From Thermocrinis ruber (GTDB lineage: Bacteria > Aquificota > Aquificia > Aquificales > Aquificaceae), in NCBI RefSeq assembly GCF_000512735.1, contig NZ_CP007028.1, forward strand, positions 1,116,001 through 1,180,000: a DNA stretch of 64,000 nt, read 5' to 3'. The notes under the pieces were generated by a model. The model was not told the origin of the DNA. It was given only the letters and a program-made list of their open reading frames with translations, and made no database searches. The position numbers and the translations under genes were made by a program. Below are positions 1 to 64,000 of this stretch, in pieces. Position 1 is the first letter of the stretch. Every line of letters starts with the position of its first letter.

Positions 1-615
1 CTACAGCTAACCTCCGCCTACCAAGCCTTTGCAAACCTCGGTGTATGGTGTAAGCCTTACTTTATAGTCAAGATAGTCTCTTCGGACGGGCGGGTTTTGG
101 AGGAGAATAGCCCCCAATGCGAACAAGTTTTGCCAACACAAGAAACAAGAGTGCTTGTTGATATGCTTAGGGCTGTAGTTTTGGAGGGAACCGCAGTGTC
201 CGCCTCCTCCATAGACAGGTTTGTGGCGGGAAAAACGGGCACAACCAACGATTACATGGATGCGTGGTTTGTAGGATTTACTCCTGAGATAGTCGCTGGT
301 GTTTGGGTGGGCTTTGATTTAAAAAGAAGCATGGGCAAAGGTATGGCTGGTGCCCGGGTAGCCCTGCCCATTTGGATTGATTTTATGTCTGTGGCCGCAT
401 ACATGTTTCCAAAGGAGGACTTCCCAGTGCCAGAGGGTGTTGTCTTTGTAAATTGTCCCACTCCAATGGCTTTCATAGCTGGCACAGAGGGAATATGTTC
501 TCAAAAGCAGGAACAACAAGAACAGGAAAAACCCAAGGACGAGCTTGAAGGCATAGTGGAACCCAAGTTTTTACCAGAACAACAAGAACAACCAAAGATA
601 AAGGAGGTACCCTAA
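1..615 (+). CDS. Penicillin-binding protein 1A, C-terminal part (5' truncated by window)
   Basis: The reading frame is open from base 1, so the start lies outside the window. The visible 204 residues are the end of a class A PBP transpeptidase domain. They contain the KTG triad as AGKTGTTND, followed by DAWFVGFTPEIVAGVWVGFD, which is typical of PBP1A. The enzyme cross-links peptidoglycan stem peptides on the outer face of the inner membrane. The SxxK and SxN motifs and the glycosyltransferase domain must be upstream. The tail after the domain is rich in Q, E, K and P. The TAA overlaps the next ATG by one base (TAATG), so it is cotranscribed with the carbonic-anhydrase-like gene. Confidence 0.9.
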   Translation, partial: LQLTSAYQAFANLGVWCKPYFIVKIVSSDGRVLEENSPQCEQVLPTQETRVLVDMLRAVVLEGTAVSASSIDRFVAGKTGTTNDYMDAWFVGFTPEIVAGVWVGFDLKRSMGKGMAGARVALPIWIDFMSVAAYMFPKEDFPVPEGVVFVNCPTPMAFIAGTEGICSQKQEQQEQEKPKDELEGIVEPKFLPEQQEQPKIKEVP

Positions 616-1136
616 TGGCTATTATAAAACCTTACAAGGGCATATTTCCCAAAATTCATCCATCCGTTTATATGTCCGAGAATGTGGTGGTAGTGGGAGA
701 TGTGGAAATAGGTGAAGACTCAAGCCTGTGGTTTGGCACTGTAGTTAGGGGAGATGTAAATTACATTCGTATAGGAAAGGGGACAAACATCCAAGACAAC
801 TCGGTGATCCATGTTACTCACGATACCCATCCCACCATTATAGGAGACTACACAACGGTGGGACACAGGGTTATATTGCACGGATGCAAAGTGGGAAACT
901 ATGTGTTGATAGGTATGGGGGCGGTGGTTATGGACGGCGTGGAAATAGAGGACTACGTCCTGGTGGGTGCTGGTGCCTTGTTGACCCCTAACAAAAAATT
1001 TCCCTCCGGTGTTTTGGTGGCCGGCTTTCCTGCTAAGGTGGTAAGAGACCTAAAACCCGAAGAGATAGAATACATAAAACAGTCTGCCCAAAACTACATA
1101 GCATACAAAAATAGCTACCTAAATGAGTCTGAGTGA
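615..1136 (+). CDS. Gamma-carbonic-anhydrase-like hexapeptide-repeat protein (YrdA/CaiE family)
   Basis: The 173 residues are a left-handed beta-helix built of hexapeptide repeats, for example VVVVGDVEIGEDSSLWFGTVV and IGKGTNIQDNSVIH. Histidines at the usual metal positions are visible in VIHVTHDTH and VGHRVILHG. The family forms homotrimers with zinc or iron at subunit interfaces. Members range from true gamma-carbonic anhydrases to proteins of unknown activity, so a CO2/bicarbonate role is inference. The start is fixed by GGAGGT a few bases upstream and by the one-base overlap with the PBP gene. It overlaps the next gene's start by 14 bases. Confidence 0.85.
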   Translation: MAIIKPYKGIFPKIHPSVYMSENVVVVGDVEIGEDSSLWFGTVVRGDVNYIRIGKGTNIQDNSVIHVTHDTHPTIIGDYTTVGHRVILHGCKVGNYVLIGMGAVVMDGVEIEDYVLVGAGALLTPNKKFPSGVLVAGFPAKVVRDLKPEEIEYIKQSAQNYIAYKNSYLNESE

Positions 1137-1494
1137 GCTTTTAGACAGGCTCAGAGAGCTTTCAAAGACAGCGGTGGTAGTGGTGGAGGGTAAAAGGGAC
1201 AAGGAAGCCCTAAAAAAGCTTGGAATAGAAAACGTGATCACCATTGCGGGCAAAAGGCTAACAGACCTGGCGGATATACTTGAAGGTACTCCGCAGGTCA
1301 TCCCCCTTTTTGACCTGGATGAGCACGGAGAGAGAATCCATAAAAAGGTAGTGGCAATTTTGTCCTCTCAGGGTTATATTTTGATAGATGAGTTTAGGGA
1401 AAAGCTCAAAGAGTACGGAGTAGTGTACGTGGAGGATTTGTATGAGAAAGTTAGAGGTGCTAAAAAACCTGCTGGTTCAGGACAGGCTGATTAA
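1123..1494 (+). CDS. TOPRIM-domain protein (small primase-like)
   Basis: This 123-aa protein is almost only a TOPRIM fold. The first acidic motif is VVVVEGKRDKEAL (about residues 18-30), with the catalytic-type Glu. The second is the DxD-like LFDLDEHGERI (about 62-72). TOPRIM domains occur in primases, topoisomerases, OLD nucleases and RNase M5, where they bind Mg2+ for phosphoryl transfer. Stand-alone versions of this size are found in archaea and deep-branching bacteria and their substrate is not settled. There is no strong SD, so translation is probably coupled to the upstream gene. Its 3' end overlaps the next gene by 53 bases. Confidence 0.75.
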   Translation: MSLSELLDRLRELSKTAVVVVEGKRDKEALKKLGIENVITIAGKRLTDLADILEGTPQVIPLFDLDEHGERIHKKVVAILSSQGYILIDEFREKLKEYGVVYVEDLYEKVRGAKKPAGSGQAD

Positions 1495-1939
1495 GTTTAA
1501 CTTGGACCTTTTGGAGGGGCTTCTCAGAGAAATAAGGGCAGACATAGAGGAGATAAAGATCCTTGTGGAATCCTGCCTTGAGGGAGAAGAAAAGGAAAGC
1601 CTATTAAGAACTTTGGCAGACTTTGAGGCTAACTTTAAAAGTCTGATAGTCCAAGCTTTGGACTACATATACGACCTTTACGAGATTTTCAACTTTGACA
1701 TCACCTTTCTTTCAAACATACCCGAAGAGCTGGGCAGAGAAATAGAGAGATTGGACGCAGTAAACAGTATAAACAAAAACTTAGAGACCCTTGCCAAAGC
1801 ATTAGAAGATATAGTAAGCCTGGCAGACCGGGATGAGAAAATAAAAGTTATACTCACACCCCTTCTGGTTTACAGAGAGGTTTTGGAACATGGTATGGCC
1901 TTTAATCAAAAGTTGGCAGGGGGAGCTTACGTATTCTGA
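1442..1939 (+). CDS. Hypothetical protein, mostly alpha-helical
   Basis: I do not recognise the 165-aa product. It is rich in L, E, K and I, has no signal peptide or membrane segment, and reads as an all-helical soluble protein, possibly coiled coil. The start is supported by GGAGG six bases before the ATG, even though this means a 53-base overlap with the TOPRIM gene in another frame. The tight arrangement suggests coexpression and perhaps physical partnership with the TOPRIM protein. The last 13 bases overlap the convergent rnc gene. Confidence 0.6.
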   Translation: MRKLEVLKNLLVQDRLIKFNLDLLEGLLREIRADIEEIKILVESCLEGEEKESLLRTLADFEANFKSLIVQALDYIYDLYEIFNFDITFLSNIPEELGREIERLDAVNSINKNLETLAKALEDIVSLADRDEKIKVILTPLLVYREVLEHGMAFNQKLAGGAYVF

Positions 1940-2613
1940 AGCATTTCATAGACCTTTTTAGCAGCCTCTTGTTGGGCTTCTTTTTTGTTCCTTCCCCTTC
2001 CTATTGCTCTGTATTCCCTTATCTGGCACTCCACCTCAAAGATTTTCTCATGCTCTTTACCGCTCACACTTACCAACCTATAGATGGGTCTGTCTTTCCA
2101 TCTGCCTTGAGTTAGTTCCTGTAGTAATGTTTTGTAATCCTTTTTGTACGCCTCCTTTTCTACGACTTCCTTTATTTTTTCTCCATACCTTTCAAGGAAT
2201 AGCTTTTTTAAGCTATTCATATCTCCGCCCGAATCCATGTATATGGCACCCAAGAGGGCTTCAAAGAGGTCCGACAGCACCGAACTGCTAACAGTTCTTC
2301 TCTTGCCCGATATTCTAACGTACTTATCCAGTTCAAGCTCTTCTGCCATAGAAGCCAAAAATTCTTCGCTAACCAGATAAGCCTTAATGCTTGCCAAAAC
2401 TCCCTCTTTGTAATGAGGGTAGTTTTCCACCAAAAAGCTAACCACCAAAAAATTTACTATGGAGTCTCCTAAAAATTCCAAAAGCTCGTAGTTTTCCCTG
2501 CTGTTTTGGTAAGACCTATGGGTGAGGGCTGTTTGCAGATAATGTGGGTTTTTAAAGTTATAACCTATTTTATCTTCAAGTTCCTTATAGTTTTCTGAAG
2601 ACAAGGCATGCAT
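1927..2613 (-). CDS. rnc: Ribonuclease III
   Basis: RNase III cleaves double-stranded RNA during rRNA and mRNA maturation. The N-terminal catalytic domain carries the signature [18 protein letters not shown] and the second acidic cluster [18 protein letters not shown]. The C-terminal double-stranded RNA-binding domain starts near [11 protein letters not shown] and ends with [16 protein letters not shown]. Length (228 aa) is normal and the sequence resembles Aquifex aeolicus RNase III. The ATG at 2613 is chosen because GGAGG lies 5 bases upstream; a TTG at 2631 would add six residues. The start lies inside the end of fabF, so translation is coupled. Confidence 0.93.
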
Positions 2614-3826
2614 TGGTGCCTCCAAAGCCAAAGGAGTTAGAGATTGCCACTACCACCTCTTTTTTGACTGCCACGTTGGGAGTGTAATCTAGGTCGCACT
2701 CTGGGTCTGGATGCTCCAAGTTTATGGTGGGTGGAATAATTCCCTCTTGAATGGTCTTGACCGTTGCCACCGCCTCCAAAGCACCCGCCGCACCCAAAAG
2801 GTGCCCCACCATAGATTTGTTGGAGCTGATCTTTAGCCTGTAGGCATGCTCTCCAAAGAGCCTTTTTATTGCCAATGTCTCAGATTTATCGTTTAATGGA
2901 GTAGATGTTCCATGGGCGTTTATGTAATCTACCTCTGTGGGTGGAATTCCAGCATCCTCCAAAGCCAACTTCATGCACATGTATGCCCCCTCACCATCCG
3001 CACAGGGTGCAGTTATGTGGTAGGCATCGTCGGTGGCACCATAGCCCACAAGCTCTGCGTATATCTTTGCCCCTCGGGCCTTTGCCCTTTCATACTCCTC
3101 CAAGACGAGCACTGCCGCGCCCTCTCCCATAACAAAGCCATCCCTTTCTAAGTCAAAGGGTCTTGAGGCCTTCTGGGGCTCATGATTCCTGGTGGATAGT
3201 GCCCTCATGGATGCAAAACCCGCCACTCCCAGGGGTGTGATGGCGCTTTCGCACCCGCCCGCTATGGCTACATCTATATCTCCCTTTTGAATAAGCCTAA
3301 AGGCATCTCCTATGGAGTGGTTGCCCGTAGCACAGGCAGAAACTACGCAGTAGTTGGGACCCTTAAACCCAAAGCGAATGGCTATGAGCCCACTTGCCAT
3401 GTTGGATATGCCATAGGGAATAAAGAAAGGAGACACCCTTCTAGGACCCTTTTCCATAAGGATCTTATGCTGTTCTTCAATGTCCCTGAGCCCACCTATG
3501 CCTGTGCCAATTATCACACCTACTCTGTAAGGGTCAAACTTGTCCTCCAAAAGCCCACTGTCCTTTATAGCTTCCTCCGCCGATGCCACCGCAAACTTTA
3601 TAAAGTCGGAGACCTTTTGGGCTTCCTTTTTGTCAAAGTATAGTTCTGGGTTAAAGTCTTTTACCTCTGCCGCTATATGAACGCTTAGACCTATTTCTAC
3701 TGGATCAAACCTTTTTATTATATCTACTCCGCTTACGCCAGCTACTAAATTCTTCCAGAATTTTTCAACCCCGGTGCCTATGGGGCTTACTACCCCAAGG
3801 CCCGTAACAACAACTCTCCTTTTCAA
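2585..3826 (-). CDS. fabF: 3-oxoacyl-[acyl-carrier-protein] synthase II
   Basis: This 413-aa condensing enzyme elongates acyl-ACP with malonyl-ACP in fatty acid synthesis. It begins [15 protein letters not shown], the usual KAS II start. The catalytic Cys is in [13 protein letters not shown] and the two histidines in [15 protein letters not shown] and [16 protein letters not shown]. The start codon is TTG, overlapping the acpP stop as TTGA (4 bases), so translation follows that of its own substrate carrier. Its end overlaps rnc; acpP-fabF-rnc is a common gene order. Confidence 0.95.
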
Positions 3827-4059
3827 GTCTGCACTCTCTCTTTCAGATAGTTAATAACATCCCCCACCGTTCTTATCTTTTCTGCGTCCTCGTCGGGTAT
3901 TTCTATACCGAACTCCTCCTCAAACGCCATTACAAGCTCCACCACATCCAGAGAGTCTGCTCCAAGGTCCTGCACAAAGTTCGCATCATCTCTAAGCTTT
4001 TCAATCTCCACACCAAGCTGGTCTGCGATTATTTCCTTAACTCTAGTTTCCAGGTCCAT
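3823..4059 (-). CDS. acpP: Acyl carrier protein
   Basis: A small acidic four-helix protein of 78 aa. The phosphopantetheine attachment serine is in [10 protein letters not shown], the classical DSL motif. It carries growing acyl chains in type II fatty acid synthesis. The ATG at 4059 lies 7 bases after GGAGG and is preferred over an in-frame TTG two codons upstream. It is the first gene of acpP-fabF-rnc and is preceded by an extended -10 promoter on the minus strand. Confidence 0.95.
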
Positions 4060-4091
4060 AATCAAACCTCCTTACTTATGGTGTTTGTATT

Positions 4092-4100
4092 ATTATATCA
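4092..4100 (-). promoter_or_regulatory. Extended -10 promoter of acpP operon
   Basis: Read on the minus strand this is TGATATAAT, a TGn-TATAAT extended -10. It lies about 33 bases before the acpP ATG and leaves room for a short leader with an SD. It is divergent from, and about 25 bases away from, the tRNA-Leu promoter. Confidence 0.6.
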
Positions 4101-4121
4101 CAAACCAAAAGCCCAGAGGTG

Positions 4122-4130
4122 TGTTATAAT
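4122..4130 (+). promoter_or_regulatory. Extended -10 promoter of tRNA-Leu/murJ
   Basis: TGTTATAAT is an extended -10 ending 9 bases before the tRNA. The expected transcription start is near 4137, almost at the mature tRNA 5' end. Confidence 0.6.
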
Positions 4131-4139
4131 AAATATAAA

Positions 4140-4226
4140 GCCGGAGTGGCGGAATTGGCAGACGCGCTGTCTTGAGGGGGCAGTGCCCGAAAGGGCGTGC
4201 GGGTTCGACTCCCGCCTCCGGCACCA
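4140..4226 (+). tRNA. tRNA-Leu (anticodon GAG)
   Basis: A class II tRNA of 87 nt with encoded CCA. The acceptor stem GCCGGAG pairs with CTCCGGC and the discriminator base is A. The anticodon stem CTGTC/GGCAG encloses loop TTGAGGG, so the anticodon is GAG (codons CUC/CUU). The long variable arm GCCCGAAAGGGC and T-arm GGGTTCGACTCCC are present. The murJ ATG follows after 7 bases, so both probably share one transcript and the tRNA 3' processing defines the mRNA 5' end. Confidence 0.95.
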
Positions 4227-4233
4227 ACAGACA

Positions 4234-5712
4234 ATGAAGCTTATAAAACACAGTCTCTCCTTTTCCTTTGCAACCCTTCTGAGCAGGATTTTAGGTTACA
4301 TTAGAGATGCCCTCATAGCATACCACTTTGGCGTCTCCCAGATAACAGATGCCTTTTTTGTTGCCTTTAGACTGCCCAACACCTTCAGAAGACTCTTTGG
4401 GGAAGGTGGGTTCAACGCCGCCTTTGTGCCAATATACGCTAAGCAGGTAAAGGAGGGCAAGGAAAAGGAGTTTTTGAGCTCTGCTCTAGGCTACTATTTA
4501 CTCATAAACCTATCGGTAGTCCTTTTGGGAGTGTTATTTGCCGAATATCTCATAAGCATTATTGCACCGGGCTTGAGGGCTAAGCCTTACTTTGATCTGG
4601 CAGTTTTTATGGGTAGATGGGTCTTTACATACCTTCTGTTTGTGGGCTTATCTGCCTTTTTTATGGCCCTTTTAAACACCCGGGGTGTGTTTTTTGTGCC
4701 TGCCTTTGCCCAAGCAGTTTTTAACATAGGCTTTTCTTTGGTTATTGCCCTTTTTGCCCAGAATTTTGGCTATTATGCTCTGATAGGTGGTGTTTTAGTG
4801 GGAGGTTTTTTACAGTTTGCCTTTCATCTACCCTTTTTAAGGGGCATTCCCTTGGGTTTTAGCCTTAGGCTCCATCCCGATGTTAAGCTTTTGTTCAAAA
4901 GGCTGATACCAGCCCTTATGGGTTTTGGCGTTGCTCAGCTATCTTTTTTTATAGACACTTTTCTGGCTTCCTTTTTGGCTTTGGGTGCTATATCTTACCT
5001 TTATTACGCCAACAGGATATTCCAACTACCTTTGGGTGCTATATCTGTGGGCGTGGCAAACTCTTTGCTTTCTGCCCTCTCTTTGGGTGATGACAGAAGT
5101 AAAAACATAACCTTGGCTATGCGTTTTCTGTTTTTGCTATCCTTTCCTGCAGTGGTAGGTCTTCTTGTCTTCTCGGAGCCGATTGTGAGGCTTCTATACG
5201 GCAGAGGAAACTTCTCTGAGGCAGATGTTCTGATGGTCTCTTATGTGCTAAAGGCTTACAGCTTGGGACTTGTCTTTTTTTCCCTTCAAAAAGCCCTCAG
5301 CAGTGTATTTTTTGCCAAAGGGGATACCTTTACACCCATGAAAGCGAGCCTGTTGGCTATTTTGTCTGAGGGCACGAGTGCTATTATTTATGCCTTCGTG
5401 CTAAAGCTTGGTGCGGTAGGTTTGGCTTTGGGCACTGCCACCTCTTCCATCTTCTCCTTTGGATACCTCCTGCGAAAAACTTACCAGTTGGTAGATTGGA
5501 AGACTTTAGTGGAAAGTTCTGTAAAGGTAGCCCTTGCCAGCCTTCTGATGGGACTTTTTGGTCTATTTTTAAAAGACAAAATACACTTGCTTTTAGCTAT
5601 ACCTATGTGTATTATTCTTTACTTTAGCCTTTTGGTTCTTTTTAGGGAGGAACTATTGGTTGCTTTCCTGAGCCTTGGCAAGGGCTTTGTTAAGAAGCTT
5701 TTGAACCCTTGA
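4234..5712 (+). CDS. murJ: Lipid II flippase MurJ (MviN)
   Basis: A 492-aa polytopic membrane protein of the MOP superfamily that moves lipid II across the inner membrane for peptidoglycan assembly. The N-terminus (LLSRILGYIRDALIAYHFG, then DAFFVAFRLPNTFRRLFGEG) is the MurJ signature, followed by about 12-14 hydrophobic segments. The frame is open back through the tRNA, but the ATG at 4234, 7 bases after the tRNA CCA, is the real start. There is no SD. The 3' end overlaps convergent rpsT by 60 bases. Confidence 0.93.
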   Translation: MKLIKHSLSFSFATLLSRILGYIRDALIAYHFGVSQITDAFFVAFRLPNTFRRLFGEGGFNAAFVPIYAKQVKEGKEKEFLSSALGYYLLINLSVVLLGVLFAEYLISIIAPGLRAKPYFDLAVFMGRWVFTYLLFVGLSAFFMALLNTRGVFFVPAFAQAVFNIGFSLVIALFAQNFGYYALIGGVLVGGFLQFAFHLPFLRGIPLGFSLRLHPDVKLLFKRLIPALMGFGVAQLSFFIDTFLASFLALGAISYLYYANRIFQLPLGAISVGVANSLLSALSLGDDRSKNITLAMRFLFLLSFPAVVGLLVFSEPIVRLLYGRGNFSEADVLMVSYVLKAYSLGLVFFSLQKALSSVFFAKGDTFTPMKASLLAILSEGTSAIIYAFVLKLGAVGLALGTATSSIFSFGYLLRKTYQLVDWKTLVESSVKVALASLLMGLFGLFLKDKIHLLLAIPMCIILYFSLLVLFREELLVAFLSLGKGFVKKLLNP

Positions 5713-5940
5713 GCATCTTCTGCTTGCCTCGTTTTTGTGGATCACGCCCTTTGAGGCGGTATGCTGTATTACAGATATTACCTTTGGTAGATACTCTTTT
5801 GCCTCCTCCAGCTTACCTTCCTCTATAAGCTTTTTAAAGTTTCTTATGTAGGTCTTCATACGTGAAAGGTGATACCTGTTTCTCAGTCTTCTCTTGGCGT
5901 CCCTTCTCATACGCTTTTTAGCCTGTCTCGTGTTCGGCAT
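5653..5940 (-). CDS. rpsT: 30S ribosomal protein S20
   Basis: A 95-aa, very basic helical protein starting PNTRQAKKRMRRDAKRR, with IRNFKKLIEEGK and KGVIHKNEASRRCSRV typical of S20. It binds 16S rRNA. Length is slightly above the usual 85-90. GGAGG lies 7 bases before the ATG. The last 20 codons overlap the end of murJ on the opposite strand. Confidence 0.95.
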   Translation of the reverse strand: MPNTRQAKKRMRRDAKRRLRNRYHLSRMKTYIRNFKKLIEEGKLEEAKEYLPKVISVIQHTASKGVIHKNEASRRCSRVQKLLNKALAKAQESNQ

Positions 5941-5981
5941 ACAAAACCTCCAGCAAGGATTTTAATCCAATTTTCATAAAA

Positions 5982-5990
5982 ATTATACCA
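5982..5990 (-). promoter_or_regulatory. Extended -10 promoter of rpsT
   Basis: Read on the minus strand: TGGTATAAT, a TGn extended -10 about 42 bases before the rpsT ATG. It is divergent from the cytochrome promoter at 6003. Confidence 0.55.
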
Positions 5991-6002
5991 CAATAATCCT
6001 TG

Positions 6003-6008
6003 TATAAT
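6003..6008 (+). promoter_or_regulatory. -10 box of the Q-rich cytochrome gene
   Basis: TATAAT 20 bases before the ATG, followed by AAGGAGG seven bases before the ATG. I see no good -35. Confidence 0.5.
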
Positions 6009-6028
6009 ACACTTTAAGGAGGTATACC

Positions 6029-6532
6029 ATGAAGAAGACTCTGCTTTTGGGACTTTTCACCCTGGGCTTTTTAGCAGTGTCCTGCCAGCAAAAGCCTGCT
6101 CAGCAACCTGCAGGGGAGCAAAAGCCCGCTGAGCAGCAACAACCTGCTGGCGAACAACAACAGCAGCAGCAACAGCAACAACCTGCCGGTGAACAACAAC
6201 AGCCTGCCCAGCAACCCGCAGGAGAACAAAAACCTGCCGAGAAGCCAAAGTCTGAGGCAAAGCCAGCCCAAACTACCGCAATGGCAGGTGCAGAGGATTT
6301 AGCTAAGGCTAAGGGCTGTTTTGCCTGCCACGATATAAACGCCAAGAAGGTGGGACCCGCCTTTAAGGATGTGGCAAAGAGGTTCGCCGGCAGACCAGAT
6401 GCGGTAGCCCATCTAAGCGAAAGGATCAAGAAAGGTGGGGTTGGTGAATGGGGTAATGTACCAATGCCTCCTCAGAATGTAACCGACGAAGAAGCGAAAA
6501 AGCTCGCAGAGTGGGTTCTCTCTCTTAAGTAA
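6029..6532 (+). CDS. Class I cytochrome c with lipoprotein-type signal and Q/P-rich tether
   Basis: A 167-aa exported cytochrome. Residues 1-18 are a signal peptide ending at Cys19 in LAVSCQQ, a weak lipobox, so lipid anchoring is likely but not certain. Residues 20-88 are a low-complexity linker rich in Q, P, A, E with four PAGEQ units and a run of nine Q. The C-terminal domain is a cytochrome c552 fold: heme motif CFACH, KKVGPAFKDVA and the axial methionine in VPMPPQN. It is a paralogue of the soluble c552 at 45576. It probably carries electrons while tethered in the periplasm. Strong SD AAGGAGG. Confidence 0.9.
   Translation: MKKTLLLGLFTLGFLAVSCQQKPAQQPAGEQKPAEQQQPAGEQQQQQQQQQPAGEQQQPAQQPAGEQKPAEKPKSEAKPAQTTAMAGAEDLAKAKGCFACHDINAKKVGPAFKDVAKRFAGRPDAVAHLSERIKKGGVGEWGNVPMPPQNVTDEEAKKLAEWVLSLK
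6086..6290 (+). repeat. Low-complexity CAG/CAA/CCT-rich coding repeat
   Basis: The DNA of the tether is a degenerate tandem array encoding QQPAGEQ-type units with intermixed CAA and CAG codons. Such arrays can change length by slippage. The opposite strand gives long artificial Cys/Gly reading frames that are not genes. Confidence 0.7.
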
Positions 6533-6538
6533 TTTTTT

Positions 6539-6559
6539 AAAAAAGGGGGCAATGCCCCC
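6539..6559. terminator. Bidirectional terminator between the cytochrome and sqr
   Basis: The hairpin GGGGGC-AAT-GCCCCC (6545-6559) is flanked on the left by six A. On the minus strand this is a six-pair GC stem followed by six T, an intrinsic terminator for sqr. On the plus strand the downstream tract TTCCTTT is poorer, so stopping of the cytochrome transcript may be weaker. Confidence 0.8.
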
Positions 6560-6564
6560 TTCCT

Positions 6565-7857
6565 TTAACACGGACTACAGGGTGTTTCTGAACAATCTGA
6601 ACAGAGAACAACTCCTTTGGTACCAAACAACAGCTTGAGACCTTCCTCTTCAAAGAAAGGTGCAATGTTTCCGCTCTTTATCTTCCACATGAAATACTTT
6701 TCAAAGGCAGATTTTATGTAGTGCGCCCACACGCCTTTGCCAAACTTCACCTCAGCCCTTGGGGGTATAACTGGGTTTGCATAGAAGAAGGCAGCATCCC
6801 TTCCCATGTCCGCAATGCATATGGCAGAGAGCTCTGGGGCATATCTATCTGTAGAGTTTCTTATGTCGCTGATTATGTTCTTTGCCACCGCCATAGCCAT
6901 TTGTTCTATCATCATACCCGTCTTGGGTGCGCCGGTAGGTATGGGCGTTTGTTCTACGGGAGGTATTGCAGTTACTACACCCACACCGTAGATGTTCTTG
7001 TAAGTGGGGTTTTGGAAACACCTGTTGACGATCACCATCTTGTTGGCAGGGTTTGCCACTTTATCTCCAGCGGACGCAACCACCTCTGGACCCATGAACC
7101 TTGGCATCAGCATGGATAGCTTACAAGGCACCTCGTAGGTGTTGCCGTTTAGGTCCTCGTAAATTACCTTGTCTGGTTCCACCTTGGTGATCTTCACGTT
7201 GGCAATCCATTTTATGCTCCTCTCCGCAAAAAGGTCCTCCATTACCCTTCTTGAAGGTCCTACACCACCAAGCCCCATATGACCCACGTAAGGCTCCGAA
7301 GTGATAAAGGTTATGGGCACCTTGTGTCTTATTCCTATTCTTTTAAGCTCATAATGTAGCATAAAGGCAAATTCGTAAGCTGGTCCAAAACAGCTAACTC
7401 CGGGTATTGCACCAACTACAACAGGTCCTGGGTTCTTGTAGAATTCCTCAAGCTTTTTCTGAAGTTCCAGAGAGTGCTCCGCGGCGCATACAGAGGTGGA
7501 GTTTTGCTCTTGCCCCTCTGCACCAAAAACCAGCTTTGGACCAGTGGCAATTACCAAGTAATCGTACTCAATTTCTTTACCGGATGTGGTCCAGAGTTTG
7601 TTGGCATCTGGGTCTATTCTCTCCCCGTTCTCCGGCACATATTCAATACCATGCTTTGGCAGTAAGCTTCCCAAGGGAATAGTTATGTCTTCGAACTTTC
7701 TCCAGCCCAACGCCAAGTGCGGATAAGAGGGTGTAAAACCAAAGTAGGGCCTGCCTGAGACTACTGTGATCCTCAGGCTTTTGTCCATCTTCCTTAGGTT
7801 GTAGGCGGTTGCTAAACCACCTATACCACCACCCAGTATAACCACATGCTTGCTCAT
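6565..7857 (-). CDS. sqr: Sulfide:quinone oxidoreductase, type I
   Basis: A 430-aa flavoprotein that oxidises sulfide to polysulfide and passes electrons to the membrane quinone pool. The N-terminal FAD motif is VVILGGGIGGLATAYNL. The three redox cysteines fall at residues 124, 156 (GVSCFGPAYEF) and 347 (SAICIADMG), exactly the Aquifex aeolicus SQR numbering. The C-terminus has a membrane-facing helix region (FEKYFMWKI) and a Cys-rich end, CSDCSETPCSPC, similar to Aquifex. A perfect inverted repeat covers its promoter, and a strong terminator follows. It is monocistronic. Confidence 0.95.
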   Translation of the reverse strand: MSKHVVILGGGIGGLATAYNLRKMDKSLRITVVSGRPYFGFTPSYPHLALGWRKFEDITIPLGSLLPKHGIEYVPENGERIDPDANKLWTTSGKEIEYDYLVIATGPKLVFGAEGQEQNSTSVCAAEHSLELQKKLEEFYKNPGPVVVGAIPGVSCFGPAYEFAFMLHYELKRIGIRHKVPITFITSEPYVGHMGLGGVGPSRRVMEDLFAERSIKWIANVKITKVEPDKVIYEDLNGNTYEVPCKLSMLMPRFMGPEVVASAGDKVANPANKMVIVNRCFQNPTYKNIYGVGVVTAIPPVEQTPIPTGAPKTGMMIEQMAMAVAKNIISDIRNSTDRYAPELSAICIADMGRDAAFFYANPVIPPRAEVKFGKGVWAHYIKSAFEKYFMWKIKSGNIAPFFEEEGLKLLFGTKGVVLCSDCSETPCSPC

Positions 7858-7880
7858 AACACACCCCCAAAATTAGATTA

Positions 7881-7898
7881 GCTTATAAGATTATAAGC
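7881..7898. promoter_or_regulatory. Perfect inverted repeat over the sqr -10 (candidate operator)
   Basis: GCTTATAA-GA-TTATAAGC is an 8+8 palindrome with a 2-base centre. On the minus strand it contains the sqr -10 TATAAT. A dimeric repressor bound here would block sqr and perhaps the divergent rhomboid gene. Confidence 0.6.
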
Positions 7899-7918
7899 AT
7901 ATTTTAAAGAACAAGCAA
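7890..7918 (-). promoter_or_regulatory. sqr promoter
   Basis: On the minus strand: TTGCTT (7918-7913), 17-base spacer, TATAAT (7895-7890). The start should fall near 7883, leaving a leader of about 26 bases before the ATG. Confidence 0.5.
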
Positions 7919-7923
7919 TCTGT

Positions 7924-7929
7924 TATAAT
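7924..7929 (+). promoter_or_regulatory. -10 box of the rhomboid gene
   Basis: TATAAT ending 11 bases before the ATG at 7941. The predicted mRNA leader is about 5 bases, with no SD. Confidence 0.5.
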
Positions 7930-7940
7930 CTTTGATTGGC

Positions 7941-8597
7941 ATGATCCCTCTAAAGGATATAAACCCAAGCAGAAGCTTTCCAATCGTCAATTTAGCCATC
8001 ATCCTTATTTGCTCTGTAATATGGCTATATGAGGTAAGTTTGGAAAAGTATGAGTTTAACGACTTTATTTATAACTTTGGTTTGGTACCGGCAGAAGCTT
8101 TTTCCAAACCCTACCAGTTGTTTACCCACATGTTTTTACATGGAAGTTGGTTTCACATCATCGGCAATATGTGGTTTTTGTGGGTTTTTGGAGATAATGT
8201 GGAAGATCGTTTAGGAAAGTTTAAATATCTGCTGTTTTATGTGATGTGTGGTCTTGGTGCGGCGGTTATTCAATCCCTTGTTAGTTTTTTAACGGGTGCG
8301 GTGCACGTGCCTATGGTAGGTGCCAGCGGGGCTATAAGTGGGGTACTGGGGGCATACCTTTATCTTTTCCCACATGCCCGCATTCTTGCCCTTGTGCCCG
8401 TTTTCTTTTTTATGACCTTTATGGAATTACCGGCGGTATTTTTTATAGGTATGTGGGTGTTCATTCAGATTATAAACGGACTGATTACACTGCCCTTTGC
8501 AGGTATGGGTGGAGTAGCTTGGTTTGCCCACATAGGTGGATTTTTTGTAGGCTACAAACTCGTTAGAGTGTTTTACAGGAGAAGGTCATATTGGTAG
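7941..8597 (+). CDS. Rhomboid-family intramembrane serine protease
   Basis: A 218-aa polytopic membrane protein. The rhomboid catalytic serine is Ser129 in VGASGAISGVLGAY and the partner histidine is His197 in FAHIGGF. The conserved HMFLHGSWFHIIGNMWFLW of the L1 loop/TM2 is also present. Rhomboids cleave single-pass membrane proteins within the membrane; the substrate is unknown. The ATG at 7941 is preferred to a TTG three codons upstream because the -10 box sits just before it. The end overlaps the mscS start by 7 bases. Confidence 0.9.
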   Translation: MIPLKDINPSRSFPIVNLAIILICSVIWLYEVSLEKYEFNDFIYNFGLVPAEAFSKPYQLFTHMFLHGSWFHIIGNMWFLWVFGDNVEDRLGKFKYLLFYVMCGLGAAVIQSLVSFLTGAVHVPMVGASGAISGVLGAYLYLFPHARILALVPVFFFMTFMELPAVFFIGMWVFIQIINGLITLPFAGMGGVAWFAHIGGFFVGYKLVRVFYRRRSYW

Positions 8598-9598
8598 GGC
8601 AGGAACTTTTGTTGAACAGTTTGATATTTTTGGGATCAATATTGGTTTTGTTGTTCGTTAGAAGGCTATTTTTTGGCTTTATAAAAAAATCTTCCCACGA
8701 CTATGCGGTAATGCTTCTTCGGGTACTCCGCCTACCTTCTTTGTTTTGGGCAATTATTATTAGCCTTTACCTTACGGTAGAGCTCAACCCTGGGCAACTT
8801 TCGGGGTACTCCTCGGTAGTAGAAAAGGTTTTAATATCCCTATTGATCCTTTCTATAACCTCGTTTTTTTCTAATCTTCTTCCCGAACTTTTGCAGGTTT
8901 ATATTTCAAAGGCAAACTTAAAATTTCCCAGAACTGGTATTGTCTTTGTGATAATTAAACTGTTCGTCTTTATTTTGGGTGTTATAACCCTCCTGTCCTA
9001 TTTTGGCATTCAGGTAGCCCATTTTATAACTACCCTGGGCATTGCTGGACTTGCGGTCTCCCTTGCCCTTCAGGGCACGCTTTCTAACATCTTTTCCGGG
9101 CTTAACCTAATTGCCAGCAGACAGATTGAAGTGGGAGATTTTATTAGGTTAGAAAACGGTGAAGAAGGTTATGTGGAAGACATAACATGGATGAACACAG
9201 TCATTAGGAGGAGGGACAACAACCTTGTGGTGGTGCCAAACTCCCGTTTGGTTAACTCCATAGTAATAAACTACGGAAAACCAACGCCCTCAATGAACAT
9301 TACAGTTTCCGTTGTGATCCCATATTCTTCGGACCTTGAAAAAGCAGAAAGGCTCGCCTTAGAGGTTGCAAGGGAGGTGCAAAAAACCGTTGAAGGTGCA
9401 GACCCAAGCTTTGAGCCATCCGTGCGCTACAGTGCCTTTACAGAGTTTGGGATCACCTTAAACATCACTCTTAGAGTTCTTAACCCAGACAGTCAGTTTC
9501 TTATCCGCCACGAGTTTATAAAGAGGCTCAAAAAGGCCTACGAGAGGGAGGGAATAGCCTTCATTCAACTTTTAGTACCACCTTTCCGAAGTGCTTAG
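8591..9598 (+). CDS. Mechanosensitive ion channel, MscS family
   Basis: A 335-aa channel that releases solutes on hypo-osmotic shock. Several N-terminal membrane segments are followed by the pore helix region FITTLGIAGLAVSLALQGTLSNIFSGL, then the beta-domain motifs IEVGDFIRLENGEEGYVEDI and VVVPNSRLVNS. The start is TTG, inside the rhomboid stop region; the next methionine is 41 codons later and too late to keep the first helix. The 3' end overlaps the convergent dehydrogenase by 38 bases. Confidence 0.9.
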   Translation: MVGQELLLNSLIFLGSILVLLFVRRLFFGFIKKSSHDYAVMLLRVLRLPSLFWAIIISLYLTVELNPGQLSGYSSVVEKVLISLLILSITSFFSNLLPELLQVYISKANLKFPRTGIVFVIIKLFVFILGVITLLSYFGIQVAHFITTLGIAGLAVSLALQGTLSNIFSGLNLIASRQIEVGDFIRLENGEEGYVEDITWMNTVIRRRDNNLVVVPNSRLVNSIVINYGKPTPSMNITVSVVIPYSSDLEKAERLALEVAREVQKTVEGADPSFEPSVRYSAFTEFGITLNITLRVLNPDSQFLIRHEFIKRLKKAYEREGIAFIQLLVPPFRSA

Positions 9599-10592
9599 AG
9601 CTTTCCAAATATCTGTGGGCTTCTTGGGCATCCTTGAGGTCAAAAACCTTATCCACCACTGGCTTTAAAAGCCCCCTCTCAAAAAGTTCGGTGATCTTAA
9701 AGAGGTCTGCCCTTGGTCCCATATAAACACCCAAAAGTTCAATTTCCCTAACAAAAACATACCTTATATCTATCTCCGCCTTTGAACCCGTGGTAGTGCC
9801 AAAGAAAACAAGCCTTCCACCCTTTTTAAGACATTCCACGCTTCTCCAAAAGGTCGCCTCCCCCACATGGTCCATAACAATATCCACTCCCTCTTTGAAC
9901 AGTCCTCTAACCTTCTTTACCACATCCTCCTCATAGTGGTTTATGACTACATCTGCCCCAAGGTCTTTGCACATCTTTGCCTTCCTTTCGTCCCCTGCAG
10001 TAGCTATCACAAAAGCACCAAAGAGCTTGGCTATTTGAATACCTGCCACGCCCACACCCGAGGAACCAGCCCATATTAAAACCCTACTGTGGGGCTTTAA
10101 CCCTCCCTTTCTAACCAAGGCATTCCAGACGGTTAAAAAGGTAAGGGGATAGCTGGCGGACTCTTCGAAGCTCAAGTTTTTTGGCTTTGGCAAAACATTC
10201 CTTGCGGGCACCTTTACAAACTCCGCATAACCACCTTTGCTTCTTAGCCCAAGTATATCGTAATCTTTACAGAGGTTGTCCCTTCCAGACTGACACTCAT
10301 AACACACACCACAGGACAGACCGGGAGCAACTATTACCTCATCTCCCACCTTTACATTCTTCACCAAAGAACCAACCCTTTCTACCACACCGCTAACATC
10401 TGAACCAAGGATGTGAGGAAGTTCTGGCTTGACCGCCAAAGCACCCATTCTGACCCATATATCCAGGTGATTAAGGGCAACCGCCTTCACCCTAACAAGG
10501 ACTTCATCCTCCATTATATCCGGGATGGGAAAATCCTCTACATACTTTAGGTTCTTTTCGTCTCCAAAGTTCTCTAAAATAACCACTTTCAT
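9561..10592 (-). CDS. Zinc-type alcohol dehydrogenase / quinone oxidoreductase family protein
   Basis: A 343-aa MDR-superfamily oxidoreductase. The N-terminal GroES-like domain has the structural zinc cysteines in CGVCYECQSGRDNLC and a catalytic-domain HILGSDVSGVVERVG. The Rossmann domain has WAGSSGVGVAGIQIAKLFGA, which binds NAD(P)H. It could be an alcohol dehydrogenase, crotonyl-CoA reductase-like enzyme or quinone reductase; substrate cannot be read from sequence. Apparently cotranscribed with, and downstream of, the diguanylate cyclase (9-base gap). Confidence 0.85.
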   Translation of the reverse strand: MKVVILENFGDEKNLKYVEDFPIPDIMEDEVLVRVKAVALNHLDIWVRMGALAVKPELPHILGSDVSGVVERVGSLVKNVKVGDEVIVAPGLSCGVCYECQSGRDNLCKDYDILGLRSKGGYAEFVKVPARNVLPKPKNLSFEESASYPLTFLTVWNALVRKGGLKPHSRVLIWAGSSGVGVAGIQIAKLFGAFVIATAGDERKAKMCKDLGADVVINHYEEDVVKKVRGLFKEGVDIVMDHVGEATFWRSVECLKKGGRLVFFGTTTGSKAEIDIRYVFVREIELLGVYMGPRADLFKITELFERGLLKPVVDKVFDLKDAQEAHRYLESSKHFGKVVLKVE

Positions 10593-10601
10593 AGAAGGAT
10601 A

Positions 10602-11627
10602 TTATAGGGCTTTTTTCTTTTTATCCTCATACATAAGTCTGTCTGCCTCTTTAATCATATCCAACCAGCTTTGAAAGTTTTCTCCACATTGCACAACACC
10701 CGCACTTATAGACACTTTAAACCTCCTACCCTCTGCAAGTATTTCCATTTTCTCTAGTTGGGACTTTAACCTTTCAACAATTTTTTTTGCATTTTCCAAA
10801 TCCGTGTTTGGCATTATAGCCACAAACTCATCTCCACCCCAACGACCCACTATATCCTTTGCACGCATGTTCGTTCTTAAAACCTTTGCCACCTTTGCTA
10901 ACACAAGGTCTCCCACATGATGCCCATAGTTATCGTTCACATACTTAAAATCATCAAGGTCTATAAGAATCAAACTAAAAGTCATCTTAGAGTACTTGCA
11001 CAAGCTAAAAAACTCCTCAAGAGCTCTCTCCAAAGAACGTCTGTTAAACAGATCAGTTAATGGATCAAGATTTGCCTCCGCCTCGACCGTTTCAAGCTTG
11101 GACTTCAACTCGTTTATAATCTTCTGCTGAGCCTCCACCTTTTTCAAAAAGATCTCGTTCTGATGCTTTAAGTCTCTTACAAGCATTAACAACTCCAAAA
11201 GAATAGACGTTACAAAATCCTCTCTAGCTTCTTCTTTTTTTTGTAGCTCGGTTATCCTTTGCTCTTTTATGGACGCTTGCTCGTAGCTCTCTTTTAAGGA
11301 TTTTTGAAGCTCAGCAATTATATCGCTTAAAACCTGAGCAGTGTGCTTGAGGTCTATTTTAATGTTTACAAGGTCGCTTTCTTCCTTATAAATACTATTA
11401 TAAAACTCCATTAAAACACTGTCTTCAAGCTTTTGCCCGCTTGCAACAAGATTACAAAATATATAAAACCATCTTTCATAGTTTTTGGGTGTGGGCAGTA
11501 TTTGATTTCTCAGCAAGAATTTTATTTCCTCCCTAACTATATCCGCCAAGAGTTCTTTCTCAGATTGGCTAAGGGGCTCTCCTCTACTTAGCTTTTCGTA
11601 AAGAGGACAGTTTTTTGTATCAAACAT
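10602..11627 (-). CDS. Diguanylate cyclase (GGDEF domain)
   Basis: 341 aa. The C-terminal third is a GGDEF domain that makes cyclic di-GMP: LDPLTDLFNRRSLE at 188-200, the active-site GGDEF at 264-268, and an intact inhibitory I-site RAKD at 255-258, five residues before it. The N-terminal part has PTPKNYERWFY, typical of an N-terminal helical module in bacterial diguanylate cyclases, followed by coiled coil (about 105-185) for dimerisation. No membrane segment is seen, so it is cytoplasmic. No EAL or PilZ protein is visible in the window. Confidence 0.92.
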   Translation of the reverse strand: MFDTKNCPLYEKLSRGEPLSQSEKELLADIVREEIKFLLRNQILPTPKNYERWFYIFCNLVASGQKLEDSVLMEFYNSIYKEESDLVNIKIDLKHTAQVLSDIIAELQKSLKESYEQASIKEQRITELQKKEEAREDFVTSILLELLMLVRDLKHQNEIFLKKVEAQQKIINELKSKLETVEAEANLDPLTDLFNRRSLERALEEFFSLCKYSKMTFSLILIDLDDFKYVNDNYGHHVGDLVLAKVAKVLRTNMRAKDIVGRWGGDEFVAIMPNTDLENAKKIVERLKSQLEKMEILAEGRRFKVSISAGVVQCGENFQSWLDMIKEADRLMYEDKKKKAL

Positions 11628-11644
11628 TTAGAACCTCCCTATTC

Positions 11645-11650
11645 TATAAT
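11645..11650 (+). promoter_or_regulatory. -10 box of the murB-ftsZ cluster
   Basis: TATAAT ending 8 bases before the murB ATG, with no SD. The predicted transcript starts almost at the start codon. Confidence 0.5.
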
Positions 11651-11658
11651 TATACGAC

Positions 11659-12552
11659 ATGAGGCTGGAAAAAGAAATTGCGCTTTCCAAATATACCACT
11701 ATAGGTATAGGGGGAATAGCAAAGTACATGGCCTTTCCAGAAAATGCAAAGCAGGTAAAGGAATGCCTCAAAATAGCCCAGTGGGAGGGTATTCCACTCT
11801 TTGTTTTGGGTAGGGGTGCAAACACCATCTTTGGGGATTTTGAAGGCATAGTAATCAATACAAAGATGTTGAGAGATTTGAAAATAAAGGAGCAAGATGG
11901 AGGTTTGGAGATTATAGCCCAGGCAGGCGTTCCTTTAAACACTTTGGTGGAGCTCGGGGTCAGGGAAAACTTGGAAGGTATCTACAGGCTGGTGGGCTTT
12001 CCTGCCACCGTAGGCGGAGCTATAGCTATGAACGCAGGAGCCTTTGGCTATGAAATTTCCCAGCATTTAAAAGCGGTAAAATTTCTCTCCTATGAAGGTG
12101 AGGAAATTCTTTTAAATAGGGAAGATCTTAACTTTTCCTATAGAAGCTCTCCTTTCCCTTCTATGGGTATAATCTTGGAAGCAGTCTTTTTCTTTCCCAA
12201 ACTGAATTATAGTGTTTACGAAGAGTATGAGAGGATAAAAAGCAAAAGGAAGGAAAGTCAGCCCATTCAAATGCCCACTGCGGGTTCTACCTTTAAAAAT
12301 CCAACCACTGACAGTGCAGGGCGACTCTTGGAAAAGGTAGGAATGAAGGGCTACAGAGTTGGGCAAGTTGCCTTTTCGGAAAAGCATGCAAACTTTTTAA
12401 TAAACTTAGGTGGAGCGGTCTTTGAGGATGTTGTTAAAATTATCAATCACGCAAAGAGAAGGGTTTTTGAAGAGTTTGGCATTGAGCTTGAAGAGGAGGT
12501 GAGGCTAGTTGAAAGTAGTAGTGCTTATGGGTGGAAGGTCATCGGAGCGTGA
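11659..12552 (+). CDS. murB: UDP-N-acetylenolpyruvoylglucosamine reductase
   Basis: A 297-aa FAD/NADPH enzyme that reduces UDP-GlcNAc-enolpyruvate to UDP-MurNAc. It has the FAD-binding YTTIGIGG, VLGRGANTIF and GFPATVGGAIAMNAGAFG. The catalytic serine is in PTAGSTFKNP and the acidic residue near the C-terminus is in ELEEEVRLV. It is the first gene of murB-ddl-ftsQ-ftsA-ftsZ. The end overlaps ddl by 44 bases. Confidence 0.95.
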   Translation: MRLEKEIALSKYTTIGIGGIAKYMAFPENAKQVKECLKIAQWEGIPLFVLGRGANTIFGDFEGIVINTKMLRDLKIKEQDGGLEIIAQAGVPLNTLVELGVRENLEGIYRLVGFPATVGGAIAMNAGAFGYEISQHLKAVKFLSYEGEEILLNREDLNFSYRSSPFPSMGIILEAVFFFPKLNYSVYEEYERIKSKRKESQPIQMPTAGSTFKNPTTDSAGRLLEKVGMKGYRVGQVAFSEKHANFLINLGGAVFEDVVKIINHAKRRVFEEFGIELEEEVRLVESSSAYGWKVIGA

Positions 12553-13375
12553 AATATCTTTGAAAACTGGCGAGGCTATCTTAAAAGCCCTAAAAGAGCT
12601 AGGATGTGAGGCTATAGCCCTAGATCTAGAGGAAAACCTCTGTGAAAGGTTAAGAGAAATAAAGCCCGACAAGGTTTTTATAGCGTTGCATGGTCCTTAC
12701 GGGGAGGATGGAAGGGTGCAAGGACTTTTGGACATTCTGGGCATTCCCTACGTGGGTTCTGGTGTGCTGGGTAGCGCCTTAGCTATGGACAAGGACTTTA
12801 CAAAGAAAATTCTCAGGTTTCATCAAATTCCTACGCCCGATTGGGTAGCAGTAAGGAGAGGAGAAGAGGTATCTTGGGACCGCTTTCCTGCGGTGGTCAA
12901 ACCCGCCGACCAAGGCTCGAGCATTGGACTGTTCGTGGTAAATGATAGAAAAGAGTTAGAAACTGCTATAGAAAAGCTCTGGAGCATAACTCAAAAGGTT
13001 CTGGTGGAGGAATTCATAAAAGGTAGAGATATTACCGTAGCTATATTAAAAGAAGAAGCATTACCCCCCATAGAGATAAAGCCTAAGAAGGGTATATACG
13101 ACTATGAAAGTAAATACACAAAGGGAATGAGCCAGTATGAATTCTTGGAAGACGAAACACTAGCAAGAGAATTGCAAGAGTTGGCACTGCGTTCCCATAG
13201 AGCCCTGGAGCTCAAGGACCTGTCCCGGGTTGATTTTAGGGTGTCTAATGAAGGTAAGCCCTTTGTTTTAGAAATCAACACCATACCAGGTATGACAGAG
13301 CTTAGCCTTTTCCCTATGGCTTGCAGAAAGAAAGGCATTGACTTTAATAGAATGATATCTATGTTAATATTTTAA
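12509..13375 (+). CDS. ddl: D-alanine--D-alanine ligase
   Basis: A 288-aa ATP-grasp ligase that makes the D-Ala-D-Ala dipeptide of peptidoglycan. Motifs: VVLMGGRSSEREISLKTG at the N-terminus, FIALHGPYGEDGRVQGLLD, PAVVKPADQGSSIG, RVDFRV and EINTIPGMTELS. The start is TTG, supported by AGGAGGT 8 bases upstream within murB. The protein lacks most of the insertions of longer Ddl enzymes, as in other thermophiles. Confidence 0.94.
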   Translation: MKVVVLMGGRSSEREISLKTGEAILKALKELGCEAIALDLEENLCERLREIKPDKVFIALHGPYGEDGRVQGLLDILGIPYVGSGVLGSALAMDKDFTKKILRFHQIPTPDWVAVRRGEEVSWDRFPAVVKPADQGSSIGLFVVNDRKELETAIEKLWSITQKVLVEEFIKGRDITVAILKEEALPPIEIKPKKGIYDYESKYTKGMSQYEFLEDETLARELQELALRSHRALELKDLSRVDFRVSNEGKPFVLEINTIPGMTELSLFPMACRKKGIDFNRMISMLIF

Positions 13376-13384
13376 CCTGTGGCT

Positions 13385-14110
13385 ATGAAAAAGGAGGGGA
13401 AAAGAAGGTGGGTAGCCACCCTTGAGATTACATTAGCTTTAGTATGGCTAATTGCTATGGCACTTGCCGGTTTTTTCTTCCCTGGTTTTTTAACCTCCCT
13501 TCCAACGTTCAGAATAAAGGAAATTCATATATACGGTGCTAACAGCATTTCTCCTTCTGCCATTTCCTTAAGCGTTTATCAAGTTTCAAAAAACAACTGG
13601 CTTTTTTTGGACTCCAAAAGGCTTTTGGCAAAAGCCAACGAATTAACAAACAATTCTCTGGAGAGTGTAAAAATAGAAAGAATACCCTCTTTGGATGGTG
13701 CCCGTGTGAATGTTTATGTTCAGGAAAGGGTTCCCATAGCCTATGTGGTCCATGACAACAGCCTTATGATGATAGACAAGCAAGGAGAGCTCTTTTACAA
13801 CCCAGCTATAGAAAGCAAGCTACCCACCATATACACATTTTCCTTTGACTATGTAAAGAAACATTACACCAATTTAAACAATTTAGTGGAGTCAATTAAA
13901 GACATGAGTTTTAGCATTAATGAAGTGTATGTTACCGATAGGAATACCATTATTTATGCATCGGGCGGGAGAATGGTCCTGCCCCCACTTAGCCAGATAT
14001 CTCCGTTAGTTCTTGATAGGATAAAAAAGATTTATAATAAAATTGGGATGGGGAAAATGGATGTTCTTATAACTTCTGAAAATATGGCGGTGATAAAGGA
14101 GGAGAAATAA
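13385..14110 (+). CDS. ftsQ: Cell division protein FtsQ
   Basis: A bitopic membrane protein of 241 aa. A short basic cytoplasmic tail (KKEGKRR) and one membrane helix (about residues 13-33) are followed by a POTRA domain (FRIKEIHIYGANSISPSAI). A beta domain comes next (IERIPSLDGARVNVYVQER, MMIDKQGELFY). FtsQ links early and late divisome proteins. The position between ddl and ftsA is the conserved place for ftsQ. A GTG two codons upstream is an alternative start. Confidence 0.88.
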   Translation: MKKEGKRRWVATLEITLALVWLIAMALAGFFFPGFLTSLPTFRIKEIHIYGANSISPSAISLSVYQVSKNNWLFLDSKRLLAKANELTNNSLESVKIERIPSLDGARVNVYVQERVPIAYVVHDNSLMMIDKQGELFYNPAIESKLPTIYTFSFDYVKKHYTNLNNLVESIKDMSFSINEVYVTDRNTIIYASGGRMVLPPLSQISPLVLDRIKKIYNKIGMGKMDVLITSENMAVIKEEK

Positions 14111-14113
14111 AGA

Positions 14114-15361
14114 ATGAAGGTTGTAGCTTCCTTAGACCTTGGCACCAGCAAAACCGTGGCCCTCCTTGCGGAGATAGACAGCTATGGGGATATGCACATT
14201 ATAGGTGTAGGAGAGGTACCAAGCAAGGGTATAGAGAAGGGGCAAATAACACGGCTGGACCTGGCGGTTGCCTCTATACTAAAGGCTATGAAAGAAGCCC
14301 AAGAAATGGCTGGTGTCAAGTTAACCTCCGTAAACCTTGGAATATCCTCCCCTGTTCTAAAAAGTCAAAACGAAAGGGACACAATAAATATATCGCCACA
14401 GCCGGTAGAGATAGACGAAAGTCAAATAGAAAGGCTTTTAGAAAGGGCTACCACAAGGGCAAAGGAAGAAGGCTATGAAATAGTTAGTGCAATTCCAAGA
14501 AAGTTCATACTGGACGACCAGGAGGGAGTTCTAAATCCCGTAGGGCTTTTAGGTTCAAAGCTAACTGCGGAGGTGCACCTTATAAAGGTAGGCACAAGCC
14601 TTCTAAAAAACGTTGAAAAAGCTGTCCTCTCAAGTGGTTTGACCATAGCGGATAGATATCCTTCTATCCTTGCCAGTGCTGAAGCAGTTTTATCACAGGA
14701 AGAGAAGGAAGAGGGTGTGTTGCTCTTAGACATGGGAGCAGGACTTACGGACTTTATACTGTTTGCGGAAGGCTCCCCCGTGCTAACTGGTACAGTACCT
14801 ATGGGTGGGAACAGCATAACCAAGGACATAGCCCACTTTATGAAAATAAACATAGAACAAGCGGAGAGGATAAAAATAGAACATGGCTTTGCCTTAGCGG
14901 ACATGGTCAATGAGTCGGAAAAAATAAAGGTAAAACCAAGGGGAGAGGATAGAGAAATTATGGTAGGGAGAAAGGAAGTTTCTGAGGTTATACAGATAAG
15001 ATTGGAGGAGATAGCGGACAAGGTTCTTGAACAGATAAACAATCAGGGAATAAATTTGTCCGCAATAAACGCAGGGATTGTTTTAACTGGCGGTTCCTCA
15101 AAGCTTGCGGGCATAAAAGAATTTTTCGAAAGATACACGGACCTACCTGTTAGGATAGGTAGTCCAACGGGTGTTATAGGTTTGAGGGAAAGAGTTCAGG
15201 ATCCTGCTTACGCTACTGCAGTAGGCCTGCTCAAGCTAAAGCCCCAATTGGTGCATGGCTATTCTTTTAACCAGAATCCAGAAAGTTTGGGTAGGGAGGG
15301 TAAAGTTAAGCTTGGCTCTCTACTAGAAAAAATAAAATCCTTCTTTAAGGAGGTGCTGTGA
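14114..15361 (+). CDS. ftsA: Cell division protein FtsA
   Basis: A 415-aa actin-fold ATPase that anchors FtsZ to the membrane. It shows SLDLGTSKTVALLAEI (phosphate 1), VLLLDMGAGLTDFILF (phosphate 2) and GIVLTGGSSKLAGIKEFF (adenosine). The C-terminal helix LGSLLEKIKSFFKEVL is amphipathic and fits the membrane-targeting sequence. The gap to ftsQ is 3 bases and the stop overlaps the ftsZ ATG by one base. GGAG lies upstream. Confidence 0.95.
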   Translation: MKVVASLDLGTSKTVALLAEIDSYGDMHIIGVGEVPSKGIEKGQITRLDLAVASILKAMKEAQEMAGVKLTSVNLGISSPVLKSQNERDTINISPQPVEIDESQIERLLERATTRAKEEGYEIVSAIPRKFILDDQEGVLNPVGLLGSKLTAEVHLIKVGTSLLKNVEKAVLSSGLTIADRYPSILASAEAVLSQEEKEEGVLLLDMGAGLTDFILFAEGSPVLTGTVPMGGNSITKDIAHFMKINIEQAERIKIEHGFALADMVNESEKIKVKPRGEDREIMVGRKEVSEVIQIRLEEIADKVLEQINNQGINLSAINAGIVLTGGSSKLAGIKEFFERYTDLPVRIGSPTGVIGLRERVQDPAYATAVGLLKLKPQLVHGYSFNQNPESLGREGKVKLGSLLEKIKSFFKEVL

Positions 15362-16428
15362 TGGAAGTAGTAAATCCAACGAGGATAAAGGTCTTTGGAA
15401 TAGGAGGCGGTGGGTCCAATGCGGTAAATAGAATGTACTTGGATGGTATTGAGGGGGTGGAGCTTTTTGCAATCAATACGGATATACAACATCTTACTTC
15501 CCTCTCTGTACCCAACAAAATACAGATAGGAGAGAAGGTCACTCGGGGGTTGGGTGCAGGAGCAAAACCTGAGATAGGAGAGCAAGCAGCTTTGGAGGAT
15601 ATTGACAAGATAAAGGAGGTGCTAAGAAACACGGACATGCTATTTTTGGCGGTGGGCTTGGGTGGTGGAACTGGAACGGGCGCCGCGCCAGTAATCGCAG
15701 AAACAGCTAAGGAAATGGGTATTCTTACAGTGGCAGTAGTTACAAAGCCTTTTAACTTTGAGGGACAAAGACGCATGCAAGTCGCCCTGGAGGGTTTAGA
15801 AAAGCTGAAAGAGGTAGTTGACACATACATAGTCATAAATAACCAAAAATTGGTGGAGGTGGCAGAAAAGAACTTTAGCATAAAGGATGCCTTTAAGATG
15901 GTTGATGATGTACTTTCTAAGGCAGTTAGGGGTATAACCAGCATAGTGGTAACACCAGCTCTGATAAACGTAGATTTTGCGGATGTGCGTACTGTGATGG
16001 AGAGGGGAGGGCTAGCCCTTATAGGTATGGGTGAAGGAAGAAAAGATATTGCCATAGAACAAGCTATTGCCAGCCCACTTTTGGAAGGAAACACCGTCGC
16101 GGGGGCAAGAAGACTGCTGGTAACCCTCTGGGTAAGCGAGGACGTGCCTTTCAGAGATGTGGAGGAAACCATAAGCAGAATAAGAGAATCTGCTCATGAT
16201 GATGCACTGATCATATTTGGCGCTGTATTAGAAAAGGATAAAGAAAACTTTATGCGCGTAGCAGTCGTGGCTACAGATTTTGAAAACGCAGTCCAGCAGG
16301 CGCAATTCCGCGTTGTCAAGAAGGAACAAAAGCCCCTCCAAAAGGTAGTTCCTGAGTCTACGGTGGAGCCCGTCCAACCTGATATAGAGGAGTTACCCGC
16401 TTATCTCCGTAGAAAAAAGAGAATCTAA
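15361..16428 (+). CDS. ftsZ: Cell division protein FtsZ
   Basis: A 355-aa tubulin-fold GTPase that forms the Z-ring. The nucleotide motifs include FGIGGGGSNAVNRM, the tubulin signature GGGTGTGAAPVIAE and the T7 synergy loop NVDFADVRTVM. The C-terminal peptide IEELPAYLRRKKR is the typical FtsA/ZipA-binding tail. The ATG at 15361 is used because AAGGAGGT lies 6 bases before it; a GTG one codon earlier is too close to the SD. It ends the division cluster. Confidence 0.96.
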   Translation: MEVVNPTRIKVFGIGGGGSNAVNRMYLDGIEGVELFAINTDIQHLTSLSVPNKIQIGEKVTRGLGAGAKPEIGEQAALEDIDKIKEVLRNTDMLFLAVGLGGGTGTGAAPVIAETAKEMGILTVAVVTKPFNFEGQRRMQVALEGLEKLKEVVDTYIVINNQKLVEVAEKNFSIKDAFKMVDDVLSKAVRGITSIVVTPALINVDFADVRTVMERGGLALIGMGEGRKDIAIEQAIASPLLEGNTVAGARRLLVTLWVSEDVPFRDVEETISRIRESAHDDALIIFGAVLEKDKENFMRVAVVATDFENAVQQAQFRVVKKEQKPLQKVVPESTVEPVQPDIEELPAYLRRKKRI

Positions 16429-17276
16429 GATAGCATGGTTTTTAGAAGGATCAATGTTATATGATGGATGGGCAAAATCAAACCTAAGGTGTAGTATAGC
16501 TTAGTGTGTTTGTTTATCCACCGGAGTATTATTTGAAAAAGTAAAAAGGCAAACAGAACAGCAAAAACTACATTCATCACTTGCAAAAGGTAAGATTCTC
16601 TCTTTTTTTTCTCAGGAACAAAGAGCTTTGATACGGTTAATTCGTAAGTCTTAAACTTGGTAAGATAGTATTTATCGTCCTTTTTAAAAACCAAAGAACC
16701 GTCTTTTAAAATCAGTTTATCACCTTTAAACTGAGCCTGTCCTGCGCTTACCGAAAAGTCATCAATTTTGAGAAAAACGCTCTTTAAAAGGTCTCCTTCT
16801 CTCTTCTCAATTCTTATAGTTATTCCGCCAAAGGTGTAAAAGCTCTTCTCAGGTATTGTTTTTACAACCTCCGTGTAATACTTATAAACAAGAAGTTTTC
16901 TTATGTAAGACACATCCTCTTGCCTTATGAAGTAGCCTACAAGCAAAACAGAAAAAAGCAAAGGAGAAGACACCAAAAAAAGCTTAAAAAATAAAACCTT
17001 TGGGTCTATACCAAAGGAAGCCAAAACACTCAATTTTTTAGACTCTTTTAGTTCAAAAATTAGCCAACTGGAGGAAACAAAAAAGGAGGATGGCAAGAAG
17101 TAGCTAACAAAATACAAAAACCAAAGACCCAAAAAGGTGAAAGATTCTATGAAGGGAGTTTTAAAAAGAACTTGATCTAATTGAACAAGCTGAATGAATA
17201 AAAAGAGAGAAGACAAAACTATGCTTATTAAAAGTGATAACCTTACCACCTTCCAGCTTAGAAAGCTGTACAGCAT
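16425..17276 (-). CDS. LptF/LptG-family permease (short form)
   Basis: A 283-aa membrane protein with hydrophobic segments at both ends and a soluble beta-rich domain in the middle (about 140-225), the layout of LptF/LptG. LptF/G are the membrane subunits of the LptB2FG transporter that extracts lipopolysaccharide. It is shorter than the usual 350 or more residues. No lptB, lptC or second permease is in the window. It overlaps the upstream TPR gene by one base and convergent ftsZ by 4. Confidence 0.7.
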   Translation of the reverse strand: MLYSFLSWKVVRLSLLISIVLSSLFLFIQLVQLDQVLFKTPFIESFTFLGLWFLYFVSYFLPSSFFVSSSWLIFELKESKKLSVLASFGIDPKVLFFKLFLVSSPLLFSVLLVGYFIRQEDVSYIRKLLVYKYYTEVVKTIPEKSFYTFGGITIRIEKREGDLLKSVFLKIDDFSVSAGQAQFKGDKLILKDGSLVFKKDDKYYLTKFKTYELTVSKLFVPEKKKRESYLLQVMNVVFAVLFAFLLFQIILRWINKHTKLYYTLGLILPIHHITLILLKTMLS

Positions 17277-18913
17277 CAGGGCTTTAATTTTTTCTTTAGT
17301 CTCTCTTTTTGTCCCGGCTCACCCCTTTTGCCCTCTTCCAAAAGTTGCCAGGACTTTCTGTAAGCATCCAGTGCTTGGTCTTTTTTGTTTAACTTCATCA
17401 GAACATCTCCTATGTGTTCCCATATTACAGGGTCTTCCTTTTCCTTTTCTAGGGCTTTTAGCAAAAGCTCGTATGCCCTCTGGTATTGTCCTTTATAGTA
17501 AAGTACCCACGCGTAGCTGTCAATGTATGCAGGATTTTCTGGGTCCTTGTTAAGGGCCTTTAGTATGAGCTCTTCTGCCTCTGATAGCCTTGCATCCTCA
17601 TACCACAAAAGGAGGGAGTATCCAAGATGGTTATAGAGCTCAGGGTCATCGGGGTTTAGCTTTATGGCTTCCCTTAGGTTCCTTTCGGCATCTACTATCC
17701 TTCCCAACTTGTCCAAGATGATAGCTTTCAAAAAGTATCCTCTGTAATCCCTGGGGTTTAGCTCTATTGCCTTATCCACAAAGGGCAAGGCTTCTTCGTT
17801 CTTCTCCTGTTCGCTTAGAAGGTTTGCCATAAGCAGATTAAGGTCTGGGTTGTTGGGTTCTAACTCTAAAGCCCTCTTAACCAAAGCCTCAGCCCTCTTG
17901 TAGTCCTTCTGGTCCATATAAGCAACTGCGAGCCTTTCCATGATTTTGGGGTTGTTAGGGTGCTGTTCCAATAGCTTTTCATAAACCTTTAAGGCTTGGT
18001 CTGTTTTTTTGTTGGCTTCAAGGGCTACGCCGTAAGCAAGGGCTACGTCTAAGTTATCGGGCTCTTGAGAGTAAAGCTCCCTTGCCAGCTCCTCCGCCTC
18101 TCTGAAGTCTGAAGTTTTTATTAGAAGGTAAACGTATCTTAGCTTGTAGCCCTTTTCTGGGTAGTAGTCAATGAGTCTTTTATAAACATCCTTAGCGTCC
18201 TGAAAGCGTCCGGTTATTGTGTAAAGGTTTGCAAGCCTTTCAAGGGCGGTGCGGTTGGTGGGTTCCTCCTTCAGCACACTCAAATAAAGACTTTCAGCCT
18301 TTGAAAACTCCTTTTCACCTTCGTAGATGCTTCCCAAGGTGGTAAAGCCTGCCTCAAAAGTCTTTTTTATTTGCAGGGACTTGTTTAAATACTCTATGGC
18401 CTTTTCCTTTTTACCTTCAGTCAGATAAATCCGAGCTAACATATAGTAGGGCAGTGGATTATCAACCGCCAAATTTGCTAACCTTTCCAATACTTCTTTT
18501 GCATCCTGTAGGCGGTTTCTCCTTATGTATTCGTCTGCCAAGAAAATCATGATCTCCTTGGAGTTTGGATTAGCTCTGTAGCCCTCCTCCAAAGCTTCCA
18601 ATGCTCTTTGACGGTCTCCTTTGAGAACATATATGCTGTGAAGCACCAAGTAGGGCTCTTTATCTTGAGGATATTCCCTTTTAAACTTTTCCGCATAAAC
18701 AAGGGCTTCTTGGAATCGTTTCCGTACCGCCAAAAGCCTTATGGTATCCACATACAAGGTGGGAGTGGGAGCCTTCTGCAGAGCCCTAAGGCAGAAGTTG
18801 AGTGCCTCTTGGGGCTTACTCTCTTGCAGATACCTGCAGAAGACATAATCCCTGTATGGATTATAGGCAAAGGCAAAGTATAGAAAAAAAGAGAGAAAAA
18901 ACAAAAGCTTCAT
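17276..18913 (-). CDS. Exported tetratricopeptide-repeat protein
   Basis: 545 aa with a hydrophobic N-terminal signal (LLFFLSFFLYFAFA) and then about 14 tandem TPR units covering nearly the whole length, for example EAGFTTLGSIYEGEKEFSKA and DPELYNHLGYSLLLWYEDAR. TPR superhelices are protein-binding scaffolds, here probably periplasmic or outer-membrane facing. The partner is unknown. The start overlaps the stress-protein stop as ATGA. Confidence 0.85.
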   Translation of the reverse strand: MKLLFFLSFFLYFAFAYNPYRDYVFCRYLQESKPQEALNFCLRALQKAPTPTLYVDTIRLLAVRKRFQEALVYAEKFKREYPQDKEPYLVLHSIYVLKGDRQRALEALEEGYRANPNSKEIMIFLADEYIRRNRLQDAKEVLERLANLAVDNPLPYYMLARIYLTEGKKEKAIEYLNKSLQIKKTFEAGFTTLGSIYEGEKEFSKAESLYLSVLKEEPTNRTALERLANLYTITGRFQDAKDVYKRLIDYYPEKGYKLRYVYLLIKTSDFREAEELARELYSQEPDNLDVALAYGVALEANKKTDQALKVYEKLLEQHPNNPKIMERLAVAYMDQKDYKRAEALVKRALELEPNNPDLNLLMANLLSEQEKNEEALPFVDKAIELNPRDYRGYFLKAIILDKLGRIVDAERNLREAIKLNPDDPELYNHLGYSLLLWYEDARLSEAEELILKALNKDPENPAYIDSYAWVLYYKGQYQRAYELLLKALEKEKEDPVIWEHIGDVLMKLNKKDQALDAYRKSWQLLEEGKRGEPGQKERLKKKLKP

Positions 18914-19791
18914 GAGGGCATACCTTTATGGATTAGCACAGGAACTTCCACCCTTCTGAGAACCTGAGAGGATGTGCTACCAAGTAGCACACGCTTGAGA
19001 CCCGAAAGTCCTCTACTGCCCATTACCAAAAGGTCGTAATCGCCCTCCTTTACAAACTCCAATATGCCATCGACGGTATTACTGTGCTTTTTCACCACAA
19101 GCTCTGCCTTCCATCCCTTTTCCTTAGCCCTTTCCAAAAGGGAATTGAGATAATTAATTTTCTCCTCTTCTATCTTTTTGACTAGCCCTTCCGTTAGGGC
19201 GTCCACCATAGGCAGTTCTATGGTTTCCTCCACATGCAAAAGGGTCAGCTTTCTATCCTCCTCTGGCGGAATTAAGTTAAGGAAAAATTCAAAGGCAGAT
19301 TGGGCATGCTTTGAAAGGTCGTGGGCAAGGCATACCTTTTTAAAGCTCTCTGGGGCTTTTCCCTTCAAGACCAAAAGGGGCTTGTGGCAATACCTTGCCA
19401 CCCTCTCAGAAGTAGAACCTACCAAAATCCTCTCCACCAAGCCCTTGCTGTGGCTTCCCAAGATTATAAGGTCTGCTATATCTTCCTTTGCCAATATAAC
19501 CTCTGACGGCTCTCCTACATCCACCACCACCTCCACGGACAGTTCCGCTAAGAAATCCCTCAGGGCTTCAAGGCGCCTTTTGGCGGATTCAATGCTTTGG
19601 GCTTCTAACTCTGCCAATTTGGAAAGGTCAATGGGACTAATTCCAAAGCTCTCAGGGTATGGAAGGTAGATAAGAGGAGATACCGCGTGCAGCAGGATCA
19701 CGCTGGCGTTGTGTTTAAGGGCTAAGAATTTGGCTACTTTCAAGAGAGGGTTCGTTATGTCAGTAAAATCCACGGGAACTAAAAATTTCAT
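18910..19791 (-). CDS. Tandem universal stress protein (two UspA domains)
   Basis: 293 aa made of two UspA folds. Domain 1 (about 1-145) starts KFLVPVDFTD and ends with the ATP-binding pattern LGSHSKGLVERILVGSTSE. Domain 2 (about 150-293) has MGSRGLSGLKRVLLGSTSSQ. Both retain the G-x2-G-x9-G-S/T nucleotide signature, so ATP binding is likely. The frame stays open upstream into suhB, but the ATG at 19791 with GGGAG upstream is the proper start. Confidence 0.88.
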   Translation of the reverse strand: MKFLVPVDFTDITNPLLKVAKFLALKHNASVILLHAVSPLIYLPYPESFGISPIDLSKLAELEAQSIESAKRRLEALRDFLAELSVEVVVDVGEPSEVILAKEDIADLIILGSHSKGLVERILVGSTSERVARYCHKPLLVLKGKAPESFKKVCLAHDLSKHAQSAFEFFLNLIPPEEDRKLTLLHVEETIELPMVDALTEGLVKKIEEEKINYLNSLLERAKEKGWKAELVVKKHSNTVDGILEFVKEGDYDLLVMGSRGLSGLKRVLLGSTSSQVLRRVEVPVLIHKGMPS

Positions 19792-19793
19792 TT

Positions 19794-20576
19794 TCACACT
19801 CCCAGTTTTAATTTTACCACCTCCCATAGATAAGGAAAGAGGTTTGGAGTGCCCGCCACAACGTCTGTACCGTTGTTTAAACCCTTTGTAAGCTCCGCTA
19901 TACCTCCAGCTTCTTTCACGATAACCACTCCCGCAACCACGTCCCAAGGGTTCAACTCAAACTCAATAAGCCCGTCAAAAACTCCCTCCGCCAAAAGGCA
20001 CAGATCTACTGCTGCCGCACCCGGTCTTCTCATAGACCCTACCTTTTCAAAAACCTCCTTAAAGATCTCCCAGTAAAGGTTTAAATCCCTCTTTGCCCTG
20101 GAGGGAAAACCATAAGAGACAGACATTCTTCGCATTTCTTCCCTTGTGCTCACCTGGATTCTTTTGCCATCTTTGTAGGCACCAAGCCCCTCTCCCGCAT
20201 AATAGAGACTGTTAAAGTAAGGGAGATAGACCGCACCCACGACGGGTTTTCCTTCCAACACCAAACCCACCGACACACCAAATATGGGAAAACCACACAA
20301 AAAGTTTTTTGTGCCATCCAGGGGGTCTATATACCAGACCGCCTCTCCAAAGGTAGATCCTCCGTCTTCCTCTCCTACCACCGAGTGACTGGGGAAGTGC
20401 TTTAGTATGTAATCTCTTATTCTCTCCTCCGCTTTCTTGTCTGCCTCGCTTACCACATCCTTTTCGCCCTTGAAATAAACCTGGTTAGATAGAAGTTTGC
20501 GGAAGTACTCCTTTAGCACTAGACCGCCAATCAAAGAAGCTTCCTTTGCCACCTGAAGAAATTTTTCTGAGTTCAT
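19794..20576 (-). CDS. suhB: Inositol-1-monophosphatase family phosphatase
   Basis: A 260-aa Mg2+-dependent phosphatase. Metal-site motifs are visible: SVVGEEDGG, WYIDPLDGTKNF and NPWDVVAGVVIVKEAGG. The family hydrolyses inositol monophosphate and often fructose-1,6-bisphosphate. An inositol-3-phosphate synthase is encoded at 40734, so an inositol role is plausible. First gene of the suhB-usp-TPR-lptF operon, divergent from murD. A TTG just upstream of the ATG is an alternative start. Confidence 0.9.
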   Translation of the reverse strand: MNSEKFLQVAKEASLIGGLVLKEYFRKLLSNQVYFKGEKDVVSEADKKAEERIRDYILKHFPSHSVVGEEDGGSTFGEAVWYIDPLDGTKNFLCGFPIFGVSVGLVLEGKPVVGAVYLPYFNSLYYAGEGLGAYKDGKRIQVSTREEMRRMSVSYGFPSRAKRDLNLYWEIFKEVFEKVGSMRRPGAAAVDLCLLAEGVFDGLIEFELNPWDVVAGVVIVKEAGGIAELTKGLNNGTDVVAGTPNLFPYLWEVVKLKLGV

Positions 20577-20586
20577 CAAAGTAAAA

Positions 20587-20592
20587 TATTAT
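20587..20592. promoter_or_regulatory. Shared -10 region between suhB and murD
   Basis: TATTAT on the plus strand ends 7 bases before the murD ATG. The overlapping AATATTAT palindromic core can also serve the divergent suhB. No SD precedes either gene. Confidence 0.4.
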
Positions 20593-20599
20593 CACACCC

Positions 20600-21841
20600 A
20601 TGAAAAGGGTCCTAGTTTGGGGCTTAGGAGTAAGCGGAAGGTCCGCCATTGAACTTTTAAAGAGTAAAGGTATTGAGGTTTATTGGGGTGATGATAAAGA
20701 CAAGGTGGATTTTAGGGAGTTTTTGGGGGTTGTGGATACGGTGGTTCTATCACCGGGTATTCCCCCAAGCCATCCCCTTTGGATGGAAGCACAAAAAAAG
20801 GGCATAGAAGTTATCGGAGAGTTGGAGTTAGCATGGAAGTTCTTTGAGGGAAGGGCAATAGCCATCACGGGCACTGATGGGAAATCCACAACAACCAGGC
20901 TAACCTACCTTATGCTGAGCTCTTATTTTGACAACGTGGGAGAGGGTGGAAACATTGGCGTTCCCTTTTCGGATATAGTCTTAAAAAACCCAAAGAGCTT
21001 GGCGGTATTAGAGGTTTCTTCCTTTCAGGGTAAAACCTTAAACACCTTCCGCCCTGTGGGTGGAGTCTTTTTGAACTTCTCTCCAGACCACTTAGATTGG
21101 CATCCTACCCTAGAAGATTATCTCCATAGTAAATACAACATCTTTGCAAGGCAAACGGAAGAGGATTTTATAGTGCTAAACGAGTTCCAAAAGGAAGTGG
21201 CAGAAACACCCACAAGGGCGCAAAAGATTTTTATAGGACAGAGGGATGCCTTCATCAAGGATGGCAAAGCCTACCTTTTTGGGGAACCGCTCTTTGAGTT
21301 GGAAAAACTCAAGCTCTTTGGTCTTCATAACGCATACAATCTTCTGTTTGCCTCCGCCATAGCAAAGAGGATGGGGGTGCCCACAGAGAACATCCGGGAG
21401 GTTGCCTACACTTTCAGAGGACTTCCCCACCGTTTAGAGTATGTGGGAGAGATAAGGGGTGTAAAGGTTTATAACGACTCTAAGGCTACTACACCTCATG
21501 CCCTTCAGTCTGCCTTGGAAAGTATGCCCGATGGCAAGGTTATTCTCATCGCAGGAGGAAAGAATAAGGGATTTAACTTTGAGGAACTCCTACCGCTGGT
21601 TAAGAAAAAGACAAAGGCTTGCCTTTTGATAGGAGAGGCAAAGGAGAAAATGGCAAAGGCTTGGAACGAGGGTTATCTCTGCAACGGACTTGAGGATGCG
21701 GTAGAAAAGGCCTTTGAGTTGGCAAAGGAAGGGGACATTATCCTCTTTTCGCCCGCCTGTGCATCCTTTGATATGTTTAAGGATTATAAAGAGAGGGGAG
21801 AAGCCTTTAAAAGGCTCGTATTGAGCTATGTTGAGGAGTAG
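20600..21841 (+). CDS. murD: UDP-N-acetylmuramoylalanine--D-glutamate ligase
   Basis: A 413-aa Mur ligase that adds D-Glu to UDP-MurNAc-L-Ala. The N-terminal domain binds the substrate (VWGLGVSGRSAIELL). The ATP loop is ITGTDGKSTTTRL. The central domain has LEVSSFQGKTL and LNFSPDHLDWHPTLEDY. The C-terminal domain has YNDSKATTPHALQSAL and ILIAGGKNKGF. It stands alone, away from the murB-ftsZ cluster. Confidence 0.95.
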   Translation: MKRVLVWGLGVSGRSAIELLKSKGIEVYWGDDKDKVDFREFLGVVDTVVLSPGIPPSHPLWMEAQKKGIEVIGELELAWKFFEGRAIAITGTDGKSTTTRLTYLMLSSYFDNVGEGGNIGVPFSDIVLKNPKSLAVLEVSSFQGKTLNTFRPVGGVFLNFSPDHLDWHPTLEDYLHSKYNIFARQTEEDFIVLNEFQKEVAETPTRAQKIFIGQRDAFIKDGKAYLFGEPLFELEKLKLFGLHNAYNLLFASAIAKRMGVPTENIREVAYTFRGLPHRLEYVGEIRGVKVYNDSKATTPHALQSALESMPDGKVILIAGGKNKGFNFEELLPLVKKKTKACLLIGEAKEKMAKAWNEGYLCNGLEDAVEKAFELAKEGDIILFSPACASFDMFKDYKERGEAFKRLVLSYVEE

Positions 21842-21866
21842 TTTACCATAAGATCTCCTTTTGATA

Positions 21867-21875
21867 TGGTATAAT
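21867..21875 (+). promoter_or_regulatory. Extended -10 promoter of rplM-rpsI-argC
   Basis: TGGTATAAT ending 34 bases before the rplM ATG; the leader contains GGAGAGGTG. Same extended -10 form as rpsT and rpmI. Confidence 0.6.
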
Positions 21876-21909
21876 AAATACCTTAAAATCACTTTGGAGA
21901 GGTGAAAGG

Positions 21910-22344
21910 ATGAAGACTTACAGGGTAAGACCTGAGGATGTGGTCAGAAACTGGTGGCTGATAGATGCAGAAGGCAAAATTCTTGGAAGGCTTGCCAGTG
22001 AGGTGGCAAAGCTTTTGAGGGGCAAGCACAAGGTCTATTATCAGCCGGATGTTGATTGTGGAGATTTTGTGGTGATAATAAACGCAGAGAAAATAAGGGT
22101 TACTGGCGACAAGCTAGAAAAGAAGATCTACCATTTCCACACCAACTATCCAGGCGGACACAAAGAGAGGACCCTACGGTGGATGTTGGAGAACAAGCCA
22201 GAGGAAGTGATAAGGCTTGCGGTTAAGCGTATGCTCCCTAAAAACAAATTGGGGCACAGAATGCTAAAAAGGCTTAAGATAGTGGTAGGACCTAACCATC
22301 CCTATCAAGCTCAAAAACCACAGCCCTTGGAGGTTAAAGCATGA
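21910..22344 (+). CDS. rplM: 50S ribosomal protein L13
   Basis: 144 aa, the normal length. Signature segments: WWLIDAEGKILGRLASEVAKLLRGKHK, split here as the conserved N-terminus, and KMYHFHTNYPGG-like IYHFHTNYPGG and AVKRMLPKNKLGHRML. L13 is an early assembly protein of the large subunit. It overlaps rpsI by 4 bases (ATGA), the universal L13-S9 pair. Confidence 0.96.
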   Translation: MKTYRVRPEDVVRNWWLIDAEGKILGRLASEVAKLLRGKHKVYYQPDVDCGDFVVIINAEKIRVTGDKLEKKIYHFHTNYPGGHKERTLRWMLENKPEEVIRLAVKRMLPKNKLGHRMLKRLKIVVGPNHPYQAQKPQPLEVKA

Positions 22345-22781
22345 TAAAGCAGTTAAAGGACTTTAAGATAGGTCCTGACAATGCCTTCTATGGTACCGGC
22401 AGGAGAAAGGAAAGCATAGCCCGGGTTTGGTTGGTCAAAGATACAAACAAACAAATAGTTAAGGCGAAGGACAGTGGCAAAGAGTTTGACCTGAGGGAGT
22501 ATCTTCAGAGGGAGACCCTTTATAGAAAGGTAATGTTCCCTCTAAAGCTAACTGGTTTGGAGGATAAGTTTGGTATATATGCCACCGTTGAGGGTGGAGG
22601 TATATCTGGGCAAGCGGAAGCCATAATGTATGGAATCGCCAAAGCCCTTCTGAAATATGACCCAGAGCTCAGACAAACGCTAAAGAAGGCTGGTCTGTTG
22701 ACACGGGACGCAAGGGAGAAGGAGCGCAAGAAGTATGGCTTGATGAAAGCAAGGAAAGGCTACAGGTGGAGCAAGAGATAA
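22341..22781 (+). CDS. rpsI: 30S ribosomal protein S9
   Basis: 146 aa. The core starts FYGTGRRKESIARVWL and ends KYGLMKARKGYRWSKR, the tail that reaches the P-site tRNA. About 15 extra residues precede the usual start (IKQLKDFKIGPDNA). Translation is coupled to rplM by an ATGA overlap. Confidence 0.95.
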   Translation: MIKQLKDFKIGPDNAFYGTGRRKESIARVWLVKDTNKQIVKAKDSGKEFDLREYLQRETLYRKVMFPLKLTGLEDKFGIYATVEGGGISGQAEAIMYGIAKALLKYDPELRQTLKKAGLLTRDAREKERKKYGLMKARKGYRWSKR

Positions 22782-23788
22782 TCAAAGTTGCCATATACGG
22801 AGCCACCGGATACACCGGTGTAGAGCTTTTAAGACTACTTCAAAACCACCCTAAGGTAAAGGTTTCTGCCCTGATCTCTCAGTCCCAAGCTGGCAAAAGG
22901 CTAAGAGATGTCTTCCCTTTCTTTTACGGAGAACTTGGAAACTTAACACTTACAGAGGAACCAAAAGAGGACTATGAAGTAGCCTTTCTGTGCTTGCCCC
23001 ACGAAGGTTCTTTGGAGTTGGTGCCCAAGCTTTTGGAAGAAGGTAAAAAGGTAATAGACCTCTCCGGTGCCTACAGGTTAAAGGATCCTTCCCTTTATCC
23101 CCACTATTATTCCTTTGAGCACAAACATCCAGAGCTTCTGGAAAAGGCAGTCTATGGCCTGCCAGAGATATACAGGGAGAGGATAAAAGGCGCAAGCTTG
23201 ATCGCCAACCCAGGATGTTATCCTACCTCCGTGCTTTTGGCAATCTATCCACTTCTAAAGGAAGGTATAAAGATAGAAAAAATTGTCATCACCTCCCTTT
23301 CGGGTGTGTCTGGTGCAGGAAGAAAACCTGTACAGCATTTTCACTTTCCTGAAATGTTTGGCGACTTTTTTGCTTACTCTTTGGAAAAACACAGACATGT
23401 ACCAGAGATGGAGGGGGTTATCAAGGACCTTTATGGAATAAATGTACCGTTGAGGTTTTCACCGATAGTTGTGCCTACCTCAAGGGGAATGCTTTCAAGT
23501 GTAAGCGTATTCTGCGAGAAGATAGAGCCAAGGGAACTTTACATGGAAACCTACAGAGAGGAACCCTTTGTGAAAGTTGCCTCTGAGCCACCCCACACGA
23601 AGTGGGTGGTTGGTACCAATCTTTGCTTTGTTTACCCCTTATGGGACCACCGAGTTGGTTGTTTGCAGGTGGTATCTGTTATTGATAACTTAGGCAAAGG
23701 TGCCTCCTCCCAGGCAATCCAGAACTTTAACTTAATGATGGGCTTTGAGGAAACTATTGGCTTGAACCTTAGCCTAAACTTTCCTTGA
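22766..23788 (+). CDS. argC: N-acetyl-gamma-glutamyl-phosphate reductase
   Basis: A 340-aa NADPH-dependent enzyme of arginine synthesis. The Rossmann motif is VAIYGATGYTGVELLRLL and the catalytic cysteine is in IANPGCYPTSVLLAIYPL. The start is GTG, within the last codons of rpsI (16-base overlap), since no ATG lies near the conserved N-terminus. Expression with ribosomal proteins ties arginine synthesis to growth. Confidence 0.94.
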   Translation: MEQEIIKVAIYGATGYTGVELLRLLQNHPKVKVSALISQSQAGKRLRDVFPFFYGELGNLTLTEEPKEDYEVAFLCLPHEGSLELVPKLLEEGKKVIDLSGAYRLKDPSLYPHYYSFEHKHPELLEKAVYGLPEIYRERIKGASLIANPGCYPTSVLLAIYPLLKEGIKIEKIVITSLSGVSGAGRKPVQHFHFPEMFGDFFAYSLEKHRHVPEMEGVIKDLYGINVPLRFSPIVVPTSRGMLSSVSVFCEKIEPRELYMETYREEPFVKVASEPPHTKWVVGTNLCFVYPLWDHRVGCLQVVSVIDNLGKGASSQAIQNFNLMMGFEETIGLNLSLNFP

Positions 23789-24337
23789 TTAGCGTGTAAG
23801 ATTAGCTTTGATAATCCCAAATAGAGTAAGAAGTGCGCTTTTAACACTTTCTTTGTCTATAGCGGAGACTGGAATAACGGGAATACCCTCCTCCTCATCT
23901 ATATCAAGGGCTATTCGGATATCCTCAGGGCTCCAGGCGTTGGGTAGGTCTTGCTTGTTCGCACCAACCACCATAGGAACAGGAAACCTTGATTGAAAGA
24001 AGTTTATAATCTTTCTTGCTTCATGGAATGTTGTCGGGTCTGTGCTATCCACCAACACTATAACTCCCAAAGCCCCCTCACCTAAGATTTCCCACATGAA
24101 ATCAAAACGGAACTGTCCGGGGGTACCAAAAAGATACAGTTCATGTTCATCATCTATGCGAATCTTTCCAAAGTCCATTGCAACAGTTGTATAATCCTTC
24201 ACCCGCTTTTCGCCTGAATGCTGGACTCTTTTCTCAGTTTTAACAGTTTTAATCTCACTAACTGTGTTTATGAACTGAGTTTTTCCTGCTGCGAAGGGTC
24301 CAGCTATAACGACTTTGATCTTCTTTATTTGCTTCAT
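23789..24337 (-). CDS. Small Ras-like GTPase (MglA-related)
   Basis: A 182-aa single-domain GTPase. G1 is AGPFAAGKTQFIN, the switch/G3 region is FGTPGQFRFDFMWEIL, G4 is GANKQDL and G5 is VSAID. The GTPG instead of DTPG/DxxG and the FAAGKT loop are typical of the bacterial MglA/Rup-like family. Such GTPases work with Roadblock/LC7 partners in polarity, gliding, or signalling. Both a Roadblock and a PATAN protein are directly upstream; overlap with the latter is 4 bases (ATGA). Confidence 0.85.
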   Translation of the reverse strand: MKQIKKIKVVIAGPFAAGKTQFINTVSEIKTVKTEKRVQHSGEKRVKDYTTVAMDFGKIRIDDEHELYLFGTPGQFRFDFMWEILGEGALGVIVLVDSTDPTTFHEARKIINFFQSRFPVPMVVGANKQDLPNAWSPEDIRIALDIDEEEGIPVIPVSAIDKESVKSALLTLFGIIKANLTR

Positions 24338-25029
24338 AGCGATTTTATCCTCTCTATTATTTTTGCAAGAAGTTCAAGAGTTATGGATGCTTGTTTTTGT
24401 TTAACTTCCTTCTTCTTACGCCTTATCAAACCCAGAGCTAAAAAGGCATACAGTGCTCTGTCTACAAGTAAAGTGTCCTTATTGACCATTTGCCTTATCT
24501 GCAGGACCGTCCTTTCGCCATCAATCAAGGAAAGAATATGCTCTTCCATTTGGTTCAGTTTTGCCTTCTGCAAGACTTCTTCCTTACCGGGGACCCTCTC
24601 AAAAAGTAACATTTCGTCCGATATTTTCCTTTCAACCTCCTCTGGAGTTAAATTACGCGATGCAAGAACTATAAGCTCCTCTATTGGATACACCACCGGA
24701 TATTCCCTTCCGTATTTTATGAACCCCGGCATAAAGGAAAAAATGCCCTCCTTCATATTCAGTCGTGAAATTAGGAAGCGCTCTATTGTTTTTGGTAAGC
24801 TCTCCGCGTTCATACGCAATTTGCTGAGCAAAAGGTCAAAATCCCTATCTGCGTAAACTCTATAAACCTTATCTATGGGTCTCGCAAAAACAATCTCTCC
24901 ATCCTTTACATAATAGGCACAGGTTAGGTCTTTCCACTCTACAAAAAGAATTCCACTCTTCCTATCCCTCCCAATTACCTGGAAAATATCCACAAAGTTA
25001 AAATTTCTTAGGTCCCCGGTCAGAGCCAT
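24334..25029 (-). CDS. PATAN-type (DUF4388) protein
   Basis: 231 aa. The N-terminus MALTGDLRNFNFVDIFQVI, then RKSGILFVEW and YYVKDGEIVFARP, matches the PATAN/DUF4388 domain. That domain is common in bacterial small-GTPase and two-component systems as a protein interaction module. The C-terminal half (about 130-215) looks like a winged-helix (LSLIDGERTVLQIRQMV, ALYAFLALGLIRRKK). DNA binding is possible but not shown. It is between the Roadblock and GTPase genes, 6 bases and -4 bases away. Confidence 0.75.
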   Translation of the reverse strand: MALTGDLRNFNFVDIFQVIGRDRKSGILFVEWKDLTCAYYVKDGEIVFARPIDKVYRVYADRDFDLLLSKLRMNAESLPKTIERFLISRLNMKEGIFSFMPGFIKYGREYPVVYPIEELIVLASRNLTPEEVERKISDEMLLFERVPGKEEVLQKAKLNQMEEHILSLIDGERTVLQIRQMVNKDTLLVDRALYAFLALGLIRRKKKEVKQKQASITLELLAKIIERIKSL

Positions 25030-25035
25030 AATACT

Positions 25036-25389
25036 TTAAAAGAGTTGCTTAAGTTTCTCTTGAGCCTTCTTGATCTCCATAAGAAGGAGACCCAGCTTGG
25101 CGTTGTTGTCCGCCAGGACCACCATCACCGCATCAGTTCCAACCCCGGTCAGTATAACATACCCGTCGCTACCTTTTATGGTGATTTGCTCTAGGGCTCC
25201 CTTAGCCAGCTCCTCAGCCACCCTCTCACCCAATGACAAAATGGCAGCGCTCATAGCTGCTATTCTATCTTCCTCCATACCGGGCTTAAGCACGGAGGAT
25301 ATAGGCAAGCCATCTGCAGATACCAAAGAAGCACCCTCAATCCCTGTGTTTTTAATCAATTCCTGAAGGATCTGTGAATACCTATCCAT
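25036..25389 (-). CDS. Roadblock/LC7-domain protein (MglB-like)
   Basis: 117 aa forming one Roadblock/LC7 fold: GIEGASLVSADGLPISS, IAAMSAAILSLGERVAEEL and GSDGYVILTGVGTDAVMVVLAD. Members act as GTPase-activating or docking partners of MglA-like GTPases. The ATG at 25389 is set by AAGGAGGG upstream. It opens the Roadblock-PATAN-GTPase trio and lies 16 bases after the permease gene. Confidence 0.88.
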   Translation of the reverse strand: MDRYSQILQELIKNTGIEGASLVSADGLPISSVLKPGMEEDRIAAMSAAILSLGERVAEELAKGALEQITIKGSDGYVILTGVGTDAVMVVLADNNAKLGLLLMEIKKAQEKLKQLF

Positions 25390-25405
25390 ATTTCCCTCCT
25401 TGTTA

Positions 25406-26245
25406 TTATTTGAAAAATAGTGTATCATAAACTAACCCGGTTAGTATAGAAAACATAAACCATCCCGCAGAGTATGCAAAAACCACCTTTCTGGGAAGAA
25501 ATGAAAAAAGGGCAAAGATAGTGGGCAAACAAACACCACTACTACCAAGCATAAAGGTTATCGCCTGACCGGTGGTAAAACCCACATCCACCATTGCCCT
25601 TCCTAAAACCACATCCTCACCGGAGCATACATATATAGGCACTGCCACTAAAGAGATAAGAGGATAAGCTAAGGGCGTTTTGGAAAGGCTGGCAGTGAGC
25701 CATGTAGGAGTAAAGGTTTTTATCAGAGACGCTATTGCAATGCCAATGAGTAGATACTTTACCACCGGCAACTGCTCCCTTAAACCTTCTAGAAAGGCGG
25801 ACCTTTTGGAAGAGCTATCTCTTATTTTCATCTGAAGGGTAGGCGGTTTTTTAAAGAAGTATTCAACCGCATAAGCTACCAGCAACGCGTAAGCCAAAGA
25901 ACCCACAAGCCTATAGATGGATACATCCAACCCAAAGAGTCCATAGGTCAATAGCAGAATCACAGGAGACAGAGTAGGTGCAGTTATCAAGAAGGCCAAA
26001 ACGGGACCATAGCCTTTAGAGTAGCTGTTGATAAAGTTAGCAAAGGGTAGCATGGAGCAGGAACACATAGGTGAAACTGCACCCAAAAGGGCTGTAAATA
26101 TAGGTGCGGAACGCCTTTTGGAAAGGAACTTTAGGAAAAGGGAGGGTTTAACCATTGCCTTTAGGAACGCACTAACAAACATGGCTAGCACAAAGAAGGG
26201 AACTATTTCCACAAGATAGGAATAAAAGTTCTTAAAAAATTCCAT
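25406..26245 (-). CDS. Predicted permease (UPF0718/DUF318, ArsP-like)
   Basis: A 279-aa polytopic membrane protein with about 8 helices in two similar halves. Each half has the family hallmark: SPMCSCSMLPFA in the first and AVPIYVCSGEDVVLGRAMVDVG in the second. Relatives include ArsP exporters of organoarsenicals and redox-linked permeases. Substrate is unknown here. It lies 16 bases after copA, suggesting a metal or metalloid role. Confidence 0.75.
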   Translation of the reverse strand: MEFFKNFYSYLVEIVPFFVLAMFVSAFLKAMVKPSLFLKFLSKRRSAPIFTALLGAVSPMCSCSMLPFANFINSYSKGYGPVLAFLITAPTLSPVILLLTYGLFGLDVSIYRLVGSLAYALLVAYAVEYFFKKPPTLQMKIRDSSSKRSAFLEGLREQLPVVKYLLIGIAIASLIKTFTPTWLTASLSKTPLAYPLISLVAVPIYVCSGEDVVLGRAMVDVGFTTGQAITFMLGSSGVCLPTIFALFSFLPRKVVFAYSAGWFMFSILTGLVYDTLFFK

Positions 26246-26261
26246 AGTCCTAGATATTAAT

Positions 26262-28265
26262 TTACCGCCTCAGGGAGTTTATGACCACGCTCAAGGAAGA
26301 AAGGGCCATAAGCAATCCCGCAAACTCCGGCTTTATAAACAGGTGAGGATAAAAAACTCCGCCCGCAATGGGTATAGCCAAAATGTTGTAGCCAAAAGCC
26401 CACAGGAGGTTCTGCTTTATTCTTCTCCTTATCCATTGGGAGAGTTCAAAAAACTCCTTAAGTCCCGCCAAGCCTGAGTTTAGGATCACATCGGTGGAAA
26501 ACTTTGCCACATCGGTGCCAGAACCCATGGCAAAGGATAGGTCCGCCTTTGCGAGCACGGGTGCATCGTTTGTCCCGTCTCCAACCATTGCAACCCTATA
26601 GCCCTTAGCCTGCAACTCCTCCAAAATTTCCAGCTTTCCCTGTGGATCCCTTTTGGCAAACCATTTTTCAATGTTTAACTGCTCTGCCACTCTCTTTACC
26701 CTCTCCTCATCGTCCCCGCTTACCAAAATAACCTTAATCCCCACCCTTTTGAAGTATTCCAGCACCTCTTTGGCAGATTCTTTTATGGATTCCTCAAAGT
26801 AAAACTCTGCCAAGACTTTGCCGTCCTGTACCAACACCGTTTGACCATTTTTGCCCTTTCCCAACATGTAGCCCTCGCAAAAGACACCCACGCCCACCTC
26901 TTCCCTACAGTCTTTTAGTGAAATCTGTTTTGCCCCAAGGCTTTGGCAGTATTCCCTTATGGCAACAGAATATGGATGGTTAGACTTTAGAGAAAGGCTG
27001 TAGGCAATGTCCAAGTAATCTCCGTAGGAACGCACCTCTTTTACTTTGGGCTTTCCTTCCGTTAATGTGCCCGTTTTATCCATAAGCAGAATATCAACCT
27101 TCTTTTCAAAGGCTTCCGGATTTTTAACGAGCACACCCCTTTGGTAAGCCCTTATCAATCCCACCATTATGGCTAAGGGCACCGCTATGCCAAAGGCACA
27201 GGGACAGGATATCACCATAACAGCCAGAGAGAAGGTAATAGCCTTTTGGATGTCCCCCGTTCTGAAAAACCAAAGCAGGAAAACCGAAAAAGACAGGGCT
27301 ATAACAAACTGCACAAAGTAGTGGGATACTCTGTCTGCAAGGCGTTGAACTTTCGGCTTTTTAACAAGGGCAGATTCCACTAACTTTATAAGCAAAGATA
27401 CATAGCTTTTGGTAAAGGACTTTTCCACCTTGGCTATTCCGTACCCGTTCAGTACCACGCTTCCCGAAAGCAAAAGGTCCCCTTCCTCCTTAAGAACGGG
27501 CAAGCTTTCCCCTGTAAGCATGGACTCATCCGCCACCACCTTTCCCTCCACAAGCCTGCAATCTAAAGGAACCATATCCCCAGTCCTAAGTACAATCTTG
27601 TCTCCTATGAAAACTTCATACACTCCCTTTTCCTCCTCTTTGCCTTCCTTTAAGACTTTTACCCTTAAACTCTGAAGACCGAACATCCTCCTCAGGCTCT
27701 CGGTTGCCTTTCTCTTTGCCCTCTCCTCCAAAAATTTACCCGTTCTAACAAAGGTGATGAGGAAGAGGGAAGTTTCAAAAAGCGGTTCCTCAGGAATGAG
27801 CTTAAACAGTGCCAGGTAGCTGTAAAGCAGGGCGGAGGTGCTACCCAAAGCTACAAGAAGGTCCATATTCCCGGTGCGTGCTTTAAGGGAGTAATAGGCT
27901 GACCTGTAAAATTTAAAACCACCCACTAACTGCACAAGGGTTGCCAAAAGGGCTTGCAAATAAACACTCCAAGGGTTATTCCAAAACATAGAAAGCATAA
28001 CAGCTGCACCAGACAGCCAGCAAAAGGCTAGTATGTAAGGTTCATACTGTTTAACCTCCTCCCTTTCTACTGTGTAGCCCAAAGACTCTATGGTTTCCTT
28101 TATATTTTCCAAACTCAAAAGCTCCTCGTTAAATTCTACCCATACCCTTCCCAACTCAAAGGATACTTTTACATCAGAAACTCCGTGAAGTTTTTTAAGG
28201 GTTAGTTCTATTGCCCTGGCGCAGTTGGCACAGGTCATACCAGATACTTTTAAACTGACCTTCAT
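26262..28265 (-). CDS. copA: Copper-translocating P1B-type ATPase
   Basis: 667 aa. The N-terminal heavy-metal domain has GMTCANCARAIE with Cys12 and Cys15. The transmembrane metal site is CPCAFGIAVP; phosphorylation is at the Asp of DKTGTLTEGK. The SNHPYS motif of P1B ATPases and the hinge GDGTNDAPVL are present. The C-terminal helix pair has the FGYNILAIPIAGGVFYP motif with the Asn/Tyr of Cu+ pumps. It exports Cu+ from the cytoplasm. CopB, an outer-membrane copper protein, is at 49119. Confidence 0.93.
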   Translation of the reverse strand: MKVSLKVSGMTCANCARAIELTLKKLHGVSDVKVSFELGRVWVEFNEELLSLENIKETIESLGYTVEREEVKQYEPYILAFCWLSGAAVMLSMFWNNPWSVYLQALLATLVQLVGGFKFYRSAYYSLKARTGNMDLLVALGSTSALLYSYLALFKLIPEEPLFETSLFLITFVRTGKFLEERAKRKATESLRRMFGLQSLRVKVLKEGKEEEKGVYEVFIGDKIVLRTGDMVPLDCRLVEGKVVADESMLTGESLPVLKEEGDLLLSGSVVLNGYGIAKVEKSFTKSYVSLLIKLVESALVKKPKVQRLADRVSHYFVQFVIALSFSVFLLWFFRTGDIQKAITFSLAVMVISCPCAFGIAVPLAIMVGLIRAYQRGVLVKNPEAFEKKVDILLMDKTGTLTEGKPKVKEVRSYGDYLDIAYSLSLKSNHPYSVAIREYCQSLGAKQISLKDCREEVGVGVFCEGYMLGKGKNGQTVLVQDGKVLAEFYFEESIKESAKEVLEYFKRVGIKVILVSGDDEERVKRVAEQLNIEKWFAKRDPQGKLEILEELQAKGYRVAMVGDGTNDAPVLAKADLSFAMGSGTDVAKFSTDVILNSGLAGLKEFFELSQWIRRRIKQNLLWAFGYNILAIPIAGGVFYPHLFIKPEFAGLLMALSSLSVVINSLRR

Positions 28266-28319
28266 AGGTTTGTATTCTAAGCGTGAGCTTGTGTTAATTC
28301 AATCCTTTAAATGTAATGA

Positions 28320-28325
28320 TAAAAT
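28320..28325 (+). promoter_or_regulatory. -10 box of fliA
   Basis: TAAAAT ending 8 bases before the fliA ATG; no SD. The leader would be nearly absent. Confidence 0.4.
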
Positions 28326-28333
28326 AAAGAAAA

Positions 28334-29032
28334 ATGCTCAGCAGAGAAGAAAAGGATAAAGAAGCAATCCTTAAGTATCTACCATTGGTAAAGTCTATAG
28401 CCTACAGAATATACAAACATCTGCCCGACGCGGTAGATTTAAACGACCTTATAGGTTATGGCATACTGGCGGTGGTGGAAGCCCTGCCAAAATTGGATGA
28501 AAGCAAAAACCCGGAAGCCTACCTCAGACTACGTATCAAAGGTGCCATGTATGATTATCTTCGGAGCCTTGACTTTGGCAGTAAGTCTCTAAGAAAAAGA
28601 GAGAGGGAAATAAAAGCAAAGCTTGAAGAACTTACAAATCAATTGGGAAGGGAACCCACCGACGAAGAACTCATTAAAGCCCTCGGCTACAAACCGGATG
28701 AATTTTACTCGGACCTTCAGAAAATCTCCGCTTCCTATCTTCTTTCCTTGGATGACCTTTTCAGAGAAGGAAGAAGTTACGAAGAGGTTGTTTCTTCCTC
28801 AGTGGAAGAGAACCCGGAAGAGAAAGTAATAAAACAAGACCTGAGAGAAAAAATTCTCAAGGCCATAGAGGATTTAGACCACAGGGAAAAGTTGGTTCTA
28901 CAACTCATCTTTTATGAAGAGATCCCAGCCAAAGAAGTAGCAAAGCTACTTAAAGTTTCCACCGCAAGGGTCTCACAGATAAAGGAAAGTGCCCTGAGTA
29001 AGTTAAGAGAAAAACTAAAGGATATGGTATAA
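28334..29032 (+). CDS. fliA: RNA polymerase sigma factor for flagellar genes (FliA/sigma-28)
   Basis: 232 aa with regions 2 ([52 protein letters not shown]), 3 ([15 protein letters not shown]) and 4 ([43 protein letters not shown]). The length and lack of region 1 fit sigma-28. It would direct late flagellar genes; fliG and fliH are at 59063-60725. Its last codons carry the rpmI promoter. Confidence 0.92.
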
Positions 29033-29033
29033 T
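29025..29033 (+). promoter_or_regulatory. Extended -10 promoter of rpmI inside the fliA end
   Basis: TGGTATAAT overlaps the fliA stop codon and ends 9 bases before the rpmI ATG. The transcript should start near 29040, giving a 2-3 base leader. Confidence 0.6.
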
Positions 29034-29042
29034 AGTAGCACT

Positions 29043-29246
29043 ATGGCTAAGGTGAAGATGAAATCAAACAGGTCTGCAAAGAAAAGGTTTAAGATAACCG
29101 CCACTGGAAAGATAAAGAGGTGGAAGGCGGGCGGAGCCCACTACAACACTAAAAAATCCAAAAAGAGAAAGAGGGCTCTGAGAAAGCCAGACCTTGTCCA
29201 CCCGAGCTGGGAAGACAAGGTAAGGGGAATGTTGAAGGAGTTTTAA
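29043..29246 (+). CDS. rpmI: 50S ribosomal protein L35
   Basis: 67 aa, very basic, with the L35 pattern [24 protein letters not shown] and [17 protein letters not shown]. No SD is present; an extended -10 box lies 9 bases before the ATG, so it is probably read from a nearly leaderless transcript. Its usual partner rplT is not next to it. Confidence 0.95.
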
Positions 29247-29249
29247 ACT

Positions 29250-29351
29250 TTAGCCAAACAGTTCCCTCCAGAGCCCCTTAGCCCACTCTTCATACCTCTT
29301 TGCGGTTATTTCTTTCCTCCTTTCCTTATAACCGCCCAGAGCCAATTGCAA
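29250..29351 (-). CDS. Candidate small ORF downstream of the Rieske gene
   Basis: A 33-codon frame (TTG start; LQLALGGYKERRKEITAKRY then EEWAKGLWRELFG) ends at 29250 and follows the Rieske stop by 14 bases. The frame stays open a little further upstream into the Rieske gene, without an ATG. Amino-acid make-up resembles native proteins here (K/E/R rich, aromatic). There is no clear SD. It may be a real small protein, or the remnant of one; low confidence. Confidence 0.25.
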   Translation of the reverse strand: MQLALGGYKERRKEITAKRYEEWAKGLWRELFG

Positions 29352-29365
29352 CTTCGCCCTTTCTA

Positions 29366-30082
29366 CTAACAGTGAATGACTTGTTTCACGTATTTACTCA
29401 CCTCCATAACAACACATCTATCCACAAGTTCCCTTGCCTTTGCAATGCTACCGTAGGCTTCCCTTAACTCTCTTCTGTAAGTTTCAAAGAACCGATTGAA
29501 CTGATCCACTCCCAAAATGCCAATGGCGTAGAATTTGCCACCTTCTTCCTGTATAACCACTGATGCCAGAGGAACTTCCGGTGGTCCATCAATAACCTTT
29601 CCCCCTTCCTTTGGGTCGTAAAGTCCCAAGTGGGCACAGCATTGTATTACACCAGATTTCTTTGTAATCTCGGAAGGTTTGTCCGGAGGATAGTAGTTTA
29701 TAAAGGAGTACTGCTTCGTGGGATAGCTCCATTGGTGGGCACAGATGGCGGAGTATGCCACTATGCTCTTTTTGCTTCCTACTCCACCTTGCCATTTGTA
29801 AGTTTTGCCATCCTTTAGCTTAACATCCACTGGTTTTACCTCTTCCCCGAGGTTTATCAAATAGCAAGGCGTGCTTGCGTAGGGGTAAAAGAATATGTAG
29901 GCATTGTGAGGCTTAAGGTCTTCCTCCCTGAGAGGAGAACCATCCTCCTTTACAAGCAAGGCCTTTTTGTATGCTTTAAACATTCCCTCCTGTGCGGAGA
30001 GCATATTGGAAAACACAGAAGGGTCTATCATAGATGCTACAGCAACCGTACTACACACCTTTAAAAAATCTCTTCTGTCCAT
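29366..30082 (-). CDS. Tat-exported Rieske-type [2Fe-2S] protein
   Basis: 238 aa. The N-terminus DRRDFLKVCSTVAVASM is a twin-arginine signal or anchor. The cluster boxes are CAH in ICAHQWS and CCAH in QCCAHLGLYD, 34 residues apart: Cys/His ligands for a Rieske cluster. The extra cysteines that form the disulfide in cytochrome bc1 Rieske proteins (CTHLGC, CPCHGS) are missing. GGAGG 8 bases before ATG 30082 sets the start (TTG 30097 is rejected). It follows the FccB-like gene and a hairpin, suggesting it accepts electrons from that flavoprotein. Confidence 0.85.
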   Translation of the reverse strand: MDRRDFLKVCSTVAVASMIDPSVFSNMLSAQEGMFKAYKKALLVKEDGSPLREEDLKPHNAYIFFYPYASTPCYLINLGEEVKPVDVKLKDGKTYKWQGGVGSKKSIVAYSAICAHQWSYPTKQYSFINYYPPDKPSEITKKSGVIQCCAHLGLYDPKEGGKVIDGPPEVPLASVVIQEEGGKFYAIGILGVDQFNRFFETYRRELREAYGSIAKARELVDRCVVMEVSKYVKQVIHC

Positions 30083-30111
30083 ATCTAAAACCTCCAATGT
30101 GTAGTGTAAAC

Positions 30112-30126
30112 GCCCCCAGAGGGGGC
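30112..30126 (-). terminator. Terminator-like hairpin between fccB-type and Rieske genes
   Basis: GCCCCC-AGA-GGGGGC forms a six-pair GC stem. On the minus strand it lies just after the fccB-type stop and is followed by GTTTAC, a poor U-tract. It may be an attenuator or an mRNA stabiliser giving unequal amounts of the two proteins. Confidence 0.5.
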
Positions 30127-30135
30127 CTTACCACA

Positions 30136-31452
30136 TTATGCGAACATATCTCTGTATATAGCCTTTGCCCACTCGTAGGTAGCGTCCGCCAACGCCTTTG
30201 AACGCTCGTTGATAACCTTTGGTTTGGGTTCGATCTTTCCGTCCTTTAGCTCGTATGTAACGCTTATGACTATTGCCTCTTGAGGATCGCCGTTTACCAT
30301 AGAGTAGCACGTGTTGTCGGGAAGGGTGGGCTTGTACTCCTTGCCCTTGATCCTTGAAGCTATGATCTTGGCTACGATCTTACCTTGGGAGTTTGCCATG
30401 TGTCCGCTCTTGGGATAAGGAACGCCACCGATGACATCTCCCACCAAGAATACATTGGGGTCCGCCTTTGCTTGGAAGGTGATGGGGTCTTGATCTGCCC
30501 ATCCGGTAGGCTTGCCGTCTTTGTCCTTTGCTATGAGGTCTGCCATCCACACTAAATCACCCGCTTGATGGGGTGGAACCAAGTTAGCATCTGCAAACTT
30601 GAAGTCTCCTGCGGTGGTCTTTATGATTTTCTTTACAGGGTCTACTTCTTTTATGACCGCATTTGGCACATACTCTACTATGCCGAGGTAGAGTTGCTCA
30701 TAAGCTGCCCTAAAGCCCGGACCTTTGGGTGCTATGTCTCCCTTGGGATCAAGAATAATCACCCTTCCTTTTACCTTGTTCTTTTTAAAGACATAGGCGA
30801 TCATTGCTGCCCTCTCGTAGGGTGCTGGTGGGCATCTGTATGCACCAGGAGGAACTGTAATTACAAAATCACCTTCTTCAAACTCCCAGATTTTCCTCTT
30901 TAGTGCAAGATGTTCAGAACCGGGTATGTAGGCAGGTGGGTAATGCACCCTTGCATACTCAGCCATCTGCTTGTCATCCTTGAACCATGCGGAGTAGTTG
31001 TATCTTATACCCGGCGCCAGTACCAAGTAGTTGTATTCAATGTAGCCCTGAGGGGTATAAACTCTCTTCTTGTCCCTTTCTATTCCTAATACAGTCGCAT
31101 TGATGAACTTGTAGCCATACTTGGCGGCGGGTTGATTGTAATCGTGGGATAGGAAATCAAGGGAAACCAAGTCTGCAAGCCATTCGTTAGATATGGGGCA
31201 GGAGAAGAAGTTAGGTCTTTTTTCAATTAGGACCACTTCAATGTTGGGGTCTTCCTTTTTGAGGTATTTGGCTACTGTTAAACCTGCCCATCCTCCACCG
31301 CATACTACCACCCTGTTTCCTTTGGGTGGCGGAAGCATGGCTCCCATCTTACCCACCTTTTCGGCAGCGGCAAAGGAAGACTTTGAAGGCAATGCAGACA
31401 CAAGGGCACCTACACCTGCAAGCTTAAAAAGGTCCCTCCTGCTTACACTCAT
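30136..31452 (-). CDS. fccB: Flavocytochrome c sulfide dehydrogenase, flavoprotein subunit (FccB/SoxF-type)
   Basis: 438 aa with Tat signal SRRDLFKLAGVGALVSALP and FAD motif VVVCGGGWAGLTVAKYL. Cys85 (FFSCPISNEW) matches the covalent FAD cysteine of Allochromatium FccB after removal of the signal. Cys207 (AYRCPPAPYER) and Cys382 (NTCYSMV) match the redox-active pair. It oxidises sulfide in the periplasm. No cytochrome FccA is adjacent; a Rieske protein is instead. AGGAGGTGG precedes the ATG. Confidence 0.92.
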   Translation of the reverse strand: MSVSRRDLFKLAGVGALVSALPSKSSFAAAEKVGKMGAMLPPPKGNRVVVCGGGWAGLTVAKYLKKEDPNIEVVLIEKRPNFFSCPISNEWLADLVSLDFLSHDYNQPAAKYGYKFINATVLGIERDKKRVYTPQGYIEYNYLVLAPGIRYNYSAWFKDDKQMAEYARVHYPPAYIPGSEHLALKRKIWEFEEGDFVITVPPGAYRCPPAPYERAAMIAYVFKKNKVKGRVIILDPKGDIAPKGPGFRAAYEQLYLGIVEYVPNAVIKEVDPVKKIIKTTAGDFKFADANLVPPHQAGDLVWMADLIAKDKDGKPTGWADQDPITFQAKADPNVFLVGDVIGGVPYPKSGHMANSQGKIVAKIIASRIKGKEYKPTLPDNTCYSMVNGDPQEAIVISVTYELKDGKIEPKPKVINERSKALADATYEWAKAIYRDMFA

Positions 31453-31486
31453 ATTACCACCTCCTTTATTGACTATTTCTTTTCTT

Positions 31487-31515
31487 AGTTTAGCTTTGAA
31501 TTTTCAACCTTGCAA
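31487..31515 (-). promoter_or_regulatory. Candidate fccB promoter with inverted repeat in spacer
   Basis: On the minus strand TTGCAA (31515-31510), a 17-base spacer and TAAACT (31492-31487). The spacer holds TTGAA-N2-TTCAA (31496-31507), a possible operator. The leader would be about 30 bases. Confidence 0.4.
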
Positions 31516-31578
31516 TAATAAATACTTAAAAATCTATTAAGCTCCGTTATATAAGCCCTTTAAAATATCTGAATATTT

Positions 31579-31845
31579 TTATTTGCTACCACAAACGTAA
31601 CAAACACCCTCCTGGGTTCTTGCCCAGTGGCGGGTGCCAGCCTTTATTTCCAGGCGGTCTCCCTCCTTCAGCTCAAAAATTCCTTCTTCTGTGCCGATCA
31701 CGATGGAACCTTTATAAACCACCCTTATTTCATCCTCTGGGTGTGTGTGCCAGTCATAGAAAGTTCCCGGTGGGTCGCACCAGGTGTAGAGATTTTTATA
31801 GCCTTCCTTTCTTAGCTCCTCCATTATGGCTTTTGGGTCCAGCAT
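31579..31845 (-). CDS. Small cupin-domain protein
   Basis: 88 aa forming a single cupin barrel. Motif 1 is WHTHPEDEIRVVYKG (His, His, Glu metal ligands) and motif 2 includes AGTRHWA (His). It ends with CYVCGSK, a CxxC pair. It may bind a metal, but the reaction is unknown. It is divergent from the AtpZ-like gene with 17 bases between starts. Confidence 0.75.
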   Translation of the reverse strand: MLDPKAIMEELRKEGYKNLYTWCDPPGTFYDWHTHPEDEIRVVYKGSIVIGTEEGIFELKEGDRLEIKAGTRHWARTQEGVCYVCGSK

Positions 31846-31862
31846 AGTTTAAATTTTAACCA

Positions 31863-32072
31863 ATGAGGGGTAAGGATTTTTTAGCCCTTACCGTGGGCTT
31901 TAATATTTTGGGTGGTGTTTTGGCGGGTCTGCTGGTGGGTTATGCCTTTGACATCTGGCTGATGGAGGGTCTCTTTGGGAAGAAAACCTTTCCCTTTGGA
32001 CTCTTTTTCTTTTTCTTTGTTGGTGTGATCGCTGGCTTTAGAAACGCCTTTAGAGACTTAAAAAGGTTGTGA
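31863..32072 (+). CDS. AtpZ/AtpI-like small membrane protein
   Basis: 69 aa with two membrane helices (TVGFNILGGVLAGLLVGYAFD and FGLFFFFFVGVIAGFRNAF) joined by a short loop, ending in RDLKRL. This fits the AtpZ/AtpI family (pfam09527) that assists ATP synthase c-ring assembly or Mg2+ uptake. No ATP synthase gene is in the window. Confidence 0.7.
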   Translation: MRGKDFLALTVGFNILGGVLAGLLVGYAFDIWLMEGLFGKKTFPFGLFFFFFVGVIAGFRNAFRDLKRL

Positions 32073-32124
32073 GTAGACTTTGGGTATGTCGTAAAGCAGA
32101 ATGTATATTTTTTTTAAGAAAGAT

Positions 32125-32130
32125 TATAAT
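32125..32130 (+). promoter_or_regulatory. -10 box of bioB
   Basis: TATAAT ending 9 bases before the bioB ATG at 32140; no SD. Predicted leader about 3 bases. Confidence 0.5.
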
Positions 32131-32139
32131 TTATTTGCT

Positions 32140-33141
32140 ATGGACAAGTGGGAAAAATTTTTAATAGAGCTTTCAGATAGAGTTATTAAAGGGGAAAAGC
32201 TGGGTAGAGAGGAAGCCCTCGCCATTTTGCAAACGCCAGATGAATACATAGCCCTTTTGGTGTATCTTGCCCAAAAGGTCAAAAATCACTTTCATGAACC
32301 CAAGAAGGTGGAGCTATGCTCAATAATAAACGCCAAAAGTGGAGCTTGCTCAGAGGACTGTAAGTTCTGCGCCCAGTCTAAGTTTTATAAAACTCCCATA
32401 AATGTTTATCCTTTGGTGCCAAAGGAAGAGATTGTGGAAGGTGCCTACAGGGCAGTGGAGTTTGGGGCAAACAGATACTGCGTAGTTTTGAGTGGAAAGT
32501 CTGCTACACCGGAGGAGGTGGAAAGGATCAAAGAAAGCGTGGAGGAAATAAAAAAGGTAAAAGGTTTGCCCATAAATGTGTGCGTGTCTGCAGGCACACT
32601 GGATGAGGAGTCCCTCCTAAAGCTAAAATCAGCGGGTGTTAAAAGGATCAATCATAACTTGGAGACTTCCAAGAATTTCTTCCCAAAGATCGTCAGCACT
32701 CACACTTGGGAGGAAAGATATGAGACTATAAAGAGGATAAAAAAGGTTGGACTTTCCACCTGTTGTGGGGGTATCTTTGGAATGGGCGAGTCCGATGAGG
32801 ACCGGGTAGATTTAGCTCTAACCTACAGGGAGCTGGAGGTGGATTCCATACCCTTGAACTTTTTGATGCCCATTGAGGGAACGCCCTTAGAGAAGGCACC
32901 GGGTGTGGAGCCATTGGAAGCCCTCCGTATAATTGCCATGTTTAGATTTACAAACCCAAGGGCGGAACTCCGGCTCTGCGGTGGGAGGGAACAAACCCTG
33001 AGAGACTTTTACGGCATGGCAATGTTAATGACCAACGCCATGATGGTAGGAGGCTACTTGACAAGGGCAGGAAGGGACATAAAGAAGGATTATCAGCTCA
33101 TAAAAGACCTAAAGCTTGAAAGGCTTGAAAAGGTTTTGTAA
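32140..33141 (+). CDS. bioB: Biotin synthase
   Basis: A 333-aa radical SAM enzyme that inserts sulfur into dethiobiotin. The 4Fe-4S motif is CSEDCKFCAQS (C-x3-C-x2-C). Other BioB features: NAKSGACSED, INHNLETS, TCCGGIFGMGESDEDRV and LCGGREQTLRDF. The frame is open 13 codons upstream, but the ATG at 32140 lies right after the -10 box. bioD is at 53725. Ends in a one-base overlap with the ligase-like gene. Confidence 0.94.
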   Translation: MDKWEKFLIELSDRVIKGEKLGREEALAILQTPDEYIALLVYLAQKVKNHFHEPKKVELCSIINAKSGACSEDCKFCAQSKFYKTPINVYPLVPKEEIVEGAYRAVEFGANRYCVVLSGKSATPEEVERIKESVEEIKKVKGLPINVCVSAGTLDEESLLKLKSAGVKRINHNLETSKNFFPKIVSTHTWEERYETIKRIKKVGLSTCCGGIFGMGESDEDRVDLALTYRELEVDSIPLNFLMPIEGTPLEKAPGVEPLEALRIIAMFRFTNPRAELRLCGGREQTLRDFYGMAMLMTNAMMVGGYLTRAGRDIKKDYQLIKDLKLERLEKVL

Positions 33142-33779
33142 TGATCGAGGTCCTTGATGGCTATGAGAACATGCAAAAGGATTATGAAAACTTCCTGCGG
33201 GTTGAAGAGGGTGGAGGGCCTTTTTTTAGGATTTATCTTTGGAAGAAACCTGTAATCAGCTTGGGCTTTCACCAAGAATCAAGGGATTTTCCTGTGGATG
33301 TAGTAAAGAGACCTACCGGTGGTGGTGCCCTTCTGCATGGATGGGATATCTCCTTCTCGGTGGTGGACGCAAAGGAAATATGGGGCAAAAGCCCAAAAAA
33401 GATTTATTTAAGGCTTATGGGACTTTTAAAGGAGAGCCTTGAGCGTTTAGGTCTTTCCCTTGGGATTTCCAACTACGTAGGCTCTTACAGGGAATACTTT
33501 TGTATATTCCAGCCTACCTTTGGAGAGATTACACACAGGGGAAAGAAGTTGGTGGCCTGTGCTATGAGGATGGGAAAAAGGGGCTTTTTGCTCCATGGGA
33601 GCCTTTTCTGGACTTTGGACTATCTCAAGGCTGAGCAGATAATGGGTATCCCGAGTGAAAGGCTCAGGGATAGGATGATCACATTTAAGGAGCTATCAGT
33701 ATCTTGGGAGGAACTCCTGAAGGCTGTTGAGGATTTTTTCACAAGGATTCTGGTCTGCAAAACGAGTTATAGCCTTTGA
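33141..33779 (+). CDS. Lipoate--protein ligase-like protein (LplA/BPL fold)
   Basis: 212 aa of the biotin/lipoate ligase fold. VKRPTGGGALLHGWDISFSV matches the RRPTGGGAVLH lipoyl motif, and GKKLVACAMRMGKRGFLLHGSL the catalytic lysine region. It may attach lipoate or octanoate to a lipoyl domain. It is translationally coupled to bioB, so a role in biotin or lipoate supply is implied. The last 84 bases overlap convergent murG. Confidence 0.8.
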   Translation: MIEVLDGYENMQKDYENFLRVEEGGGPFFRIYLWKKPVISLGFHQESRDFPVDVVKRPTGGGALLHGWDISFSVVDAKEIWGKSPKKIYLRLMGLLKESLERLGLSLGISNYVGSYREYFCIFQPTFGEITHRGKKLVACAMRMGKRGFLLHGSLFWTLDYLKAEQIMGIPSERLRDRMITFKELSVSWEELLKAVEDFFTRILVCKTSYSL

Positions 33780-34754
33780 AAATTCCTCCCTGTTGGAAAG
33801 GATCTTTTCCAAAAGCTTTAGAACAGTGTTAAGCTCAGCTTCCTCTTGCCTTATAACCAATCCACCTCCAAGCCCTTCTATCTCCTTGGCGTTGTAATAC
33901 TGATGGTCTCTGATTGCATGAGGAAAGGGAACAAACAGGGCAGGAACTCCGTAGAGGGAGAGCTCAGTTATGGTGCTTGCACCAGCCCTACTTAGGGCTA
34001 AATCGCAAGCCCTGTAGATTAGGCCCATGTTTTCGGTAAAGGGCAGGACTAAGACGGGCATGTTTTTGTAGGCATCTTTGAACCTTTCGTAATCCTTCTC
34101 TCCCGTTATATGCACACCTTGGAAATCCGTTTTTTTAAATATCTCAAAGGCTAAGTTGTTTAGAAAGACAGCGCCCTGACTGCCACCCATCACCAAGAGG
34201 GTTGGCTTGTCAGAAAGGTTTAACAACGCCCTTGCCTGTTCTTTGGAGAGCTTTAGCCCATCTATTAGAGCCCTTCTTACTGGCAAGCCCGTTTTTACGA
34301 CCTTTTCCTTTGGAAAAAACTTTTTGGAGTATTCAAAGGATACAAACACCCTTTTGGCAAACCTGCTGAGAAGTTGGTTGGTAGTACTTGGGATAGAGTT
34401 CTGCTCGTGAAGAAAGAGGGGAGTTCCTCTTAGCACAGAGGCAAGACCAAGGGGAAGGCTCGCATAGCCACCAAAGATAATGCTAACATCCTTCCTTTCA
34501 AGCTTTGGCAGAAGAAACAAAGAGGAAGAAAAGATACTATAAAGGGACCTTAACTTTTCTACGGGGGACCTTCCAAAAAAGGGATAGACTTTTAAAAATT
34601 TTCCCTCCACCGGCAGTAAATGGCTAAGTTTTCTTTCTATACCTCTCTCCGCACCTACGAACTTACAGGGAATTTCCCTCTCCAAAAGGCACTCTATTAG
34701 GGCCAACGCTGGAAAAAAGTGTCCTCCTGTGCCACCGCCTGCAACGTAAAGCAT
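33696..34754 (-). CDS. murG: UDP-GlcNAc--lipid I N-acetylglucosaminyltransferase
   Basis: A 352-aa GT-B enzyme that makes lipid II. Signature GGTGGHFFPALALIECL at the N-terminus, LHEQNSIPSTTNQLLSRFAK, LLVMGGSQGAVFLN, and the donor-site DLALSRAGASTITELSLYGVPALFVPFP. It is the last gene of the eight-gene minus operon and complements murJ, murB, murD and ddl elsewhere in the window. The end overlaps the ligase gene. Confidence 0.95.
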   Translation of the reverse strand: MLYVAGGGTGGHFFPALALIECLLEREIPCKFVGAERGIERKLSHLLPVEGKFLKVYPFFGRSPVEKLRSLYSIFSSSLFLLPKLERKDVSIIFGGYASLPLGLASVLRGTPLFLHEQNSIPSTTNQLLSRFAKRVFVSFEYSKKFFPKEKVVKTGLPVRRALIDGLKLSKEQARALLNLSDKPTLLVMGGSQGAVFLNNLAFEIFKKTDFQGVHITGEKDYERFKDAYKNMPVLVLPFTENMGLIYRACDLALSRAGASTITELSLYGVPALFVPFPHAIRDHQYYNAKEIEGLGGGLVIRQEEAELNTVLKLLEKILSNREEFSKAITRFADQNPCEKILNSLQEFLPRY

Positions 34755-34755
34755 T

Positions 34756-35466
34756 TCAAAGAGAATACCACACCAAGCCTAAGTATTCCCTTAGGGCTTT
34801 GTAGCTGTCTGCAAAGACGCTCATTTTTGGCAAAAGGCTGTAGAGATTATACCTCATGTCCCTCTTAAAATCGGTAGGGTATGGAACTACATCCAAGCCC
34901 GCCTTTTGAAAGGAAAGCACCGCCCTTTTCATATGGTAAGCTGAAGTCACCAATATAATTTTTTTACATCTCAGTCTTTCGCAGAGCTTTTTTACCTCTT
35001 GGGCGTTTTCTGCTGTGTCTCTGCTATTCACGTCTGTGTGGATTTTACTTTTATCCACACCTAAGGTTAAGAGAAGTTCCTTCATGACTTCTGCCTCGGG
35101 CAAGACACCAATAGAGGTACCTCCCGAGAGTATGATGGGAAGGTCTGTCTGTTTGTGAAGCACAAAGCCCGTAAGCAGTCTCTTTGTGGAGTCCTCTTTG
35201 AGGATGCCCGTGTTGTAGGCACCACCACCTAAGATCACTATGGCATCTCCCTCCGGTTTGGAGGGCACAGGGTAGGCTTCTTCCAAAGGTTTATAAAGCA
35301 CATCCTTTATGGGCTCTATTGAAAGCAGATAGACGAAAAGGGCAAAGGAAAAGGCAATAAGTTTTGCGAGCTTTCTCTTGGTCAAAATCCCAAGAAATGC
35401 AAAAGCTATTACCAAAAGCCCGGGTGGAAGGATAAAGTGGGTGATCAGTTTTTTCAGGAAGAACAT
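34756..35466 (-). CDS. DUF218 membrane protein (ElyC/SanA-like)
   Basis: 236 aa with two N-terminal membrane helices and a cytoplasm- or periplasm-facing DUF218 domain: DAIVILGGGAYNTG, LSGGTS...EAEVMKELLLTLGV, SRDTAENAQEVKKL and LVTSAYHMKRAVLSFQKAG. E. coli ElyC affects peptidoglycan precursor use and enterobacterial antigen. Position next to murG supports an envelope role. Confidence 0.8.
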   Translation of the reverse strand: MFFLKKLITHFILPPGLLVIAFAFLGILTKRKLAKLIAFSFALFVYLLSIEPIKDVLYKPLEEAYPVPSKPEGDAIVILGGGAYNTGILKEDSTKRLLTGFVLHKQTDLPIILSGGTSIGVLPEAEVMKELLLTLGVDKSKIHTDVNSRDTAENAQEVKKLCERLRCKKIILVTSAYHMKRAVLSFQKAGLDVVPYPTDFKRDMRYNLYSLLPKMSVFADSYKALREYLGLVWYSL

Positions 35467-35861
35467 CAGGGTCTTCTTCTGGTGGCAATGAGCACTTCTT
35501 CCACCTGCTTAGCCTTTGCCATGTCCATCAAAGAGACCACAAACTTGTGGGCGGTATCCTCGTCTGCTTCTATTATCAGTCTTTTTGGCTTTTTTTCTTC
35601 AAAAACAGTTGCCAACTCTTCCAAAGTAGTTCTTTTACCTTCGTAAAGGTATTCTCCGTTTTTCAGAACCTGAACCCTAAGCACTTGCGTGATCTGTCCT
35701 TTTTCGCCTTCTCTGGCAAAGGGAAGTTTGACTGCCAACAGGGTTATAGGTGACTGAAAGGCAAGCACCGCCAAAAAGAGGAAGACAGCCAAAAGGGTAT
35801 CCACCAACGGAACCACATCTATGTATGCCCTTTCATCAAAGCTTAACCTACGCCTCCTCAC
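35466..35861 (-). CDS. ExbD/TolR-type proton-channel protein
   Basis: 131 aa. A short basic N-terminus (RRRRLSFDERAY) and one membrane helix carrying the conserved Asp (IDVVPLVDTLLAVFLF) are followed by a periplasmic domain. Works with the ExbB/TolQ protein just upstream to harvest proton motive force. It overlaps that gene by 4 bases and the DUF218 gene by 1. Confidence 0.9.
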   Translation of the reverse strand: MRRRRLSFDERAYIDVVPLVDTLLAVFLFLAVLAFQSPITLLAVKLPFAREGEKGQITQVLRVQVLKNGEYLYEGKRTTLEELATVFEEKKPKRLIIEADEDTAHKFVVSLMDMAKAKQVEEVLIATRRRP

Positions 35862-36475
35862 GGTAATAACCTCACAAATTCCAACAGTTCCTCCTCCAAG
35901 CGGTTCAGAAGGCTACTTCCCCATATTCTAAAGACCCAATAGAAAAAGAGGGCTGGAATGGCAACCGCCAAACCCGTTGCTGCAGCTACCAAAGCTTCAC
36001 CAATGCCCGACGCAAGAAGGTTCAGAGCAGTTTCAGAATGGTTTATGGAAAAGGCGTTGAATACCTTTATGAGTCCTGTAATAGTTCCAAAGAGACCGAT
36101 CAAAGGAGAAAGGCTAGCAATTGTTGAAAGAAGGGCTAAGTTCTTTTCCACCTTTGGCACCAAAAGGTCAATCTCTGTTCTCAGGGCTTCTGTTAGCCCG
36201 TTCTTGGGAACCTTTCCACTTTTGAAGTCTTCCAAAACCCTCAAAAGGGCTTTGCTTCCCAGGGATGTGTCTAAGGAAAGCAGTTTGATTGCACCCTCAA
36301 GGTCTCCGTTCCTCAGCAAACTTTTTGCCTCTTTTAGGTTCTTTGAAAGAAAGTTTGAATAGCGCAGGTTTATCAACCTTTCTGTGGCTACAGCCCAGGA
36401 AACCACAGAAAGGAAAAGCAAAGGATACATAGCCAATCCGCCCGTCTTCAAAAGGGCAAATACTCCCTCCATCAT
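35858..36475 (-). CDS. ExbB/TolQ/MotA-type proton-channel protein
   Basis: 205 aa with three membrane segments: one near the N-terminus (LAMYPLLFLSVVSWAVATERL) and two at the end. The family core is LALLSTIASLSPLIGLFGTITGLIKVFNAF and IGEALVAAATGLAVAIPALFFYWVF. It forms the pentamer around ExbD/TolR. Start is ATG overlapping the TPR stop (ATGA); a second ATG follows at once. Confidence 0.92.
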   Translation of the reverse strand: MMEGVFALLKTGGLAMYPLLFLSVVSWAVATERLINLRYSNFLSKNLKEAKSLLRNGDLEGAIKLLSLDTSLGSKALLRVLEDFKSGKVPKNGLTEALRTEIDLLVPKVEKNLALLSTIASLSPLIGLFGTITGLIKVFNAFSINHSETALNLLASGIGEALVAAATGLAVAIPALFFYWVFRIWGSSLLNRLEEELLEFVRLLP

Positions 36476-39012
36476 CGCACCTCACATTTTGGAAGTTCCT
36501 TTTTCAACCTCTCAATTTTAACCCTTTCTTCCCGAGAAAGGGTGTTGGCATCAACCCTTTCAAGAAAACAGCTGGCATCCCTTCTCAAACGTAGCTCCAA
36601 AAAGATCTGGACACCCTCCAATATGGCTGAGTTGTATACCTGGGCACCTTTGTTGTTTAGGGATATATCCACAAGGTACTCAAGGGCTTCCATTGGCTTT
36701 CCTTCCGCCTTTAAGAGTTTTGCCATCTCCAACTTGGCTTTGGCGGAGAGGTTAATATCTTGGCTTTTTGTGAGGGCAGTCAAGATGTTTCTCTCCTTGG
36801 TATTTTCGTATATTTTCCATAAGGTGTTATCAAAGGAGGGACTTTTGTAGCCAAGGCTGATCAATTGGTTGGCAATGGCCTGGGCTTTGTCCCACCTTTT
36901 AATGTCTGCATAAATCTGCATTGCCCTTTCTTTATCTGACAGGTCTCCGCCTTCCAAGAGCTCTGCCATGCTTTGTTGATCTCCAACCTCTTCATATAGC
37001 TTTACAAGCTCCCTCCTTGCAATGGCAGACTCTTCGCTGTTTCCTTCCTTATACACCTTATAAAGGAGCACCGCTTTGTTTCTTTTATCCTCTTCAATAG
37101 ATGCCAATTTTAGCAACGCTTTGTATTTTAAGGGCGAGTTTCCTTCAAAAAGCTCTACCAGGATTTTTTCAGCTTCTTTCTTTTCTCCTCTCTTTATGAG
37201 CAGGTCTGCCAACTGATACTTAAGCTCTGGGGCATAGGGAGAGTTAGGTTCCTTTTGAAGATAGCTCTTTATGAGCTTTTCTCTATCGCCTGGGGGCAAT
37301 TCTCTTTCTTCCATTCCTAAAAGGGCCAAAGTAGCTTGGCTCGCCAACGGGTCCTCTGGAAAGTTCTTTAATATCTCCCAATAAGCTTCCTTTGCAGACT
37401 CCACCTTCCCCAGGTTATACAGGGCATCTCCAGTTTTCATGAGTGCCCGTGCGCCAAAGGGACTATCCTTCGGAACTTTTTTAAAGTAATCTATAGACCT
37501 CTCATACTCACCTTCCATAAAATAGCTCAGCCCCAAAAGGTATAGTTCTTCGGGAGAATTTTGTGTAAGGAAGCTCCTTGCCAAGGCGGGTTTGCCCAAA
37601 AAGAGGGCAGACTTTGCCTTTAAAAGCCTTGCCCTTGGATGGTCTATACCTCTAAGAACTTTTAAAACATCCTCGTACTTTTTAAGGTTGTAGTAGCACA
37701 ATGCCCTGTAGTAGGGGTCTTCAAAGTAGCTTAAGGCGGAGAGCCAATCTCCTTTTCTAAAAAAGCTCCAACCCAAGTATTCCTTATAGAGCTCAGGATA
37801 GCGTTCCTTTACAGCCTTCAGTGGTTCCTCCATGGGCAAGTTAGCCCAATAAGCACTTTCCAAAAGCCAGAGGTAATCTTCTCTATCCTTTTCCCTTTTG
37901 CCCTCCAAAAGGCTATAGGCGGTTTTGTAGTCGCCCATTCTAATGGCAGAATAGACTGCGTATTTTATGCTTTTAGCTTCAAGAAAGTTGGAAAGGGCAA
38001 GCTGATAGTCCCCTCTGTTGTATGCTATAATTCCCGCAAGCTCCAAAAAGCTGGGGTCCTTGGTTATGCTGTATGTGATCCTTGCCAAAAGCACATCCCT
38101 TTGGGCTATTTGGGAGTAAAGGGAATTGGCGTATTCTCTGTTTATAGTCTCAAGGAGACTGGCATACTGATAAGCCCTGTTGGTATCCTTCTTCTGCAGG
38201 GCTATAAGCCCAAGGTAGTACAGGGCGACACTTCTGTAGGGTTTTGTGGGTTTTGAGTATTCAAGGAATACTCTTTCTGCCTCATCCAGCTTTCCTGTCT
38301 GAAAAAGAAGGATAGCCCTTCTCAGGGTGGTGCTGTCTTTGTATTCTTCTCTAACCTTCCCTTTAACGAAGTCCAAAACATAATCGCAATAGTTTTTAAA
38401 CACAACCTCCTGACAGTTGGGCTCCCTGTAGGTTTTTTTCTCCTTAATCTCGTAAACGACACTCCACAGGGGGTTTTCGTTTTTAGGAACACTGCCCTTT
38501 AGCCCAAAGTTCAGGGCGTAATAGAGCTCGCAGGCGGAATCTCTGTATCTGTGGGGAACCCTACAGGAATTTTCAAAGAATTTGAGGGCTTCTGACCTTT
38601 GCCCCTCTTTAAGTTTCATAAGACCGAGCACATACTCCGCCATAGGTCTATAGGGGGAGGGCATTGTTAAAATTGAGCTGAGTTCCCTTTCTGCTCTAAG
38701 AAAATCACCCTTAAGGTAGTAATCAACCCCAAATTTGTATGCGATGGCATCCTTGGGTTTCCCACAGCTCAAGCCATTTCCTTCCACTCTAGCAACGGGT
38801 ATAAACTCCATCTCCTTTGGAGGTTCTAAAAGCCTTGGGGACAAATCCATGGGCTCGGACACCTTCAGTGGAAGGTTCTGAGGGGGGCTCAGTTTGGGCT
38901 TTTCCTCCACCTCTTTGGCTACTATCTCCACCTGAAGGTCAAACTCCTTCTTTATCTGCGAGAAAGCTATTAGCAACAAAGATAGACTAAAGAGCGTGAT
39001 GAGCCTGAACAT
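36472..39012 (-). CDS. Large exported TPR protein (Tol/Exb-associated)
   Basis: 846 aa with N-terminal signal or anchor LITLFSLSLLLIAFS, a Pro-rich stretch (about 38-65) and then many TPR-like repeats, several of the BamD/CpoB kind (YLLGLSYFMEGEYERSIDYF, LMKTGDALYNLGKVESAKEA). It is probably periplasmic. Its place directly before exbB/exbD suggests it is the effector or scaffold energised by that channel, replacing a CpoB-type protein. Function is inferred. Confidence 0.75.
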   Translation of the reverse strand: MFRLITLFSLSLLLIAFSQIKKEFDLQVEIVAKEVEEKPKLSPPQNLPLKVSEPMDLSPRLLEPPKEMEFIPVARVEGNGLSCGKPKDAIAYKFGVDYYLKGDFLRAERELSSILTMPSPYRPMAEYVLGLMKLKEGQRSEALKFFENSCRVPHRYRDSACELYYALNFGLKGSVPKNENPLWSVVYEIKEKKTYREPNCQEVVFKNYCDYVLDFVKGKVREEYKDSTTLRRAILLFQTGKLDEAERVFLEYSKPTKPYRSVALYYLGLIALQKKDTNRAYQYASLLETINREYANSLYSQIAQRDVLLARITYSITKDPSFLELAGIIAYNRGDYQLALSNFLEAKSIKYAVYSAIRMGDYKTAYSLLEGKREKDREDYLWLLESAYWANLPMEEPLKAVKERYPELYKEYLGWSFFRKGDWLSALSYFEDPYYRALCYYNLKKYEDVLKVLRGIDHPRARLLKAKSALFLGKPALARSFLTQNSPEELYLLGLSYFMEGEYERSIDYFKKVPKDSPFGARALMKTGDALYNLGKVESAKEAYWEILKNFPEDPLASQATLALLGMEERELPPGDREKLIKSYLQKEPNSPYAPELKYQLADLLIKRGEKKEAEKILVELFEGNSPLKYKALLKLASIEEDKRNKAVLLYKVYKEGNSEESAIARRELVKLYEEVGDQQSMAELLEGGDLSDKERAMQIYADIKRWDKAQAIANQLISLGYKSPSFDNTLWKIYENTKERNILTALTKSQDINLSAKAKLEMAKLLKAEGKPMEALEYLVDISLNNKGAQVYNSAILEGVQIFLELRLRRDASCFLERVDANTLSREERVKIERLKKELPKCEVR

Positions 39013-39622
39013 ACCATTCTCCTAAGTGGCAAGTTATGTTTAACTTTACTATAACGTTTCTTTTTTCTTCCATATGCACCAAGCTATAGCTGGCGTTATC
39101 ACAGCCAAAAACCCAAAACTTTGAAAGGTCTATGTTCAAGAGGGCACAGAGCATAGCCCTTATGGGAACCGTGTGGGAAACTATAGCCACCGTTTGTCCC
39201 CAGTGTTTTTCTCTTATAAACTCTAAAAAGTCCTTTACCCTCTTGAAAACATCTTGCAAAGATTCGCCCCCTTCAAACTTTACCCGGTGCGGTTCCTCAA
39301 GCCACATTCTGAAATCCTCCGGAAATCTTTCCTTTACCTCCTCCACAAGCATGCCAGACCAAACCCCATGGTCTATCTCTATGATCCTTTTGTCCTCTAT
39401 AATCTCTAACCCATGCCTTTTGGCGATCTCTTGGGCAGTTTGATAGGTTCTCTTCAGGGGGGAAGAGTATATAACATCTATCTTTTCCTTCTCCAGAGCC
39501 CTACCCAAGAGCTCTGCCTGTTTTAGCCCGCGCCCAGAAAGCCCAGGGTCCAAAAGTCCCTGATACCTACCTATTGGGTTCCACTCGCTCTCTGCGTGCC
39601 GAATTATAAAGAGCTTTACCAC
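38987..39622 (-). CDS. pspA: Histidine phosphatase, phosphoserine phosphatase PspA-type
   Basis: 211 aa of the phosphoglycerate-mutase/histidine phosphatase branch. The phospho-histidine motif is IRHAESEWNPIGRYQG; the acid residue is in EIDHGVWSGM and the second His in VSHTVPIRAM. From memory it closely resembles H. thermophilus PspA, a metal-independent phosphoserine phosphatase, including the C-terminal TCHLGEWYVQAH. It overlaps a class V aminotransferase gene by 7 bases, fitting serine synthesis. Confidence 0.85.
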   Translation of the reverse strand: MVKLFIIRHAESEWNPIGRYQGLLDPGLSGRGLKQAELLGRALEKEKIDVIYSSPLKRTYQTAQEIAKRHGLEIIEDKRIIEIDHGVWSGMLVEEVKERFPEDFRMWLEEPHRVKFEGGESLQDVFKRVKDFLEFIREKHWGQTVAIVSHTVPIRAMLCALLNIDLSKFWVFGCDNASYSLVHMEEKRNVIVKLNITCHLGEWYVQAHHAL

Positions 39623-40737
39623 AACCCGCCCTCTGTTAGCACCTCAGAGTAAGCCTTCACACCCTCACCCAGACCATCAAACAAGCCAAGCCTCTTTAAC
39701 ACCACCTCCAACATACCCACCAGCATGAGCCCATCCTTTGGGTCTACGCCCATATGGGATATCCTGAATATTTTACCCTTTAGCCCATCCTGCCCGCCAG
39801 CAACCCTCACTCCATACTTCAAAAGGAGCCTTCTTATGTCCTCTGCCATTGGGGAAAAGACTGAAGAAACTGAAATGGAGGGCTTTTCTGCAAAGGGCTT
39901 TAGTCCAAGCACCTCCACCGCCCTAAGCGTAGCCTTTGAGATCAGCCTGTGCCTGTTTTCCACCCTTTCCATACCCTCCTCCAGGAGCATGCTGAGGCTT
40001 TCCTTTAGGGCTAAGATCAGGCTTATGGCGGGCGTCCAGGCAGTCTGTCCCTCCATCTGTTTTTTTAGCTCCTTCTTTACGCTAAAGTAAAAGGCACGGT
40101 CCTTTAGCCTTCTTTCTGCCCTTTGAGAAAACCAAAGCACCGAAAGTCCCGGAGGCAAAAGAAGGGCTTTTTGGGAGCCACCAACTAAAACATCAATGCC
40201 CCATTGGGAGGGCACGATCCTATACACACCCAAGGCGGTTATGGCGTCTGCTACCAATAATACCTCCCGATCCCTACACAGCTCCCCGATCTCCTTTGTG
40301 GGATGGTAGGCACCAGTGGAGGTCTCTGAAATTTGCAAAAGGACACCCCTACAATCTGCATGCTTGTCCAAAAGCTTTTTTACTTCCTCCGGGTCGGCGG
40401 ATTTACCCCACTCAACTTTATACTCTATGGGCTCTAAGCCCCAGTGTTTTGCCAGATGTAGCCATCTTTCCCCAAACTTTCCACCGTTTATAACCAGAAC
40501 CTTTTCCCCCTGCCCGAAGAAGTTCAGAATGGCAGACTCCATGGCACCGGTGCCCGAGCTGGCAAAGAACACAAAGTTTTCAGAGTCCTCCTCCAACAGC
40601 CTCTTAAAGAGTTCTCTGACCTCCAGAAAGCTCCTTTTGAACTCCTCCGTTCTGTGATGGATGATCTGCTCCCCTAAAACCTTCCTTACCCTTTCGGGAA
40701 TTTCCACAGGACCGGGTGTAAAAAGCCTTTCTTTCAT
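39616..40737 (-). CDS. Class V aminotransferase (phosphoserine or alanine--glyoxylate type)
   Basis: A 373-aa PLP enzyme starting FTPGPVEIPERVRKVLG. The PLP lysine is in VLVGGSQKALLLPPGLSVLWFS and the Asp in EVLLVADAITALGVYRI. The family includes serine--pyruvate/alanine--glyoxylate aminotransferases and the class V phosphoserine aminotransferases. Adjacent pspA favours phosphoserine aminotransferase (3-phosphohydroxypyruvate + Glu). serA is not in the window. Overlaps ino1 by 4 bases. Confidence 0.85.
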   Translation of the reverse strand: MKERLFTPGPVEIPERVRKVLGEQIIHHRTEEFKRSFLEVRELFKRLLEEDSENFVFFASSGTGAMESAILNFFGQGEKVLVINGGKFGERWLHLAKHWGLEPIEYKVEWGKSADPEEVKKLLDKHADCRGVLLQISETSTGAYHPTKEIGELCRDREVLLVADAITALGVYRIVPSQWGIDVLVGGSQKALLLPPGLSVLWFSQRAERRLKDRAFYFSVKKELKKQMEGQTAWTPAISLILALKESLSMLLEEGMERVENRHRLISKATLRAVEVLGLKPFAEKPSISVSSVFSPMAEDIRRLLLKYGVRVAGGQDGLKGKIFRISHMGVDPKDGLMLVGMLEVVLKRLGLFDGLGEGVKAYSEVLTEGGLW

Positions 40738-41840
40738 CTTTCCCTTTCTCCTCTTATGAACTCCTCTACCATCCTCTTTGCCTGCCAGTCAGGATATTGG
40801 ATGGGTGGATGCTTCATGGTGTAGGCACTTATGGAATACAAAGGACCGCCTATGCCCCTATCCCTTGCCAACTTACAGCACCTTATGGCATCTATCATAG
40901 AGCCCGCACTGTTTGGCGAGTCCTCCACATCAAGCTTCAGCTCCAAGGATATGGGCACATCACCAAATATCCTTCCCTCCAACCTTATGTAAGCGATCTT
41001 TCTATCCTTTAACCAGGGTACCCAGTCGGAAGGTCCTATGTGTATGTTTTGGTCTCCTATATCGTAAGGAAGCAGAGACTCTACCGCTTGGGTTTTTGAA
41101 ACCTTCTTGGTTTTTAGCCTGCTTCTTTCTAACATGTTCAAAAAGTCTGTGTTTCCGCCAAAGTTTAGCTGGTATGTGCGATCTATCTTTACGCCCCTGT
41201 CCAAAAATAACTGCACCAGGGTTCTGTGTACTATGGTTGCACCCACCTGGGACTTTATATCATCTCCCACCACTGGTATGCCTTCACTTTCAAACTTCTT
41301 TGCCCACTCTGGGTCAGAGACTATAAAGGTAGGCATACCGTTTATAAAAGAGACACCCGCCTTCAGGCACGCAGTAGCATAAAACCTCGCAGCCTCCTCT
41401 GAGCCTACGGGCAAATAATTTATGAGTATCTCTGCACCGGTATCCTTTAGCACTTTAACCACATCCTCCAGTTCGTCTTCTTTTTCATCTGCAAGCACAA
41501 AGGTCCTGTCGGGTGGGTAATTCTTCATATGCTCCGCAAAGCCATCCAAGACCTTTCCCATACGCACCTTTACACCAGTCTTTGGCACGTTTGGTTCAAA
41601 AATTGTGGTGCAGTTGGGTGGAGAAAAGATCGCCTCTGAGACGTCCTTTCCTACCTTTCTTGCGTCTATGTCCCACGCAGCCACCACTTCAATATCCCAA
41701 GGTTTGTACCCTCCTACGTCCTCAAACATTAAACCGCTTACTCCTTGACCTTGATTTCTTTGGTAGTAATAGATACCCTGAATCAAAGCACTTGCGCAGT
41801 TGCCCACACCCACTATTGCCACTTTGATTTTTTTACCCAT
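40734..41840 (-). CDS. ino1: Inositol-3-phosphate synthase
   Basis: 368 aa. The NAD motif is VAIVGVGNCASALIQGI. INYLPVGSEEAARFYATACL, FINGMPTFIVSDPEWA, GDDIKSQVGATIVHR and the NFGGNTDFLNM-containing catalytic core are typical of the prokaryotic MIPS branch. It converts glucose-6-phosphate to inositol-3-phosphate. With suhB (19794) it gives free inositol, probably for phosphatidylinositol lipids or compatible solutes. It is first in the eight-gene operon. Confidence 0.93.
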   Translation of the reverse strand: MGKKIKVAIVGVGNCASALIQGIYYYQRNQGQGVSGLMFEDVGGYKPWDIEVVAAWDIDARKVGKDVSEAIFSPPNCTTIFEPNVPKTGVKVRMGKVLDGFAEHMKNYPPDRTFVLADEKEDELEDVVKVLKDTGAEILINYLPVGSEEAARFYATACLKAGVSFINGMPTFIVSDPEWAKKFESEGIPVVGDDIKSQVGATIVHRTLVQLFLDRGVKIDRTYQLNFGGNTDFLNMLERSRLKTKKVSKTQAVESLLPYDIGDQNIHIGPSDWVPWLKDRKIAYIRLEGRIFGDVPISLELKLDVEDSPNSAGSMIDAIRCCKLARDRGIGGPLYSISAYTMKHPPIQYPDWQAKRMVEEFIRGERER

Positions 41841-41881
41841 TCCAAACCTCCAAGAAGCTTAAATAACTATTATACGAAGAC

Positions 41882-42334
41882 CTAACCCTTTGGTACACTA
41901 TAAAATAAGCCTATCGCCCTCGCACCTACAAGAGCCACAATTCCCAAGGACCAAAAGAATACATCCATCCCAGAAAGCTTTCCTTCAAAGAGATGCAGCA
42001 TAAACTCCCTTATAAGAAAGGCTATTAGGACTTCTAATAGTATAGCCACCCTAACCCTTTCGTGTTCAAAAAATTCTATAAAAGCCCTTATAAGCTCAAG
42101 CACTATAATCAAAGAGAGTACGTTGGTAACCAACTCTTTAAAACCCAATCTGACCGTAGCTTCTGTGATGGTAAGACCAAGCTCTGAGACAGTCCTGAAT
42201 ATACCTACAAAGAGCCCGATTATGAGGGTTATTATGGTTATATTAAAAGCCAGTCTAACAAACTGCTTGTATAGTTTAGATATGGTCTCTTGGAACATTT
42301 CCCACTGGTTTATTTTAATGTAGAAAACTTCCAC
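41882..42334 (-). CDS. PsiE-like membrane protein
   Basis: 150 aa with four hydrophobic helices: ITIITLIIGLFVGIF, LVTNVLSLIIVLELIRAFI, VAILLEVLIAFLIREFML and DVFFWSLGIVALVGARAIG. This arrangement with the ELIRAFIEFFEHERVRV loop fits the PsiE (phosphate-starvation-inducible E) family of unknown function. Start GTG at 42334; an ATG 12 codons inside is the alternative. Divergent from recN. Confidence 0.7.
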   Translation of the reverse strand: MEVFYIKINQWEMFQETISKLYKQFVRLAFNITIITLIIGLFVGIFRTVSELGLTITEATVRLGFKELVTNVLSLIIVLELIRAFIEFFEHERVRVAILLEVLIAFLIREFMLHLFEGKLSGMDVFFWSLGIVALVGARAIGLFYSVPKG

Positions 42335-42350
42335 AAGGGTATGTTTTCCT

Positions 42351-42356
42351 TATCTT
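42351..42356 (+). promoter_or_regulatory. -10-like box of recN
   Basis: TATCTT ends 7 bases before the recN ATG; no SD. Only 29 bases separate recN from the divergent PsiE-like gene. Confidence 0.35.
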
Positions 42357-42363
42357 ATTTTTT

Positions 42364-43896
42364 ATGCTGGTTAGGCTGAGCATAGATAAGTTCCTTCTCA
42401 TAGAAGGGCAGGAGCTCTTCTTTGACAGAGGTCTCAATGTGATCACAGGAGAGACGGGAACAGGAAAGTCCATGACCTTTTCTGCCCTTTCGTTTTTGAT
42501 AGGGGAGCAGGGGGATTACGAGGAAGGCACTGCCGTGGAGGCGGAGATAGTCTTAGAGGATGAAGAGTTCATCCTAAGAAGGGAGATAAACAGAGGAAGG
42601 AGTAGGTTTTACCTCAATGGGCTCAGTAGTACCCAAAAGGTGGTCAAGGAAATCCTCTCAAGGGCTTTACTTTTTCAAAAGCAGGATGACAGGCTAAGAA
42701 TTTTAAGAAGGGACTTTCAGAGGGATGTCTTCGATAAAAGCATGGGAGCCATTGAACTGAGAAGGGAGTTTGAAAAGATCTATCAGCAATTAAAGGAGGT
42801 GGAAAAGGAGTTGGAGCAACTTGCCCACCTGGAGAGGGAAAAGGACCTCCGGCTTAGAATACTCAAGGAGGAACTAAGGGATATTGAAAAGGTGGGATGG
42901 TCGGAGGAGGAGTACAAGAGGGCTTTAGAGGTTCTAAAAAAGTACGCAGAAGGGGAGAGGATCAACAGGCTATCCCTTGAGGGGATTGCACTGTTGGACG
43001 AAGCGTTAATACCCAGTCTGAAGAACTTGGCAAAGCTCTTGGAGGGCTTGGGGTTGAGCCAAGAAAGAGAAAGCCTCACGCAAATTCAGGAGGAATTTCT
43101 TGAACTCAGAAAAAGGCTCTCCAACCTTTATGAAAGCTGGGACCTTGAGGAGATAGACCGACTCAACCAGAAGGTCTTTGCGGTGCAGAGCTTAGAAAGA
43201 AGATACAAAAAGAGCTACAAAGAAGTTTTAGAGTTTGCCAAAGAGCTCAAAGAGGAGATAAAAAGGTTAGAAAGTATAGAACTGAACCTTGAGGAGCTTC
43301 AAAGCAAGAGGGAAGGGCTAAGGGCTAAGCTCAGAGAGGTGGGGCAAAGGCTCAGTGCCAAGAGAAGGGAAGAAAAGTCTGTTTTTGTAAGCATGGTAAT
43401 GGATAGCTTGAAGGAGCTTGGTTTGGAAAAGGGCGTCTTTGATGTGCTCTTTGAAGAGAGGGAGGGACCCTTTGGCTTTGAGGATGTAAAGTTTTTGTTT
43501 TCTTCCTCCGGGGGAACACCCAAGGATTTGGCAGAGGTTGCCTCCGGCGGGGAAGTCTCCCGTTTAGCCCTGAGCTTGTTTTTGCTATCTCCTGTAGCCC
43601 AGACTTACCTTTTGGATGAGATAGATGTGGGCATAAGCGGAGAGACTTCCCTCAAAATGGCAAAGTTTTTGAAAAGACTATCCTCAAAGATGCAGATTGT
43701 AGCCATAACCCACTCGCCCGCCCTCGCTTCCGCAGGAGACAAACACTTTAAAACTTATCGGGAGGGCAACCAAGTCTTAATAAAAGAGCTTGAAGGGGAA
43801 GAGCGCCTGCAAGAGGTGGCAAGGCTCATGGGTATAATAAACGACCAAACCCTTAAAGGTGCGGTGGAGCTTATGAAGGAGGTGTGTGGTGTTTGA
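42364..43896 (+). CDS. recN: DNA repair protein RecN
   Basis: 510 aa SMC-like ATPase for double-strand-break repair. Walker A is VITGETGTGKSMTFSAL; the ABC signature is LAEVASGGEVSRLALSLFL; Walker B is TYLLDEIDVGISGET. Two coiled-coil arms (about 135-185 and 275-345) lie between. It is a little shorter than the 550 residues usual in mesophiles, with short arms. The end overlaps the glycosylase start by 11 bases. Confidence 0.92.
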   Translation: MLVRLSIDKFLLIEGQELFFDRGLNVITGETGTGKSMTFSALSFLIGEQGDYEEGTAVEAEIVLEDEEFILRREINRGRSRFYLNGLSSTQKVVKEILSRALLFQKQDDRLRILRRDFQRDVFDKSMGAIELRREFEKIYQQLKEVEKELEQLAHLEREKDLRLRILKEELRDIEKVGWSEEEYKRALEVLKKYAEGERINRLSLEGIALLDEALIPSLKNLAKLLEGLGLSQERESLTQIQEEFLELRKRLSNLYESWDLEEIDRLNQKVFAVQSLERRYKKSYKEVLEFAKELKEEIKRLESIELNLEELQSKREGLRAKLREVGQRLSAKRREEKSVFVSMVMDSLKELGLEKGVFDVLFEEREGPFGFEDVKFLFSSSGGTPKDLAEVASGGEVSRLALSLFLLSPVAQTYLLDEIDVGISGETSLKMAKFLKRLSSKMQIVAITHSPALASAGDKHFKTYREGNQVLIKELEGEERLQEVARLMGIINDQTLKGAVELMKEVCGV

Positions 43897-44563
43897 GGAT
43901 GTCCTTCTGGCAAAGGAAAAAGTTGGAAGCTTTGTCCGTAGAAGGCTGGAGGAGTTTGAGAACTTGGGAAGGTTTGGAGAGACCTACTTTAACTTTAAGC
44001 CCTTTTTAGATGCGGAGTATAAGGCGGACCTATTCTCGGAACTTTGCTTTTGCTTGCTAACTGCCAACTCCTCCGCAAGCCTTGGCATAAAGGCACAGAT
44101 GCAAATAGGAACAGAGGGATTTAAAACTTTGAGCTTGGAAGAGCTAACAGAAATTCTCTCTTCCCTTGGTCATAGGTTTGCCCGCCAAAGGGCAGAAAGG
44201 ATCGTAAAGGCAAGGGAAAGCTTTCACAGAACCTTAGAGCTTTTAAAGAATGGCTCAAGCCCGCAAGAACTCAGGGACCTTCTAAGTGATGCTTGCTCCA
44301 AATACAAAGTGGAAGGCTTTGGGCTAAAGGAAGCGTCCCATTTTTTGCGAAACATCGGCTACAAGGATGTGGCAATAATAGACAGACACATATTCAGGTT
44401 TTTGAAAGAGAAAAAGCTCATTCCAGACTACAAAACCGTAACGAGGAAAATATACCTTCAGTCGGAGAAGGTCCTCAAGGAAGTGGCACAAGGGCTTGGC
44501 ATGAGCTTGGCAGAACTTGACCTTTATGTGTTCTATCTAAAGACGGGAAAGGTGTTAAAGTAG
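43886..44563 (+). CDS. 8-oxoguanine DNA glycosylase/AP lyase (Ogg2 type)
   Basis: 225 aa of the helix-hairpin-helix glycosylase superfamily. The HhH is VEGFGLKEASHFLRNIG with the catalytic Lys, and the conserved Asp is in VAIIDRHIFRFL. LFSELCFCLLTANSSASLG matches the archaeal-type Ogg2 start. It removes oxidised guanine. Two GTG codons can start it (43886, 43889); AAGGAGG lies just upstream. Coupled to recN as a DNA-repair pair. Confidence 0.88.
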   Translation: MVFEDVLLAKEKVGSFVRRRLEEFENLGRFGETYFNFKPFLDAEYKADLFSELCFCLLTANSSASLGIKAQMQIGTEGFKTLSLEELTEILSSLGHRFARQRAERIVKARESFHRTLELLKNGSSPQELRDLLSDACSKYKVEGFGLKEASHFLRNIGYKDVAIIDRHIFRFLKEKKLIPDYKTVTRKIYLQSEKVLKEVAQGLGMSLAELDLYVFYLKTGKVLK

Positions 44564-45352
44564 GGCGAGCTTTTCTATGGGGATTTTTTTGAGGTTTTCA
44601 ATCCCGTAGGGGTCTTCTACCCTTGGGATGCTGAGCCCTTCTGTGGGTTCTTCAGAGCAGTTTATAACCCTCTTTGTTTTTATGAAAGTGTTCTTTTCTA
44701 ACATCTGTGCCTCTTGGAGGGCTAAGGGTTCCTGCCTTGCCACCGCAAAGAGCAATCCCTTTTCCCTTAAGGTTTCCGCCAAGAACTTTACCTTTTGGAG
44801 CCTTTCTTTGAGAAGTTGGGGTAGGTTTCTCTTTCTGTTCATAAACCGGTCTATCTCCTCCTGCCGATGGCTGAGCTGAACCAAAAACTCAAGCCACTCT
44901 TGAACCAAGTTTAGAGAGTCAAAGAACCTGAGCACCTGTCCAGTGGGCGCAAAGTCCAAAACCACATACTCATACTGGGGCAAGAGCTCAGAAAGTTTGT
45001 CAAAGACTGCAGTTTCCAAAGAGGTGGGAGAGGAGGAGATCAAGGACGCAAACCTTTTTGCACCCTCCAAGACAGAGGGAGAAAGAATCTCCTCCAAGCC
45101 CTTTAAAACCCTATCCACATAGCTCCGGGCTAAGCTTTGGGCATCAAGCTCCACTGCATAAAGATTTGGGAGAACTTGAGTAATACTGCTTCCTACCGAT
45201 GTTTTGAGTATGCCAGAAAGAGAATGTGCCGGGTCCAAGGAAGCCAAAAGGGTTTTGCCCTTCTCAGAAAGCCACAGGGCTAAGGCACAGGCTAAGGTGC
45301 TTTTGCCAACGCCACCCTTCCCTCCAAACATATAAACCTTTTTTAACAGCAC
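44555..45352 (-). CDS. ArsA/GET3-like ATPase
   Basis: 265 aa. The deviant Walker A is GGKGGVGKSTLACALALWL. SLDPAHSLSGIL is the Switch I/A-loop of ArsA/GET3, and VVLDFAPTGQVLRFF matches the D-T-A/P-T-G-H switch II. It is half the size of ArsA and so acts as a dimer. No arsenic genes are nearby; GET3-like ATPases in bacteria may chaperone membrane proteins. It is downstream of cytochrome c552 and an 84-aa protein in one operon. Confidence 0.85.
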   Translation of the reverse strand: MLLKKVYMFGGKGGVGKSTLACALALWLSEKGKTLLASLDPAHSLSGILKTSVGSSITQVLPNLYAVELDAQSLARSYVDRVLKGLEEILSPSVLEGAKRFASLISSSPTSLETAVFDKLSELLPQYEYVVLDFAPTGQVLRFFDSLNLVQEWLEFLVQLSHRQEEIDRFMNRKRNLPQLLKERLQKVKFLAETLREKGLLFAVARQEPLALQEAQMLEKNTFIKTKRVINCSEEPTEGLSIPRVEDPYGIENLKKIPIEKLALL

Positions 45353-45597
45353 GGTAGAAAGTCAAGCTTTGAGTGTTCTATGCCCAAGGTTTTGTGCCAA
45401 AGGTGAAATTCAGACAAGAGCTCCGGATAAAGGTCCAAAAGGTATATACCTAAGGGATTGTCAAGACCGAACCATTCTAAGAACATAGAAAAGAGGAGGG
45501 CAGACCTCAGGTCCCTGAAGTCCGCCTCCACGGGTTTTTTAAAGTGAAGTTGGACAAACTCCGAAAAGAGTTCTCTTACTTTACGCTCAAGATCCAC
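45343..45597 (-). CDS. Hypothetical protein with C-terminal CC
   Basis: I do not recognise this 84-aa protein. It is acidic and aromatic (LFSMFLEWFGLDNPLGIYLL, FHLWHKTLG) with no signal peptide and ends LPCC. It overlaps both neighbours: 22 bases with the cytochrome c552 gene upstream and 10 with the ArsA-like gene downstream. It may be an adaptor for the ATPase or a metal-binding protein. Confidence 0.65.
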   Translation of the reverse strand: MDLERKVRELFSEFVQLHFKKPVEADFRDLRSALLFSMFLEWFGLDNPLGIYLLDLYPELLSEFHLWHKTLGIEHSKLDFLPCC

Positions 45598-45872
45598 TGG
45601 GCAAGTTGCTTGGCTTCTGCGTCAGACACGTTCTGAGGAGGCATTGGTACAGAACCCCAAACGCCAGCACCGCCCTTCTTGATCTTACCCGCCAAGTAAT
45701 CCACCGCATCAGGCTTGCCTGCATACTTCTTGGCTACGTCCGCGAAAGAAGGTCCCACCTTCTTTGCCTTCAGGTCGTGGCATGCCATACAGCCCTTCTG
45801 TTGGGCGAGCTGTTGGCTGGCAAAGGATACGCTTACAAGACCTACTGCTAATAGCATGAGAGCCTTCTTCAT
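45576..45872 (-). CDS. Cytochrome c552
   Basis: 98 aa: signal peptide to about residue 18 (VGLVSVSFA), then the mature class I cytochrome QQLAQQKGCMACHDLKAKK with CxxCH and the methionine ligand in SVPMPPQNVSDAEAKQLA. The mature sequence is very close to H. thermophilus cytochrome c552 as I recall it. It carries electrons in the periplasm to the terminal oxidase. ATG at 45872 follows AGGAGGT by 6 bases. A tethered paralogue is at 6029. Confidence 0.95.
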   Translation of the reverse strand: MKKALMLLAVGLVSVSFASQQLAQQKGCMACHDLKAKKVGPSFADVAKKYAGKPDAVDYLAGKIKKGGAGVWGSVPMPPQNVSDAEAKQLAQWILSVK

Positions 45873-45905
45873 GTTCACACCTCCTAAATAAGGTTATTCT
45901 AGTGT

Positions 45906-45913
45906 ATTATAAT
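45906..45913. promoter_or_regulatory. Overlapping divergent -10 boxes, cytochrome c552 and murI
   Basis: ATTATAAT contains TATAAT on the plus strand (45908-45913, for murI) and on the minus strand (45911-45906, for the cytochrome). The two promoters cannot be occupied at the same time. Confidence 0.5.
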
Positions 45914-45925
45914 AGGAAAACCCAC

Positions 45926-45940
45926 ATGAAAAAATCATGA
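45926..45940 (+). other. Candidate upstream mini-ORF (MKKS) coupled to murI
   Basis: ATG AAA AAA TCA TGA lies 12 bases after the -10 box, and its stop overlaps the murI ATG as ATGA. There is no SD for either, so the mini-ORF could load ribosomes on a short-leader mRNA and hand them to murI. Confidence 0.3.
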
Positions 45941-46701
45941 AAATTGGCGTCTTTGACTCGGGCGTAGGTGGGCTAACCGTTTTAAAAGCCCTAAGGGAAG
46001 AGTTGCCTTCCGTAGATTTTTTTTACCTGGGGGATACTGCCCGAGTGCCCTACGGTGGCAAGTCCAAGGAGACCATCCAAAGATACAGCCTTGAGTGTGC
46101 AGAGTTTCTTCTGTCCTTTGGTATAGAGCTATTGGTGGTTGCCTGCAACACTGCCAGTGCTTACGCCCTGGAGCTTCTAAGGGAGAGCTTAACCATACCC
46201 GTGATTGGAGTGGTCCAGCCCGGCGTTGAACAAGCCCTGAAGGTCTCAAAGACCAAGAGAATAGGTGTAATAGGCACGAGGGGTACCGTGCAAAGTGCGG
46301 TATATCAAAACCTTTTAAAGGAACAGGGCGCACAGCCCGTAGCCAAGGCTTGCCCCCTCTTTGTTCCCTTGGTGGAGGAGGGTATAATCAACGGCAAGAT
46401 AGCCCAAAGTGTAGTGGAGTATTACTTGGAAGAGCTGAAGGGTAAGGTGGATACCCTCATACTTGCCTGCACCCACTATCCCCTATTAAAAGAGACCATA
46501 AGGGAGTACATGGGAGATGTGGAGATTGTGGATTCTGCCCAAGCGGTTGCCCAAGAAGTCAAAAAGTTGGCAAAGAACGAAGGGAATGGGACCCTGAGGC
46601 TCTTTTTTACCGACAACTCGCCCAACCTAAGCCATCTTATAAAGCTGATCCTTGGAGAGGAGCAAAGCTACGAGATCATACCTGTCCTTTGTAAGCTCTG
46701 A
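45937..46701 (+). CDS. murI: Glutamate racemase
   Basis: 254 aa making D-glutamate for MurD. Starts KIGVFDSGVGGLTVLKAL. The catalytic cysteines are in VVACNTASAYAL and LACTHYPLLK; YLGDTARVPYGGKS is the substrate loop. Start ATG at 45937; no SD. dtd follows after 2 bases. Confidence 0.95.
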   Translation: MKIGVFDSGVGGLTVLKALREELPSVDFFYLGDTARVPYGGKSKETIQRYSLECAEFLLSFGIELLVVACNTASAYALELLRESLTIPVIGVVQPGVEQALKVSKTKRIGVIGTRGTVQSAVYQNLLKEQGAQPVAKACPLFVPLVEEGIINGKIAQSVVEYYLEELKGKVDTLILACTHYPLLKETIREYMGDVEIVDSAQAVAQEVKKLAKNEGNGTLRLFFTDNSPNLSHLIKLILGEEQSYEIIPVLCKL

Positions 46702-46703
46702 AC

Positions 46704-47138
46704 ATGCGCGCCTTAGTGCAAAGGGTAAAGGCCTCTTGGGTGGTGGTGGACGGTAAAGAGGTGGGGAGAATAGAAAAGGGACTGAACATACTTCTTGGAG
46801 TCAGGGCGGGAGACACGGAGGAGAAGGTGGATAAGCTGGTGGAAAAGGTGGTGCATCTTAGAATATTTGAGGATGAAAGGGGTAAGTTTCAGTATTCCCT
46901 CTTGGATGTGAAGGGTTCCGCCCTTGTGGTTTCCCAATTTACCCTTTATGCCAACACCCAAAAGGGCAGAAGACCCAGCTTTGAGGAGGCAGAAAAGCCA
47001 GAGAAGGCAAAAGAACTTTATGAACTCTTTGTCAAAAAGCTTTCCCAATATGTGCCCGTGCAGACGGGCATCTTTGGTGCCCATATGGAGGTCTTCATAA
47101 TAAACGACGGACCCGTAACTATCCTTTTGGAAGTTTAA
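46704..47138 (+). CDS. dtd: D-aminoacyl-tRNA deacylase
   Basis: 144 aa. It removes D-amino acids from mischarged tRNA. Motifs SQFTLYANTQKGRRPSF and the C-terminal NDGPVTILLEV (Gly-cisPro type loop) are both present; it starts RALVQRVKASW. Cotranscription with murI is sensible, since the racemase creates D-Glu. Overlaps the PLD-HerA gene by 4 bases, convergent. Confidence 0.95.
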   Translation: MRALVQRVKASWVVVDGKEVGRIEKGLNILLGVRAGDTEEKVDKLVEKVVHLRIFEDERGKFQYSLLDVKGSALVVSQFTLYANTQKGRRPSFEEAEKPEKAKELYELFVKKLSQYVPVQTGIFGAHMEVFIINDGPVTILLEV

Positions 47139-49000
47139 AGTTCAATCTCCAAGAGCATACCAAAGGGCACTGCCAGACCACTCAGATATAGGGCTCCCGG
47201 TCTAAGAAGAGGCAATAAGTTCAAAAGCCCCCAATCCCTCTCTCCGAAGAACACGGACACCGCATCTAAGTCGTTCTTGGAAACCAAACGGAATATGGCT
47301 TGTGTGTTCATCTGGGAAAGTATGTATTTATTCAAGTTTGCAGGTCTTTGGGTTATGGCTATAAGGCCAACGCCAAACTTTCTACCCTCCAAGGCTATCC
47401 TCTTTGTCATCTGAAGGGCTATGTTTTCCCTTCCTGTAGGAATGTCAATGGCACCCCTCTCCGGTGCAAAGTTGTGGGCTTCTTCAAGGACTATGATCCG
47501 CCTCCTGCCATCCTTCATTGAAGAGAGGAATATCTCCTTCATGATTAGCCCCACTATGTTCAGGCGGGACTCTGGGTCTGCCAGATCGCTCAAATCACAT
47601 ATAACCAGCGGACTTTTAGAATTCACCACCTCCTTTGCCCTTTCCCATACTAGCCTTTGATTTCTTACTGCGTCCTCTCCAAAGTCCCTTGAGAGGAGCC
47701 CCAAAAGGTCCTCCGCCTGCTCTCTAATGTCCGCGGGTGCATCAAGGAGAATATCCTCCAAACTCCTTTCACTGTAGGCGATCTTTTCTAGGTCTGGCTT
47801 TAGGGACCTTCTTATTTTCCCAAAGAAAGCCCGCTCTTGGGAAGACCTTTCTCCCACTTCAAAGCCATACCTCTTAAACAGCTCCTTTATGTCCTCTGCA
47901 CCTACGGGAAAGAGGGTATAGGGAAACTTCACATAATCTATGAATTCCTCGTTTTCTTTTAGCTTTTTGAAATACTCTCCAAAGAGGTCTATGACAAAAA
48001 CTTGGGCGTAGCCTTTGTCCTTTATGTCCTTTAAAAGCCGAATCACAAAGGTGGTCTTCCCAGAACCAGTGGTGCCAAGCACCGCCATGTGCATGGTGGC
48101 GATCTTTGTAAGGTCCAAGTAGGCGGGTGTGCCCACACCAAAGAGCTTGCCCGCAAAGACCTTAACCTCCATAGGATAGCCAGACATGTTAGTGCCCATA
48201 AGTTCCTTCAATTCCTCCTCTTCTTCCATCCTTACAAACTGGGTGCCCACCTCCAAAGTCTTCAAGGGAACTCCAAAGAGGCTCTCCTTTTCCTTTTCCC
48301 TGTGCTTTATGTATTCACAGACTACATAAACCTTCCCTACCTTTATTCTTCCGCTTTCCTCCGCCATGCTGTTTATGAGGGCAACCACCCAGTCCTTTTG
48401 AAGGCTACTCAGCTTTAGACTGAGGCTATCGGGACCCAAGGTGCTAACGTTCCTGAGCTTACAGACCAAAAAGCCCTTATCTGTATTTACCTTCAAAAAG
48501 CTCTCCTCAGGAAGATCTTCCAAAAGCAAAACCTCCAACTCGGTGGAAGAGTATGCCCTCAGAGCAACCGCCACCGTGTTTTTGTCCAGCTTAATAGAGG
48601 ATCCTTTTAAAAGCTCCCAAAGTGCCAAAAGCTCCTTTATCTTCTCTTCCTCCTCAACCAGCACCATCGCTTCCAAGTTGCCTTCCACAGTGCCCGAGTA
48701 AGTGAGGTTTGCAGACCCCACATAGGCTTTTCTTTCATCCATTATCAAAAACTTGGCGTGCAATCGTGGGTTTATGTATACTTCTCCTCCAAAGTCCCTT
48801 ATGGCTCTGAAAACCCTGTAATCTGTGATTTCAAGGTCCCTTCTTTCTCCAGCCCTCAGGATAACCTCCAACTTTACCTGAGGTTTGAGGGCTTTTATAA
48901 GTTCTTCCAAGACCTCCCCTTTGATCCACGGAGAAGCAACCTTGAGGGAATTTTGAACTTGGGAGACCTCCCTTATAAGTTTGTCAATGAGTGCGTCCAC
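47135..49000 (-). CDS. PLD-family nuclease fused to a HerA/FtsK-type ATPase
   Basis: 621 aa. Residues 1-125 are a single phospholipase-D-type domain with a complete HKD motif (His81, Lys83, Asp88) and GSAN at 95-98, so a homodimer would form one active site. Residues 140-290 are a beta-rich linker of unknown type, perhaps a HAS-barrel. Residues 295-621 are a HerA-like ATPase: Walker A GTTGSGKTT (309-317), Walker B IIVLEEAHN (502-510), sensor ITQRP (549-553). No NurA nuclease gene is nearby, so the PLD domain may replace it in DNA end processing or defence. Partner genes not obvious. Confidence 0.85.
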   Translation of the reverse strand: MDALIDKLIREVSQVQNSLKVASPWIKGEVLEELIKALKPQVKLEVILRAGERRDLEITDYRVFRAIRDFGGEVYINPRLHAKFLIMDERKAYVGSANLTYSGTVEGNLEAMVLVEEEEKIKELLALWELLKGSSIKLDKNTVAVALRAYSSTELEVLLLEDLPEESFLKVNTDKGFLVCKLRNVSTLGPDSLSLKLSSLQKDWVVALINSMAEESGRIKVGKVYVVCEYIKHREKEKESLFGVPLKTLEVGTQFVRMEEEEELKELMGTNMSGYPMEVKVFAGKLFGVGTPAYLDLTKIATMHMAVLGTTGSGKTTFVIRLLKDIKDKGYAQVFVIDLFGEYFKKLKENEEFIDYVKFPYTLFPVGAEDIKELFKRYGFEVGERSSQERAFFGKIRRSLKPDLEKIAYSERSLEDILLDAPADIREQAEDLLGLLSRDFGEDAVRNQRLVWERAKEVVNSKSPLVICDLSDLADPESRLNIVGLIMKEIFLSSMKDGRRRIIVLEEAHNFAPERGAIDIPTGRENIALQMTKRIALEGRKFGVGLIAITQRPANLNKYILSQMNTQAIFRLVSKNDLDAVSVFFGERDWGLLNLLPLLRPGALYLSGLAVPFGMLLEIEL

Positions 49001-49018
49001 AGGAATATTTTATTCCTT

Positions 49019-49114
49019 ATGGAGCTTTTGCTCTATGTTCTATTCCTTATTTTTTTAACCCTTTTGGTTTTTGGCTTTCTTCGTTGGTATGGCAAGTTTA
49101 TGAGTGGAGGCTGA
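49019..49114 (+). CDS. Candidate 31-aa single-helix membrane peptide
   Basis: ATG at 49019 opens a 31-codon frame: ELLLYVLFLIFLTLLVFGFL then RWYGKFMSGG. One perfect membrane helix and a basic tail are unlikely by chance, but T-rich DNA favours hydrophobic frames. It lies between the PLD-HerA start and the copB stop, on the opposite strand to both. The only upstream signal is TATTTT about 8 bases before. Low confidence. Confidence 0.3.
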   Translation: MELLLYVLFLIFLTLLVFGFLRWYGKFMSGG

Positions 49115-49118
49115 AGGC

Positions 49119-49829
49119 TCAGAACCAAGTTTTTAAGCCCACCAGGAAGTTTATAAGGTCCCTTTCTCCAACCATTTCCTTAGTCTGTCCGAAATGTCTT
49201 TCCCAAGAGACGCCCACATAAGGTGCAAATTCCCTCTTTATTTCATACCTCAACTTTAGGGCTGACTCTGTCTTACTTAGACCGCTCCCAACTCCAAGGG
49301 GTTCTATCTTTTTGGTGCTTGCCAAAACCTCAAAGCTCGGTTGAAGGATGAGCCTCTGGGTTATCAAAAGTTCATACTCCACTTCAAGCTTTCCGTAAAG
49401 CTCTCCTTTGTTGGTTAGGTTTAGGTTTGCCTCCACGTCAAACCCGTAGGGTGCCAGACCATTCACACCCAGCACGAGCTTTGACCTTCCACCCTCGTTG
49501 CTACCCGCGTAGCCCACGCCCGCCCTTAGGTCCCAAGAGCCTGAGATAGCCTTTACAAACAGCAAGTCCGCCCTTTCAAGTAGCCACTCGCTATTTTTTA
49601 GCCCCCTTTCTCCCTCCACATCAACCCACAGCTTGTGGTGGTCTCCTCCGTAAAAGGAGTAGATGTGAAACTTTAGGTCTTTGTTTTTAGTTCTGTATTC
49701 CAACTTATCCACAAAGAAGCCACCGAACCTTGTTGAATGCATGGGCTTTATCTCTTCTCCATAGGCTATGGCAAATATCGGCAACATAGGGCTTAACGCC
49801 AAAAGGCTAAGGGCAATTAGCTTTTTCAT
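49119..49829 (-). CDS. copB: Outer-membrane copper resistance protein CopB
   Basis: 236 aa: signal peptide (LIALSLLALSPMLPIFAIA) then a beta-barrel. FVDKLEYRTKN, YGGDHHKLWVDVEGE, APYGFDVEANL, YELLITQRLILQPSFEV, LKLRYEIKREFAPYVGVSWERHFG and the terminal WF match the CopB/PcoB family (PF05275). The Met-rich N-terminus of longer CopB proteins is absent. It would work with CopA (26262) although the genes are 21 kb apart. Confidence 0.88.
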   Translation of the reverse strand: MKKLIALSLLALSPMLPIFAIAYGEEIKPMHSTRFGGFFVDKLEYRTKNKDLKFHIYSFYGGDHHKLWVDVEGERGLKNSEWLLERADLLFVKAISGSWDLRAGVGYAGSNEGGRSKLVLGVNGLAPYGFDVEANLNLTNKGELYGKLEVEYELLITQRLILQPSFEVLASTKKIEPLGVGSGLSKTESALKLRYEIKREFAPYVGVSWERHFGQTKEMVGERDLINFLVGLKTWF

Positions 49830-49945
49830 GGCAAAACCTCTTTTTAAGGTTGAGTTTTTTAATTTTAGCCCAAAGGGAGTGTTAATTCAAGCCTTTTATT
49901 TAAAGTCAAAGTTTGTTAGAATTTGTTATTTTTTAAACAGTTCTT

Positions 49946-50815
49946 TTAGATTTTTCTAGCTTGAAAATACAGATAGGGTCCCCTGCCTATAAGGTCTCCG
50001 ATGAAGACCAAGCTTAATGGCACAGAAAGAATTGTCCTGATAAATCCTTGCAACGAAGAAATGTTTATATACCTTTCTTTTATATAGGAGAGCCACTCCT
50101 TAAGTTTGAAGGAAAAGTCTAAGCTTATTACCTTTATATTGCTAAAACCCGCAACTTTCAGGGTTGTCTCCAATGATTTTTTTGAAAATCTTAAAAGGTG
50201 GTGGGGTGGATAATCCCATTCGGTCTCATCTATAATCCACCTGTCTCTGTTGGGCACGCTTCCCGCCACATATCCTCCTTTTTTTAGTATGCTCTTTATA
50301 CTTTCAAGGAACTCAATGGGTCTGTCTTGGTGCTCAAGAACCTCAAAGAAAGTGATTACATCAAATTCAAGATTTCTTTCTTTAGCGAATTTAACAAATT
50401 GCCTCAATTCCATAAAGTATATGTTGTTTCCAAGAACACTTTTTGCTATTTCTACGCTTTGTCTGTCTATATCTATACCCCACACATCAAAGCCATAGCT
50501 TTTGGCTACCATTAAAAACTTTCCGTTTCCGCATCCCACATCTAACAGCCTCCCACTCCAAGGTCCGGGAAAGTTCTTAAAGAAAGCCCTGTGGTTTGAA
50601 CCGAGTTTTAGGTTTGGTAGGCTGTGTAACTTTTCATATCCCGGAAACAACCCCTCTTCGTAAAGATAGCACTGCATCTTTAAGGGCTCCCACCACTCCA
50701 TATCACAATTTTCACACTTGTAGAGCTTGTAGTCTTCAGGGCTATACTGCGAACGGTATGAAGATAACACCTTTTCACTTACTGCTCCACAAACGGGACA
50801 TAGGGCTCTGTTCAT
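49946..50815 (-). CDS. SAM-dependent methyltransferase with N-terminal zinc ribbon
   Basis: 289 aa. Residues 5-40 hold CPVCG and CENC, a zinc ribbon. Motif I of the class I fold is LLDVGCGNGKFLMVAKSYG, followed by WGIDIDR, DVITFFEVLEHQDRP and LKKGGYVAGSVPN. This combination is common in methyltransferases of surface polysaccharide or O-antigen clusters, but none is adjacent. The gene is richer in A and T and in Asn/Ser/Lys than its neighbours. It lies beside tRNA-Ser, which hints at transfer. Confidence 0.8.
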   Translation of the reverse strand: MNRALCPVCGAVSEKVLSSYRSQYSPEDYKLYKCENCDMEWWEPLKMQCYLYEEGLFPGYEKLHSLPNLKLGSNHRAFFKNFPGPWSGRLLDVGCGNGKFLMVAKSYGFDVWGIDIDRQSVEIAKSVLGNNIYFMELRQFVKFAKERNLEFDVITFFEVLEHQDRPIEFLESIKSILKKGGYVAGSVPNRDRWIIDETEWDYPPHHLLRFSKKSLETTLKVAGFSNIKVISLDFSFKLKEWLSYIKERYINISSLQGFIRTILSVPLSLVFIGDLIGRGPYLYFQARKI

Positions 50816-50853
50816 CGGGAAGATTATAAACTCAAAGAAACCTCAACTTTGCT

Positions 50854-50859
50854 TATAAT
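50854..50859 (+). promoter_or_regulatory. -10 box of tRNA-Ser/carA
   Basis: TATAAT 11 bases before the tRNA 5' end; transcript start expected near 50866. Confidence 0.5.
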
Positions 50860-50870
50860 TAATATTAGTA

Positions 50871-50965
<95 letters not shown>

Positions 50966-50971
50966 AAAGCT

Positions 50972-52087
50972 ATGAAAAGAGCCATCTTAGCCCTTGAAGA
51001 TGGAACCTACTTTGTGGGTTATTCCTTCGGTGCAGAGGGGGAGACCTTAGGGGAGGTGGTCTTTAACACTTCCATGACTGGGTATCAGGAGATCCTCACG
51101 GACCCCTCCTACAAAGGGCAGATCGTAGTCCTAACTTACACCCAAATAGGAAACTACGGGGTAAACGATGAGGATGTGGAGTCCGATAGAGTTCAGGTTA
51201 ATGGGCTTGTAATAAAGGAGCTTTCTCCCATATACAGCAACTGGAGGGCAAAGAAGTCTTTGGACGAGTATTTGAAAGAAAACCAAGTTTTAGGTATATG
51301 GGGCATAGACACGAGGGCTCTGGTCAAAAGAATAAGGGAAAAGGGTGCCATAAAGGGCATCATATCCACCGTAGATTTGGACCCAAAGAGTTTGGTTCAG
51401 AAGGCAAAAAACTACGCAGACATTTCGGAGCTGGACCTGGTCCAAGAGGTTGCCACCAAGGAGATATACTACTGGAATGAAGGAGACTGGGACCTAAGGA
51501 GGGGATATATACTTAAGGAAAACCAAAAGCCCCTCATTGCGGTGGTGGATTTTGGCGTCAAAAAGAACATACTCAGAAGGCTCACCCAAGAGGGAGCAAG
51601 GGTGGTGGTGATCCCACCGGAGAATGCCCAGAGGACCATAGAACAGATTAAACCTTCCGCCATCTTTCTTTCCAACGGACCGGGAGACCCACAAAGGGTG
51701 GTGGAGGGCATAAGGTTGGTGCGCGCATACATGGAAAAACTGCCCATCATGGGCATATGCCTTGGGCATCAGATCATAGGCTTAGCCCTCGGCGGAAGGA
51801 CCTACAAGCTGAAGTTTGGACATCACGGAGGGAACCATCCGGTAAAGGACCTGCGCACTGGGAGAATTCACATAACCGCCCAAAACCACAACTTTGCGGT
51901 AGATCCCGAGAGCCTCAAAGATGTAGAGATAACCCACATAAACCTTTTGGACCAAACACTGGAGGGCTTTAGGCACAAGTATCTGCCCATATACTGCGTC
52001 CAGTTTCATCCGGAGGCATCTCCGGGACCACACGACGCCTTTGACGTGTTCAAAGAGTTTATAAGCCTTGCATGTCAAACACAGTAA
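50972..52087 (+). CDS. carA: Carbamoyl-phosphate synthase small (glutaminase) subunit
   Basis: 371 aa. The N-terminal domain starts AILALEDGTYFVGYSFGAEG with TGYQEILTDPSYKGQ. The class I glutamine amidotransferase domain has the nucleophile in MGICLGHQIIGLALGG and His/Glu in VQFHPEASPGPHD. It delivers ammonia to CarB for arginine and pyrimidine synthesis; carB is not in the window. No SD; the mRNA probably starts at the tRNA end. Overlaps ftsI by 16 bases. Confidence 0.95.
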   Translation: MKRAILALEDGTYFVGYSFGAEGETLGEVVFNTSMTGYQEILTDPSYKGQIVVLTYTQIGNYGVNDEDVESDRVQVNGLVIKELSPIYSNWRAKKSLDEYLKENQVLGIWGIDTRALVKRIREKGAIKGIISTVDLDPKSLVQKAKNYADISELDLVQEVATKEIYYWNEGDWDLRRGYILKENQKPLIAVVDFGVKKNILRRLTQEGARVVVIPPENAQRTIEQIKPSAIFLSNGPGDPQRVVEGIRLVRAYMEKLPIMGICLGHQIIGLALGGRTYKLKFGHHGGNHPVKDLRTGRIHITAQNHNFAVDPESLKDVEITHINLLDQTLEGFRHKYLPIYCVQFHPEASPGPHDAFDVFKEFISLACQTQ

Positions 52088-53778
52088 AGAACACAAAAAT
52101 CTACCTGCTAGCGTTTCTTGTCTTCTTGGGTTTCCTGGTGGTGATCATAAGGTATGCCTACATCCAGCTTTTTGGAAGGACCGCATACATAGAAAGGGTT
52201 GTGGAGAAGTTTCCGAAGGCGGTGGTGGAAAGGGTGCCCGTTTACAGGGGAGCCATAAAGGATAGAAAGGGGGTGGAGCTTGCCATAAGCATGCCCACCT
52301 TCTCCATCTTTGCCTTTCCAAAGTACGTCCAAAACAGGGAAGAGTTAGCAAGAAGGCTTTCGGCAATCTTAGACCAAAGGGAGGAGGAAATACTAAGAAA
52401 GCTGAACACAGACCGCAAGTTTGTATGGTTGGCAAGGAACATAGACAAGGAGTACATAAACTATGTGAGGGGCGTTATAAGGGACACGCAGAATCAAAAC
52501 TCAGTGGGCATTCAGGAGGATTACAAAAGGGTTTATCCACACGGTCATTTGGCGAGCAACCTTATAGGCTTTGTGGGTGCGGATGGAAGAGGTCTTGAGG
52601 GCATTGAGTATATGTTTGACAATAAGCTCTACTCAAAGGAGGCTAAAAAGGTCTTTTTGTATTCACCAAAGGGTGGAAGGCTTGTACTCAACTTGGAGGA
52701 GGAAGAGAGGGACTACAAAACCCAAGACCTCCAGCTAACCATAGACTTTGGCGTTCAGGTAATACTGGAGGACATAAAGGAAAAAATAGTAAAGGACTGG
52801 AACCCACGAAGGATCGCCATAATCGTTATAGACCTACAAACCGGAGACATTCTCGGTTTGGCAAACTACCCCCACTACGACCCCAATCACTACCAAAAGG
52901 CAAGACCGGAAAACAGGAGGAACTACGCAGTAACGGACCCCTTTGAACCGGGCTCTGTGATGAAACCCTTTTTTATAGGGCAGGCTTTAGAGAAGGGATA
53001 CATAGGCTTTAACTACAGAGTAGATACAGAGGGAGGAAGGGCAGAGTTCTTTGGAAGGACCATAAGGGATGTGCATCCCTCCAAAGTTCTCTCCTTAGAC
53101 CAAGTGCTCATAAAGTCTTCCAACGTGGGAACTGCCAAAATAGCCCGGTTCTTATCAAAGAAGGATGTGGAGGAGCTGTTTGAAAAGATGCATTTTAAAT
53201 CCACCTTTGGGGTGCTACCCGGAGAGGCAAAGCCAAAGCTTCCAAACCTTAACTATCCTGCAAACATAATCTACGCCAGCATAGGGCAGGGCTTGAGTGC
53301 GAACCTTTTGAACCTCTGCGTAGCCTTTGGTGGGCTTGCCACTAACAAAATAATCCAGCCCCGCATAGTCTATGAACCAAACAGTCCCCCAAAAGTGCTA
53401 AGGGATAAGCTCTTTTCTGATAAGGTCTTAAATTGGCTACATAAAAACCTCATAAGGGTGGTAGAGGAGGGAACCGCAACCCAAGCCAAGTCCCAATACT
53501 TTACCATAGCGGGCAAAACGGGCACCGCCCAGAAGTTTGACTTTAGAACAGGCAAATACTCTATGGAAAAGGTGGTTGCCTACTTTGTGGGGTACTTTCC
53601 TGCCACCAACCCCAAATATGTGGCGGGCATAATGGTGGATGAGCCAAAGGGTAGAGCCTTCGGTGGCACCGCCGCAGCACCATACTTTAAAGAACTCGTA
53701 GAAAGAGTAGCCTTTTATGAAAGGCTAGAACCCGACAAGGCTAACAAGGCTATCTCGGAGGGAAGGCTCAAGGAGTAG
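52072..53778 (+). CDS. ftsI: Division transpeptidase FtsI (PBP2/PBP3 class B)
   Basis: 568 aa. One membrane anchor (IYLLAFLVFLGFLVVIIRYAYIQ region), a pedestal domain and a transpeptidase domain. Catalytic motifs: S-x-x-K in EPGSVMKPF, SSN in IKSSNVGTAK and KTGT in IAGKTGTAQ. It makes septal peptidoglycan with FtsW. It is unlinked to the ftsQAZ cluster. The start overlaps carA; the last 54 bases overlap convergent bioD. Confidence 0.93.
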   Translation: MSNTVKNTKIYLLAFLVFLGFLVVIIRYAYIQLFGRTAYIERVVEKFPKAVVERVPVYRGAIKDRKGVELAISMPTFSIFAFPKYVQNREELARRLSAILDQREEEILRKLNTDRKFVWLARNIDKEYINYVRGVIRDTQNQNSVGIQEDYKRVYPHGHLASNLIGFVGADGRGLEGIEYMFDNKLYSKEAKKVFLYSPKGGRLVLNLEEEERDYKTQDLQLTIDFGVQVILEDIKEKIVKDWNPRRIAIIVIDLQTGDILGLANYPHYDPNHYQKARPENRRNYAVTDPFEPGSVMKPFFIGQALEKGYIGFNYRVDTEGGRAEFFGRTIRDVHPSKVLSLDQVLIKSSNVGTAKIARFLSKKDVEELFEKMHFKSTFGVLPGEAKPKLPNLNYPANIIYASIGQGLSANLLNLCVAFGGLATNKIIQPRIVYEPNSPPKVLRDKLFSDKVLNWLHKNLIRVVEEGTATQAKSQYFTIAGKTGTAQKFDFRTGKYSMEKVVAYFVGYFPATNPKYVAGIMVDEPKGRAFGGTAAAPYFKELVERVAFYERLEPDKANKAISEGRLKE

Positions 53779-54378
53779 CCCATCCACCCTCGGCACTTGG
53801 AGGGGTTTTATTCCCGTTAGCTCCTCCACTATGATTGGGTTAGTCCTTTCTGAGACATCCTTTCCCTCAAAACCGTTCATAACTATTCCCAAGATGTTAA
53901 GCCCCATGCTTTTAGCGTAAAAGTAGCTAAGGTAGGTATGGTTTAGGGTGCCAAGCCCAGCCCGAGCTACCAGCAGGATGGGAAGCCCCCAGTCTAAAGC
54001 CAAGTGGGCGTAGTTGTAATCCCTCTTTATGGGCACCGCAATGCCACCAGCTCCCTCCACCACCAAAAACTCATACCTTTCCAAAAGCCTAAGGTAATGC
54101 TCCTTTAAATCCGTAAGGGAAAAGTCCCTCTTCTCCTCCAAGATGCCCGCATAGGGAGAAAGGGGCAGAGAGTATCTAACCGGCACCGCCTCTTCCAAAT
54201 CCTGCCCTGTAAGACTGCATAGCAAAGCCCCATCCTGGGGCACATCCTTCACGTCGGTCTCTACGGGCTTTAGGTAGCCCACCTTTACTCCCCTCTCTTT
54301 TAGGGCATAAACCAAGTTGTAAGAAATAAAGGTCTTTCCTACGCCCGTGTCTGTGGCAGTGATTAAAACCGCCCTCAT
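53725..54378 (-). CDS. bioD: Dethiobiotin synthetase
   Basis: 217 aa. The P-loop is TATDTGVGKTFISYNL; GYLKPVETD and VEGAGGIAVPI are the substrate and Mg2+ loops. It forms the ureido ring of dethiobiotin, the substrate of BioB (32140). Overlaps sppA by 4 bases (ATGA). Confidence 0.93.
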   Translation of the reverse strand: MRAVLITATDTGVGKTFISYNLVYALKERGVKVGYLKPVETDVKDVPQDGALLCSLTGQDLEEAVPVRYSLPLSPYAGILEEKRDFSLTDLKEHYLRLLERYEFLVVEGAGGIAVPIKRDYNYAHLALDWGLPILLVARAGLGTLNHTYLSYFYAKSMGLNILGIVMNGFEGKDVSERTNPIIVEELTGIKPLQVPRVDGLLLEPSLRDSLVSLVGF

Positions 54379-55217
54379 TGCATAAGGTAGTATAGCATCA
54401 AAGGAGCATCCACACCAAAGCCTGCACCAAGACGGTTTTCAAGGAGCCTTCTGAGAAAGCCCTTTGGCTCCTCCACATAAAAGACCCTCGGCTTTTCTGC
54501 TTTAGAGAGCTCCTTTGCCTTCTCTATGGCATCCTGGAGCCCACCCAAACCATCCACCAGCTTGAGCTTTTGAGCATCCTCTCCCGTAAATACCCTACCG
54601 TCCGCTATCTCTCTGAGCTTGTTGGGGTCTACCTCCTTTCTGTACTTTAGTATGGCGTTCAAAAACTGCTCGTATGCCTTGTCTATGAGCTCCTGAAGGT
54701 ATCGTTTTTCCTCTTCTGTGAGCTCCCTCGTGGGAGAGAGGGTATCCTTGAACTTTCCTGTCTTTATAGAGGTGGTTTTTATACCAAGCCTTTCCAAAAG
54801 CTCCTTTACGTTTGTATGCTGGATGATGACCCCTATGCTACCCGTTATAGTCCCCGGGTTTGCGTATATGTAGTCCCCCGCCATAGCCAGATAGAAGCAT
54901 CCAGAGGCACAAACATTGCCCATAGACACCACCACCGGCTTTTTGGACTCTCTGAACCGCTCCAGAGCCCTGTATATCTCTTGGGATGCACCCACCGAGC
55001 CACCCGGACTTTCCGCCCTAACCACCAAAGCCCGCACGCTTTTGTCCTCTTTTAGGCTTTCTATCTTCCTAACGATGGGCTCCGAATTGATCAGAACCCC
55101 CTCTATTTTTAAAACCGCCACCCGCTCTCCCACCGGGAGCCTTGCCAACAAACTTCCCAGAAAACCAAGCACAGAGAGTAATATAACAAAAACAAAAAAC
55201 CGCCTTATCCACTTCAT
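54375..55217 (-). CDS. sppA: Signal peptide peptidase SppA
   Basis: 280 aa, the short single-domain form. One N-terminal membrane helix (FFVFVILLSVLGFLGSLLA). The nucleophile is Ser105 in NVCASGCFYLAMAGD; the general base is likely Lys157 in KTGKFKD by its 52-residue spacing. GTITGSIGVI follows. It degrades cleaved signal peptides. First in the sppA-bioD operon, divergent from the porin gene. Confidence 0.92.
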   Translation of the reverse strand: MKWIRRFFVFVILLSVLGFLGSLLARLPVGERVAVLKIEGVLINSEPIVRKIESLKEDKSVRALVVRAESPGGSVGASQEIYRALERFRESKKPVVVSMGNVCASGCFYLAMAGDYIYANPGTITGSIGVIIQHTNVKELLERLGIKTTSIKTGKFKDTLSPTRELTEEEKRYLQELIDKAYEQFLNAILKYRKEVDPNKLREIADGRVFTGEDAQKLKLVDGLGGLQDAIEKAKELSKAEKPRVFYVEEPKGFLRRLLENRLGAGFGVDAPLMLYYLMQ

Positions 55218-55256
55218 GGCTTTAATTATATCAACCTACCTCAAACAGAGCCTCAC

Positions 55257-55268
55257 TGCAAAATTGCA
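55257..55268. promoter_or_regulatory. Inverted repeat TGCAA-N2-TTGCA (site 1)
   Basis: TGCAAAATTGCA, a 5+5 palindrome, in the 196-base region between sppA and the porin. The other copy is centred 66 bases away. That region holds no other gene. Confidence 0.5.
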
Positions 55269-55322
55269 AAAAAGGACCCGAGCATCAAAAACCCACAAAA
55301 ACATAGCTTCCAAGCACCCAAT

Positions 55323-55334
55323 TGCAAGTTTGCA
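55323..55334. promoter_or_regulatory. Inverted repeat TGCAA-N2-TTGCA (site 2)
   Basis: TGCAAGTTTGCA, the second copy, centred about 55 bases before the predicted porin transcription start and 15 bases before the -35 box. Confidence 0.5.
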
Positions 55335-55348
55335 TCTAAAAAAACCTC

Positions 55349-55377
55349 TTGACAAATTTTTTTCCTTATGCTATCAT
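55349..55377 (+). promoter_or_regulatory. Strong sigma-70-type promoter of the porin
   Basis: TTGACA (55349-55354), exactly 17 bases, TATCAT (55372-55377). This is the best -35/-10 pair in the window. The start is expected near 55384 with a 30-base leader holding AAAGGAGGG. Confidence 0.8.
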
Positions 55378-55413
55378 TAAAACCATCAAAAAACTTTAAA
55401 GGAGGGTATCAAC

Positions 55414-56673
55414 ATGAAGAAGAGCCTTTTAGCAATGGCAGCACTAATGGGTGTTGCTACTTTGCCAGCCCACGCCTGGAGAGTAAACATTGACAAGGAG
55501 ACCTTCGCAGACATAGGCTTCTCCACCCAAATATGGGGAAGAAGCGAGGGCAAGAGGACAACTGCATCCACAGACCACAACGCCACGAACTTTTATGTGA
55601 ACTTGGCTAACATCACCGCAAGCGGGCATGTGAACAAGCTGGTGTATTTCAGCATCAACGCAGAATCCACCGCTTTTAGGGGAAGCTTCATAACCAGGGA
55701 TGCCTTCATCGGAATGAAGTTTGCGGATGAGTTCAGGGTTCAAGCGGGTGCAATGAGGGTTCCCTTCTCCAGAATAGCCCTAACATCCTCCTACAACTTC
55801 CTTATCCCAACCCAAGCACTTGGTGATGTGTTTAGGGGACTGCCAATAAACCCCACACACGCATTGGGTGTGCTTAATGATGGTAGCAGGGATGCAGGAA
55901 TAGTCGTTTGGGGTAATGTGGCAGACGGTATGCTAAAGTACTACTTGGGTGTTTCTGACGGTAGGTTTGATAGGAGAGATAGCAATACAAACCTCTTTGG
56001 TGCAAACACTAAAGACTCCCTTGCCTACACCATAAGGCTTCAATTTACCCCCACCATGCTTGGCTTTAAGGGCGAAACCGGATATACCCTTGCGGACACA
56101 TACCTTGGCAGGCAGAACGTTCTTACCCTCGGCGTAGGTTATAGGGTAGTTGGTGCAAAAACCACCGGTCTTACTGCTAACTACTCAAAGGATGTTAAGC
56201 TGTGGACTGTAGATATGCTTTACGAACAAAAGTTTGGAGATATCATCCCTAACCTTCAAGTGGGATACATAAACGCAAAGGATGTGCCTTATGGTTTTAA
56301 TAATTCTGCCGTGTGTAATGGTGTAACAAATACCGTATGCTATGGCAAAGCAACCCAAATTTATGCCCAAGCACAACTCCTGTATGACCAAATGGTGGGC
56401 TTTGGAAAACCAGCCCTTGCAATAAGGTGGGAGCAAGACAAGAATAAAGATAGGTTCAACTTCTACTATACTGGTGCTAGTGCCGGTCAAACTGAGCCAA
56501 TACCAGGCGAGCCCAGGAACACAAGGGTTGGTGTGTTTGTCCACTACTACATCAAGGGTCAAGCAGCAAAGGTATCCTTGGGTGTGGACTCTGTGAACAG
56601 AAACGCTGACTCAAGGGGTACAACTGGAAGGAGCTTCACCGACTACACCCTCCACCTCCAAACCCAATTCTAA
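55414..56673 (+). CDS. Outer-membrane porin (OprO/OprP-like)
   Basis: 419 aa with a signal peptide ending ATLPAHA. The rest alternates hydrophobic and polar residues like a 16-strand barrel and ends in QTQF, the C-terminal Phe needed by the BAM machine. AGAMRVPFSRIALTSSYNF fits the phosphate-selective porin O/P family, but the solute is not known. A strong promoter, a good SD and a strong terminator suggest an abundant protein in a single-gene unit. Confidence 0.82.
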   Translation: MKKSLLAMAALMGVATLPAHAWRVNIDKETFADIGFSTQIWGRSEGKRTTASTDHNATNFYVNLANITASGHVNKLVYFSINAESTAFRGSFITRDAFIGMKFADEFRVQAGAMRVPFSRIALTSSYNFLIPTQALGDVFRGLPINPTHALGVLNDGSRDAGIVVWGNVADGMLKYYLGVSDGRFDRRDSNTNLFGANTKDSLAYTIRLQFTPTMLGFKGETGYTLADTYLGRQNVLTLGVGYRVVGAKTTGLTANYSKDVKLWTVDMLYEQKFGDIIPNLQVGYINAKDVPYGFNNSAVCNGVTNTVCYGKATQIYAQAQLLYDQMVGFGKPALAIRWEQDKNKDRFNFYYTGASAGQTEPIPGEPRNTRVGVFVHYYIKGQAAKVSLGVDSVNRNADSRGTTGRSFTDYTLHLQTQF

Positions 56674-56691
56674 GTGTTAGAAATTGCACCG

Positions 56692-56716
56692 CCCCGCCCT
56701 CTGGCGGGGTTTTTTT
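56692..56716 (+). terminator. Intrinsic terminator after the porin
   Basis: CCCCGCC-CTCT-GGCGGGG followed by seven T. A seven-pair GC stem with a four-base loop. The gspG ATG comes only 9 bases after the T-run. Confidence 0.9.
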
Positions 56717-56725
56717 ATTTTTGGC

Positions 56726-57127
56726 ATGAGAAAGGCTTTTACTCTCATAGAGCTTTTGGTGGTTATTGTGATTTTGGGTATTCTTGCTGCCATTGTGGTC
56801 CCAAGGATCACGGGCAGGGTTGATCAAGCAAAGGTGGAGGCAACAAAGGTTCAGATGAAAGCTATAAAGGATGCCTTGGAGCAATACAAGCTTGACAATG
56901 GTTTTTATCCTACCACCGAGCAGGGTCTAAAAGCCTTGGTGGAAAAACCAAACACTCCGCCGGTGCCAACCAGGTGGAGGCAGTATTTGGACAAAGTGCC
57001 CAAGGATGCGTGGGATCGTGATTTTATTTATGTTTCTCCGGGGGTAAACAGACCCTTTGAGCTGAGGTCTATGGGTCCGGACGGAAAGGAAGGCACAGAA
57101 GATGACTTAGATGTTTGGAACCTGTAG
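56726..57127 (+). CDS. gspG: Type II secretion major pseudopilin GspG
   Basis: 133 aa. The short leader RKAFTLIELLVVIVILGILAA is the type IV prepilin N-terminus, cleaved before Phe by PilD. The C-terminal part has the GspG hallmark YPTTEQGLKALVEKP and WGRDFIYVSPG-like WDRDFIYVSPG with GPDGKEGTEDD, the calcium-binding loop. The frame is open upstream through the terminator, so the ATG at 56726 is the start. No SD. Confidence 0.92.
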   Translation: MRKAFTLIELLVVIVILGILAAIVVPRITGRVDQAKVEATKVQMKAIKDALEQYKLDNGFYPTTEQGLKALVEKPNTPPVPTRWRQYLDKVPKDAWDRDFIYVSPGVNRPFELRSMGPDGKEGTEDDLDVWNL

Positions 57128-57392
57128 GGGCTTTACCCTTATAGAAGTTTTAATTGCCCTTTCTGTTTTGGTGATCACCTTTAGCGTTCTCTTTGAACTT
57201 TTGCTTTCTGCACGCAAGGATTACGAGCTTGCCAGAAGCCTTTACCAAGATATGAGCCTTTTGAACAACAAAATTTTGGAAAACAGGCTGGAGGGTGTGC
57301 GGGTTAGGGAGAGGGAGCTAAGGGACTATCCGGGCATCAAAGAGGTGGAGCTCTCTTACGGTTCTGCGGTGATATACCTTTTCAAAAAATGA
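57111..57392 (+). CDS. Minor pseudopilin (GspI/GspH-like)
   Basis: 93 aa with prepilin N-terminus CRGFTLIEVLIALSVLVITFS and a short soluble part. Overlaps gspG by 17 bases and gspJ by 4. Size and position suit GspI. Minor pseudopilins cap the pseudopilus. Confidence 0.82.
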   Translation: MFGTCRGFTLIEVLIALSVLVITFSVLFELLLSARKDYELARSLYQDMSLLNNKILENRLEGVRVRERELRDYPGIKEVELSYGSAVIYLFKK

Positions 57393-57871
57393 AAAGGGCG
57401 TTTACCCTTCTTGAGTTAATCGTAGTCATAACCTTGCTTGGGCTTGTCTTTGGGCTTTTTTCTTATGTTTTTAAGTCCAGCGTGGAATCTTCGGTGTTTC
57501 TTGCGGAGGATAGCCAAAGGCTAAAGGAGGAAGCCCTTTTGGTTTGGAACATTCAAAGGAAGGTCATTTCCGCAAAGGACGCATACATGGAAAGGGATAA
57601 GCTATTTTTACACACCTACGCAGGGGATTACTACCAAGGCTTGGTAAAGTGTGCCTTTATTTACAGGGATGGTGTGCTTTACTATTACGAGTTTCCTTAT
57701 CCTTACGGGGATATAAAGTTCTACGAGGATGATCGGCTTATAAAGTTGGGAAAGTTTAAGGAACTTTCCTTTTCTGCGGTGAAGGGTGGTAAGACTGAAG
57801 AGACCTATAAGGGACTGCCAGACCTTTATCGTATAACCATAGATGGCAGGGAGTATCTTATAAAGCCATGA
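57389..57871 (+). CDS. Minor pseudopilin (GspJ-like)
   Basis: 160 aa with prepilin N-terminus KRAFTLLELIVVITLLGLVFGL, followed by a soluble domain rich in Tyr/Phe and Lys. Third pseudopilin in the operon and likely GspJ by order. Overlaps both neighbours by 4 bases. Confidence 0.82.
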   Translation: MKRAFTLLELIVVITLLGLVFGLFSYVFKSSVESSVFLAEDSQRLKEEALLVWNIQRKVISAKDAYMERDKLFLHTYAGDYYQGLVKCAFIYRDGVLYYYEFPYPYGDIKFYEDDRLIKLGKFKELSFSAVKGGKTEETYKGLPDLYRITIDGREYLIKP

Positions 57872-59061
57872 GTAGGATAAAGCTGTACAAGGGCATAGAC
57901 CAGTTTGGAAATATCAGAAGTGGTAAGATTGAGGTGCCGGAGGGCATGTCCGCTTACGAGTTTTTAATCTCTCAGGGCATAAAGCCCCTAAAAATAGAGG
58001 ATGTTTCCGAGGGCATCTGGAGTAGGGAACTCTTTAAAAGAAAACCCTCCCAAGAGGACGTTGCCTTTTTGCTAACGCAGATTTCTATGCTACTCTCTTC
58101 CGGGCTAAACTTACCAAAAGCCTTAGAGACCGCCATACAGCAGGCGGAGGATAAAAGAATTAAGCAAGCTTTACTTTCTGTAAAGGAAGCCATAGAAAAG
58201 GGAGAGCCTTTGCATACTGCCTTTGGCAGGGCGGACATATTTCCAGAGTTCTTTTTGGAGATGCTAAAGACCGCCGAAAGGGGCGAAAACTTAGAAAAGG
58301 TCTTTGAAATTGCGGGGGAGTTCCTCAGCAGGATGGCACAGGTGAGGGCAAAGGTTCTGTCTTCCCTGACTTACCCTGTCTTTGTGATCCTCTTTAGCCT
58401 TCTTTCGGTGTTTGCGGTGGTTAAGTTTGTGATCCCAAAAGTTGCCGGCGTGCTGGCTGGTTTGGGAAAGGACCTGCCCTTGATAACAAAAATTCTTCTC
58501 TTTTCCTCCAAGCTGATGGGTTATTTCCTTTATCTTTTCCCTCTGTTTATCCTGCTTTTTGTTTTTAAAGGAAAGCTCATAAGCAGGGAAAACATAGACA
58601 AGTACTACCTTATGCTTCCCATCTTTGGTAAGGTTTCCTTTTACTTTCAGCTTTCAAGGTTTGCGGGCAGTTTGCGTATGTCCTTGCTTTCTGGCATTCC
58701 CCTCGTTAGGGCGGTGTCTTTGGCAATAGATACCATAACCAATCAATACATAAAGGGTAAGCTAAAAGAGGTGCCCAAGGAGATTGCCAAGGGCAAAAGC
58801 TTGGCGGAGGTTCTCAAGGCTACCGGCGTATTTCCTTCCCTCTTTGTGGGTCTTTTGGCTACCGGTGAAAGGAGCGGAGAGTTGGAAAAGTCTTTGGAGC
58901 TTTTAGAAAAGCTCTACGACCAGCAAGCTATGAGAAAGATAAACCTCTGGATAAGGTTGGCGGAGCCCATTGCCATGCTCATAATAGGCATCTTGGTTGC
59001 CTTTGTAGTCCAAAGCGTGGTGCTACCCCTTACAGAAATCTCCAGTGGAGTCAAAAGGTAG
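57868..59061 (+). CDS. gspF: Type II secretion inner-membrane platform protein GspF
   Basis: 397 aa. Two GspF repeats: FLLTQISMLLSSGLNLPKAL in the first and RFAGSLRMSLLSGIPLVRAV in the second, each followed by a membrane helix; the third helix is at the C-terminus. It connects the GspE motor to the pseudopilus. gspE, gspD and the rest must lie elsewhere. Its stop is one base from the fliH stop. Confidence 0.92.
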   Translation: MSRIKLYKGIDQFGNIRSGKIEVPEGMSAYEFLISQGIKPLKIEDVSEGIWSRELFKRKPSQEDVAFLLTQISMLLSSGLNLPKALETAIQQAEDKRIKQALLSVKEAIEKGEPLHTAFGRADIFPEFFLEMLKTAERGENLEKVFEIAGEFLSRMAQVRAKVLSSLTYPVFVILFSLLSVFAVVKFVIPKVAGVLAGLGKDLPLITKILLFSSKLMGYFLYLFPLFILLFVFKGKLISRENIDKYYLMLPIFGKVSFYFQLSRFAGSLRMSLLSGIPLVRAVSLAIDTITNQYIKGKLKEVPKEIAKGKSLAEVLKATGVFPSLFVGLLATGERSGELEKSLELLEKLYDQQAMRKINLWIRLAEPIAMLIIGILVAFVVQSVVLPLTEISSGVKR

Positions 59062-59062
59062 T

Positions 59063-59728
59063 TCAAAGCTCCTCTTCTATATCCGTCAACAGGTCTTCCA
59101 GTCTTCTTTCTATCCAAAAATCTGCGGTTTCTATGGAAAACTCTCCCCTGTTTAGATGTTCGTCTTTTATAAGCTCCAACTGAACATCCTTTAGGTCCAA
59201 GGTTTTTAAAAACTCCTCCACCGTTGGCAAATCGTGGGGATTTACCCTTAGCCTTATGTATCCTTTCAAAGAAATACCACTGTTTAAAGCCTTTTGTAAA
59301 GACTGAAGGACAGCCTCCTCCTTTGGGAGCTTTTCCGTTAAATAGAGCCTTCTGGCTATGTTTAAGGCAATATCCTTTATCTCATTCCTTACCTTATCTT
59401 CCACCTCCGAGAACTTTTCCAAGAGGGTTTGGCAAAAACCTTCAACGTGCCCCTGAAAGGTTTTTAGCCCTGCGATCTTTTCCTCCAAGGCTCTCTTTTC
59501 AGCTTCTAAAAGTTTTTTCTCCTCCACAAGCTTGGAGTTCAGCCTTGCCAACTCTTGGTTTTTTCCTTTACACTCCAAAAGTTCCATTTCAAGCAATTTT
59601 ACGGTATTTTTCAAAGCTTCAATCTGCTTAAGTAGTTGCTGTTTCTCTAGTTTTTCTTCTTTACTTTCCTCTGCCTCCTTCGGAAGAACGTACTCCACCG
59701 AGTGCAGTGGTTTAAAATCCTCATGCAT
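59063..59728 (-). CDS. fliH: Flagellar assembly protein FliH
   Basis: 221 aa. A long coiled coil (about 15-100) followed by the FliH/type III stator domain: EIKDIALNIARRLY, LRVNPHDLPTVEEFL and RGEFSIETADFWIERRLEDLL, the conserved ending of FliH. It regulates the FliI export ATPase. ATG at 59728 overlaps fliG by 8 bases; a GTG four codons upstream is possible. Confidence 0.85.
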   Translation of the reverse strand: MHEDFKPLHSVEYVLPKEAEESKEEKLEKQQLLKQIEALKNTVKLLEMELLECKGKNQELARLNSKLVEEKKLLEAEKRALEEKIAGLKTFQGHVEGFCQTLLEKFSEVEDKVRNEIKDIALNIARRLYLTEKLPKEEAVLQSLQKALNSGISLKGYIRLRVNPHDLPTVEEFLKTLDLKDVQLELIKDEHLNRGEFSIETADFWIERRLEDLLTDIEEEL

Positions 59729-60725
59729 AGTATTCTCCACCTGTGAGGTCTATTATTCCTTGGTCTGCTAAGTTTTTGATAACTTTTATAACCTCCTTTT
59801 GAGCCTTTTCTACTTCGCTTGCCCTAACCGGTCCCATAGCCTCCATATCCTCCCTCATGATCTCCGCCGCCTTTTTGGACATGTTAGACAGGAACTTCTC
59901 CTTTATATCCTCCGGCGCTCCCTTAAGGGCTATCATAAGCACGTTTTTATCTACCGCCTTTAGGATCTCCACTATAGCCCTGTTGTCCAGCTTCCTTATG
60001 TCTTCAAAGGTGAACATCTTTTCCTTTATCTTTTCCGCCAAGTAGGGATCTTCTTGTTCCAACTTTGCCAGTATGCTGTTGGCGGTATTTTTATCAAGCA
60101 CGTTCAGAATGTTAGCCACAAGGGGTATGCCCTCCAACTTCTGCATAACTCCGCTTACACCCATACTCCTTATTTCTTCTGCTATAGCCTCAATTAGCTC
60201 TTTCATGAACTCGGGGGATATGTTTTCAAGGGTTGCCATCCTTTTGGCAACCTCCACCTTTAGGCTATCGGGTAAAAGCTTGAGAACCTCTGCCGCCTTT
60301 GCCGACGAAAGCTGAGACAGAACTACCGCTATTGTTTGGGGATGTTCATTCCTTAAAAGGTTTGCTAAAAGTTTTTCATCTACCCTTTCCAACTCTTGAA
60401 AGCTCTTTATGAGGTTGGAACTGCTGAGGAACTCATAAATCTTTGCGAACTTCTCTGGGGGAAGGACCTTCCTTGCAAACTCCAACAGGGCATCCACATC
60501 GGGATTTACAAAGGATGCTGCCTTATACTCTTCTATAAACTCTTTACCTATTTCTTCTATGTCCTTTAGTGTTATTCCTTCTAAGCTGGATGCAAGAACT
60601 AATATCTCTTGGATCTCGTTATCATCCAGCTCCTTCATCACCTCCACCGCCACCTGCGGAGGCAGAGCCATAAGTAGTATGGCTGCCTTTTGGGCTTTGC
60701 TTAGCTTACTTTTTGCCTCCGGCAT
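59721..60725 (-). CDS. fliG: Flagellar motor switch protein FliG
   Basis: 334 aa in three armadillo-like parts. It has LSKAQKAAILLMALPP, the EHPQTIAVVLSQL motif of the middle domain and the C-terminal torque helix with the charged LRRDN-like region (TFEDIRKLDNRAIVEILKAVD). It couples stator force to the rotor. fliF and motA/B are not in the window. Divergent from leuS-beta. Confidence 0.94.
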   Translation of the reverse strand: MPEAKSKLSKAQKAAILLMALPPQVAVEVMKELDDNEIQEILVLASSLEGITLKDIEEIGKEFIEEYKAASFVNPDVDALLEFARKVLPPEKFAKIYEFLSSSNLIKSFQELERVDEKLLANLLRNEHPQTIAVVLSQLSSAKAAEVLKLLPDSLKVEVAKRMATLENISPEFMKELIEAIAEEIRSMGVSGVMQKLEGIPLVANILNVLDKNTANSILAKLEQEDPYLAEKIKEKMFTFEDIRKLDNRAIVEILKAVDKNVLMIALKGAPEDIKEKFLSNMSKKAAEIMREDMEAMGPVRASEVEKAQKEVIKVIKNLADQGIIDLTGGEYYA

Positions 60726-60756
60726 GCTTTCTATATTAAGATAAACCGAGATTTTT

Positions 60757-60762
60757 TAAAAT
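60757..60762 (+). promoter_or_regulatory. -10 box of leuS-beta
   Basis: TAAAAT ending 8 bases before the ATG; no SD, short or absent leader. Confidence 0.4.
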
Positions 60763-60770
60763 AAATTCCT

Positions 60771-61643
60771 ATGACCATTGGTGAATTCCTAAGGGAAAAC
60801 AAGCTGTCCGTAGGAGATAACTTTAAGTTTCTGTTGGAAAAACTTGGTGTCTACCAAGAGGAGTTTGTAAAGAGAGTAGAGTCTGCGGTGGGTGAAACCG
60901 CCAAAATGTCCAAGTCCAAGGCAAACACCGTAGACCCAGAGGATATGGTCAACAGCTACGGGGCAGACACGGTTAGGCTCTACATACTCTTTGCAGGACC
61001 TGTAGAAAAGGACTTTGAATGGACAGAAGAAGGTCTTCAGGGTGCCCACAGATTTCTAAAGAGGCTCTGGGGCTTTTTCCACGAAAACCTTGAAAGGCTT
61101 AGGAATCTTCAATATACAAGGGAGGAACTCTCAAAGGTGGAAGGTAAGGCAAAGGATGTACGAAAGAAAGCCCACCAAACCCTAAAAAAGTATTTGCAAG
61201 ATATGGAAGAGCTCTCCTTTAACACCGCCATTGCAGGCATAATGGAGCTTTTGAACACCCTCCAGGACTTTAAACCGGAAACCCAGGCAGACTACAAGGT
61301 CCTGAAGGAAGCCCTTGAGCTAATTCTTTTTATGCTTTATCCAATTACGCCCCACATCTGCGAGGAGCTGTGGAACGAGCTGGGCAATCAAAGACTCATG
61401 GTCTTTTACACCTTCCCACAGCCAGACCCAGAGGCACTAAAAGAGGAGGAGGTGGAAGTAGCGGTGCAGGTCAACGGAAAGCTAAAGGCAGTTATCAAGG
61501 TTCCCATAGATGCCCAAGAGGATACTGTAAAGTCCATAGCCTTAGCCCAAGAGAAAGTTGCAAAAGCGTTGAAAAACAAAAAACTTCAAAAGGTCATATA
61601 TGTAAAAAATAAGCTTATAAACCTGGTGGTTAGCGATGGATGA
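60771..61643 (+). CDS. leuS: Leucyl-tRNA synthetase, beta subunit
   Basis: 290 aa corresponding to the C-terminal third of bacterial LeuRS. KMSKSKAN (45-52) is the ATP-binding class I signature; VDPEDMVNSYGADTVRLYILFAGP follows, then the anticodon-binding helical bundle (FNTAIAGIMELLN, LYPITPHICEELW) and the C-terminal domain (VQVNGKLKAVIKV). The HIGH-bearing catalytic and editing part must be a separate alpha gene elsewhere, as in Aquifex aeolicus. It has its own start and is not a pseudogene. Confidence 0.94.
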   Translation: MTIGEFLRENKLSVGDNFKFLLEKLGVYQEEFVKRVESAVGETAKMSKSKANTVDPEDMVNSYGADTVRLYILFAGPVEKDFEWTEEGLQGAHRFLKRLWGFFHENLERLRNLQYTREELSKVEGKAKDVRKKAHQTLKKYLQDMEELSFNTAIAGIMELLNTLQDFKPETQADYKVLKEALELILFMLYPITPHICEELWNELGNQRLMVFYTFPQPDPEALKEEEVEVAVQVNGKLKAVIKVPIDAQEDTVKSIALAQEKVAKALKNKKLQKVIYVKNKLINLVVSDG

Positions 61644-61806
61644 ACTTTTGGCTTGGCTTTTGTTCTTTGGAAAGCTCTTTCTGCTGATGCTTTTGGTGGG
61701 TTTGCCCTTGCTTTTGATCATAATATTCCTGGCGAACGCCCTCTATAAACTGCTTTCGCCCAAGCTTGAAGAGTGGGAGAGGAAAAGGGATCAATCCAAG
61801 AAGTAG
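61636..61806 (+). CDS. Small membrane protein of unknown function (56 aa)
   Basis: ATG at 61636 overlaps the leuS-beta stop by 8 bases. The first 40 residues form one or two hydrophobic helices (LLAWLLFFGKLFLLMLLVGL, PLLLIIIFLANALY); the end is charged (SPKLEEWERKRDQSKK). I do not recognise it. The regular hydrophobic-then-charged design and the coupling to leuS argue that it is real. Confidence 0.65.
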   Translation: MDELLAWLLFFGKLFLLMLLVGLPLLLIIIFLANALYKLLSPKLEEWERKRDQSKK

Positions 61807-61893
61807 CTTATGACTAAAATCATACCTTTTAAACTTGACAACAGTGCAATGTATACTAACTTTATGATAACTCAATGTTGTAGGAGGTAAGGA

Positions 61894-62601
61894 ATGAAGG
61901 TAGTCCCAGGACCCGCCGGTTATATACCTACACCACCCGCCTTTGAGGGTGTGGAATTGCCACCTCCGGGAAAAGCCCTTCTCTACGGAGAGATCGTAGA
62001 TGAAGAGGTTGCAATGAGAGAGGCAGCCAAAGCTCTGCTTACCCGTAGGAATCCTACCATATTCCCTGGGCCTCTCGTCCTGTGGGGATGGAACGCCAGT
62101 GCTATGGAGAAGGCAAAGGCAGTGTTAGAGCTTGCCATGGAAATACCCAACTGCCGGATCATACCCATGCCCGACTACAGACCCAAGTATCCCAAAATAG
62201 ACCCAGAGGCGGAGATAAACCCAAACCATCCTAACCTGACCATCCTTCACAACAAGATAGAAGTTTGTATATTTGTGGGTGTCCATTGCCATTATGCCAA
62301 TCTATCTTTGAGAATGATCAGGGCAGGGACCAACTGCTTTACCATAGCCCTGTGTGCGGAGATGGGACACGAAGACGCTATGGTATCCCTCAGGGACGTG
62401 CATGCGGAGGAGATAAGAAGGTTTAAGGATGTTGTTGTACAAGTCAGAGAAGAGCTCGGTATAAAGTGGGAACCAAAGCTTCCCCCAGAGAATCCATCCC
62501 TGCCCAAAGAAAATTGGGAGACTCTTTCGGTGGTGGATTACGGAGAGTATTCATACTTGCTTATTCCCAGAAAGGGTGAGTATGTCCCTGAAAGTGAATA
62601 A
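61894..62601 (+). CDS. 2-oxoacid:ferredoxin oxidoreductase subunit (delta-like)
   Basis: 235 aa, first gene of an oxidoreductase operon, 18 bases before the alpha subunit. Seen: PPPGKALLYGEIVDEEVAMREAAKA, IPMPDYRPKYPK and FVGVHCHYANLSLRMIRAG. It has no CxxCxxC pattern, so it is not the ferredoxin-like delta of archaeal enzymes. Five-subunit pyruvate and 2-oxoglutarate enzymes of Hydrogenobacter carry such an extra subunit; which of the two this is cannot be decided here. AGGAGGT precedes the ATG. Confidence 0.7.
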   Translation: MKVVPGPAGYIPTPPAFEGVELPPPGKALLYGEIVDEEVAMREAAKALLTRRNPTIFPGPLVLWGWNASAMEKAKAVLELAMEIPNCRIIPMPDYRPKYPKIDPEAEINPNHPNLTILHNKIEVCIFVGVHCHYANLSLRMIRAGTNCFTIALCAEMGHEDAMVSLRDVHAEEIRRFKDVVVQVREELGIKWEPKLPPENPSLPKENWETLSVVDYGEYSYLLIPRKGEYVPESE

Positions 62602-62619
62602 AAAATTGGAGGTAATACC

Positions 62620-63789
62620 ATGCCAGAGCAAAGGGTTGTAGATGCAGATTACCTTTTGTTAGAGGCTCCGAGGGAGCGCAAGTTTATCACAGGCGCCCAA
62701 GCTATGGCGGAAGCGGTAAAGCGTGCCAACGTGGATATAGCCATAGCCTATCCAATTACCCCCCAGTCTGAGGTTATGCACCTGGTGGGAGACCTGTGGG
62801 CTCAGGGCTACCTCAAGGACTACTACAGGGCTGAAGAAGAGTACGGCGCCATGTCCGCTATAGCTGGTGCGGTCAGAGGTGGTGCGAGAGCCTTTACCGC
62901 CACTTCTGGACCTGGACTTCTGAGGGGTCTTGAAGCTATAGCTTCTTGGCCTGGGCACAGAATACCGGCGGTCTTGGGAGTTCTCACAAGGGTCGTCAAT
63001 GCACCCCTTTCCATACAGCCCGACAATGTAGAGATCGCATACCTTCTCAATTGTGGTATGGTTGTCCTTCACGCAGAGAACCAGCAGGATGTCTTTGACT
63101 TTACCTTGGCAGCCTTTGTAATCTCCGAAAAGGTGGATGTTTATATTCCCGTAGCGGTATGCACGGAGGGCTTTTTCGTTACCCACGCAAAGGGTTATGT
63201 GAACATGACCCCTGAGGATATGAAATTGCCTCCAAGGGACCCCTACAAAGCACCTGTTCCCCCCACCGACTGTGAAATACCACCCGCAAGAATTCAAAGG
63301 GACGCACCTGTGCAAAAGTCCAACTTCATGAGCTATCTGATTCACGCAGTATGGCAGCAGGAGGTTTGGTCCTCTAACATAAGGGCTATGAAGTACATCT
63401 ACAAGTACTTGGGTGGTCCCATAGAGGTGGTCAACCCCGATGCGGAAGTGTTCATAGTGGCTTCCGGTTGTGCAGCGGCGCAGGGTAGAGAGGCGGTACG
63501 TTATGCCCAGATGGAAGGCCTCAATGTAGGTCTGGTAAAGGTAAAATCCATAAGACCCTTCCCAGAGAAGGAAATAAGGGAAGTGCTCAAAAAGGCAAAG
63601 GCGGTCATAGTACCCGAGCACAACATCGTGGGATGGCTTGCCAAAGAGGTAAAGGCAACCATTCCAGACAACGACAAGGTAATAGGTGGTCCAAGGGTCT
63701 ACGGTGGTATGACCCTACCAGTAGAGCTTATAATGGAAAAGATATATGACGCCTTTGGCATAAAGAAAGAAAGGAAAGTTGTAGTATAA
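62620..63789 (+). CDS. 2-oxoacid:ferredoxin oxidoreductase, alpha subunit
   Basis: 389 aa. The PYR-type TPP domain has ITGAQAMAEAVKRA, IAYPITPQSEVMHLV, EEEYGAMSAIAGAVRGGARAFTATSGPGLL and the C-terminal domain II VASGCAAAQGREAVRYAQ, VKVKSIRPFPEKEIRE. In the reductive TCA cycle the complex carboxylates acetyl-CoA or succinyl-CoA with reduced ferredoxin. Substrate (pyruvate or 2-oxoglutarate) is not decided by what I see. GGAGG lies upstream. Confidence 0.93.
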   Translation: MPEQRVVDADYLLLEAPRERKFITGAQAMAEAVKRANVDIAIAYPITPQSEVMHLVGDLWAQGYLKDYYRAEEEYGAMSAIAGAVRGGARAFTATSGPGLLRGLEAIASWPGHRIPAVLGVLTRVVNAPLSIQPDNVEIAYLLNCGMVVLHAENQQDVFDFTLAAFVISEKVDVYIPVAVCTEGFFVTHAKGYVNMTPEDMKLPPRDPYKAPVPPTDCEIPPARIQRDAPVQKSNFMSYLIHAVWQQEVWSSNIRAMKYIYKYLGGPIEVVNPDAEVFIVASGCAAAQGREAVRYAQMEGLNVGLVKVKSIRPFPEKEIREVLKKAKAVIVPEHNIVGWLAKEVKATIPDNDKVIGGPRVYGGMTLPVELIMEKIYDAFGIKKERKVVV

Positions 63790-63817
63790 AAAAAACTTAA
63801 AAAAAGGAGGTGTTACC

Positions 63818-64000
63818 ATGGGCTTGGAGTATGTAAGAATATCACCAGGCTTTGAGAAATACATGCCCAAGGACTATGTAGATCTAGTCAAGTATGGGCA
63901 GTTTGGCAGGCAGGTAGATGTCCAACAGCTTGGACAGTTCAAGGAGCTGGTGGAAGAGCATCCTATGTGTGCGGGTTGCTTTATGGCGTACTTCATCAGG
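63818..64000 (+). CDS. 2-oxoacid:ferredoxin oxidoreductase, beta subunit (3' truncated by window)
   Basis: The first 61 residues are visible. HPMCAGCFMAYF contains the first two cysteines of the proximal 4Fe-4S cluster of the TPP-binding beta subunit. AAAAGGAGGTG lies 6-7 bases before the ATG. It follows the alpha gene by 28 bases; the gamma and remaining subunits should follow outside the window. Confidence 0.9.
   Translation, partial: MGLEYVRISPGFEKYMPKDYVDLVKYGQFGRQVDVQQLGQFKELVEEHPMCAGCFMAYFIR

Follow-up and report, generated by a model that had tools for sequence, protein, structure and literature searches.

A Rieske protein as the probable electron exit of an FccB-type sulfide dehydrogenase in Thermocrinis ruber and other Aquificota

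FccB enzymes are taught as flavocytochromes. In the complete genome of Thermocrinis ruber (1.52 Mb, single contig), the gene next to an FccB-type flavoprotein gene encodes a Rieske protein, which raises the question of where the electrons of the flavoprotein go. We analyzed this locus within a 64,000-nucleotide stretch of the genome (the window) and compared it with loci from other Aquificota. Four features are of interest:

30136-31452, minus strand: fccB1, an open reading frame for an FccB-type sulfide dehydrogenase flavoprotein of 438 aa with an RR signal
30112-30126, minus strand: a G+C-rich hairpin, GCCCCC-tct-GGGGGC, directly after the fccB1 stop
29366-30082, minus strand: rieske, an open reading frame for a Rieske [2Fe-2S] protein of 238 aa (counted from the ATG) with a Tat-type RR signal
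29250-29321, minus strand: fccB2 remnant, the last 23 codons (RRKEITAKRYEEWAKGLWRELFG) and the stop, the remainder of the gene being deleted

FccB1 has both the domains and the residues of an FccB. Pfam FCSD_central (PF21706; 1.8e-27, 96 bits) and FCSD-flav_bind (PF09242; 38.8 bits) scored above their cut-offs, sequence matches to PDB entries 5n1t, 1fcd and 3vrd had E-values of 4e-58 to 8e-55, and the predicted fold (pLDDT 89.3) matched 5n1t with TM scores of 0.81/0.90. An earlier note on this DNA had stated that the flavoprotein keeps functional cysteines 85, 207 and 382. Alignment to the A. vinosum protein agrees, pairing Cys85 with the FAD-linking Cys42 and the redox pair Cys207 and Cys382 with Cys161 and Cys337, and it also places Glu213 of the PYERA motif at the active-site Glu167. 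The catalytic Cys and Glu residues were present in every FccB1, FccB2 and FccB3 examined, and dN/dS for fccB1 was 0.07 against a close relative. The FccAB enzymes of A. vinosum (1FCD), T. tepidum (3VRD) and T. paradoxus (5N1T) have in common with the Aquificota proteins the flavoprotein fold, the FAD-linking Cys, the redox Cys pair, the Glu and export, which is predicted for the Aquificota proteins. In contrast to FccAB, the Aquificota module has no FccA cytochrome, the rieske gene following instead, and its FccBs form a separate, long-branched group in the tree.

The fccB1 and rieske genes are co-directional, with 53 bases between them. The rieske frame was listed from a TTG at 30097; the ATG at 30082, which lies behind GGAGG, is the better start. 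That this neighbor encodes a Rieske protein and not a diheme cytochrome, as previously proposed, is supported by both its boxes and its fold. CxH and CxxH boxes (C114-A-H116 and C148-C149-A-H151) lie in a Rieske fold, and the ligands C114/H116 and C148/H151 were invariant in an alignment of 24 homologues. Foldseek returned AioB and SoxF as the folds nearest to the AlphaFold model (pLDDT 88.5), and a family profile compared with the PDB matched SoxF first (1.9e-12) and AioB at 8e-11, while the Pfam Rieske match was borderline (19.7 bits against a cut-off of 20.3). Archaeal SoxF/SoxL2 (TIGR03171) is the best profile match, the PC(Y/F)L motif region included, although the protein studied here has no adjoining cytochrome b partner and has lost the disulfide positions. 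Membership of either named family was rejected, the scores being 93 bits against the SoxL2 (TIGR03171) equivalog cut-off of 582 and 39.9 bits against the AioB family cut-off of 95.65. Nor does the protein have the AioA neighbor of an AioB; it is a separate Rieske protein (L065) that adjoins a molybdoenzyme-like ORF.

The CAH and CCAH boxes had been described as lacking both cysteines that form the disulfide of bc1-type Rieske proteins. The alignment bears this out, with Ser119 and Ala150 at those positions, and the disulfide that joins the two cluster loops in the bc1 type is accordingly absent. The further expectation of a changed potential and stability is unsafe. AioB subunits exist with and without the disulfide; adding it to the NT-26 protein brought the potential down by 35 mV without a change in stability, and removing it from another AioB had no effect on potential (PMC3758308). 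The absent disulfide does not predict the potential of the Rieske protein here. Judged by its sequence, the protein is not cysteine-poor: Cys149, beside a ligand, and the C-terminal Cys238 are invariant in Aquificota and gammaproteobacterial homologues, and Cys73 is nearly invariant.

Both proteins were also said to have twin-arginine signals. The RR motif is present at both N-termini, and in the Rieske protein it is invariant across the 24 homologues, but Tat profile scores fell below the cut-offs for both proteins. The motifs suggest that FccB1 and the Rieske protein are exported. No weight was given to the conserved signal residue Cys10, because redox enzymes often carry RRxFxKxC in their Tat signals.

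The conservation of the gene pair was surveyed in 136 Aquificota genomes, with matches of E below 1e-20 taken as FccB-level; weaker matches look like sulfide:quinone reductases. The set of genomes with a true FccB and the set with the Rieske protein are identical and number 61, neither protein occurring without the other; because the genomes are related, this is not a count of independent events. They span 11 genera in two families. The two genes are adjacent on the same strand in all but one of the 61, the exception lying at a contig edge, and the association is not due to chance. One weak Rieske match (G030; 8e-4), of AioB-like length and from a genome with no FccB-level match, was taken as unrelated and left out of the counts. 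The surroundings of the module vary by genus and include sox genes, acetolactate synthase-like genes, a two-component system or rpmI; in Hydrogenothermaceae it lies within a soxXYZAB cluster. In a scan of a genome collection, Rieske homologues outside Aquificota were found in proteobacterial metagenome-assembled genomes (MAGs) and one symbiont genome, none of them beside fccB by the strict peptide patterns used, which more distant pairs could escape. No relative was found in viral contigs.

We also looked for a cytochrome that could take the usual place of FccA. Queries with PF00034, PF13442 and SoxE-like cytochromes identified two c552 cytochromes (monoheme, one of them lipoprotein-like), the bc1 cytochrome c1, a 476-aa membrane monoheme protein and a probable SoxXA pair in the T. 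ruber genome. There was no diheme FccA among these or adjoining fccB1, no SoxE-like cytochrome was recovered, and no examined Aquificota locus had a diheme cytochrome beside fccB. The locus thus lacks the diheme FccA subunit of a flavocytochrome c (FccAB). With the pair conserved across Aquificota and no FccA found in the genome itself, neither outcome that the earlier note had named as fatal to its proposal, an fccA elsewhere whose product binds this flavoprotein or a pair confined to this genome, was encountered. Among those visible, the nearest FccBs outside Aquificota are from Paracoccus, Allomeiothermus and Phyllobacterium plasmids, where the neighbors are c-type cytochromes with SoxYZ or SoxC and not a Rieske protein. 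The flavoproteins resemble those of SoxEF/SoxF in being FccB-type and, in Hydrogenothermaceae and the Paracoccus and Phyllobacterium plasmids, sox-linked; compared with SoxEF, the Rieske protein is added to, or replaces, the SoxE-like cytochrome.

The gene arrangement itself has been reported before. In 2012, a Rieske gene was reported between dhsU1 and dhsU2, by sox genes, in the Sulfurihydrogenibium-like uncultured 'LSSB' (PMC3504083), and both dhsU genes were followed in situ in 2016 without mention of the Rieske gene (PMC4912159). No paper assigning a role to this Rieske protein was found in the open-licence literature. The LSSB cluster has the same arrangement in the same phylum, and sulfide:cytochrome c activity was measured for its flavoprotein; the Thermocrinis form differs in having no dhsU2/fccB2 and in lying outside a sox cluster. 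The present analysis establishes the phylum-wide linkage and the loss of fccB2.

That loss is seen in the remnant at 29250-29321, which encodes the FccB2 C-terminus; RRKEITAKRYEEWAKGLWRELFG is 96% identical to that of G056 (L084) by tblastn (E about 1e-14 in a small search) and 91% identical to the counterpart in L082, indicating that all of fccB2 except its tail has been deleted. The usual order is fccB1-rieske-fccB2, with an FccB upstream of rieske in 59 genomes, downstream in 36 and on both sides in 35, counts that are lowered by contig ends. The gene content indicates that the pair in the window is a reduced triad and that the ancestral module had two flavoproteins around one Rieske protein. 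The previously proposed two-protein unit therefore holds in that the pair is strongly conserved, but the ancestral unit had a second flavoprotein, lost here. A related genome (G052) retains only the C-terminal 155 aa of FccB2, and FccB with Rieske but no intact FccB2 neighbor also occurs in G035, G038, G044, G051, G058, G060 and G062. One locus (L077 of G021, 5997-10667) has three fccB genes around one rieske, in the order fccB-fccB-rieske-fccB2. Stops or frameshifts break the module in L085 (G054, ~7279-9233), L084 (G056, 8463-9277) and L159 (G026, ~6470-7730), most clearly in G054, where fccB1 and rieske are broken, and in G026; sequencing error is possible in MAGs.

Which flavoprotein the Rieske protein serves was approached through divergence. 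Downstream FccB2 proteins form one clade (99/98 support), while upstream FccBs split among three groups, which indicates that the upstream gene has been exchanged in place between subfamilies several times. Across 12 triads, Rieske distances correlated at 0.93 with FccB2 and at 0.60 with the upstream FccB; these are simple identity distances that still include shared species history. Only four genomes, all Hydrogenothermaceae, have a SoxE-like monoheme cytochrome ahead of the upstream FccB; the two of them that were read completely carry an FccB of the FccA-linked type in that position. Since its divergence tracks FccB2 and its upstream partner has been swapped, the Rieske protein seems to be an electron acceptor common to more than one flavoprotein.

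The intergenic stretch between fccB1 and rieske had an RNA fold z of -1.98. Of nine relatives checked, six (L084, L082, L068, L069, L070 and L086) have a hairpin at the corresponding position but with a different stem sequence, and such a hairpin may keep FccB more abundant than Rieske and thereby set their stoichiometry.

With moderate confidence, we favor an exported sulfide-oxidizing module in which the Rieske protein does the job of the FccA or SoxE cytochrome; it probably adjoins FccB in Aquificota because it carries electrons away in that cytochrome's place. The flavoprotein would oxidize sulfide to sulfane sulfur at Cys207/Cys382, and a Rieske protein, either soluble or anchored by its signal, would take electrons singly from FAD and hand them on to a c-type cytochrome of the periplasm (c552); it may form a complex with FccB1. 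Sulfide-FAD-Rieske-c552 is the most likely route; we infer sulfide as the substrate, direct FAD-to-Rieske transfer and c552 as the acceptor. The last step is drawn by analogy with arsenite oxidase, whose Rieske subunit AioB reduces cytochrome c (PMC5574378). AioB would be alike in being a Tat-exported Rieske protein that takes electrons from its enzyme partner and delivers them to a c-type cytochrome, and some AioBs also have no disulfide; however, its partner is a molybdoenzyme, and the Thermocrinis protein differs in its C-terminal extension and CCAH second box. This explanation is supported by the complete co-occurrence and near-complete adjacency, the failure to find a diheme cytochrome in the loci examined or in the T. 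ruber genome, the kinship of the Rieske fold with AioB and SoxF, the FccB fold with its retained catalytic residues, and the sulfide oxidation and cytochrome c reduction measured for DhsU1 (PMC3504083). Counting against the electron-exit explanation are the activity of DhsU1 without the Rieske protein, the exchange of upstream FccBs while the Rieske protein stayed, its tracking of an FccB2 that this genome has lost, the gammaproteobacterial homologues not beside fccB and the hairpin, which suggests unequal expression.

The same observations leave room for FccB1 to reduce c552 directly, like monomeric SoxF or DhsU1, with the Rieske protein serving mainly FccB2 or another step and being left over or minor here. 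We consider this unlikely. In its favor, recombinant DhsU1 oxidized sulfide with horse cytochrome c in the absence of the Rieske protein (Km 16.7 and 52 uM, the latter for cytochrome c), showing that catalysis in Sulfurihydrogenibium does not require it (PMC3504083). Rieske divergence tracks FccB2, the gene deleted here, and a close relative shows decay, with fccB1 and rieske broken. Against it, the rieske frame is intact, its ligands are kept and its dN/dS is 0.05 versus G052, a figure that is not specific to the time since fccB2 loss; several genomes also retain FccB and Rieske without FccB2, and this speaks for a two-gene form that works.

A very improbable alternative is that the Rieske protein works in reverse or on a different substrate; it might, for instance, supply the flavoprotein with electrons to reduce sulfane or polysulfide, or Cys149 and Cys238 might carry sulfur. 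Both the invariance of these cysteines and the position of the Hydrogenothermaceae module in a soxXYZAB cluster fit such a role. However, the same cysteines occur in gammaproteobacterial homologues encoded beside genes for formate dehydrogenase or glycolate oxidase, a setting that speaks against a function specific to sulfur, and the catalytic set of the flavoprotein is of the sulfide oxidation type. A frozen neighborhood without functional coupling is slightly less credible still: the evidence is gene order and co-occurrence in related, non-independent genomes, but the module stays together in different surroundings across genera and its upstream FccB has been replaced several times in place.

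Beyond electron exit through the Rieske protein, we tentatively propose, at a little under even chances, a distinct Aquificota class of sulfide dehydrogenase in which a Rieske protein common to two FccBs replaces the cytochrome, with a one-flavoprotein form in Thermocrinis. If, throughout the phylum, it is the Rieske protein that accepts the electrons in vivo, then sulfide dehydrogenase can exchange the subunit through which its electrons leave. The scheme of sulfide oxidation by these primary producers of hot springs would then have to be redrawn, and a Rieske protein outside the respiratory type would acquire a definite partner. One-flavoprotein genomes such as that of T. ruber offer the simplest test ground.

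Three further observations concern relatives of these proteins. The Rieske homologues of L134-L148 (33-40% identity), from gammaproteobacterial and other proteobacterial MAGs and a Chromatiales symbiont, keep the CxH box, the CC pair and the C-terminal Cys; their second box reads CCSEG, CCSER or CCSEH (for example L137:5977-6723 and L139:6001-6726), with Glu in place of the second cluster His (His151), so the cluster may have unusual ligands. Many adjoin formate dehydrogenase or glycolate oxidase genes, and the Pfam Rieske model did not match the two that were tested. Five Hydrogenobacter-type loci (L151, L152, L153, L154 and L155) hold a third, unlinked FccB paralogue with no cytochrome beside it; its neighbors are a PAS-domain sensor and a response regulator, and a regulated sulfide enzyme or sensor component is a possible reading. 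Elsewhere in the window, a gene for an SQR-like flavoprotein (6565-7857, minus strand) is convergent to one for a lipoprotein-like cytochrome c552 with a Gln/Pro-rich linker (6029-6532, plus strand), and the genome may therefore have a second, quinone-linked sulfide route.
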